This document shows positions 1 to 33,920 of a stretch of DNA of 33,920 nucleotides, in pieces. Position 1 is the first letter of the stretch; each line of letters begins with the position of its first letter. Location: contig JAPWUB010000004.1 in the NCBI GenBank assembly GCA_028275745.1, positions 1 through 33,920 on the forward strand, written 5' to 3'. Source of the DNA: Desulfurococcales archaeon (GTDB lineage Archaea; Thermoproteota; Thermoprotei_A; Sulfolobales; Ignisphaeraceae). The notes below the pieces were generated by a model that searched no databases, had not been told where the DNA came from, and saw only the letters and a program-made list of their open reading frames with translations. The translations under genes and the position numbers were made by a program.

Positions 1-292
1 GTTTATAAGAATTATTACAAAGCGATGAGAACAAATGTACATGTAAATGTATTTAACATTGCTAAATACTCGTGAAAACTTACAAAATAACTATGATAAT
101 TACAATACATAAATGTTCATGAGGACAATTAATATTGTTACAGAGAGTAAAGTCATAAAAGCAAATTTACAGGTGCCATACAGTCTATTTCTTTCTGAAG
201 TAGTTAGGGTATTGAACTATTATTGTAGAAAAACTTATAGATAGCTTTAGAAAATCCATTATAAAGTTGAAATAAAGAGGAATTAGGTATCG
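1..292. other. AT-rich stretch with no gene seen
   Basis: No open frame with support is seen in these 292 bases. The region is AT-rich; a CTTATAGATAG at about 230-240 is TATA-like, about 60 bases before the first gene. A CGATGAGA near 23 has no box D partner. An upstream gene may end before the window. Confidence 0.5.
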
Positions 293-622
293 TTGAGAAT
301 GACAAGTGAAAAAATTAGATTAGGAACAAGTAAAATTGAGGATCTTATAAAGGAAGCAGTAGAGATTTACAATAGGTATAGAGGTGTGGAGTCAAAAGCT
401 CAAATACTAGATGTTGATAATGATAGAGTTGTTATTAAGTTTGAGGGCCACTTTTGCTTTACTTGTGGTGTAAATGATTGGGTTGAAGATCTTAAGTATG
501 TTATGGAGGATGTAGGTCTAGATGCAAATCTAGAACAGATTTTAGAGCCTGAGGATCCTGCTGAACCTACGAGGATAGGCGTATTTAGGATTAGAGGTGT
601 TAAAAGTAATGAACGAGCTTGA
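293..622 (+). CDS. Small CxxC protein, NifU-C-like or crenarchaeal hypothetical
   Basis: This is a 109-residue soluble protein with a TTG start at 293; an ATG two codons later (299) is equally possible. An AAAGAGG tract at 274-280 is the only Shine-Dalgarno-like sequence nearby. The centre carries a CxxC pair (GHFCFTCG, about residues 52-59) in a beta-strand then helix context, followed by an acidic segment (VEDLKYVMEDVGL). That layout recalls the CxxC-helix of NifU C-terminal iron-sulfur scaffold domains, but the rest of the protein does not let me assign the family firmly. It overlaps the next gene, an Lrp regulator, so the two are probably co-transcribed. A function in metal or Fe-S binding is inference from the CxxC pair alone. 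Confidence 0.7.
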   Translation: MRMTSEKIRLGTSKIEDLIKEAVEIYNRYRGVESKAQILDVDNDRVVIKFEGHFCFTCGVNDWVEDLKYVMEDVGLDANLEQILEPEDPAEPTRIGVFRIRGVKSNERA

Positions 623-1061
623 TGAGAAGGATCTAAAGATTTTGGAGAAGCTTGCAGGTAATGCGCGTATTACTTATACCGAGCTTGCTAAGGAGGTTGG
701 ATTAAGTGATGTAGCTGTAATTAAGAGGGTTAAAAAGCTTGAGGGTGCTGTAATAAAGCGTTACACCATATCTGTTGATCCTCACAAGCTTGGTTATAGT
801 GTAGTGTCATTTACGGGTATTGATGTTGAGCCTGAGAAGATGTTTAGTGTTATAGAGGAGTTGAAGCGTAAAGACTATGTGTTAGGGCTCTGGTTAACAA
901 CGGGAGATCATCAGCTTTTAGCTGTTATTTGGGCTAGGAATGATGAGGAGATGTCTAGGATTCATAAGGAGATCTCAGCAATTGAAGGAGTTAAAAGGGT
1001 TTGTCCAGCAATAGTTCTTAAAACGTTGAAGGATTTGAAAATTTTGTTCACAATAGAGTGA
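609..1061 (+). CDS. Lrp/AsnC-family transcriptional regulator
   Basis: The N-terminal helix-turn-helix (LDEKDLKILEKLAGNARIT, then ELAKEVGLSDVAVIKRVKKLE) is followed by a RAM/AsnC ligand-binding domain to the end, giving about 150 residues, the normal Lrp length. The frame is open from GTG 597, but I chose ATG 609 because GAGGTG at 594-599 sits nine bases upstream. This start overlaps the preceding CxxC gene by 14 bases, which suggests translational coupling. Its stop codon lies one base from the stop of the convergent thioredoxin-like gene. Family members form dimers or octamers that sense amino acids and bind promoters; the ligand and targets here cannot be read from the sequence. A second, different Lrp gene lies at 4862-5326. 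Confidence 0.9.
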   Translation: MNELDEKDLKILEKLAGNARITYTELAKEVGLSDVAVIKRVKKLEGAVIKRYTISVDPHKLGYSVVSFTGIDVEPEKMFSVIEELKRKDYVLGLWLTTGDHQLLAVIWARNDEEMSRIHKEISAIEGVKRVCPAIVLKTLKDLKILFTIE

Positions 1062-1062
1062 A

Positions 1063-1680
1063 CTATGTCTTCTTCTCTCCAGCTAGAATAGACTTTATTA
1101 TCTGCATAATTAGATCTTCGAAAGCTTTTGATGAGCTTTCCTTGGCTATTGGTGGGCTGACCTTCTCCCCCTTCATAGCCTTGATAGCCCTTTCCTCAAA
1201 TCCCTCTAGAATAAGCTTTAACTCAAATTCGTAGAGAACTCCCTCATACTTCTCCTGATACTTGATTTCACCACTATCGTCAGCGTACAGCACTATTGTT
1301 GTTGGCGATGCATGAATATCGAACTTCTTAAAGCTTTCAGAAGCTGCCTGCGACTTGCATTCACGGGCAAACCAATCGCAAAGAATAATCACAAATTTTG
1401 TGGAATCCTTCCTTTCATTAACCCACTTCTCTACAAATGGAAACCAGATATCGTCATATCTTCTACAAGCAGGGCACTTGGCATTATCAAAGTATATTAC
1501 ATATACTCCCTTTTCCCAAGGCTTAAATGCTTCGCCATCAACCCTTATGAGCTCCCATACCTGCTCCTTAGCTTTATAGACGTATACTCCATGAGGCGCA
1601 TCCATACCTATTTTACGGAATGTTTTGCTCAATTGCTTTCCCCTTATATTTGCTACATTTTTATGTTGCTTGATTACCAC
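1063..1680 (-). CDS. Thioredoxin-like protein coupled to the SF2 helicase
   Basis: This 205-residue protein has a thioredoxin-fold core around residues 58-155. The strand VYVIYFDNAKC leads into a CxxC active site (CPACRRYD, about residue 70), and ASPTTIVLYAD supplies the cis-proline (SPT) that packs on the active site in thioredoxins. There is no signal peptide, so it should act in the cytoplasm. The C-terminal ~60 residues are a charged helical extension beyond the usual ~110-residue thioredoxin. The start is GTG 1680, inside the end of the upstream helicase gene (20-base overlap), so the two are translated from one message. A redox role next to a helicase is unusual and the partner is unknown. 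It could also be a protein-disulfide-type reductase. Confidence 0.75.
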   Translation of the reverse strand: MVIKQHKNVANIRGKQLSKTFRKIGMDAPHGVYVYKAKEQVWELIRVDGEAFKPWEKGVYVIYFDNAKCPACRRYDDIWFPFVEKWVNERKDSTKFVIILCDWFARECKSQAASESFKKFDIHASPTTIVLYADDSGEIKYQEKYEGVLYEFELKLILEGFEERAIKAMKGEKVSPPIAKESSSKAFEDLIMQIIKSILAGEKKT

Positions 1681-4600
1681 TCATACTCTGTACAGCTAGG
1701 TGAGCTAAATAAATTATTCTTGTTCTCAGTGAGGTGAGCTTCCTTAGCTCCTCAACATCTAGCTTTGTTTTTCCATGCTTTTCATCTTCTCCTGCCTCAT
1801 GCAATCTTCTGTACGCTTTGTAGAACTCCTCCTGAATACTGCGCCATGTAGGATCATCGAGCTCTATACCTTCAATGAATGTCATTAGTGATGGTGGGTC
1901 TACCCCTAGGTTTAGAAGCTCTTGCCTCACCTCTATGGCTTTATCTTTAACTATCTCTGCTAATCTCTTTAGGTTAGAGACCTGCAATTCCTTGACTAAT
2001 GATTCTTTATCGAAAACCACTAGCTTAAAACCTGAGTAGTATAGGGCATCCTCAACAATAGTCTCAACCTCTCTCAATGTTTTTGATGGTGGTGTGAATG
2101 GAAACTTCACGTAGAGATCTCCAACAACTTTCTCGTCCTCACCATCGTACAGAGCTATAGATGTGTATACTTTGGGTATAGGCTCCTCCTCAACAATAAC
2201 TGATGTGGCGTCGAGTGCTAGTATCTGTAGTGCTTTACTTGGCTTTGGTAGCGAGATCCTTCTCCCTCCAACAATTGCCGAAACCTTATCCTTTAGCAGA
2301 ATATAGTTAATTATTCTGATAGCCACGTCTCTAATTCTTGACAGATCTATGCCTAGAGCTATAAAGTCGCTGAATGCTATATCATCTAGTTGCGATAGTA
2401 GCACTATGTCAAGATCGTCGAAGCTGTACTGCTCAATAGCTTTTCTGACTGCTAACCAGTCTAGTGACTCTATTAATCCTGCTGCTTCTGGTTCGTGAAG
2501 GGCTATGAATTTCTTCTCACCAATCTTATCAACGCTATACATTATTGTCTCAAAGGCTATTCCAAAGACCCTTCTAAGCACAATCATTATGTATGCTAGT
2601 CCAAGTCTAAGAAGTGTAGGATCCTCTCTATCATCAACAGGGAATATCATGCCATACGTATAGTCCCTGTATTCACCAAAGGTTTCCACAGGTACGTAGA
2701 TGACCTTCCTATCGTATGTTACGAAAACTCTATCGCCTGCTCTAACAATTCTTGGTTTACCTGATATCAGGTACCACATAACTCTATTAGGAATCTTCTT
2801 GAGCTCCCCAAAGCCGTGCCTAGGAGGATAGACAACTGCTAGCACATAGCTGTGGAGCTTGCCTCTGGCAATATCTCTTAGGAATGATGTTTCTTCTCCC
2901 CACATCATCTTTATGTAGCGGTACTCCTCAAATGCTTCTGCGAGCGCGTCATAACTAAATATGTTTAGCTTTGATAAAGGCTTCTCATAAACTGCTCTCA
3001 CAATTCTCGATGTTTTTCCACTTTCAATTCTAACAACAATGGCATCTGCACCTATATCAAAGCATCCTATCTGGAATCTCTCAACAAGGTCGCAGTGACC
3101 TATAGGTTCAAGGGGCTTGAGCGTGCCATCAACCTCTAGGTACCTCTTGATGCCGTAGGGTGGTCCAAACTCATAGAAGTTTATTCTCTCCCAGATCCAC
3201 TTAGCTTTGTCCATGTCTACAGTACCATCCTTCTTAATAACGTTAACATCTCTAAGTACCTCATGCTCTTCTCTGGTCATCTCCTCTTTGAACCATGGTG
3301 AAAGGATCTTTGCCAAACCCTTGAATAACGCTATGTATTTGTTGTTAGGGTTTACAATAACCTTCTCTAGTGGGAGCGAGAGCCACTTCTCTAGCGCTGC
3401 AAAGCCTTTAGATAGTAGCTCAGCATCCCATCTAGCTGAGGGAACTATAATTGATTCTGTAAATGGTACCTCTCTACGTCTACCTTTCCTTCCCTCTCTC
3501 TGAAGAAACTCCCTAACATCTTCCGGCAACCCAACATGAACAACCCTTACAACAGTTCCTATGTCTATACCTTGTGTAAGAGTCCGTGGACTAATTACTA
3601 GCTTCACCCCACCTGATTTAGCACCTTCTTCAATCATTTTCCTAACATCTTTAGGCACTAGATGATGATGAGCAAAAGCTTTATCTCCAACTCTCTCTCT
3701 AAGTGCTTTAGCAAGCTCATCTGCTCTTGCTATACTCCTTGTGAAAACGAGCGTCACACCATCATCTTTGACGTACTGTGATAACAGCTCAACTATGTCT
3801 ACGGATATTGATGGTACTTGAACGCCCAAAGCCTCTAGGAATTGAAGAACCTTAAACGAATTACGCTTAAAAGCCTCGAAATCTTCGAAAGCCGCAACAA
3901 TATCTTGTGGTGCGCCATTCTTTACTGCTATATCTCTATACCTCTGGATAATGTTCCACACATTTCTCAAGTTCTTTCCAAGAACTATGTAAACTCTGTT
4001 CTCAACTCTGAAGGGCTCGCCCCTCACTATGGAGCACTCTCTGCCAGTCTTAGACGACAGGTATGCACATACATCTTCTGGATTTGCAAGCGTGGCTGTC
4101 AGTATCACTACTTGAAGCCTTTGCTTTGAGGCCTTAGACAAGATGTCTATCACTGCTAATAGGAGAGCTATTTCCCTAGGTGTATAGAAGTCCAGCTCAT
4201 CGAGAACAAGCATGTTTAGATTTGTGAACGCATTGTAAAGCAGTGATGATTGCTGTTTCATTAAATACCTCTTGATTTCATGGAATAGGAATGCAGGGTT
4301 TGTGACTATTATATTTGCTTCTGCAATCATTCTTCTAACTCCTGAGGCCCCAACTTTCTTAACCATCTCATCCCTCGTCATCGCATCTAGTTGCATCACC
4401 TTAGCATCAATAGCTTTACAGTATATTGAAAGCCTTGAGATCTGGTCATTTGCCAATGCAAGTGTTGGGTAAACAGCTATGACCTTAAAGCCTGGGTCTG
4501 ACTTAAACATCCTGTAGAAGTATAGGAACCATGCTTCAGTCTTTCCTGAACCTGTACCGGAAATTAGCACTACGTTGTTTCCCTTTAACAATTCTTCCAA

Positions 4601-4780
4601 TGCTTTGAACTGATGCTCGTAGAGGTTCTTATCAGCTATTGCGATGTTGTGAACCTTAAACTCGGAGATAATATCCTGGAACTTGATGTTAACAGTCCTT
4701 GGCTCTATTGGGGGCTCAACCTTCTTTATGTAGTCATAGCCTAGCTCAATGAAGAGTTTCTCTGTATCTAGAACCCTCAT
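1661..4780 (-). CDS. Large SF2 DEAD/DEAH-box helicase, Lhr-like
   Basis: A ~1040-residue superfamily 2 helicase. Counting from the upstream GTG 4792, RecA domain 1 has a Q-motif-like YEHQFKAL, Walker A GTGSGKT (79-85) and DEAD-type motif II DELD (198-201). Motif III is LTAT. RecA domain 2 has TFTRSIARADELA, SPRTLTQGIDIG and motif VI QREGRKGRR near residue 440. About 550 further residues of unrecognised sequence follow. I prefer ATG 4780 over GTG 4792 because the guide RNA candidate at 4798-4855 lies just upstream. The combination resembles archaeal Lhr or Hrq1-like DNA helicases, but the long C-terminal region prevents a firm assignment. It overlaps the thioredoxin-like gene downstream. The role in nucleic-acid unwinding is known for the superfamily; the pathway (repair or RNA) is not visible. 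Confidence 0.85.
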   Translation of the reverse strand: MRVLDTEKLFIELGYDYIKKVEPPIEPRTVNIKFQDIISEFKVHNIAIADKNLYEHQFKALEELLKGNNVVLISGTGSGKTEAWFLYFYRMFKSDPGFKVIAVYPTLALANDQISRLSIYCKAIDAKVMQLDAMTRDEMVKKVGASGVRRMIAEANIIVTNPAFLFHEIKRYLMKQQSSLLYNAFTNLNMLVLDELDFYTPREIALLLAVIDILSKASKQRLQVVILTATLANPEDVCAYLSSKTGRECSIVRGEPFRVENRVYIVLGKNLRNVWNIIQRYRDIAVKNGAPQDIVAAFEDFEAFKRNSFKVLQFLEALGVQVPSISVDIVELLSQYVKDDGVTLVFTRSIARADELAKALRERVGDKAFAHHHLVPKDVRKMIEEGAKSGGVKLVISPRTLTQGIDIGTVVRVVHVGLPEDVREFLQREGRKGRRREVPFTESIIVPSARWDAELLSKGFAALEKWLSLPLEKVIVNPNNKYIALFKGLAKILSPWFKEEMTREEHEVLRDVNVIKKDGTVDMDKAKWIWERINFYEFGPPYGIKRYLEVDGTLKPLEPIGHCDLVERFQIGCFDIGADAIVVRIESGKTSRIVRAVYEKPLSKLNIFSYDALAEAFEEYRYIKMMWGEETSFLRDIARGKLHSYVLAVVYPPRHGFGELKKIPNRVMWYLISGKPRIVRAGDRVFVTYDRKVIYVPVETFGEYRDYTYGMIFPVDDREDPTLLRLGLAYIMIVLRRVFGIAFETIMYSVDKIGEKKFIALHEPEAAGLIESLDWLAVRKAIEQYSFDDLDIVLLSQLDDIAFSDFIALGIDLSRIRDVAIRIINYILLKDKVSAIVGGRRISLPKPSKALQILALDATSVIVEEEPIPKVYTSIALYDGEDEKVVGDLYVKFPFTPPSKTLREVETIVEDALYYSGFKLVVFDKESLVKELQVSNLKRLAEIVKDKAIEVRQELLNLGVDPPSLMTFIEGIELDDPTWRSIQEEFYKAYRRLHEAGEDEKHGKTKLDVEELRKLTSLRTRIIYLAHLAVQSMSGNQAT

Positions 4781-4797
4781 TATAGTTAGCACCGTTT

Positions 4798-4855
4798 CAT
4801 GTCAGAGAGGATTCATGACATCATCTCTCAGAGCCCACCACAATCATCATCTACA
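4798..4855 (-). ncRNA. C/D-box guide sRNA candidate, between lrp and the helicase
   Basis: Read on the minus strand, the elements are box C AUGAUGA (complement of 4844-4850), a 12-nt guide UUGUGGUGGGCU (4832-4843), D' CUGA (4828-4831), three nt, C' AUGAUGU (4818-4824), a 12-nt guide CAUGAAUCCUCU (4806-4817) and D CUGA (4802-4805). All four boxes match the archaeal consensus and both guides have the canonical length. By the N+5 rule the predicted targets are AGCCCACCACAA (C5 methylated) and AGAGGAUUCAUG (G5 methylated); I could not place them in rRNA or tRNA from memory. It starts about 12 nt after the lrp stop and ends just before the helicase start, so it may be processed from the shared transcript. 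Confidence 0.85.
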
Positions 4856-4861
4856 CAGGCT

Positions 4862-5326
4862 CTAGGGAGCGAAGTACTCTATATTAATTTCGTCTTTCAC
4901 AGCTTTAAGTATTACGCTTGTCACGCTTTCCTTTATATGAGGATTCTTTAAAATCCTCTTGATAAACGCATTGAGGTCTGAAACATCTCTAAAAACAGCG
5001 AGTACAGCTATATCATACTGCCCTGTAATGTCGTATACCCCACGAACTCTAGGCTCTTTAGCTAGCTCCTTCTCAACCTCCTCAATGTATGCTCCCTCAA
5101 CCTTGAACAGTATTAGAGCTGTCAATCCATATCCAAGCTTTAGGTAGTCTAACACTGCTTCACATTTCTTGATCAAGCCTTGCTCATAGAGTCTCTTAAC
5201 CCTTTTTAGAACAAGCGATGGGGACTTGCCAACAATCTTAGCCACTTCCCTAACACTCTTATTGCAGTTCTGCATGAGTACACTGAGTATTTGCTTGTCA
5301 AGGTCATCCAGCTGCAACGCTGACAT
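4862..5326 (-). CDS. Lrp/AsnC-family transcriptional regulator
   Basis: A 154-residue Lrp-type regulator. The N-terminal HTH (LDDLDKQILSVLMQNCNKS, then REVAKIVGKSPSLVLKRVKRL) precedes a RAM domain containing the typical VRGVYDITGQYDIAVLAVF stretch. The start is ATG 5326. The upstream winged-helix-like gene ends 26 bases away, and a C/D RNA candidate begins just after the stop codon, then the SF2 helicase. It differs clearly in sequence from the other Lrp gene in this window (609-1061), so the two are not a recent duplication. Ligand and target promoters cannot be inferred, although autoregulation and control of neighbouring genes is common in the family. Confidence 0.92.
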   Translation of the reverse strand: MSALQLDDLDKQILSVLMQNCNKSVREVAKIVGKSPSLVLKRVKRLYEQGLIKKCEAVLDYLKLGYGLTALILFKVEGAYIEEVEKELAKEPRVRGVYDITGQYDIAVLAVFRDVSDLNAFIKRILKNPHIKESVTSVILKAVKDEINIEYFAP

Positions 5327-5352
5327 ACTATAATCCCTTTAGAAACTATTCG

Positions 5353-5694
5353 TTACTCTAGCTCAGCCCTTAGATGCCCCTTCTTAACAAGGTTTGTTAC
5401 TAGCCTCCAAAACCTAGATTCATTAAGTGCTGAGGTGTCGAAGCCTCGCTCTTCTAGGTACTGTTTAACGGCTTCAAAAAGCACATCTACATTATATCTT
5501 GTCAGAACCCCTCCTGAAACCTCTTTTATTGCTTCCACAATATCTTCATTACTTGGGTACCTACCCTTTTTCTTGCCACCAGCTTTTCTACCATATACCT
5601 GCTCCTCATACTCTAGAACCTCCTCAAGGGCCTCCTTAGGCACATTTGCAAGTGCCTTCTCAAGGTCAGGAACTTTATCGTTGTTTTGCGACAT
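5353..5694 (-). CDS. Small charged protein, possible winged helix
   Basis: This 113-residue protein has an ATG start with an AGGAG just upstream. The first ~45 residues are charged and contain a Lys/Gly-rich linker (AGGKKKGRYPS). Residues ~50-113 look like a compact helical domain (NEDIVEAIKEV, then ALNESRFWRLVTNLVKKGHLRAE) ending in a pattern compatible with a winged-helix recognition helix and wing. I do not recognise a named family. It lies 26 bases upstream of the lrp gene on the same strand, so it is probably the first gene of that unit; its promoter would be in the AT-rich gap 5695-5773, shared divergently with the gene at 5774. DNA binding is a guess from the fold pattern and basic residues. 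Confidence 0.75.
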   Translation of the reverse strand: MSQNNDKVPDLEKALANVPKEALEEVLEYEEQVYGRKAGGKKKGRYPSNEDIVEAIKEVSGGVLTRYNVDVLFEAVKQYLEERGFDTSALNESRFWRLVTNLVKKGHLRAELE

Positions 5695-5773
5695 GCTCCT
5701 CCTAGATTATGTTAATACTCGCAAACTTTTAATATTTTTAAGTAGACCTAAAATCTTCTGGTTGTGCATAGTT

Positions 5774-6109
5774 ATGGTGCTCAAAGACAGTATTGTTTCA
5801 AAGTTTCAGGCATATATAATCTATAGCAAGAGCCTTAAGGAAATTGCTAGAAGAATAGTAAACTACATGAATGGGTGCAACAATATCATAAGCGATGTGG
5901 AGCTGAAACCAATATTTGATGAGCTATGCACAGAATCTAAACCCCAGTTTATTGAGATTAAAGATGAGAACATTGTTGATAAGATTGTGTCTGAGGCTGA
6001 GCTTAACAAGGGTGTGGTGTTCAGGGTTGAGTCGCCTAGAGATGATGTCTACGCGATAGCATTTATACCTGTTAACCAACGAAATAAAGAGGTTGCACAA
6101 AAAAGGTGA
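5774..6109 (+). CDS. Small hypothetical protein, first of an overlapping pair
   Basis: This 111-residue protein is not recognised. The open frame extends far upstream (to 5435), but that part is antisense to the 5353-5694 gene, so I take ATG 5774 (GTG 5777 is possible). The sequence is predicted mixed helix and strand with no membrane segment. It contains MNGCNNIISDVELKPIFDELC and a closing strand pattern VYAIAFIPVNQ. Its TGA stop overlaps the GTG start of the next gene (GTGA at 6106-6109), which indicates translational coupling. A TATA-like TTTTAATATTTTTAAG around 5730-5745 can serve both divergent directions. Confidence 0.7.
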   Translation: MVLKDSIVSKFQAYIIYSKSLKEIARRIVNYMNGCNNIISDVELKPIFDELCTESKPQFIEIKDENIVDKIVSEAELNKGVVFRVESPRDDVYAIAFIPVNQRNKEVAQKR

Positions 6110-6516
6110 GTAAAGTGCCGAACCTTATGTTTAGAATCGATAGCATTAGAGCTGAGAGGTACAGCTTCGAACCTGTTCCCCAGCTCAATATAAACGTAAA
6201 CATAATGTTTAGTCGACCCGAAAAGAAGGATAATAACCATATTGTTGGGTTCGTGATAAAAGTTGACTGCACACCGCCAGTAGCATCCATAGACCTTAAA
6301 GGTGTTGTAGTTGTGGCACCTCTAAGTAGCGAGGAGGCTAAAATGCTTGATGAAGAGTTTAAGAAAGGCATACCATACCCACTGATACTGAGCATCTATA
6401 GCTATACCCTTCCAATACTAGCCCTAATATCGAGAGAAATGGGTATACCACCACCACTTCAACCACCACAGCCACCACAACAAAGCCAGACAAAACAAGC
6501 GGATTACCATCTATAG
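6106..6516 (+). CDS. Small protein with Pro/Gln-rich tail, possibly SecB-like fold
   Basis: A 136-residue protein with GTG start overlapping the upstream stop by four bases. Residues ~15-80 are alternating beta-strand patterns (VPQLNINVNIMF, VGFVIKVDC, ASIDLKGVVVVAPL). A helix with SIYSYTLPILALISREMG then leads into a Pro/Gln-rich tail (PPPLQPPQPPQQ). This order of antiparallel strands, a long helix and a hydrophobic-proline segment recalls SecB-type chaperone subunits, but key identity is too low to call. No signal peptide or membrane segment is evident. Its function is presumably linked to the coupled upstream gene. Alternative: an archaeal-specific protein of unknown fold. Confidence 0.7.
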   Translation: MSKVPNLMFRIDSIRAERYSFEPVPQLNINVNIMFSRPEKKDNNHIVGFVIKVDCTPPVASIDLKGVVVVAPLSSEEAKMLDEEFKKGIPYPLILSIYSYTLPILALISREMGIPPPLQPPQPPQQSQTKQADYHL

Positions 6517-6590
6517 ATGAAATGCGTGCACCTACTTATAATTAATTAGTGCATAAACACAAAACGCTTTTTCCTAATGTAGAGCAATAT

Positions 6591-8123
6591 TTATACAAAC
6601 AACTGCATTATGTAGAGGTACAGCAACGAAACAACTATTTGAATTGTTGTAGCCACTAACGCCAGCTTTAACCATTCTCCCCAAGTTATCTTTATCTTAT
6701 GCTTCTCTGCAAGACCAACTGCAACAATGTTTGCTGTTGAGCCTATTGGGGTATAGTTACCTCCATATACACCGCCAAATAGCAACGCAAAGTACACCAA
6801 TGAAGATGCTAAACCCACATTCTTAAACGTCATTGCTATAGGTGTAAACGTGACTATCACAGAAAGATTGTCGAGAACGGCACTTAGTGCTGCTGATGAT
6901 ATGAGCATGAGAGCTATTATTGCTATTGGCGAGGACGAAATTAATGCTAGTACATATGTCAGCTTCGCTATAACACCTGTATACGTGAGTCTATCGCTCA
7001 ACATAAAGAGCATTACGAAGAATAGTAGCGAACTCCATTCAACTGATTTCTCAATAAATCTTGCAACCTTCTCCAACCCAATGACAGCAGACAGTATTAC
7101 AATGTATATGTAGGGAATAAATGATAGGAACTCGTGAGGATCTATATACTCGTTGAAAAGCCTTGATAGCCCATGAACGATAAAATCGTTTAATGCTATA
7201 GTGAACACAAAAAGCAGGAATATGATTAGTCCTATCCTAATCCTCGCAACTTTATCGACTTCAGATTGTAATTCAATTTCATACCTAGTTATGAACGCCT
7301 CAACCCTCTTTCCACGTTTGCTTAACGAATCCATCAATGATTTGATAAGACCTTTCTCAACTACAACAAAGACCATCAAAAGAGCTACAAGATTTACTAG
7401 TGATGCAGGGAAGGACGTTCTGATAAATTCTGATATACTCATATTTGTTTTGTATAGCAGGTAAATTCCTATCGGATTTCCTATTGGAAGTGCTGAACTA
7501 CCTGTATTTGTTGCTAATACTAACAGAATTAGTAGTGGTGTAATGCTTACCCCCAGTATGCGTCCAAGCTCTAGAGCAAGCATAGTAACATAAACTATGC
7601 TCGTAACCTCATCTAGTGTTGCTGCGAGCGCATATGCGAGAGTTGCCAAGAGTGCTATGAGCGCTACAGCATTTCCTTTAGTTATTTTAAGCATTTTAAT
7701 TGCAATAAACCTGAATACACCCAATGCCCTTAATATGCCAGCTAATGTCATGCTTCCTACAAGGAATAGTATTAGATCCCATCGAACAGCAGATATAATC
7801 TCTTGAGGTACAGCAATACCTGTCAGTATTAGTGCTATAAGTGCTAGTATTGCTGCTCCAAGCCTCCATTCCATCTTTAATGCTGTGAGAGCTATTACAA
7901 ATAAGAATAGTGCTAAGGCAAGCCCCTGTGCCATGCTATATCTATAGCTGTTTAGCATATCTAAACAGGTATAGGTGCTTGCATTAATGCCTATCGTGCT
8001 ACACCACGACTTTGCTATTGCCATGCCTATACTATCGGAACCTACATGGATGGAGAACATGAGGATTAGTGAAAAGGCTAATAAAGCGATGAATATTACA
8101 ACAACCTTTTGTAGTGCATTCAT
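6591..8123 (-). CDS. SLC13/ArsB/NhaD-type ion permease
   Basis: An integral membrane protein of about 510 residues with roughly 11-13 hydrophobic segments. The two-fold repeat of the ion-transporter superfamily is visible. The first half contains AATLDEVTSIVYVTMLALELG and TNTGSSALPIGNPIGIYL; the second contains SSAALSAVLDNLSVIVTFTPI and YGGNYTPIGSTANIVAVGLAEK. The paired D-E/D-N motifs and the P-I-G-x-P/S-x-N-type helical hairpins are characteristic of SLC13, ArsB and NhaD transporters. The substrate may be a dicarboxylate, arsenite or Na+/H+; the sequence does not decide. The frame opens at TTG 8141, but ATG 8123 is the better start because the inverted repeat at 8126-8156 overlaps the upstream codons. 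Confidence 0.85.
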   Translation of the reverse strand: MNALQKVVVIFIALLAFSLILMFSIHVGSDSIGMAIAKSWCSTIGINASTYTCLDMLNSYRYSMAQGLALALFLFVIALTALKMEWRLGAAILALIALILTGIAVPQEIISAVRWDLILFLVGSMTLAGILRALGVFRFIAIKMLKITKGNAVALIALLATLAYALAATLDEVTSIVYVTMLALELGRILGVSITPLLILLVLATNTGSSALPIGNPIGIYLLYKTNMSISEFIRTSFPASLVNLVALLMVFVVVEKGLIKSLMDSLSKRGKRVEAFITRYEIELQSEVDKVARIRIGLIIFLLFVFTIALNDFIVHGLSRLFNEYIDPHEFLSFIPYIYIVILSAVIGLEKVARFIEKSVEWSSLLFFVMLFMLSDRLTYTGVIAKLTYVLALISSSPIAIIALMLISSAALSAVLDNLSVIVTFTPIAMTFKNVGLASSLVYFALLFGGVYGGNYTPIGSTANIVAVGLAEKHKIKITWGEWLKLALVATTIQIVVSLLYLYIMQLFV

Positions 8124-8125
8124 TT

Positions 8126-8156
8126 TATTGCACACTGTCAATACTTCAGTGCAATA
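8126..8156. promoter_or_regulatory. Inverted repeat ATTGCAC...GTGCAAT at the permease 5' end
   Basis: ATTGCAC (8127-8133) and GTGCAAT (8149-8155) form a 7-bp inverted repeat with further partial symmetry inward (ACTG and CAG). It sits immediately upstream of the permease ATG 8123 and about 15 bases downstream of a minus-strand TATA-like TTTAATAAT (around 8170-8178). This is the place of an archaeal repressor operator, or of a short leader hairpin. A related TGCAC also occurs just inside the gene. Confidence 0.45.
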
Positions 8157-8301
8157 CCCTAGATTTCAAATTATTAAAGTCCAAGATACACAGATTTAAG
8201 TTTTTGTTGAAACCAGCAAATAGTTGAAATCATGTGAAAATAGTTTTAGGGTGGTGTTTCTTTTATTTTAGAAATACCATAAAAATATAGAGGAAATAGA
8301 A

Positions 8302-8361
8302 ATGGTTACAATGGTGCTGAGTCTTCGGCAGAGACTTGATCTTAAGGTTGAGAGGTGCTAG
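8302..8361 (+). CDS. 19-codon leader ORF upstream of hel308
   Basis: ATG 8302 opens a short frame encoding MVTMVLSLRQRLDLKVERC and ends at TAG 8359-8361, six bases before the hel308 GTG. GAGG at 8290-8293 lies eight bases before the ATG, a good Shine-Dalgarno. The hel308 Shine-Dalgarno (GAGGTG, 8352-8357) is inside the end of this ORF, so translation of the leader could expose or block it. Translation is inferred only; it could be a chance ORF. Confidence 0.35.
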   Translation: MVTMVLSLRQRLDLKVERC

Positions 8362-8367
8362 AATAAG

Positions 8368-10515
8368 GTGTTAAGCGCACTAAATGAGGTTATTGTTAAG
8401 GGGTTGCGTGAAAAAGGGTATACTAGCTTTACCCCTCCACAGCTTGAGGCTTTGGAAACCGGTTTTCTTGATGGAGAGAGCCTAATTGTGTCTGCTCCAA
8501 CTGCTAGTGGGAAGACTCTCATAGGCGAAATTGCATTAGTTTCAGCTGCATTAAAGGGGTTTAAGGGGGTTTATACAAGCCCTCTCAAGGCATTGGCTTA
8601 CGAGAAGTATGAGGAGTTCAGCTTCTGGAGCAGGTATGGCATTAGAGTGGGTATATCGATGGGAGACTACGAGATTACGGAGGATGAGATTAAGAGACTC
8701 GCTAACTATGATATCATTGTCACAACATATGAGAGACTTGATTCTATTCTTAGGAGGAAGCCTTTTTGGTTGAAGGATGTTAAGACGATTGTTATTGACG
8801 AGTTTCACATGATTGGCGATGAGAGTAGAGGACACATTGTTGAGATGATCGCTACCAGAGCCAAGCTTTTGGGGATACAGGTTATAGGGTTGTCTGCAAC
8901 TATAGGTAATCCTGAGGAGCTTGCTAAGTGGCTTAATGCAAAGCTTGTTAAGTCTTCGTGGAGACCTGTTAAACTATATGAGGTACCAACATATAGAACT
9001 AGTGATGGTAAGTACCTGCTGTTCTTGCCTGAGGGTTTGGGTTTGGGTAAGCTACCGCTGATAGTTGATGATGTTACTAAGTACTGGATTGATAGGGCTG
9101 TGAAGGAGGGGTTCAACGTCCTTGAATTTAGGTACTCTAGGAAAGGGGTTGAAGAGCTTGCTGAGCAGTACTCTCTCTACCTATGCTCAAAGCTTACAGA
9201 TAGCGATAAGGAGTTGCTTAAGAAGCTTACTCGGGAGATGAAGACTGAGTTGCCTGACTATGAGTATGAGAAGCTAGAGCACTTAGTTAGATGTGGTGCT
9301 GCATACCATCATGCAGGGCTTTCCCCAGAGGCGAGGAGGTTTATTGAAAGAGCGTTTAGAGAAAGACTGATAAAGTACTTGGCTGCTACACCAACGCTCG
9401 CCATGGGCGTAAACCTACCTGCTAGGGTAGTCATAATAAATATCTACTTCTATTCTGGAGGCCTTAAAGACAAGATTAGCGTGCTTGAGTACAAGCAGCT
9501 TGCTGGTAGAGCTGGGAGACCTCAGTATGACCCCTACGGAATTGTAATTGTTGCCAAGGATGCTAGGAATCCTAAAGAAGCTGAGTACTATATTAAGAGC
9601 CCGCCAGAACCTGTAGTGTCAATCCTGCTTAGTGAGGGAGCACTTAGAAGACATGTACTTGCAGTAATAGCATCTGAAGAAGCTAATAAGTTGAGCGATA
9701 TTATGAACTTCTTTGCAAATACATTTGCAGCCACTAAGCTAGGTAGAGAGGTTTTAGAGAGAAAGATTCTGAGGATACTGGAAGTTTTGGAGGAGCTTAG
9801 CATGGTTAAGAGCAGAAGCATTGCAAATGAGACTTTCTACATGCCTACAAAGCTGGGCATTGCAACTACAAGGCTGTATGTAGATCCCCTGACATCTGCT
9901 CTCATTGTAGAAGGCCTTAGAAGAGTTGAGAAAGCTGGGGAAGTATATTACCTTGCACTAGTTGGTATGACACCGGACTTCGAAGGTGTGAATATTGGTA
10001 GAGGTGCTAGGAGAGCTATAATGGATTATATAGAGAGCCTGGCAAGAGCTAACATGCTACCTGATAGTGAGCTTGAAGAGGTTTTTAGTGATCCAAAGGT
10101 TGACTGGATACGAGGAGCCGTTATAGGTCTGATACTGAGGGATTGGATTGAAGAAGTCCCCGAGAGAGATATTCTAGAGAGGTATGGCATTGATGCTGGA
10201 GACCTAAGAGTGATTAGAGAAAATGGTGAGTGGCTTACATACGCAGCAGCAGTTATCGCCGATACTATCGGTATGAAAAAACATGCAAATGAGTTGTTCA
10301 AGCTTGTTGAGCGTATTAAACACGGTGTTAAGGAGGATTTACTAGAGCTTGTAAAGATAAAGTATGTTGGTAGGGTAAGGGCTAGAATCATGCTAAACTA
10401 TGGTATAAGAACTATAGATGATGTTATAGCTAAGGAGTCGCTGATCAAGAGACTGTTTGGTGATGGTTGGGGAGAGAAAATAGTTGAGGAAGCAAAGAAG
10501 CTGAAACAGAAGTGA
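8368..10515 (+). CDS. hel308: Hel308/Hjm family ATP-dependent DNA helicase
   Basis: A 715-residue Ski2-like SF2 helicase, the usual Hel308 length. RecA1 has Walker A APTASGKT (around residue 42) and motif II DEFH (144-147), followed by LSATIGN. RecA2 has TPTLAMGVNLPAR and motif VI QLAGRAGRP near residue 376. A winged-helix then ratchet domain follows, and the C-terminus has a helix-hairpin-helix-like end (LVKIKYVGRVRARIMLNYGI). The family unwinds lagging-strand forks and Holliday junctions 3'-5' and aids repair and fork restart, with RecA/RadA and PCNA as partners. The start is GTG 8368 with GAGGTG ten bases upstream. It converges with the gene at 10524 with an 8-bp gap. Confidence 0.95.
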   Translation: MLSALNEVIVKGLREKGYTSFTPPQLEALETGFLDGESLIVSAPTASGKTLIGEIALVSAALKGFKGVYTSPLKALAYEKYEEFSFWSRYGIRVGISMGDYEITEDEIKRLANYDIIVTTYERLDSILRRKPFWLKDVKTIVIDEFHMIGDESRGHIVEMIATRAKLLGIQVIGLSATIGNPEELAKWLNAKLVKSSWRPVKLYEVPTYRTSDGKYLLFLPEGLGLGKLPLIVDDVTKYWIDRAVKEGFNVLEFRYSRKGVEELAEQYSLYLCSKLTDSDKELLKKLTREMKTELPDYEYEKLEHLVRCGAAYHHAGLSPEARRFIERAFRERLIKYLAATPTLAMGVNLPARVVIINIYFYSGGLKDKISVLEYKQLAGRAGRPQYDPYGIVIVAKDARNPKEAEYYIKSPPEPVVSILLSEGALRRHVLAVIASEEANKLSDIMNFFANTFAATKLGREVLERKILRILEVLEELSMVKSRSIANETFYMPTKLGIATTRLYVDPLTSALIVEGLRRVEKAGEVYYLALVGMTPDFEGVNIGRGARRAIMDYIESLARANMLPDSELEEVFSDPKVDWIRGAVIGLILRDWIEEVPERDILERYGIDAGDLRVIRENGEWLTYAAAVIADTIGMKKHANELFKLVERIKHGVKEDLLELVKIKYVGRVRARIMLNYGIRTIDDVIAKESLIKRLFGDGWGEKIVEEAKKLKQK

Positions 10516-10523
10516 ATAATGTT

Positions 10524-11177
10524 TTACAGCTCCTCGTCAACTACGCCTGCACCAATCATTTTGTAGAACATTATGAGAGACCTCACTTTTTCATAGCTAA
10601 TTCTGGCAACACTAGCTTTCGAAAGATCGAAGAGGTATACATACTGAATTAAGGGTACTTCTATCACATCCTCAAACTCCTTAACATCTTCAAGACCATA
10701 ACTAGCTAACACCCTTACCAGCCTTTCTTTTGTTATTGGATCAAGGAGCTGTAAAGGGATTAGTGGTACAAGACCTACAGGATAAGCAAATGAAAGTATC
10801 TTCACTTGAGACCTGATTGCATTGGCAAACTTCTTGACATGTGCAGATACTATATACTTGGTCCAGTTTCCAATCTCATTTACTGGAAGCAGGTAAAAGA
10901 AAATCTCTATACATTCATCAACCGAGCCCTTTCTTGCATACACATCACACTTAAGTGCTCCAATAGTATACTCAACATCGCATGAATACCCTCTCTCAGA
11001 TAGATACTTACACAGAAGTATTTCGGCTAAGGCATGGCTTACCGGGACTCCTTTGCTCTTAACAGCCTTAATCACCTTAGAGACAAACGGCGTTGTCTCA
11101 GGCTTCAAACCAATCCTTGCCGCATAAAGCATTATATTGGATAGTTTATCTATATCACCATCATAGGCGAGCGACAT
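10524..11177 (-). CDS. Hypothetical protein, possible PD-(D/E)XK nuclease-like
   Basis: A 217-residue soluble protein with ATG 11177. Residues ~45-90 read SHALAEILLCKYLSERGY, then CDVEYTIGALKCDVYA and VDECIEIFF. A helix, then strand with D, then strand with E resembles the core of restriction-endonuclease-like folds, in which an Asp (LKCDVYA) and an acidic x-K/I strand bind metal. However the final lysine of the motif is replaced (ECIEIFF), so catalysis is doubtful. The second half is helical with no recognisable motif. It is convergent with hel308 and divergent from dtdA. The nuclease reading is inference; it may be an inactive homologue with a binding role. Confidence 0.65.
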   Translation of the reverse strand: MSLAYDGDIDKLSNIMLYAARIGLKPETTPFVSKVIKAVKSKGVPVSHALAEILLCKYLSERGYSCDVEYTIGALKCDVYARKGSVDECIEIFFYLLPVNEIGNWTKYIVSAHVKKFANAIRSQVKILSFAYPVGLVPLIPLQLLDPITKERLVRVLASYGLEDVKEFEDVIEVPLIQYVYLFDLSKASVARISYEKVRSLIMFYKMIGAGVVDEEL

Positions 11178-11302
11178 TACTCTTTTACACCGCTAGTGAC
11201 ACAGTATAGGTGTAGCAACATTAAAATATGCTTATGGGTAGTTATAAACCAAGTATATCACCTTTATAGGTATAATGAATTTGTGTAGTGGTGTCTGAAG
11301 TA

Positions 11303-12172
11303 ATGAGAGTTGGGGTAGTGTATTCTCTAAGTGATATAGCTGCTGTAGGCATTGTGAACCATCTGGTTCAGAACCTTGAGTATGTTGATAAGGCAGGTTC
11401 TAGCAACAAGATCTTTGCTAGCATTGGAGTTTATCTGTATAAGGGAATTGAGATTGTAGTTGCAGGTACTGAGAAGGAAGTAGTGTTCTTAACAATTAAC
11501 GATCTAACAAATGATGTACATCTAAGCAACGTAGATTTCATCATTGTACCCTCTAAACATCAGTCACAAGCAAGAGTCAAGAGCTTGACTGTTCATCCCA
11601 CAGGAAATCCTTGGAGAAGGAATGATTATGGAGGCGAACCCATGAGCCTTTCAATGTCAAATCCTGTGCTGATGTGGCTCATGCTTCACTCTCTTTCTAG
11701 ACTTAAGCAAAGGTATTCAGAGCTTGAACAATTCTCAGTAAGCTATGAAGTGACCCATCACGGCCCATCAATACCACTAAAGCCCATAACATTCATAGAA
11801 ATTGGAAGCACAGAGGATGAATGGAGAAATCCTATAGCACAATCAGTAGTAGCAGAGGTCATAATTGATTCGCTATCTAGGCTTATCATTGAGGGAGGTA
11901 ATTATTGCACTATTTCTGTAGGTTTTGGAGGGAATCACTACGCAGCACTATTCACTAAGAGAGCACTTGAAGTGGGTGAGTGCTATGGCCATATGATACC
12001 TAACTATGCTATTAAAGAGCTTGGTCTAGACGACCTTCGTAAGGTAGCTGAGATGGCTATAAGGCTTACACCAAACGCTAAGAAGGTTGTTATTGAGAAG
12101 ATGAGGAGCGAATTTAGGGAAACAATAGCCTATGTTGCTAAGGGTCTTGGACTGGAAGTTGAAGTGCATTAG
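11303..12172 (+). CDS. dtdA: D-aminoacyl-tRNA deacylase, DTD2 (GEK1) type
   Basis: This is the archaeal/plant DTD2 enzyme, which hydrolyses D-amino acids mischarged on tRNA. Family signatures are THVxPxGNPW-like SLTVHPTGNPWRRNDYGG (about residue 90), YEVTHHGPSIPLKPITFIEIGS (about 150-170), VGFGGNHYA and GHMIPNYAI near the C-terminus. They contain the histidines and Gly-rich loops expected for the metal-bearing active site. The length (~289) is normal. The frame opens at GTG 11288; I favour ATG 11303 because GGTG at 11290-11293 lies nine bases upstream. It is cytoplasmic and works in translation quality control, as do NAC and NFACT nearby. Confidence 0.93.
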   Translation: MRVGVVYSLSDIAAVGIVNHLVQNLEYVDKAGSSNKIFASIGVYLYKGIEIVVAGTEKEVVFLTINDLTNDVHLSNVDFIIVPSKHQSQARVKSLTVHPTGNPWRRNDYGGEPMSLSMSNPVLMWLMLHSLSRLKQRYSELEQFSVSYEVTHHGPSIPLKPITFIEIGSTEDEWRNPIAQSVVAEVIIDSLSRLIIEGGNYCTISVGFGGNHYAALFTKRALEVGECYGHMIPNYAIKELGLDDLRKVAEMAIRLTPNAKKVVIEKMRSEFRETIAYVAKGLGLEVEVH

Positions 12173-12189
12173 CTTTGACTTTTATATAC

Positions 12190-13470
12190 TCACAGATCTA
12201 GTGCTATGCTTTCTCCATTGCTTGGCGCTATGAAGTCTATGCCTAGTTCCTCCCTTATCCTGTATCCAAGACTGTAAACAGAGTCATCGCTACCATGAAT
12301 CAGCACAACCCTTCTTACGCTCTTCAGACTCTTTACAAATCTGAATAGGTCTGAAGCACCCGCATGGCTTGAAAAGTCGAACCAGAATACCTTAGCCTTT
12401 ACTCTTGGTCCTCCCTCCTCTATAACACCCTCAGTCAGCAGCTTTCTCCCTGGTGATGATGGTGCCTGATAACTTACAAGAATTACTGCATTCTTTGGAT
12501 TATCCTGCATCCTTTTGATGTAGTATAGTGCAGGACCTCCCTTTAGCATACCGGCAGGAGCTACTATTATATTTCCCTTCTCTTTGACAATCTTCTTACG
12601 CATGCCAGAATCCTTTACAGCTACAAAGACTCTACCAGCTTTTTCCAATAGATCGTGCCTGTTGACAAACTCCTTATAGAGTAGCATAAGCTCCAAAACA
12701 TCCCTGGCCATTCCATCATAATACACATTTGCATCAGGAATTCTTTCTGCTAACAGTGCTAAGATTTCCTGGGATCTGCCTAGAGAAAATGCTGGTACAA
12801 GAACCGAGCCTCCATCATCAATAACACTCCTAACGGTTTCAACAAACATGTTTTCAACTTTTTCCCTAGGTGGATGATCATAAGATCCATAGGTTGACTC
12901 CATAATAACTACATCAGCGTCTATTCCATTCAACTCTATTCCTTTCACAGTTCTGGTATCAATTAAATTGATGTCCCCTGTGTAAAGCAACCTTAAACCG
13001 TCCTTAAACTCTACTCTATACATTGTACTTCCAGGTATGTGACCTGCATTAATAGTGTCCACAGATACACTGTCAAGGTCTATCCTTTCCCCCAGGTTGA
13101 ACGTTGATACCGCCTTCATCATATTGTTTAGCTCTTCATATTCGAAAGGCAGGTAGTACCCTGATAATTTGAGGAAGTCTTCAATCATTAATCTCGCTGT
13201 AATTGCTGTAAAGCGGCTCATAAATATAGGTACCTTTGAAGATACATAGAATAGTGGTGCTGCACCAACATGATCTAGGTGAGAGTGTGTAACTAAAATT
13301 GCCTTTACTTTCTTTGGAGCTATAGTTAGGGGTAGTAGTGGCTTATCGTCAATATCGAATGAGACTCCATAGTCAAATAGCAGGTACTGTTCATCAACAT
13401 CTCTTTTAACTGCTATAGCAGCTCTTCCAACCTCTCTTCCTCCACCAAGTGTTAATAGCTCTAACCTCAT
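12190..13470 (-). CDS. Beta-CASP metallo-beta-lactamase RNase, aCPSF2 type
   Basis: About 426 residues. The metallo-beta-lactamase core begins at GGGREVGRAAI and has the zinc motif HSHLDH (about residue 65), a further His in AGHIPGSTM and an Asp in YTGDIN. The beta-CASP insert follows ESTYGSYDH, with PAFSLGRSQEIL. The C-terminal motifs are SSHAGASD and HGSDDS. There is no N-terminal KH domain, which separates it from aCPSF1 (FaeIF-type) and points to aCPSF2 or RNase J-like enzymes that process and degrade RNA. ATG 13470 has GGGGAG eleven bases upstream; an extension to TTG 13497 is possible. It is divergent from NAC. Confidence 0.9.
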   Translation of the reverse strand: MRLELLTLGGGREVGRAAIAVKRDVDEQYLLFDYGVSFDIDDKPLLPLTIAPKKVKAILVTHSHLDHVGAAPLFYVSSKVPIFMSRFTAITARLMIEDFLKLSGYYLPFEYEELNNMMKAVSTFNLGERIDLDSVSVDTINAGHIPGSTMYRVEFKDGLRLLYTGDINLIDTRTVKGIELNGIDADVVIMESTYGSYDHPPREKVENMFVETVRSVIDDGGSVLVPAFSLGRSQEILALLAERIPDANVYYDGMARDVLELMLLYKEFVNRHDLLEKAGRVFVAVKDSGMRKKIVKEKGNIIVAPAGMLKGGPALYYIKRMQDNPKNAVILVSYQAPSSPGRKLLTEGVIEEGGPRVKAKVFWFDFSSHAGASDLFRFVKSLKSVRRVVLIHGSDDSVYSLGYRIREELGIDFIAPSNGESIALDL

Positions 13471-13595
13471 TTTAGAGCTCTCTCCCCAATCACTCAATTA
13501 CTTTTAAACTTTAGAGCTTGTTTTGCGAAATCTGCTAACATCTTTTATATTTTGTTTTAAACACTTAAAAGACTATCGTGTGAGGTCAGTACCCC

Positions 13596-13979
13596 ATGTT
13601 CGGGCTCAACCCCAGGGAACTGCAAAAGCAGTTGAAGCAGTTAAAGCGCATGGGTATAAAGGTTGATCAGCTTCAGAATGTACAGAGAGTTGTTATTGAG
13701 CTTCAGGATAGGAGAGTTATTGTTGAGGAACCTGAAGTTTTTGTTATGGAGTTTGGAGGGCAAAAACTGTTCTATGTTGCTGGTAATGTGAAGGAAGAGA
13801 TAGGAGTTAAACAAGCTGAAGAGAGGACCGAGACAGTAGTTAGTAAGATAAGTGAAGAGGATGTCAAGTTTGTTGCTGAATACCTGAATATAAGTCTTGA
13901 AGAAGCTAGAAAGCTTCTTGAAGAAGCTAAGGGGGATGTGGCTCTAGCTATTGAGATTGGGCAGACAAGAAAACGCTGA
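13596..13979 (+). CDS. nac: Nascent polypeptide-associated complex protein (alpha-NAC)
   Basis: A 127-residue archaeal NAC. Its basic N-terminus (MFGLNPRELQKQLKQLKRMGIK) is followed by a NAC beta-barrel domain (VQRVVIELQDRRVIVEEPEVFVM, about 28-70) and a C-terminal UBA domain (EEDVKFVAEYLNISLEEARKLLEEAKGDVALAIE, about 85-125). In Archaea this protein forms homodimers that bind ribosomes and emerging chains. ATG 13596 is preceded by GAGGT at 13582-13586. It overlaps the 3' end of the convergent gene at 13948-14298 by 32 bases. Confidence 0.96.
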   Translation: MFGLNPRELQKQLKQLKRMGIKVDQLQNVQRVVIELQDRRVIVEEPEVFVMEFGGQKLFYVAGNVKEEIGVKQAEERTETVVSKISEEDVKFVAEYLNISLEEARKLLEEAKGDVALAIEIGQTRKR

Positions 13980-14298
13980 GATTTAACGATAAGCATCTAC
14001 ATAGCTCCGCCAACATATCTAGAAGCTCATTATTTGATACTGCAGAGTATTGGGCGAGAAGAAGTTTCTGCTTAGCTTCAGCAATTCTCTCTACATAAAC
14101 ATTTTTGCACATCTCCCTGATATTGCGCATAATATTGCACGATTCAGCAAGAGATGCAAGTTCTATTAGCACATATCTCCAAAGATAGTAATATTCGCGC
14201 TTATCTACCTCCAACACATGTAACTGATTAATGCAGAAGCTTGTGAATAGCCTAAGCTTATCTATGCACACCTCGCCCACAACATTCCTGCCTAGCAA
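13948..14298 (-). CDS. Hypothetical helical protein convergent with NAC
   Basis: A 116-residue, almost entirely helical, Cys-rich protein (nine cysteines) with no recognised motif. It starts at TTG 14298 with a GGGG about nine bases upstream; there is no in-frame ATG until deep inside, so the start is uncertain. The last 32 bases overlap the NAC coding region antisense. Real-gene evidence is the well-behaved amino-acid composition and the lack of any other use for this space; homology would decide. A helical GINS-like or SWIB-like scaffold can be imagined, but nothing in the sequence supports it. Confidence 0.5.
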   Translation of the reverse strand: MLGRNVVGEVCIDKLRLFTSFCINQLHVLEVDKREYYYLWRYVLIELASLAESCNIMRNIREMCKNVYVERIAEAKQKLLLAQYSAVSNNELLDMLAELCRCLSLNLSVFLSAQSQ

Positions 14299-14417
14299 TA
14301 TGATGCCCCTACAATGCGTTCTTAATAGTTGGGTTTGTTAAGCTCCAAAATATTTTAACCTCTTAAAGTCTTAAAGGGTTTTAGTAATGTGGCAGTAAAT
14401 GATGAAGGAGTGAGTCA

Positions 14418-14975
14418 ATGGAAGTAGTGACTAGGTTTATACGGGATATCCCCATCTATGTCCTAGTAATGTTTCTTACAATAACCCTCTTTATTGCTGT
14501 AGCCATTTCTTTACCTCCTCCACATGAAATTATTGACACCCTTAATAAGACTGCTGAGAGGTTAAGAGAGATTGCTAATAACCGTAATCTAGAGCAGATA
14601 ATCACTGGAATCTTCTTGAATAATGCATATGTTAATACTCTCATGGCCACGCCCTTCATATCTCTAATCATATACCCATCTGTGGTCATCGTCACTGCCT
14701 GGACCTTAAGAGTGGGGGTCCCGTTGGAAGCCCTACCAACTGCTATAATTCTTCTCTTGCTATCCCCACACACATATATTGAAATGTTTGCTTATAGCAT
14801 AAGCTTTACATCATCTATTAGGACAATGATAAGAATCATAAAGAGCATTAAGAGTAGCAATGCGCTTAACAAAGAGCATCTACTATACTACCTATTCTCA
14901 ATTGCTGTATCATTCGTAGTCCTCTTCATAGCAGCTGTGGTTGAGGGTATATCAATACTTATTTTTAGACCTTAA
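14418..14975 (+). CDS. Membrane protein, SpoIIM/DUF95-like
   Basis: A 185-residue integral membrane protein with about four hydrophobic segments (residues ~13-32, 82-100, 105-125, 158-182). The middle contains IFLNNAYVNTLMATPF and SPHTYIEMFAYSISF. The spacing of a conserved N-N after a TM, then a T/H-P-H-x-x-x-E-x-x-A helix, resembles the stage II sporulation protein M (DUF95) family common in archaea. It starts at ATG 14418 with GGAG about nine bases upstream. A TATA-like AAATATTTTAAC lies near 14347-14358. Function is unknown in Archaea. Confidence 0.72.
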   Translation: MEVVTRFIRDIPIYVLVMFLTITLFIAVAISLPPPHEIIDTLNKTAERLREIANNRNLEQIITGIFLNNAYVNTLMATPFISLIIYPSVVIVTAWTLRVGVPLEALPTAIILLLLSPHTYIEMFAYSISFTSSIRTMIRIIKSIKSSNALNKEHLLYYLFSIAVSFVVLFIAAVVEGISILIFRP

Positions 14976-14989
14976 AATCGCTAACCGAA

Positions 14990-15019
14990 GCTCAGCATAC
15001 TGATGCTCAGATATAAAAC
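14990..15019 (+). promoter_or_regulatory. Repeat-flanked TATA box of the SAM hydrolase gene
   Basis: ATATAAAAC (15011-15019) is a TATA-like box about 60 bases before the GTG start at 15079. Directly upstream, GCTCAG occurs twice (14990-14995 and 15005-15010), and AGCAT (14994-14998) with ATGCT (15003-15007) form a small inverted repeat with a 4-base loop. Such repeats beside a TATA box can be a transcription-factor site; this is unproven. Confidence 0.35.
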
Positions 15020-15078
15020 GAGTGCCAAGCATTAAATAACTGAAAACAGCTGCATAACCATTATTAGGTGAAGCCGTT

Positions 15079-15900
15079 GTGAGACCCCCTTGCAAGATAA
15101 TAGCGCTCCTAACTGATTTTGGTTATGAGGATCCGTACGTTGCTTCAATGAAAGGAGTTGCACTCAATATCTGCCCCGATGTAAAGCTTATCGATATTAC
15201 ACACAGCATACCAAGCTTCGACATTGAGACAGGAGCGTTTACCCTACTTGCATCATACAAGTACTTTCCTCAAGGCACAATCTTCGTAGCTGTTGTCGAC
15301 CCTGGCGTAGGTAGTTCACGAAGACCTTTACTTATTGTGACAAGGAATTACTACTTTATAGGTCCTGACAATGGCTTGCTCACAGCCGCAGCTGAGGATG
15401 ATGGTATTGAAGCTGTGATAAAGATAGAAAATGAGCTGTACTTTAGGAAACCCGTCTCAACATCATTTCATGGAAGAGACATATTCATGCCAACAGCAGC
15501 TTGGCTCGCCTGCGGTGTAGCTCCCGATGCTTTTGGCTCGCGTCAATCAATTGAGAGTATTGTAAGAAGCTCTATATCGATGTACATCAATACGATTAGC
15601 ACAGACTGTGTAGAGGTCAGAGTTCTTCATATAGATAAGTTTGGCAATGTAATTCTATCTCAGCGTTACGATTCTTTAGAGAGCGTCCTCGGTATTAAGC
15701 TGGGGGATAAAGTGTATGTTAGGTGTAAGGGAGCAGAATATGAAGCACTTGTGGCAAAGGTGTTCTCAGTTGCTAGCGAGAAACAGCTCGTTCTTTACAA
15801 GAATAGTTTTGACTTCGCAGAACTAGCTGTAAATAGGGGCTCTGCCAAGGATTTAATGGGTGTAAGAAAAGGAGATTCAATAATTATTTGTAGGAAATGA
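15079..15900 (+). CDS. S-adenosyl-L-methionine hydrolase (adenosine-forming), DUF62 family
   Basis: A 273-residue protein of the SAM hydroxide adenosyltransferase family, which cleaves SAM with hydroxide to adenosine and methionine. Signatures are LLTDFGYEDPYVASMKG (residues 8-24), IDITHSI, VVDPGVGSSRRPLLI, FIGPDNGLL and FHGRDIFMPTAAW. The Asp of TDFG, and the RD/H of HGRD, make the active site that activates water. It is the normal length for the family. GTG 15079 is set by AGGTG eight bases upstream. It may regulate SAM pools made by the SAM synthetase at 33373, far away in the same window. An RNA-rich intergenic stretch lies just downstream. Confidence 0.93.
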   Translation: MRPPCKIIALLTDFGYEDPYVASMKGVALNICPDVKLIDITHSIPSFDIETGAFTLLASYKYFPQGTIFVAVVDPGVGSSRRPLLIVTRNYYFIGPDNGLLTAAAEDDGIEAVIKIENELYFRKPVSTSFHGRDIFMPTAAWLACGVAPDAFGSRQSIESIVRSSISMYINTISTDCVEVRVLHIDKFGNVILSQRYDSLESVLGIKLGDKVYVRCKGAEYEALVAKVFSVASEKQLVLYKNSFDFAELAVNRGSAKDLMGVRKGDSIIICRK

Positions 15901-15930
15901 GAGAAATAAACATAGCAAAGTGATGCAAAC

Positions 15931-15997
15931 CGGGGGTAACCCGCCCATGCTCATCGGGCCCCGCTACGGGGCTCTAATGCATGGGCGTAAGAGAACA
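15931..15997. ncRNA. GC-rich structured RNA hairpin, class and strand undecided
   Basis: A 9-bp perfect stem (CGCCCATGC 15942-15950 with GCATGGGCG 15979-15987) encloses a 5x4 internal loop and an 8-bp stem (15956-15963 with 15967-15974; one G-U pair). A smaller stem CGGG/CCCG (15931-15934 with 15940-15943) shares base 15943 with the long stem. The GC content is far above that of the surrounding AT-rich intergenic DNA. On the plus strand, AGA at 15990-15992 lies 15 nt 3' of the upper stem, resembling an archaeal H/ACA pocket, but a K-turn is missing. On the minus strand it follows two C/D guide candidates and a TTTTAAG TATA-like box (16011-16018). It could be an independent RNA or a 3'-end stabilising hairpin. 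Confidence 0.55.
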
Positions 15998-16017
15998 TAT
16001 TGTTTTGAGGCTTAAAA

Positions 16018-16083
16018 GTTTTTCAGAAAGGGTTGGAGCTCTTCACGGAAAATCTCCGATTTGGAGTCACTCATCATCAAAAA
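16018..16083 (-). ncRNA. C/D-box guide sRNA candidate with variant D' and C'
   Basis: On the minus strand: box C AUGAUGA (16071-16077), a 12-nt guide GUGACUCCAAAU (16059-16070), D' variant CGGA (16055-16058), 8 nt, C' variant GUGAAGA (16040-16046), a 13-nt guide GCUCCAACCCUUU (16027-16039) and D CUGA (16023-16026). Flanking UUUU (5') and AAAA (3') can form the terminal stem. The internal boxes each deviate at one base, so the D' guide may be inactive. Predicted N+5 targets are AUUUGGAGUCAC (G5) and AAAGGGUUGGAGC (G5); not placed. Confidence 0.7.
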
Positions 16084-16112
16084 ATGTGAAAGTAATGTGG
16101 GAGTAATTAGCT

Positions 16113-16168
16113 TTTCAGCGCAATTCGCTTACATCATGGGCTCAGCGTAAAGGCGTTCATCACGATGT
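16113..16168 (-). ncRNA. C/D-box guide sRNA candidate, upstream partner in a tandem
   Basis: On the minus strand: box C GUGAUGA (16157-16163), an 11-nt guide ACGCCUUUACG (16146-16156), D' CUGA (16142-16145), 4 nt, C' AUGAUGU (16131-16137), a 12-nt guide AAGCGAAUUGCG (16119-16130) and D CUGA (16115-16118). All boxes are canonical. A TATA-like AATTATAGG (complement of about 16185-16193) lies roughly 25 bases upstream of the predicted 5' end, so it may have its own promoter. Predicted N+5 targets are CGUAAAGGCGU (A5) and CGCAAUUCGCUU (A5). The next C/D candidate starts ~30 nt downstream. Confidence 0.88.
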
Positions 16169-16223
16169 AGTTGCATTAATTTTCCTATAATTTGCGTGAA
16201 ATACTGTAGAGTAATAAACTTTC

Positions 16224-16775
16224 TCACTTGTCTAGGACGTATTTCTCTGAAATTATGATTCCCTTCTCATGCAGCTTAGATGCACATCGTTTACAGAACT
16301 TATTGGTTTTTCTATCTACGTCTCTTACAGAGTTACTGAAGTTCATTACGCATCCAGGTGTTCTGCAATGCTCTAGGCCTAGGAGATGACCAAACTCATG
16401 TAATACCTCTTTTTCAACTCTGGAGAAGATAGTTGTTGTAGAGTTTCCTAGCATTAGTCGTGGCAAGAAAACTGCGGCTGATTGTAGCAATGGCATTGCA
16501 AGTCCAAATACAAAGTTAAGCCCTGGCACATATGCATCTCTACTTGATAAAAGTATTGCATAGCTTTCCTCGGGCCTGAAATAACTTATATGCTCTACAA
16601 CCAAGTCAGCTAAGTATTGATCCCTATATGGATTGTAGAACGTATCGGGGATCTCAACTTTACGAATCTCAATAACCTCAGCGTTGAAGGCTTCTTGAAT
16701 AGTTGTGCGTGCAACTAATAAAATTTCGTGATTAATGTCAGCATCATAGAGGATCACTACCTTTAAGCTATTCAA
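16224..16775 (-). CDS. amzA: Archaemetzincin, zinc metalloprotease
   Basis: About 183 residues. The hallmark HExxHxxGxxH with downstream cysteines is present as HEFGHLLGLEHC, followed by CVMNFS (the Met-turn of metzincins), then D and FCKRC. Archaemetzincins bind a catalytic zinc through the three His and a second structural zinc through the Cys; here the spacing C-x4-CxMNFS and FCxxC matches. The frame is open from TTG 16799, but that codon falls inside a C/D RNA candidate. TTG 16775 has GAGG nine bases upstream and gives an N-terminus MNSLKVVILYD typical of the family, so I use it. Substrates in Archaea are unknown. No signal peptide is evident. Confidence 0.9.
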   Translation of the reverse strand: MNSLKVVILYDADINHEILLVARTTIQEAFNAEVIEIRKVEIPDTFYNPYRDQYLADLVVEHISYFRPEESYAILLSSRDAYVPGLNFVFGLAMPLLQSAAVFLPRLMLGNSTTTIFSRVEKEVLHEFGHLLGLEHCRTPGCVMNFSNSVRDVDRKTNKFCKRCASKLHEKGIIISEKYVLDK

Positions 16776-16789
16776 AGCCTGCACCCTCT

Positions 16790-16848
16790 TAATCAGCAAT
16801 GCGGGAAATACATCACTTCTCAGCGCGCGAACTTCTCATCACTGAAAA
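16790..16848 (-). ncRNA. C/D-box guide sRNA candidate with a likely 16S rRNA target
   Basis: On the minus strand: box C GUGAUGA (16836-16842), a 12-nt guide GAAGUUCGCGCG (16824-16835), D' CUGA (16820-16823), 3 nt, C' GUGAUGU (16810-16816), a 13-nt guide AUUUCCCGCAUUG (16797-16809) and D CUGA (16793-16796). The second guide is complementary to CAAUGCGGGAAA, a segment I recall as conserved in archaeal 16S rRNA near E. coli 372-383. The N+5 rule gives methylation of the G in CAAUG (about E. coli G376). The first guide resembles the complement of the GCGCGAA stretch just upstream, but less exactly. The RNA lies directly before amzA and overlaps its alternative TTG start. Confidence 0.88.
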
Positions 16849-16905
16849 TTCTTACTTTCACAAACTTATCTACTTTAACCCCACTATTATGTGTTGCACA
16901 GCCTT

Positions 16906-18249
16906 TCAATAGAATGATCTTGTTTCTCCTTGTGGGAACAGCGAATTGAATGCCTCTCTAATTATGGGCGTCTTATCCTTGAGCTCTCTCCTTATATAAA
17001 GCCTTAGCATTAGTGCTGCCTTAGGCATGCTGAACCATGTAAACTCAAGCACGTTTCTCTTTGTAATACTCCCACTTTCTGAAATTACCATAATTTCATT
17101 CTCTGACAACATTGGGTTTAGCGGAAGCTTTGGTGTGTCTATGAAGAAGCTATAGCCCCTTACAACATCTAATCCTCTATCCTTCAGCTCAACCTCAAGT
17201 AAGAGCTCAATAAGTTCCTTGCCTCTCGTGATTATATCTATTGGTAACTTTGCATCTGAAACAGGAAGCCTATACTCTAACACAAGCTTGTAAGGTATTT
17301 TACGTGCTAAGAAATCTTTGACCTCCTTTAGAACAGTAACATTGTTGTTGAATACAAGGCTGTAGTCGTCTAGCTCAACATATTTATTAGGATCTTTAAC
17401 CGCTTCGTCAAAATCTATAAGCTTTTTCTTGTCTATAAGCGCTATTATGTCTCCCAGGAACTTTGATACTGCTCTCACTGTCTTGTGGTAGTATACTGTG
17501 GAGAACATGTACATCCTCGCAAGCATAAGCTGTTCAAGAGCGTCTAGAGCTCTGTAATCAACTACAAGAGTGTTGCCATGTATCTTGAGGTAATAAGCTA
17601 TCCTCTCCCAATCTATATGGCTACCATATCCAGCTCCCGTGAAGTAGGAGTCTCTCAAAAGGTAGTCTATTATGTCAGCACTAAAGACGCCTTTCAGTAA
17701 GTAAAAGAATGCTCTCTCTGTACCAACATCTTGAATCACTTCCTTAAACGGCCATTCAAGCTCGCTTGAACTTCTTAACGCCTCTGAAACTTCATTCAAT
17801 TTGTATCCATACTCTGTAACTATCTTCTCCACAGCTTCAGCAACCTCAGGAGTCTTCAACACAATTTCAGCACCTATGTGTTCATGTGTTATACCCCGAG
17901 GCACTAGAACAACATCCTCAAAAAGATGACTGTAGGGACCATGCCCTATATCATGTAAGAGCCCTAGAAGCCTCATAATGATTATGTACCTCTCAAGATC
18001 CTCCTGCCTAATCTTATGCTTTCTTAGAACTTCCCTAACCATAACCTCCATAACATGAGCTACACCAATACTGTGACTGAAACGCGTATGCACAGCTCCA
18101 GGATAAACAAAGTCAGCTACAGAAAGTTGCTTAATTCTTCTAAGCCTTTGAAATGCAAAGGAATCTATGAGGGGTAGCTCATGCTCATAAATCCTTATGT
18201 ATCCGTGTATGGGATCCTTAACAATTTTGTACTTCTCCAGGCTTAACAT
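16906..18249 (-). CDS. HD-domain phosphohydrolase, dGTPase/SAMHD1-like
   Basis: A 447-residue HD-superfamily hydrolase. IHGYIRIYEHELPLIDSFAFQRLRRIKQL at the start, then HTRFSHSIGVAHV (first His), LLGLLHDIGHGPYSH (HD pair at about residue 110-120) and HEHIGAEIV are the motifs of the SAMHD1/YdhJ group that removes triphosphate from dNTPs or hydrolyses other nucleotides in a metal-dependent way. The length and order fit archaeal homologues. ATG 18249. It precedes amzA with ~130 bases between, where a C/D RNA candidate sits, so the three may share a transcript. The substrate is not determinable. Confidence 0.92.
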   Translation of the reverse strand: MLSLEKYKIVKDPIHGYIRIYEHELPLIDSFAFQRLRRIKQLSVADFVYPGAVHTRFSHSIGVAHVMEVMVREVLRKHKIRQEDLERYIIIMRLLGLLHDIGHGPYSHLFEDVVLVPRGITHEHIGAEIVLKTPEVAEAVEKIVTEYGYKLNEVSEALRSSSELEWPFKEVIQDVGTERAFFYLLKGVFSADIIDYLLRDSYFTGAGYGSHIDWERIAYYLKIHGNTLVVDYRALDALEQLMLARMYMFSTVYYHKTVRAVSKFLGDIIALIDKKKLIDFDEAVKDPNKYVELDDYSLVFNNNVTVLKEVKDFLARKIPYKLVLEYRLPVSDAKLPIDIITRGKELIELLLEVELKDRGLDVVRGYSFFIDTPKLPLNPMLSENEIMVISESGSITKRNVLEFTWFSMPKAALMLRLYIRRELKDKTPIIREAFNSLFPQGETRSFY

Positions 18250-18386
18250 AACAATTAACCCATTACTGCCTAACGCTATCTTCCCAGCTACAGATACTAA
18301 ATTGAGAATTTCGATTAAAACTTTTTGAACTTTCTTTCAGTGAATTTTAAGGTTAATAAGAAGAGCATTTAATGATACAGTTGTAC

Positions 18387-19079
18387 CTACATAAAGTCGA
18401 AAATGTTTGTATGTAGGTTAACATTAATTAGCATAAACTCTGCGTAAGGTCTCAACACATTTTTGGCGGCGGTAAGCATTCTCTGAACCTCCAGCACTGT
18501 TGGTAGCGGAATGAACATAATGTTGTCCCTACCATCACCGACAACAACGTACTTGTTAGTTGTGTTAATCACTATGTTAGCCACTTTATCATATACATTT
18601 ACAACGTCGTTCCAATCTCTACGCGGTTTAATACATGTTAAAATAGCTTGAGACCTTGAGACTTTACTTGCCACGCATTCAACGCTATATCCGATCTGCT
18701 CTGCTGATATAATATCTTCAAAGGATGGTATAGGCATTGGTACGGGATGAGTATGTATAAACAAATCACTTTTACATGAAGTTTTATATGAGAGGGCTAT
18801 TTTTGATGGGATAAGCCCTCCTAGAAACCTGCCTATGAACACCAATGAGCTCTCGTTACATACAGCATACATTACCTCCTCTAGAATCTCTTGTGGAAGA
18901 GGACTTAAACCAATGTTATTGAGGTAATCTATTGCTTCATCCATGTAAACATTGGTAAGCTTCATGGCAGTACTGCTATCTATTACAGGTAAATGCTCTA
19001 AGTCGAGTATAGATGGGGCGTCAATGGTTGTTGAAACAAGGAGCTCAATCAAATTTTCACTATTTAATAAACCTGTCAT
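18387..19079 (-). CDS. JAB/MPN (JAMM) metalloenzyme-like protein
   Basis: A 230-residue protein carrying a full JAMM motif, H109-T-H111-P-x6-S119-x2-D122 (HTHPVPMPIPSFED), with an upstream Glu candidate (E76 in CNESS). In JAMM enzymes this set binds zinc and cleaves isopeptide or related bonds. The domain spans about 60-160; the ~60 N-terminal and ~70 C-terminal residues are unplaced. It starts at ATG 19079. The gene follows a C/D RNA candidate (19258-19320) and a small basic protein on the same strand. No ubiquitin-like gene is in the window, so the substrate is unknown. Confidence 0.8.
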   Translation of the reverse strand: MTGLLNSENLIELLVSTTIDAPSILDLEHLPVIDSSTAMKLTNVYMDEAIDYLNNIGLSPLPQEILEEVMYAVCNESSLVFIGRFLGGLIPSKIALSYKTSCKSDLFIHTHPVPMPIPSFEDIISAEQIGYSVECVASKVSRSQAILTCIKPRRDWNDVVNVYDKVANIVINTTNKYVVVGDGRDNIMFIPLPTVLEVQRMLTAAKNVLRPYAEFMLINVNLHTNIFDFM

Positions 19080-19257
19080 ACTCCAATAAAACCTGTAATA
19101 TTTCTATGTAACTAGTTTGCCTTGACACAAGTTAAAAAGTTTTTGTACTAATAAACAAGATAAGCGTATTACACAACAGTTCGTCTTCGTCTAATATTAC
19201 TATAAAATAGTGTTAAGAACGGAGTAGAGGAGTAGAGAAAGATTGAGTGTGCAGAAC

Positions 19258-19320
19258 ATTATCAGGAGCGCCGACCATCATCACAAATATCAGTTGGGGT
19301 TACATACACATCATTATTAA
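19258..19320 (-). ncRNA. C/D-box guide sRNA candidate after the small basic protein gene
   Basis: On the minus strand: box C AUGAUGU (19308-19314), a 14-nt guide GUAUGUAACCCCAA (19294-19307), D' CUGA (19290-19293), 5 nt, C' GUGAUGA (19278-19284), a 12-nt guide UGGUCGGCGCUC (19266-19277) and D CUGA (19262-19265). Predicted N+5 targets: UUGGGGUUACAUAC (G5) and GAGCGCCGACCA (G5). It begins about 15 nt after the stop of the 19330-19539 gene, the same arrangement as at 4798-4855. The 14-nt first spacer is slightly long. Confidence 0.82.
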
Positions 19321-19329
19321 AAAACCGTG

Positions 19330-19539
19330 TTATACCTCAACAATATTCTTACATACTCCTTTAAGCTTCTCCAACAAAGCATTGAGCTCCTGTAGCTGTA
19401 CCTTGTATGTGTATAGATATCTTTTTGTTCTTGCCTTAACTTTTGCTATACCCTTTTTCTCCAGCTTCTTAACTCTGCACTCTATAGCCCGTTTTGCTAC
19501 CTCAATGAACTCTTGCTCTGATGCAACAAATATTGGCAT
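19330..19539 (-). CDS. Small basic coiled protein
   Basis: A 69-residue protein from ATG 19539; GGTG at about 19549-19552 sits nine bases upstream. The frame extends to GTG 19554 but lacks a ribosome-binding site there. It is Lys/Arg/Glu-rich with a helical, coiled-coil-like run (FIEVAKRAIECRVKKLEKKG then TYKVQLQELNALLEKLKG). No family is recognised. Composition is compatible with a nucleic-acid-binding or ribosome-associated protein, which is a guess. A C/D RNA candidate follows its stop codon. Confidence 0.7.
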   Translation of the reverse strand: MPIFVASEQEFIEVAKRAIECRVKKLEKKGIAKVKARTKRYLYTYKVQLQELNALLEKLKGVCKNIVEV

Positions 19540-19637
19540 TTGTAGTTTCACCAAGAGAGCTAAATATTTATAGTGAAAATATATAAGCTTAATTTAAGGC
19601 TCTTACCACAATGTTGTAAAAACTTGGTGTTTTTACG

Positions 19638-20654
19638 ATGCTCGAATATTACATGAACTGGTATAGGTTTGCAGAAGAAGCATTAAGGTATGAAGTTAGG
19701 AATGCAATGATTTTTGAGGGCATTAAAAAGGTTGTTGTAATTGGTATGGGTGGCAGTGGTATTGTTGGAGATATGGTAGCAACAATAATGCAGGATCTCG
19801 ATAAGATTCCGATTTACGTCTATAAGGACTTCTATGTACCAAAAAGCTTCATAGATGAAAACACTTTCGTGTTATCAATAAGCTACTCAGGCAACACCCT
19901 AGAGACTATTACCGCAACACTTCAAGCTCTTAAGCTTGGAGCCAAAATAGGCATCGTTGCTTCCGGAGGTGAGCTCATAGATATAGCAAGTAAGACAAAA
20001 CTACCGCACATCATTATTAAACAGGGCCTTGCACCTAGAGCAGCATTGCCCTTGATGCTTGTAGCCTCCCTAAAGCTTCTTTCAATGTGTGGTGTAGCTA
20101 AGGTGCCGCTATCAGTTATTGAAGAAGCCATAACTGTATTGGGAGATGTGAATAAAGCCTCGCAAATAGCCTTGCAACTAGCGTCATTCTTAGACGGCTC
20201 CACAATGCCTTTAATCATTGCAACAACAAGGTATGCCCCACTAGCTGTTAGGTTTAAGAATGAGCTTAACGAGAACTCGAAGATACCTGCCAAGGTTGAG
20301 ATAGCCCCAGAACTGTTTCATAATGATATTGTTGGCTGGGAAAGGCAGAGAATTAATGGAAAAGCAATTGTGATAGGATCTGATATTGACTATGAGAATA
20401 TGTTGTTAGATCTGTACAGCGATTACTTGAGAAGTGTTGGCTTTGATGTGTTTCACCTTGACTTAGAAGGAAACATTCTTCAGCGGTACCTTTATGGATC
20501 ACTTATAATAGGCCTTACATCTGTTGAGCTTGCACAGAGATTTGGAATAGACCCGTTACAGACTAAAAGCATCTCAATGTACAAAGAGTTCCTAAAGAAG
20601 AATAGAGAAAGAATTGAAAGAACAGTGCTTGAACAGGGTTTCAAGGTCCAATAA
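19638..20654 (+). CDS. Bifunctional phosphoglucose/phosphomannose isomerase
   Basis: A 338-residue archaeal PGI/PMI, interconverting glucose-6-phosphate or mannose-6-phosphate with fructose-6-phosphate. The SIS domain has VVIGMGGSGIVGDM (about 33-46) and SYSGNTLETI (78-87). The C-terminal half has ELFHNDIVGWE, the conserved Glu/His region of the family that includes catalytic groups. Length matches Aeropyrum/Thermoplasma-type enzymes (~300-340). ATG 19638 is preceded by GGTG at 19624-19627. It is divergent from the small basic gene. This is a glycolysis or sugar-activation gene in the cytoplasm. Confidence 0.92.
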   Translation: MLEYYMNWYRFAEEALRYEVRNAMIFEGIKKVVVIGMGGSGIVGDMVATIMQDLDKIPIYVYKDFYVPKSFIDENTFVLSISYSGNTLETITATLQALKLGAKIGIVASGGELIDIASKTKLPHIIIKQGLAPRAALPLMLVASLKLLSMCGVAKVPLSVIEEAITVLGDVNKASQIALQLASFLDGSTMPLIIATTRYAPLAVRFKNELNENSKIPAKVEIAPELFHNDIVGWERQRINGKAIVIGSDIDYENMLLDLYSDYLRSVGFDVFHLDLEGNILQRYLYGSLIIGLTSVELAQRFGIDPLQTKSISMYKEFLKKNRERIERTVLEQGFKVQ

Positions 20655-20803
20655 ATAGCGTTGACTTCACTTTTTGAACCCATTCTAGCCATGAAATGCA
20701 TAGATCCTCGTTAACAATACCAGGAAAACAATTACCTTAAACAACCTATTGGGTTATCCACAGCCGATCAAAACTGATTACAACTGATATGGTTTTGCCA
20801 TGG

Positions 20804-21568
20804 TTAAGTGATGTAGTAGTAAGGTCTTTTCTCTTGCTTATATTCCTTCTGCTGTTCAGCCGATCTTAAGAGCAATTCTATATCTCTCTCAACTTCTCTT
20901 CCCTTCTCCTCAAGTTCACTTGTGTCTATTCCCAAACCCCAAACCCTATTAAGCACATCTATAATTAGTTTGGCCGCTGTGTAATCAATATAATTCAATT
21001 CAACAATGCTTCTCCATGTCTCGCCAAGTACACAAGCACCGTTAATTCCCAGCACCTTTGCCCATCCAACAATAACCCCATTAAGTCCTGTGATCACTCC
21101 CTCAGATAAGGGCACGGCTCCATTACTAGCATACTTCCTTACAACATCAGCGTTGCTACCAACTATGTAAACCTTACGATTAGGGATAACCATTTCTGAT
21201 ACATATGCAGCTGCAGCTACAATTTCATCAATATTGAACTTCTTCAACTTCTTAATTATGAAATAGCCTAGAGAGTGTTGATCAGAGTCTGTCATGGGCT
21301 GCGAACTTCCTGTGACAATAAATACACCCAGGCTCCCAACCTTGGCATAATACACACTAACATTATAAAGGTTTCCAATGCCTTCAGCTTCCACAATCAA
21401 ATGAGCAGAGAACTTCGTCCCATAAATAGTGGCAATGAGTTCTGCACCAAGCTTCTCGGCAATATAGCTAGCCACGGTCTTGCCCACTAAAGCCATCCCA
21501 GGGAAACCTACAACAACGATGTTCCTATCTAAAGGCTTCACATCCCTATGTTGCATAAACATCCACAT
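20804..21568 (-). CDS. PAC2 family protein (proteasome assembly chaperone-like)
   Basis: A 254-residue protein. VVVGFPGMALVGKTVASYIAEKLGAE at the N-terminus, FIVTGSSQPMTDSDQHSLGYFI and PLSEGVITGLNGVIVGWAKVLGINGACVLGET are the signature blocks of the archaeal PAC2 family, named from eukaryotic proteasome assembly chaperone 2. The last ~40 residues form a charged helix (ELEEKGREVERDIELLLRSAEQQ) typical of the family. Starts at ATG 21568, 21562 or 21556 are all possible. In Archaea a role in proteasome assembly is suggested for relatives, but this specific protein is not assigned here. Confidence 0.9.
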   Translation of the reverse strand: MWMFMQHRDVKPLDRNIVVVGFPGMALVGKTVASYIAEKLGAELIATIYGTKFSAHLIVEAEGIGNLYNVSVYYAKVGSLGVFIVTGSSQPMTDSDQHSLGYFIIKKLKKFNIDEIVAAAAYVSEMVIPNRKVYIVGSNADVVRKYASNGAVPLSEGVITGLNGVIVGWAKVLGINGACVLGETWRSIVELNYIDYTAAKLIIDVLNRVWGLGIDTSELEEKGREVERDIELLLRSAEQQKEYKQEKRPYYYIT

Positions 21569-21675
21569 AATCTTATACCCGCAGACATTGAATCAATCAT
21601 AGGTAACGGGCAAACTTGGTTATAAACTACTATGAAGAAATACATTAGTAGACCCGAACCCTTTGCGAATTAAAG

Positions 21676-21684
21676 CATATAAAC
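21676..21684 (+). promoter_or_regulatory. TATA box of the tRNA gene
   Basis: CATATAAAC, preceded by AAAG as a possible BRE, lies about 35-43 bases before the mature 5' end of the tRNA at 21719. Transcription about 26 bases downstream would give a short 5' leader for RNase P. Confidence 0.55.
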
Positions 21685-21718
21685 CCAAGATATACCAGAA
21701 AAAAGTATGAAGCAGAAA

Positions 21719-21792
21719 GGGCCCGTAGCTCAGCCCGGTAGAGCGCCCGGCTCATAACCGGGTGGTCCGGGGTTCAAATCCCCGCGGGCCCA
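21719..21792 (+). tRNA. tRNA with CAU anticodon (probably elongator Met)
   Basis: A 74-nt cloverleaf. The acceptor is GGGCCCG/CGGGCCC, the D stem GCUC/GAGC, the anticodon stem CCCGG/CCGGG with loop CUCAUAA, the variable loop UGGUC, the T stem CGGGG/CCCCG with loop UUCAAAU, and the discriminator is A. No intron is present and CCA is not encoded. Initiator tRNA is unlikely because it would show A1-U72 and three G-C pairs in the anticodon stem (29-31), whereas pair 29-41 here is C-G. CAU could also be an Ile2 tRNA (agmatidine at C34); the sequence alone does not exclude it. Its strong GC content supports a thermophile. Confidence 0.95.
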
Positions 21793-21856
21793 TAAATCAT
21801 TAAATAAAAGTAGATTAACTAAAAATTCTGCATACTAGCATGCATTAAGCAAAATA

Positions 21857-22378
21857 ATGTGTGAAGGTACCTTGTCATTAACTTGCGTTAAATACCTCTT
21901 AGGGCTTTTAATATCTCTGCCCCTCATATTTTTGTACATTCTATCGATGTTTGTAGCTGTCAAAATCTATACCTATGGATTTGCTAATTCAAGGACTATA
22001 CTATACTACACTTTTTACACGGGTTTAGTGTTGTTGGGCATTTCAATGCTTATTGGTGATTGGAGCAAAAGATTTGGAGATATATTAATTTTGATAGCAT
22101 TGATCCTACTAGGAATTTATTCATATGTAAGGGGTCTTACAGGCTTAGCCAGTATAAGCCTTGTTAAGCATTATGTTATCCCTCCAGCTTTTATCTATAT
22201 TCCTTGCAGTATTGAAGCTAAGTGTGATAACTATGCAGCACTAGTTATTGATGTACCCCTTGCAATTGTTTTTTTAATGTTTATCTATGGGTTGTTAGGG
22301 TTAATAGGTACAGGAAGGACAGGTGAAGCCAAAGAGGGAAGGAAAGTCGATAAGGGGCTTCATACCGAGGTAATTTAA
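21857..22378 (+). CDS. Small multi-pass membrane protein
   Basis: A 173-residue membrane protein with about five hydrophobic segments (~12-33, 42-65, 70-92, 96-120, 133-155) and a short charged, basic C-tail. No family is recognised. ATG 21857 has no Shine-Dalgarno, so it may be leaderless. Its last 78 bases overlap the 3' end of the convergent DUF434-like gene, a large overlap for two real genes, and each frame reads like a natural protein. It follows the tRNA gene by 64 bases. Confidence 0.68.
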   Translation: MCEGTLSLTCVKYLLGLLISLPLIFLYILSMFVAVKIYTYGFANSRTILYYTFYTGLVLLGISMLIGDWSKRFGDILILIALILLGIYSYVRGLTGLASISLVKHYVIPPAFIYIPCSIEAKCDNYAALVIDVPLAIVFLMFIYGLLGLIGTGRTGEAKEGRKVDKGLHTEVI

Positions 22379-23032
22379 TGCAATAGTTGTTAGTGGTAGT
22401 ATCCACTGGCTATTCATAATTATTACAGCATCTGTTGTTACCACAATTCCTCTTATCTCATGACTTAAGCTGATTATTGTAGCATCTGATTTTTGGCTTA
22501 AAATGGCTGACACCCCCAAGTCTCTATGTCTACTTGTAATTGCATTAACAAATCTCTGTACATCATCTAAGCTGTGGCTAACATTTTTATCAGCAACAAT
22601 AATTATTCGCTTAACACCTTTGCAACAGCTGTCTAGAATACTTGTAATAATGTCAAAGACCTTCTCAAGCAATCCTCTCTCACTAGACCTAAGCTTTGAG
22701 CCCCTTAGGTCTCTCACAAGGCAATCATCGCAAAGGAATAGAGGCTCATTCCTCATCATCGCTACTATAGTTAGTAGAACATTGTAGAAATCTATTATGA
22801 GTGCAGAGTTTAGTCCTTCGCAACATTTGCATCGAATTTTGTTGAACGTTTCATAGGTGTAGGTGACGCTATGAACACATCTGAATAGAAGGAGTCTCTC
22901 AATCTCACTGAGCATGTAACGCTTTGTTACTGCTTCAAGAGCATATGTATAGTTGTAGCCTCTTGAGAGTAGATAGCGGTAATCGTAACTAGCCTCTATT
23001 ACAGCATCTATGTTAATGCTCTGTGTTTTCAC
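22301..23032 (-). CDS. DUF434-family protein, PIN-like
   Basis: A 243-residue protein. The N-terminus (ASYDYRYLLSRGYNYTYALEAVTKRYMLSEIERLLLFRCV) is followed by LIIDFYNVLLTIVAMM and FLCDDCLVRDLRGS (about 92-130), the block I know from DUF434. The D-x-Y-N-V and D-D-x-x-V-R-D clusters could form a PIN-like or TOPRIM-like metal site, but no activity is established. The middle has a Cys pair (CKCC). It starts at GTG 23032 with no Shine-Dalgarno. The C-terminal part (CPSCTY) runs antisense over the end of the 21857-22378 membrane-protein gene. Confidence 0.75.
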   Translation of the reverse strand: MKTQSINIDAVIEASYDYRYLLSRGYNYTYALEAVTKRYMLSEIERLLLFRCVHSVTYTYETFNKIRCKCCEGLNSALIIDFYNVLLTIVAMMRNEPLFLCDDCLVRDLRGSKLRSSERGLLEKVFDIITSILDSCCKGVKRIIIVADKNVSHSLDDVQRFVNAITSRHRDLGVSAILSQKSDATIISLSHEIRGIVVTTDAVIIMNSQWILPLTTIALNYLGMKPLIDFPSLFGFTCPSCTY

Positions 23033-23111
23033 ATAAAGTCACGCTAATTTATGTAGACTAGATAAACCAAGCTCTATACATCATTTTCACATTTATGATT
23101 TCCCTAACTCT

Positions 23112-23152
23112 ATTTATAAGCTATGTAGTGTGATACTATAGTCTAAGGAGTG
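23112..23152 (+). promoter_or_regulatory. TATA box and Shine-Dalgarno of the KaiC-like gene
   Basis: ATTTATAAG (23112-23120) fits the archaeal TATA consensus. A start about 26 bases downstream places the 5' end near 23141, and AAGGAGTG (23145-23152) lies five bases before ATG 23158. The message would have a short leader. Confidence 0.6.
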
Positions 23153-23157
23153 CTAGT

Positions 23158-24126
23158 ATGAGCAATATTGAAATAAGTGAAGAGGAGCTGGAGGCTATTG
23201 AGAAAGAGCTGAAGCAATTGGATGAGGAGAGGGTTAGGAAAGTTAGTGAAAAAGCTGAGAAAACCTATGAAGAGAAGAAGCCAAAGAAGATAGAATACAG
23301 AAAAACTACAGAGGGAATCACTAGGATTTCAACAGGTGTGCCAGAGCTTGACGAAGCCCTTGAGGGTGGCATACCCAAAGGTTCTTGGGTTGCTATAACA
23401 GGGGAGCCTGGTACAGGTAAGTCTATACTATGCATGCATTTTGCTTGGGCTGGTCTACAGGCAGGAGATCCAGTAGTCTATGTTACTACAGAAGCTGAGT
23501 TTAGGGATGTTGTTAGGCAGGCAAAGATGTTTGGAATGGACTTTGAGCGCTACAGCATATATGACATATCCAGTGCCAAAGAGCCTGCAGAGACACCAAA
23601 CATTGTAGTTATAGACATTTTCGGGCTTCTGAAAATTGCGAGGCAAATGAGTGAAACCATAGCAGATGCCGAGACTGCGAAGAAGAGAAGGTTTGCAGCG
23701 CTAGATATACAGACCCTGGTTGCGGCAATACATGAAGCCTATAAGATTCTTGGAGTATTGAAGGAAGGTGGAAAAAGCCCTATAAGACATGTAAGGCTAA
23801 TTATAGACTCTCTAAGTGCTTTCTGGGCAGATAAACCTGCAATGGCTAGGAAATACAGCTATGAGCTCAAAATAGCTACACATAGAGAAAATGTCACGGC
23901 ATATTTGGTTAGCCAGTATGCGATGACAACAAGATCCACCTTTGGTTTTGGACTAGAGCATATAGCTGATGGGGTGTTCCATTTATGGATGGACGAAGTG
24001 GAAACTAAGAAGGAGGTTATAAGATATATGATTATAAAGAAAATGAGAATGACCAACCACGCTAGGTATGCGTTTAAGGTTGAGATAGAGCCTGGAAAAG
24101 GAATAAGGCTAGAGCCCATTAAGTAA
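23158..24126 (+). CDS. KaiC/RadA-paralogue ATPase
   Basis: A 322-residue RecA-fold ATPase. A charged coiled N-terminus (about residues 1-50, Glu/Lys-rich) is followed by a KaiC-type core. Its Walker A is GEPGTGKS (about residues 82-89), then VYVTTEAEF, and LIIDSLSAFWADK as Walker B (about 215). Crenarchaeal RadA paralogues of this type modulate RadA recombinase, and others are signalling ATPases; the sequence does not decide. The insert with QMSETIADAETAKKRR is unusual and might be family-specific. It has its own promoter and Shine-Dalgarno, and is convergent with the gene at 24174. Confidence 0.88.
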   Translation: MSNIEISEEELEAIEKELKQLDEERVRKVSEKAEKTYEEKKPKKIEYRKTTEGITRISTGVPELDEALEGGIPKGSWVAITGEPGTGKSILCMHFAWAGLQAGDPVVYVTTEAEFRDVVRQAKMFGMDFERYSIYDISSAKEPAETPNIVVIDIFGLLKIARQMSETIADAETAKKRRFAALDIQTLVAAIHEAYKILGVLKEGGKSPIRHVRLIIDSLSAFWADKPAMARKYSYELKIATHRENVTAYLVSQYAMTTRSTFGFGLEHIADGVFHLWMDEVETKKEVIRYMIIKKMRMTNHARYAFKVEIEPGKGIRLEPIK

Positions 24127-24133
24127 CTAAGTA

Positions 24134-24153
24134 ACATTAATTATAGTTAATGT
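24134..24153. terminator. Short inverted repeat between convergent genes
   Basis: ACATTAA (24134-24140) and TTAATGT (24147-24153) form a 7-bp inverted repeat with a TTATAG loop, just after the KaiC-like gene and before the convergent gene. It is AT-only in character, so a weak hairpin; a role in termination is only suggested by position. Confidence 0.25.
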
Positions 24154-24173
24154 GATGCAAACTCAACATTAAG

Positions 24174-24509
24174 CTACTCTATACCTTGACTAGACCTCTT
24201 AATTATGATCTCAGCCTTCGCAACAATTTTTTGAGCAAGCTCTTCAATATTCTTGGACTCTGAAAAGGTGTAAAGACCTTGAGGAATGTACTCTAGGTAG
24301 TCACACCTCCAATAAGGCTCAAGCAAATCATCTGCTCTCACAACCTTGGCATATACGGAATGAAGACCTTTATAAATTCCAGCAAGTATGTTCACCCCCT
24401 TAAACTCTATTAAGAGGAGAACACAGTCATGCCTAGATTCAACAACAAAGATCTTCTCGAATCCTTTCTGCATCAAAACTTGCTTTACAGTAGATATCTC
24501 AAGGCTCAT
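24174..24509 (-). CDS. Small conserved-looking hypothetical protein
   Basis: A 111-residue protein from ATG 24509. The pattern STVKQVLMQKGFEKIFVVESRHDCVLLLIEFKGVNILAGIYKG (first 50 residues) is a helix-strand-strand arrangement, followed by VYAKVVRADDLLEP and a helical C-terminus. No family is recognised. It is divergent from the DUF2070 gene and convergent with the KaiC-like gene, so it is a single-gene unit. No signal or membrane segment. Confidence 0.7.
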   Translation of the reverse strand: MSLEISTVKQVLMQKGFEKIFVVESRHDCVLLLIEFKGVNILAGIYKGLHSVYAKVVRADDLLEPYWRCDYLEYIPQGLYTFSESKNIEELAQKIVAKAEIIIKRSSQGIE

Positions 24510-24627
24510 GTTATTCGCGCCTTATACAACTGCTTCTTATTCCAGGAAACACTTTAATATGTCTACCTTTCCACAGCATAATAACAGTAAATACGTTAAA
24601 TTAAAATGTTGAAGAGAGTGGCATAGC

Positions 24628-26334
24628 GTGCTTAAAGGAGCATCACTAAGATATTACAGAATGCTAAGGGTTCCATCGATTATCTCCAAAAGGCAGATGT
24701 ATATCTATCTCTTATTCATTCTCCTGCTCCTACTTGCAGATACATATCCCTACATATTTCTTCACAAGCTTCTTCACATAAGTCTTCTCTTAATTCCAGT
24801 CCTTCATGCAACTTCAATATTTGTGATAGTGGCTTCGGTGAAGTCTATTGCTCGTTATGTAAAGCTTAGGCAAGCCACAAACGCCACATTATTCCTAATA
24901 GCACCTGGTTTACTTGCAGAATTCATATCATCTTTTTTTGGCGTGTGGGGCTCGATCTATACTGCATTACCTATCCTTAGCCCCTTCCTATTTTCAGGTC
25001 TTACAGGCTCTAAAAAACGAGGTATAGCATACTCAATTATACTGAGTATCACACTTCAGCTTCTCTTTATAGTGACAGATGCCAGCATAGCTATTACTAT
25101 TGCTAGATTCGTAATACTATTCCTCTTGTTCATCCCATCCATTCATACAATATCACAACTAGATGATTTATCTGACCTGGATGTGTTTACGCTTGCTTCT
25201 GCATGGACCAAGCTAATGCTTACAGGGAATAGTGATGAGCTTGAAGGTATCTTCAGTTCCATTGCTATAGATAAAGAGGTTAAGGTGCGAGTGCTACGCT
25301 TTGAGAGAGTAGGAAATGATATTGTAGTAGTTGTGCCAGCAATTCATTTCGGGCCTTACAAGACTTTAGGGAGTACATACTTCCCATACGTCTTGGAATC
25401 TGAGCTTAGCAAGAACAGCATAACACCATTTATTCTTCATGGTGCAGGTTCCCATGAATTAAACGTAGCAAGTAGTATAGAGAGCGAAAGACTTGCTAAA
25501 GAGATTACCAGGGCATTACTCAATGATGGAAGAAGTAGCAACACATATGAGTCTCTTTACGAGCCTTTCAGAGTATTCAGCAACCTGAGAGAGGCTTTCT
25601 GCTTACATACCGATACTAAAGCGTTTATAATTATTTCCTCCCCTGTTACAGGAGGCGATGATTTACCCCAAGAACTTCAGAAAAGAGCTGAAGAGATAGC
25701 AACACTTTATGGTTTTGCAGATGTGGCAGTAATAGATGCCCATAATGTAGAAGGTGACAGAGAGCTTAGAGTAGATGTTTTTGAAGAGTTGATAAAGTCA
25801 GCTCTCTCAAAGCGTAGCAATCAATGTTCAATTCTAAGGGTTGGTTATGGCGAAGAGAGGATACATGGTATTGTTAGGGGGCTATGCACAAATAAAGTAA
25901 AGGTACTTACCATAGAATGCAATAATAAGAGGTATGGCATAATATATCTCTATGGGAATAATGCTAAGTATGGCGTAAGAGAAGCACTAAGGCATTTAGC
26001 ACTACAAAATGGTTTTGTAGATGCAGAAGTTATTACACTCGATGATCACACATGTGCTGGCGCAGCATTTGACTCGCCATACTATGCAGTAGAACTTAGT
26101 GAGGCACTACTAAACGCTGTGACTACAGCATTGCATAAAGCTGTGGAGGATCTAAAAGATGCAAAGGTTACAACATTTACATATACCTTTACCGTCAAGC
26201 TCATGGGGGAGAAGGTATTTGATTTACTAGAGCTAGCTACACACAGTGGAAGCACCATTTTGAGAACCTTAAAAGTTGCTACACCCTTACTCTACATACT
26301 TTGGATCTTTATCCCAGCACTAATACCGCATTGA
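24628..26334 (+). CDS. DUF2070 membrane protein upstream of cdvABC
   Basis: A 568-residue protein. Residues ~20-175 hold six or so transmembrane segments; a long soluble domain follows (~190-540) and a last hydrophobic helix is near 545-566. The soluble part has HFGPYKTLGSTYFPYVLES, HGAGSHELN, SSPVTGGDDLP and DAHN, the His/Asp/Gly blocks of the archaeal DUF2070 family, whose function is unknown. GTG 24628 is chosen with AGTGG eight bases upstream. It ends about 90 bases before the cdvA start; that neighbourhood may be meaningful because many membranes are remodelled by Cdv. The family may handle lipid or divalent-metal chemistry, but no evidence is at hand. Confidence 0.82.
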   Translation: MLKGASLRYYRMLRVPSIISKRQMYIYLLFILLLLLADTYPYIFLHKLLHISLLLIPVLHATSIFVIVASVKSIARYVKLRQATNATLFLIAPGLLAEFISSFFGVWGSIYTALPILSPFLFSGLTGSKKRGIAYSIILSITLQLLFIVTDASIAITIARFVILFLLFIPSIHTISQLDDLSDLDVFTLASAWTKLMLTGNSDELEGIFSSIAIDKEVKVRVLRFERVGNDIVVVVPAIHFGPYKTLGSTYFPYVLESELSKNSITPFILHGAGSHELNVASSIESERLAKEITRALLNDGRSSNTYESLYEPFRVFSNLREAFCLHTDTKAFIIISSPVTGGDDLPQELQKRAEEIATLYGFADVAVIDAHNVEGDRELRVDVFEELIKSALSKRSNQCSILRVGYGEERIHGIVRGLCTNKVKVLTIECNNKRYGIIYLYGNNAKYGVREALRHLALQNGFVDAEVITLDDHTCAGAAFDSPYYAVELSEALLNAVTTALHKAVEDLKDAKVTTFTYTFTVKLMGEKVFDLLELATHSGSTILRTLKVATPLLYILWIFIPALIPH

Positions 26335-26378
26335 GAATCCCTAGATGACTCCATTACATAGCTTAATTGAGGTTCTAC

Positions 26379-26416
26379 CTTATATAAATTCTCATGAACG
26401 AAGGTTATTAAAGGGG
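26379..26416 (+). promoter_or_regulatory. TATA box and Shine-Dalgarno of cdvA
   Basis: CTTATATAAAT (26379-26388 region) is a strong TATA-like element; transcription about 26 bases downstream would start near 26408. AAGGGG (26411-26416) then lies nine bases before ATG 26426. This supports a promoter for cdvABC separate from the DUF2070 gene and argues against the longer cdvA frame that begins at 26345. Confidence 0.55.
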
Positions 26417-26425
26417 ATTAAATTT

Positions 26426-27127
26426 ATGAGTGTGTCTATCGAAAATATAGCTCCATACATAGGTCAATCAGTGCTAGACGTATATGGAAGAAAGGTAGGA
26501 GTTCTAGTTAGTGTATATAGCGATGTCGAGGGCAATGTATCAGCCATTGAGGTGATGATTAATGATGCAACCTATGAGACCATACCTGGCGAGAGACTGG
26601 TAAAGGACGTTGATGGTCTAAAGATAATGCCTGAGTGGCTTGTAAATGTTAAGAAACTTGAACGAAAGCTTGACATATTAAAGAAAAGAATTAAGGCAAC
26701 GGAAGAGCTATATAAGAAGGGTCAGATCCCGGCACATGCTTACCAGGAGCTAAAGGAGAGGTTATCAAAAGAGGTTGAGAAGACAAAGAGCGAAGTAAAG
26801 AGTGCTAGGGATGTACTGCGAAAGAGATTGTATGAGATCGAGAACTTTGTTGTCCACATAGAAAAAGCCATGACTCACCTCATGGTAAGCTACACAGCTG
26901 GGGAAATAGCTGAGAGCGGATTCAAAATATCAGCAGACTTTATGCGCTTTGCAAGGCAAGCTGCTCTTGATGAGAAGAAGGATATAGATAAACATATGGC
27001 AATGCTTGAAAAGCTAGAGCAAGAGCTCCAAGCAGTTTTATCAAGTAGCGAGGAAGCAAAAGTCGCAGAAACAACACCTATAGCATCAACAGCTCAGCAA
27101 CCAATAGCTGTAAAGGTTGTGAGCTGA
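26426..27127 (+). CDS. cdvA: CdvA, cell-division scaffold protein
   Basis: About 233 residues. An N-terminal PRC-barrel-like beta domain (PYIGQSVLDVYGRKVGVLVSVYSDVEGNVSAIEVMI, ~8-60) is followed by a long coiled coil (~75-180) with many Lys/Glu heptads, then a C-terminal tail (TTPIASTAQQPIAVKVV) of the type that contacts the broken winged helix of CdvB (E3B peptide). Its role, known for Sulfolobus, is to bind membrane and recruit CdvB to mid-cell. The frame extends 27 codons upstream to 26345, but the TATA box and SD (26379-26416) place the start at ATG 26426. It is followed 16 bases later by cdvB. Confidence 0.93.
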   Translation: MSVSIENIAPYIGQSVLDVYGRKVGVLVSVYSDVEGNVSAIEVMINDATYETIPGERLVKDVDGLKIMPEWLVNVKKLERKLDILKKRIKATEELYKKGQIPAHAYQELKERLSKEVEKTKSEVKSARDVLRKRLYEIENFVVHIEKAMTHLMVSYTAGEIAESGFKISADFMRFARQAALDEKKDIDKHMAMLEKLEQELQAVLSSSEEAKVAETTPIASTAQQPIAVKVVS

Positions 27128-27143
27128 GGAGACTCTCTAGATT

Positions 27144-28028
27144 GTGAGGACTATGGCAACAGCTCCAGCAGGAATTTTTGATCCTCTCGCCAGGATTATA
27201 CGGATAGCTGTGCCTAGCAAGGATAAGAGAGCATTAATATATATTCACACAGCTCTAAACGACTTGAAGCTGAAGCTTGAGGAGATTTACAGGAGACTAA
27301 AGGAAAGGGATAGTGAGCTTCTGACTAATGCGGTAAAAGCTCTTAGTGGTAATGATAGGGAAAGAGCAGCGATATATGCTGCTGAGATTGCTGAGGTAAG
27401 GAAATTGATGAAACTAGTTCAAGTGGCGTTACTAGCTGTTGAGAGACTCTTAGAGAGGTTAAAGACAATGCACATAGTTAACGATATGAAGGTTCTTCAG
27501 ACAACAATAGGTGTGCTGAACCAGCTTAAACAGATGTTCGCATCAACAATGCCTGAGCTAGCATCATCTCTAGATACGATAGTAACTAATGTTAACGCTA
27601 TTGTTGCAGAGACCCAGACCCCTGAAGTAAGCGCAAATGTTGCGGTTGTGACAAAGGAGGTGCAAGAGATATTAAAGGAGGTAGAGCTACAAGCAGAGGA
27701 GAAGATTAGGCAAAACCTCTCACCTATACCTGTTCAGCTAGAGGATCTTGTAGAGAAGCAGCGGCCACAGAGCATAGCAACTGCACAGAGCATTATAGAT
27801 AACTTGACGAAGGTGCCCGCAATGCCAACAGCATACACGCCTCGTGTTCAATACCTACAGAGATTCTTTGACAATGACATAGAGATGCAGGTGTACCAAC
27901 AAATCGTAAACAACCATGGCGTGCTTAATGTGAGGGAATGCGCAATAAAGCTAGGAGTACCTGAGGAAGAAGTAAGAGCTATCCTTAGGAGGCTGGAGAG
28001 CAAAGGACTCATAAAAGTTGTGGCATAA
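27144..28028 (+). CDS. cdvB: CdvB, ESCRT-III division protein
   Basis: A 294-residue ESCRT-III (Snf7) protein. Basic helices alpha1-alpha2 lie at ~15-110 (KDKRALIYIHTALNDLKLKLEEIYRRLKERD), and further helices reach ~190. A Pro-rich MIM2-like stretch (SPIPVQLEDLVEKQRP, ~193-208) would bind the CdvC MIT domain. A C-terminal winged helix (DIEMQVYQQIVNNHGVLNVRECAIKLGVPEEEVRAILRRLESKGLIKV, ~245-292) binds CdvA. It polymerises at the division site for membrane constriction. GTG 27144 has GAGGAG 13 bases upstream; ATG 27153 is also possible. It sits 57 bases before cdvC, with the order A-B-C as in Sulfolobales. Confidence 0.95.
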   Translation: MRTMATAPAGIFDPLARIIRIAVPSKDKRALIYIHTALNDLKLKLEEIYRRLKERDSELLTNAVKALSGNDRERAAIYAAEIAEVRKLMKLVQVALLAVERLLERLKTMHIVNDMKVLQTTIGVLNQLKQMFASTMPELASSLDTIVTNVNAIVAETQTPEVSANVAVVTKEVQEILKEVELQAEEKIRQNLSPIPVQLEDLVEKQRPQSIATAQSIIDNLTKVPAMPTAYTPRVQYLQRFFDNDIEMQVYQQIVNNHGVLNVRECAIKLGVPEEEVRAILRRLESKGLIKVVA

Positions 28029-28085
28029 CCTTTTTACTCAACGGTAAAACAGCTCATTAAGTATCATCCTTCAGGTGACTTTAAA

Positions 28086-29234
28086 ATGAATAGTAGTCGT
28101 GAATATCTTGAAGCTCTTGTCAGAAAATATGTAAATGATGCAATGATAAATGAACGCATAGGCAATCTTACAGATGCAGCAAAAAACTATAAGAAGGCTG
28201 CAGAAGTTCTGTTCATGATAATAAACAATTACAAGAACGACCCAATGATACACATATACAAGAACCTTGCTGAAGGCTACCTCAAGAAGGCTGAGGAGCT
28301 TGAGAAGGAGGCTAAGTTATCAGTGTCTGTAGGTGGTAATAATCAGGGAAAGGAGGAGTCAGAAGAGGATCTAGTACAGGATTTTGTAATCGTTGAAAAA
28401 CCTCCAGTAAAGTTTGAGGATGTCATAGGACTTGAAGAGGCCAAGCAAGCTATAATAGAGGCTATTGTTTACCCCAGCAAAAGACCTGACCTCTTCCCAC
28501 TTGGCTGGCCTCGAAACATACTACTCTACGGCCCGCCTGGATGTGGAAAAACCCTGTTAGCAGCTGCTGTAGCTAATGAGATTGATGGTATATTTATGCA
28601 GATTGATGCAGCTACATTATTATCTAAATGGTTTGGTGAAGCAGAGAAAAGAGTTGCTACCATATTTAGATATGCTAAGAAGGTTAGCGTATCAAAGCCT
28701 GTTATAATATTCATTGATGAAGTTGACAGCCTCCTGGGAGTATATGAGCATGAACTCGGTGCAGAAGCAAGAGTTAGGAACCAGTTTCTTAAGGAGCTTG
28801 ATGGGCTTAGCGATAAGGGGAAGAATTACTTTGTTTACGTCATAGCAGCAACTAATAAGCCTTGGAAGCTTGATATAGGTTTCATAAGAAGATTCCACAA
28901 AAGGATCTACATTCCCCCACCAAATAAGGATGCCAGAAAAGCTCTCCTCGAGTATTACACTAAGAACTTCAAGCTAGCACCTGATGTAGATCTGGATAAA
29001 CTTGCTGAATTGACTGAAGGATATTCTGCAAGTGATATAAGGGATATAGTTATAGAAGCATATCTGAGAACAGTTAGGGAGCTATTTAAATCAAACAGGA
29101 TCAATGAGACACCTCGTCCAGTAACAATGAATGACTTCTTAGAGGTTCTAAAGCGCAAGAAACCAAGTATTAGCAAAGAGATGCTAAAGCTTTATGAAGA
29201 GTGGACTCGAAACTTTGGTGCAGGTGGAAGCTAA
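28086..29234 (+). CDS. cdvC: CdvC, Vps4-type AAA ATPase
   Basis: A 382-residue Vps4 homologue. An N-terminal MIT domain (~1-80, three-helix bundle, YLEALVRKYVNDAMINERIGNLTDAAKNYKKAAEVL) is followed by an acidic linker and a meiotic-clade AAA domain. That domain has Walker A GPPGCGKT (149-156), Walker B IIFIDEVDS (about 207-215) and arginine fingers in FIRRFHKR. The C-terminal helix is present. It hydrolyses ATP to disassemble or remodel CdvB polymers and drive division. ATG 28086 has AGGTGA upstream. It is the last gene of the cdv unit. Confidence 0.97.
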   Translation: MNSSREYLEALVRKYVNDAMINERIGNLTDAAKNYKKAAEVLFMIINNYKNDPMIHIYKNLAEGYLKKAEELEKEAKLSVSVGGNNQGKEESEEDLVQDFVIVEKPPVKFEDVIGLEEAKQAIIEAIVYPSKRPDLFPLGWPRNILLYGPPGCGKTLLAAAVANEIDGIFMQIDAATLLSKWFGEAEKRVATIFRYAKKVSVSKPVIIFIDEVDSLLGVYEHELGAEARVRNQFLKELDGLSDKGKNYFVYVIAATNKPWKLDIGFIRRFHKRIYIPPPNKDARKALLEYYTKNFKLAPDVDLDKLAELTEGYSASDIRDIVIEAYLRTVRELFKSNRINETPRPVTMNDFLEVLKRKKPSISKEMLKLYEEWTRNFGAGGS

Positions 29235-29305
29235 AAGAAAAGATAAGAACTCTTTAATATCCTATCCTGTACAATTCGTAGCTAACTATGGAACTATCTA
29301 TGTCT

Positions 29306-29722
29306 TTATTTTGACTTGCTTTGCATTTCTACGTATTCTAAAAGTTCTGGCACATACTTCAGAATATCGTCAACAGTTATAATTCCCAAAATTTTGCCTA
29401 CATTATTAACTACGGGTATGTGTCCATGTCCTGTACCTAATATTAAGTTTACAATGGATTTTAATGGCGTATCAGGCTCCACAACTGTTACAATATTTGA
29501 GAGAATTTCTGATACCTTAACTAGTTTAGGGTCAAGACCTTTTGCTACAACCTTTATAACTATATCTTTAGCTGTTATAACGCCCCGTACAATCCCAGCC
29601 TCATTAACTACGACAAGGGAGGCTATGTTATGCCTCTCCATAAGCTTAATAGCTTCGTGAATTGTTGCATCCATGTTTATCGTAATTGGATTGGGCACCA
29701 TAATATCGGATGCTTTCAGCAT
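29306..29722 (-). CDS. Two-CBS-domain protein
   Basis: A 138-residue protein consisting of a tandem CBS pair (Bateman module): DIMVPNPITINMDATIHEAIKLMERHNIASLVVVNEAGIVRGVITAKDIVI (~6-55) and SEILSNIVTVVEPDTPLKSIVNLILGTGHGHIPVVNNVGKILGIITVDDIL (~75-128). Such modules bind adenosyl ligands such as AMP, ATP or SAM and regulate partner proteins. The ATG 29722 overlaps the NFACT stop (ATGCTGA), so it is co-translated with that gene. Ligand and partner are unknown. Confidence 0.95.
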   Translation of the reverse strand: MLKASDIMVPNPITINMDATIHEAIKLMERHNIASLVVVNEAGIVRGVITAKDIVIKVVAKGLDPKLVKVSEILSNIVTVVEPDTPLKSIVNLILGTGHGHIPVVNNVGKILGIITVDDILKYVPELLEYVEMQSKSK

Positions 29723-31710
29723 TCTTCGAGCACCTTCTTTACATCTTCTCTCACAACTATTTTAACTATTTTACTCTTGCCTGGGATTTTTGAGCGAAGC
29801 TCATTGATGTCAACAGCCTTTACAAGGTCTCTTAATCCTTTGGAGCTGAGTTCGTCTAAGAATTGCTTAATAACATCATCAACCTTTGAATCCCCTGGCC
29901 TAATCACAAAGTAGACGAGACAACGCCTTGACACATTGTTTTCAGAACCAACAACTAATCTTACTGTACATCCTTCGTCAAGCCTTAGAATCTCTATCCC
30001 TATTGCAAGCTCTAATGATACGTTTCGTACATAGTTTTTCTTTCCGTATACCATGAAACCACCCTTAGGTAGGTACTCTCCTGAGGGTGGCGATAGAGAG
30101 ACTTGTGATGCTGAGACCCAAAACACGTCAATAGCATGTAAGCCTATTTTCCAGGCCTTGCTATAGCAAGCTGCAAGTAATGCTGCTTCATGTAGTGTTT
30201 CTTCATCTACCGTTCTTCCACCCGTCTTTATTATTACTGCACTACCTCCGTGAATGTCTGCATGAAGCACTATATCCTTCTCATCTAGGTACTTTCTAAT
30301 CAGCATCATGTTCTGTTGAGCGTCTTTACCACCGATTACTAGAAATCCTGATGAAGTTATTGTCCAGTGAAATCTTTCAAACCATTCCCTCTCTCTCTTC
30401 ATAGCTAGGCGTATCGACCTCCTTTCAGCCTCAACATCTTGCTCTAGCTCAGCCACTTTACTCCTAAGCCTATTTATTTCACTCTCTGTTCTCTCAATGC
30501 TTTTCCCCAAATCTTTAAGCTTCTTTCTATAGCTGTTATATATATCAATGAACTCAAACCTAACATCAAGCTCAATGCTTGCACTATCAATCCTTAGAAC
30601 ATATTTACCGCTAGACTTGTCATAACTCACAATAGAGTTGCTACATTTAGTTGCCTTATCCCATCCTTCACTCTTTACCGCAGATCTGACACAGTTATGT
30701 ATCTTCTCAATTTCTGGATACCTCTCCTCAATTAATTGCACAATATTTGATAAAGTATTGAGCTCCTTTCTATACATCTCTAACTTTTTCTCCATATCAT
30801 TGAGAGCGACCTTCAGCTTCTCTATATCTTCCACCAAAGAACCTAATCTAGCCTTTTGAATAAGCTCCTCTAAATCACGCTCAAAGTACTTATTCACAGC
30901 GTCATTAAACTTCTCAAAAATTTCGATTCTAGCACCATAAATCTTTATGATGTGGAGAGGTTCAAATGTGTAGAAACCTATTGCGGTATCCTGAATATAG
31001 GCAATACAAGGTTTTGGACTTTCTACTGCAAGTTTTTGCAAACTCCTCAGTTCATTAATTACGCACTCTGCAACAGAAGAGATGTTATTATCTTGTCCCA
31101 CTTTCTCAATACATATGTGGTAGGAGAGTTCGACAAGTTCTGGAGGAACCCCAAAACTCTTAACAAAGTAAGAGATTATATTTTGCCTCTTCTCAACAAT
31201 ATCCTTTACAACTTTTTGAGTATCGATAGTATCTAAATCCTGAACCCACTGTTTAGGTGGAAACTGGTAAGGATGCCTAGGTGCTATAATTCTATCCTTC
31301 ATTTTCCTATATTCGAGTGCAAGTAAAACTTCTAGTGTTGAAGTTGTTAAGATTAGTGTTCCTCTTGGAAGAAGCTCTATTATAAGTTTCCTTTCCTCTG
31401 CCCCGCATTTAAGGTCCATCACTATTAAACGCTCCTTATCATATTGCTCAACTCCTGTTACCCTGCAGTCCCTCACGTGCTTTCTCCAAAGTTCTGTAAG
31501 GTTTCTATGAGGTTCAAGGCTTACTTGAGAAAATGTTATCGAAACCCTCTTACCGGGCTCTACAATAAGGAAGAACTGTTTATCCTCTCCTCGCTTCCTA
31601 AGCCTAAGCACCATCAATTCCTTTGAGTAAACAAAGACATTATCAATATATGAATCTACTAGCAACTTCTTTTGTTCATTGAGCCACACACTTATATCTA
31701 TCCAGCTCAT
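29716..31710 (-). CDS. NFACT/Rqc2-like ribosome quality control protein
   Basis: A protein of about 664 residues from ATG 31710, with the NFACT-N domain (MSWIDISVWLNEQKKLLVDS, then PHRNLTELWRKHVRD and RGTLILTTSTLEVLLALEYRK) and a central coiled coil (~300-440). The NFACT-R domain at about 455-550 has WTITSSGFLVIGGKDAQQN and LHADIHGGSAVIIK. It ends in NFACT-C-like sequence. Homologues (Rqc2/NEMF/RqcH) bind split 50S-peptidyl-tRNA and recruit alanyl-tRNA to extend stalled chains. The frame extends to TTG 31767, but ATG 31710 begins near the family N-terminus and avoids overlap with the divergent gene. GAGGT precedes it at close spacing. Confidence 0.92.
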   Translation of the reverse strand: MSWIDISVWLNEQKKLLVDSYIDNVFVYSKELMVLRLRKRGEDKQFFLIVEPGKRVSITFSQVSLEPHRNLTELWRKHVRDCRVTGVEQYDKERLIVMDLKCGAEERKLIIELLPRGTLILTTSTLEVLLALEYRKMKDRIIAPRHPYQFPPKQWVQDLDTIDTQKVVKDIVEKRQNIISYFVKSFGVPPELVELSYHICIEKVGQDNNISSVAECVINELRSLQKLAVESPKPCIAYIQDTAIGFYTFEPLHIIKIYGARIEIFEKFNDAVNKYFERDLEELIQKARLGSLVEDIEKLKVALNDMEKKLEMYRKELNTLSNIVQLIEERYPEIEKIHNCVRSAVKSEGWDKATKCSNSIVSYDKSSGKYVLRIDSASIELDVRFEFIDIYNSYRKKLKDLGKSIERTESEINRLRSKVAELEQDVEAERRSIRLAMKREREWFERFHWTITSSGFLVIGGKDAQQNMMLIRKYLDEKDIVLHADIHGGSAVIIKTGGRTVDEETLHEAALLAACYSKAWKIGLHAIDVFWVSASQVSLSPPSGEYLPKGGFMVYGKKNYVRNVSLELAIGIEILRLDEGCTVRLVVGSENNVSRRCLVYFVIRPGDSKVDDVIKQFLDELSSKGLRDLVKAVDINELRSKIPGKSKIVKIVVREDVKKVLEEC

Positions 31711-31718
31711 AGACCTCT

Positions 31719-32051
31719 TTGGGCGTATCTGCTGTGACGCAAAGTGGTCTACACTCATCGGACCCAATCCTAAGGCTCAAAATTGTGTTACTACGAGGTG
31801 TATATGGCGTTTTAGCGGCTATTTTAACACATGTGACTGGAGCTCACAGAGCATACTACACTGCGATAGCAGCGTTGCTGAGTGCATCAATAGCTCAGTA
31901 CTTTGTATGGACATGGATTTTCCTTATCTACATACCAAGTATAGCTATACCTATGCTACTAAATGCAAAAAAGAGATTTGATGTCTACTTCCGCGGAATG
32001 TCAGTATACTTCTCACTATTCATACTCACACATATCCTTATAGCCAGCTAA
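31719..32051 (+). CDS. Small membrane protein, possibly EMC6-like
   Basis: A 110-residue protein with three hydrophobic segments (~22-42, 46-72, 90-109); the first follows an RLKIVLLRG entry and the last ends in YFSLFILTHILI. Three short TMs and the R-rich entry recall archaeal EMC6-like proteins, homologues of the membrane-insertase subunit, but identity is low. The start is uncertain: TTG 31719, GTG 31734 or GTG 31785 fit, and no clear Shine-Dalgarno is seen. It overlaps the 3' end of the convergent SPOUT gene by 36 bases and is divergent from NFACT. Confidence 0.6.
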   Translation: MGVSAVTQSGLHSSDPILRLKIVLLRGVYGVLAAILTHVTGAHRAYYTAIAALLSASIAQYFVWTWIFLIYIPSIAIPMLLNAKKRFDVYFRGMSVYFSLFILTHILIAS

Positions 32052-32651
32052 CAGTCTAGATTCGTACACCGGTGCATATTCAGCAACAATCCTTATATAA
32101 TCATCAGGTAGCGCAACCCTTCCATTTTCATCTAGAGGAAAACTATAAGGTAATTCAATCTCGAGCTCAACCCCTGCAAGATTCCTTGTCATCCTTAACC
32201 CAACCATGTACTTAATTTCATCTAATCTCTTCCCGCCTTCAATGAGTTTTAGTACATGTACTGCCCCCGCTATGGTATACTGGTAAGGACCTATGTTCCT
32301 CTTAAGAGCTCTGGGCATTTGTAGCGATATATACTTCTTTGTCCTTCCCTCTGGCGGGTGAGACCCCATTATTCCCCCCACAATTACATAGCTCGCTCTC
32401 ATTAGATCCTCTACTGTCAACGGTAATTCAGCTTGAGGATCTAGAATCACTACATCATCTCTATCGTTGAAGAGCTTAGTAGCAGATTCTTTATATACAG
32501 TTCCAAAAGACCTTAGTATAGTGGCTTGCTTCTCGCTCTTCACGTTTGTGAATATTAACCTTCCTTTGTATAGCAGTGACGCCATTTCATACTCTTTCAA
32601 AATCCATCTATTTAAGCAGGGCTCTAGATGCTCTATAACAAGCATAAACAT
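32016..32651 (-). CDS. Sfm1/DUF431-type SPOUT methyltransferase
   Basis: A 211-residue protein similar to yeast Sfm1, a SPOUT-fold enzyme that methylates an arginine in ribosomal protein Rps3. The match covers VIEHLEPCLNRWILKEYEM at the start, then VVILDPQAELPLTVEDL, YVIVGGIMGSHPPEGRTKKY (the SPOUT knot region with the GGIxGxHPPxxRT signature) and RNIGPYQYTIAGAVHVL. In archaea the target may be uS3 or another ribosomal protein. It acts with SAM, made by the gene at 33373. ATG 32651 or 32645 can start it. It is convergent with the small membrane protein gene. Confidence 0.85.
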   Translation of the reverse strand: MFMLVIEHLEPCLNRWILKEYEMASLLYKGRLIFTNVKSEKQATILRSFGTVYKESATKLFNDRDDVVILDPQAELPLTVEDLMRASYVIVGGIMGSHPPEGRTKKYISLQMPRALKRNIGPYQYTIAGAVHVLKLIEGGKRLDEIKYMVGLRMTRNLAGVELEIELPYSFPLDENGRVALPDDYIRIVAEYAPVYESRLLAGYKDMCEYE

Positions 32652-32752
32652 TGTGTTTTGACCTCAACCTTATTAAGGTCTACTATGAAAACATTTAAGA
32701 CAGAGCTAATTAGAGCTATAATGAGTATTGAATAGCCATTAGGTTGAATAAA

Positions 32753-33034
32753 ATGGCTTCAACACAACAGAAAACAACTGTATCGCCACTGAAAATGCTA
32801 CGAGGAGCAGTGAATAAAATTATAATGGTTAAGGTTAAGGAGAACACAGAATTCGTTGGAAAGCTTGTCATGACTGATCCTACAATGAATGTTGTTCTGG
32901 AAGACGCTACGGAGTACAAGGATGGAGGAACAGAGGTTATAGCAAAGTATGGCAGAATATTGATTCGAGGAAGTCAAATACTGTACATATGTGTTGACTA
33001 CACCGAGGCAAAACTTCAGCAAGTATCGAAGTGA
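32753..33034 (+). CDS. Lsm/Sm-like archaeal protein (SmAP)
   Basis: A 93-residue Sm-fold protein. Sm1 is MLRGAVNKIIMVKVKENTEFVGKLVMTDPTMNVVLEDATEY, with the conserved V-x-L/V strand and G-x-L-x-x-x-D-x-x-M-N pattern. Sm2 is YGRILIRGSQILYICV, with the RG motif that lines the RNA-binding pore. It forms heptameric rings that bind U-rich RNA. I chose ATG 32753, with AGGTTG at 32739-32744 about nine bases upstream; TTG 32744 is the frame limit. It is followed by the small Cys4 gene after six bases. Confidence 0.93.
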   Translation: MASTQQKTTVSPLKMLRGAVNKIIMVKVKENTEFVGKLVMTDPTMNVVLEDATEYKDGGTEVIAKYGRILIRGSQILYICVDYTEAKLQQVSK

Positions 33035-33040
33035 TGATAT

Positions 33041-33214
33041 GTGAAAAAGTTGAGAATGCCGAGAAGTTGCCCCATAAATTTTGAATTCTCAGTAGACAAT
33101 ATAGAGTGCAAAGTTTGCAAATACTTTGATTCATGCCTAGCTATATACATGAAAGCAAAGAGGCTTAGCGAGAATCTAGCAAGTAAGAGAAGTATAAGGA
33201 GCACAACACCTTAG
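33041..33214 (+). CDS. 57-residue Cys4 protein next to Lsm
   Basis: GTG 33041 to TAG 33212-33214 encodes a small basic protein with four cysteines in SCPINFEF, ECKVCKYFDSC: C10, C23, C26 and C32. The pattern C-x12-C-x2-C-x5-C suits a zinc or iron-sulfur site. It is too short for most automated gene calls. ATG 33056 is an alternative start. It lies six bases after the Lsm stop, on the same strand, and so is probably co-transcribed. The function is not recognised. Confidence 0.65.
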   Translation: MKKLRMPRSCPINFEFSVDNIECKVCKYFDSCLAIYMKAKRLSENLASKRSIRSTTP

Positions 33215-33372
33215 CATAATACCAAAATGGTTATAATAATATCTAAACATTTGCTGAAACGCTTAATGCACACAATTAATTAATTGAAAATATAAGTATA
33301 TTAACCTTCAGTAATACGATTAGGTATATCTAAAGAGTACAGAAAGCCATTAAGAGAGGTGAGGATGGGATA

Positions 33373-33920
33373 ATGATAAATGTAAAAGTATCTGAACATA
33401 GATGGCCTGGAATTGAGAACCTAGAAATTGAAATAGTTGAAAGAAAAGGCCTTGGACACCCAGACTACATAGCAGATAGCGTTGCGGAGGCTATAAGCAA
33501 AGAACTCAGCAAATACTATATACAAAGGTTTGGCACTATTCTGCACCATAATGTTGACAAAGTTCTTGTTGTTGGTGGGCAAGCAAACCCCGTGTTTGGA
33601 GGAGGTGAGATACTTCAACCAATATACATAATAGTATCTGGTAGAGCTACCACCTATGTAAAGTCTAAGGAAGGACTTGAATTCATACCCATAGGTACAA
33701 TAGTTTTGAAAGCTGCTAAGAACTGGATTAAGGAGAACTTCAGATTTCTAGATCCTGAAGAACATGTAATTGTAGACTACAAGATTGGGCAAGGAAGTGT
33801 AGATCTTGTAGGACTTTTTGAGCTAGGTCTAAAGCGTTATCCTCTAGCCAATGACACAAGTTTTGGAACAGCCTTTGCGCCATTATCAACATTAGAGAAG
33901 CTAGTGTACAGCGTTGAAAG
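33373..33920 (+). CDS. mat: Archaeal S-adenosylmethionine synthetase (5' part)
   Basis: Partial gene: the first 182 codons, running off the window end. The archaeal-type MAT is divergent from bacterial MetK but recognisable. [21 protein letters not shown] (residues ~24-44) contains the HPD that positions methionine and [48 protein letters not shown] and [14 protein letters not shown] follow, the last being the SFGTGFAP-type block. It makes SAM from methionine and ATP. ATG 33373 is preceded by GAGGTGAGG; the small ATG-GGA-TAA at 33365 is out of frame. The 5' flank 33215-33372 is AT-rich with a TATA-like AAATATAAGTATATT. Confidence 0.94.

Follow-up and report, generated by a model that had tools for sequence, protein, structure and literature searches.

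The closest described systems are the double-guide box C/D sRNAs of archaea. Dennis et al. (PMC4644070) count about half of the archaeal sRNAs as double guides, whose two sites are no more than 100 nt apart, and guide-target pairing follows a 9-bp rule (Dennis et al. 2015) that is relaxed in some cases for double guides. Box C has the consensus RUGAUGA, and approximately 7% of archaeal C/D sRNAs overlap the 5' end of an ORF (PMC7994747). Here, we describe an element beside an archaemetzincin gene and suggest with high confidence that it encodes an ordinary archaeal box C/D sRNA, probably of the double-guide type, in which the D guide would be directed to G376 of 16S rRNA and the D' guide probably to C361.

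Results

The window, i.e. the whole 33,920-nt stretch of DNA analysed, is a contig (C25) of a 1.37-Mb genome (G000) that is 76% complete and belongs to a genus with ten further genomes. On the minus strand, a 50-nt core at 16842-16793 reads directly as GTGATGA-GAAGTTCGCGCG-CTGA-GAA-GTGATGT-ATTTCCCGCATTG-CTGA, and it has the terminal boxes C and D, the internal boxes C' and D' and the guides of approximately 10-13 nt that define archaeal box C/D sRNAs. The features of the locus are:

16793..16842, minus strand: C/D box sRNA core from box C to box D, 50 nt (from sequence, pattern and shuffles, and orthologues)
16836..16842, minus strand: box C, GUGAUGA (from sequence; fits the consensus RUGAUGA, PMC7994747)
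16824..16835, minus strand: D' guide GAAGUUCGCGCG, 12 nt; core UUCGCGCG invariant in five species; best 16S site GCGCGAA, with N+5 at C361 (E. coli numbering)
16820..16823, minus strand: box D', CUGA (from sequence)
16817..16819, minus strand: D'-C' spacer GAA, 3 nt (from sequence)
16810..16816, minus strand: box C', GUGAUGU (from sequence)
16797..16809, minus strand: D guide AUUUCCCGCAUUG, 13 nt; 12 contiguous Watson-Crick pairs to 16S CAAUGCGGGAAA, with N+5 at G376 (E. coli numbering)
16793..16796, minus strand: box D, CUGA (from sequence); its first C can give a 13th pair with 16S rRNA
16224..16799, minus strand: archaemetzincin (Peptidase_M54) ORF; first possible start UUG at 16799-16797, inside the D guide, with further in-frame starts downstream
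16906..18249, minus strand: gene for an HD-domain protein, upstream; its stop lies 63 nt before box C

An earlier note on this DNA had placed boxes C, D', C' and D at correct spacing on the minus strand, and there they are read directly; the strict four-box pattern with these spacings occurs three times in the window and in none of 200 dinucleotide shuffles. An Rfam search of the stretch at gathering score matched no family. With relaxed thresholds, the 19 weak matches listed for the stretch were all to C/D snoRNA families; 18 lay on the minus strand, and the best was to snoPyro_CD (RF00095; 26 bits, E 5e-4). On its own, the sRNA shows no exceptional folding (z -1.25), in line with a class whose members fold on protein. 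A scan for promoters and terminators was empty, the models being bacterial and unsuited to archaea. The genome contains a fibrillarin gene (E 7.5e-106).

Two other C/D box sRNAs were observed on the minus strand of the window. The second, at 16163-16115 directly downstream of the archaemetzincin ORF, reads GTGATGA-ACGCCTTTACG-CTGA-GCCC-ATGATGT-AAGCGAATTGCG-CTGA; in three congeners, its D' guide has 10 Watson-Crick pairs to 23S CGTAAAGGCG and its D guide 10 Watson-Crick pairs and one G-U pair to 23S TGCAATTCGCT, and a C/D RNA near archaemetzincin in G009 shares this D guide. The third, at 4850-4802 between two ORFs, has a D' guide TTGTGGTGGGCT with 10 Watson-Crick pairs to 23S AGCCCACCAC in two congeners and one G-U pair in a third, and in Rfam it matches sR28 weakly (25 bits, E 3e-5). 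In addition, the putative product of an ORF at 15079-15900 on the plus strand, which starts MRPPCKIIALLTDFGYEDPYVASMKG, resembles by eye the SAM hydrolase/fluorinase-like (DUF62) family.

The assembly contains neither a 16S gene (Rfam model and BLAST with a congener gene) nor a 23S gene (Rfam model) of its own, and the target was therefore examined in congeners, several of which show N across their rRNA region. The site is covered by the 16S genes of four congeners (G002, G004, G007 and G008), which read CAGGCGCGAAA(C/A)CUCCGCAAUGCGGGAAACCGUGACGGGG and contain CAAUGCGGGAAA; the complementarity of the D guide to an archaeal 16S segment, which the note had described, is thus borne out by four genes of the same genus. 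Pairing comprises 12 contiguous Watson-Crick pairs in each of them, N+5 included (at least nine such pairs being looked for), or 13 if the opening C of box D is added, a base included in the duplex by Dennis et al. (PMC4644070). None of 3000 shuffled D guides reached 12 pairs in congener 16S, and the duplex including the C of box D has an energy of about -22 kcal/mol. The predicted N+5 nucleotide in congener 16S is the G of CAAUG, in agreement with the earlier reading; it is G376 in an E. coli numbering derived from the 344-357 primer region. The proposed alignment of both guides to 16S rRNA, run on the genes of the congeners, gave 12 pairs for the D guide and seven for the D' guide.

By contiguous pairs, the best 16S site of the D' guide is GCGCGAA, 15 nt upstream of the G376 site and with C361 at N+5. 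The partial likeness to the complement of this segment that had been pointed out earlier amounts to seven Watson-Crick pairs in G000 (eight in G009) with guide base 1 mismatched. Shuffled D' guides equal the 7-pair match within 60 nt approximately 5% of the time and, by duplex energy, one further position within 16S equals the C361 site, so that the match is weak on its own; the stronger sites by energy fall beyond the 16S end, in the spacer. Seven base pairs also fall short of the nine required by Dennis et al. 2015 (PMC4644070). No target surpassing GCGCGAA by contiguous Watson-Crick pairs was found in 16S, in 23S (three congeners) or in the 43 tRNA genes of G009. Of 15 related RNAs, 14 have a partner guide whose best 16S site is no more than 30 nt from G376 (at -15, -28 or +26; relatives' 16S was used wherever the own gene was missing), and base-1 mismatches recur in these partner guides. 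Given that partner guides aim near G376 and that about half of the archaeal sRNAs follow a double-guide pattern, we suggest that the D' guide probably targets C361.

Using a sequence model of the RNA, full-length orthologues were detected in five of the 11 genomes of the genus (G000, G003, G006, G009 and G010) with 52-62 bits, or 52-59 bits if G000 is set aside; the next matches had 20 bits and below, and those inspected resemble other C/D RNAs. The G009 orthologue occupies positions 1327601-1327650. Neither the guide core UUCCCGCAUUG nor the D' core varies among the five genomes, and the boxes are invariant or nearly so, in a surrounding of variable spacer and flanks. In the remaining six genomes, several of them with an identical 16S target, no orthologue was found, from which it follows that the modification is dispensable. 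Outside the genus, the C'-guide-D segment was matched with at most three mismatches in two further genera of the family (G011, G014 and G017) and, elsewhere in the order, in families f3 (four genomes) and f7 (five); reversed-pattern controls gave no match in one search and one in the other. The RNAs sharing the G376 guide outside the genus mostly carry other partner guides. A further match, in G077, has poor boxes and was left uncounted.

Family f7 provides an altered target. The 16S genes available from this family (G033, G042 and G052) read CAAUGCGGGCAA, with GCGGGCAA at the target, and each of the five f7 guides has UUGCCCGCAU or UUGUCCGCAU, with UUGCCC or UUGUCC in place of UUUCCC. Judged from these sequences, the change in the guide is compensatory and follows the altered 16S target; conservation is thus accompanied by a guide that changes with its target, and this joint change is strong evidence that the RNA functions by base pairing. 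In G033, guide and target come from one genome and their duplex includes one G-U pair; the other f7 guides were compared with relatives' 16S. The 16S gene is missing or masked in the other same-genus carriers of the orthologue, and the only within-genome comparison is therefore that for G033.

The f7 RNAs have the same target region as the window sRNA with the guide order swapped: at loci L094, L095, L096, L106 and L107, the G376 guide occupies the D' position, the D'-C' spacer is longer and the partner is a D guide to CGGGGCGCAC with N+5 at G348. As a separate observation, several 16S genes in the order far exceed 1.5 kb (loci L019, L023, L024, L025, L026 and L028). Three of them (L025, L026 and L028) depart from the conserved 16S sequence directly past CGCAA; introns or insertions in 16S, some of them inside the G376 target site, would fit these observations.

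The abutment on the archaemetzincin gene that the note described is seen, the link being positional only. The sRNA adjoins this gene in G000, G003 and G010 only, where the guide in each case contains a UUG in the reading frame of the peptidase; in G006 and G009, the sRNA lies far from the gene. A scan of contigs with an archaemetzincin query found distant relatives only and no copy of the sRNA. The neighbour is probably incidental. If sRNA and archaemetzincin mRNA share sequence, excision or RNP coating could in principle remove or block a translation start and thereby couple peptidase output to guide-RNA production; we consider such coupling highly improbable.

Discussion

Three other explanations of the locus were weighed. 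The RNA could be a single guide, with the D guide alone productive and the D' guide either without an rRNA target or directed at an unseen RNA such as a tRNA or an unassembled rRNA segment. The 7-bp D' site with its mismatched first base and its 5% shuffle rate would fit such an RNA, as would the report that approximately one third of sRNAs show no significant complementarity to rRNA and that one of the two guides is empty in some (Dennis et al., PMC4644070); however, the D' core UUCGCGCG is invariant in five species, 16S, 23S (three congeners) and 43 G009 tRNA genes hold no site superior by contiguous Watson-Crick pairs, and the partner guides of related RNAs target the same neighbourhood. 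We regard a single guide as possible but rather unlikely.

A role chiefly in cis, with the element serving as a leader or L7Ae-binding k-turn that controls archaemetzincin translation, could account for its position against the ORF and for the in-frame UUG in G000, G003 and G010, but G006 and G009 carry the same RNA away from archaemetzincin and conservation covers the guides and not the boxes alone, which makes a cis role very unlikely. Even less credible is that box-like words came together by chance where the archaemetzincin gene begins: such an origin would be eased by the shortness of TGATG and CTGA and by the likeness of box motifs to start and stop codons (PMC7994747), yet the four-box pattern is absent from the 200 shuffles, the guides are kept where the RNA sits elsewhere (G006 and G009) and the guide follows the target change in f7, so that chance is contradicted by the conservation data.

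For the double-guide sRNA, we infer transcription, RNP assembly and methylation, the latter likely at G376 and probable at C361. Boxes C and D would form a k-turn and boxes C' and D' a k-loop, to which L7Ae, Nop5 and fibrillarin would bind. In the resulting RNP, the D guide would pair with helix 15 of 16S rRNA, leading to 2'-O-methylation of G376 (E. coli numbering), and the D' guide would form a weaker duplex with GCGCGAA, 15 nt upstream, probably leading to methylation of C361 or at least anchoring the RNP.

The window sRNA leaves the general view unchanged. It adds a well-supported and conserved methylation-guide prediction for the genus, at G376 and probably also at C361 of 16S rRNA, and the retention of one guide with differing partner guides across families of the order illustrates the evolution of archaeal guide RNAs.

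With respect to known families, the window sRNA is of the same RNA class as Rfam snoPyro_CD (RF00095) and sR33 (RF01120), to which it has weak full-length matches on the same strand, and it is not a member of either (RF00095, 26 bits versus a gathering score of 45; RF01120, 23.6 bits versus 37). The likeness to the double guides described by Dennis et al. 2015 (PMC4644070) is close: it shares with them (i) four boxes, guides of 12-13 nt and the N+5 rule, (ii) two targets, the second of them probable, within 100 nt, and (iii) a location between or overlapping protein genes, and there is no mechanistic difference between the two. Its particular guide pair may be new; the RNA itself is almost certainly a well-formed, conserved and ordinary member of a large known class.
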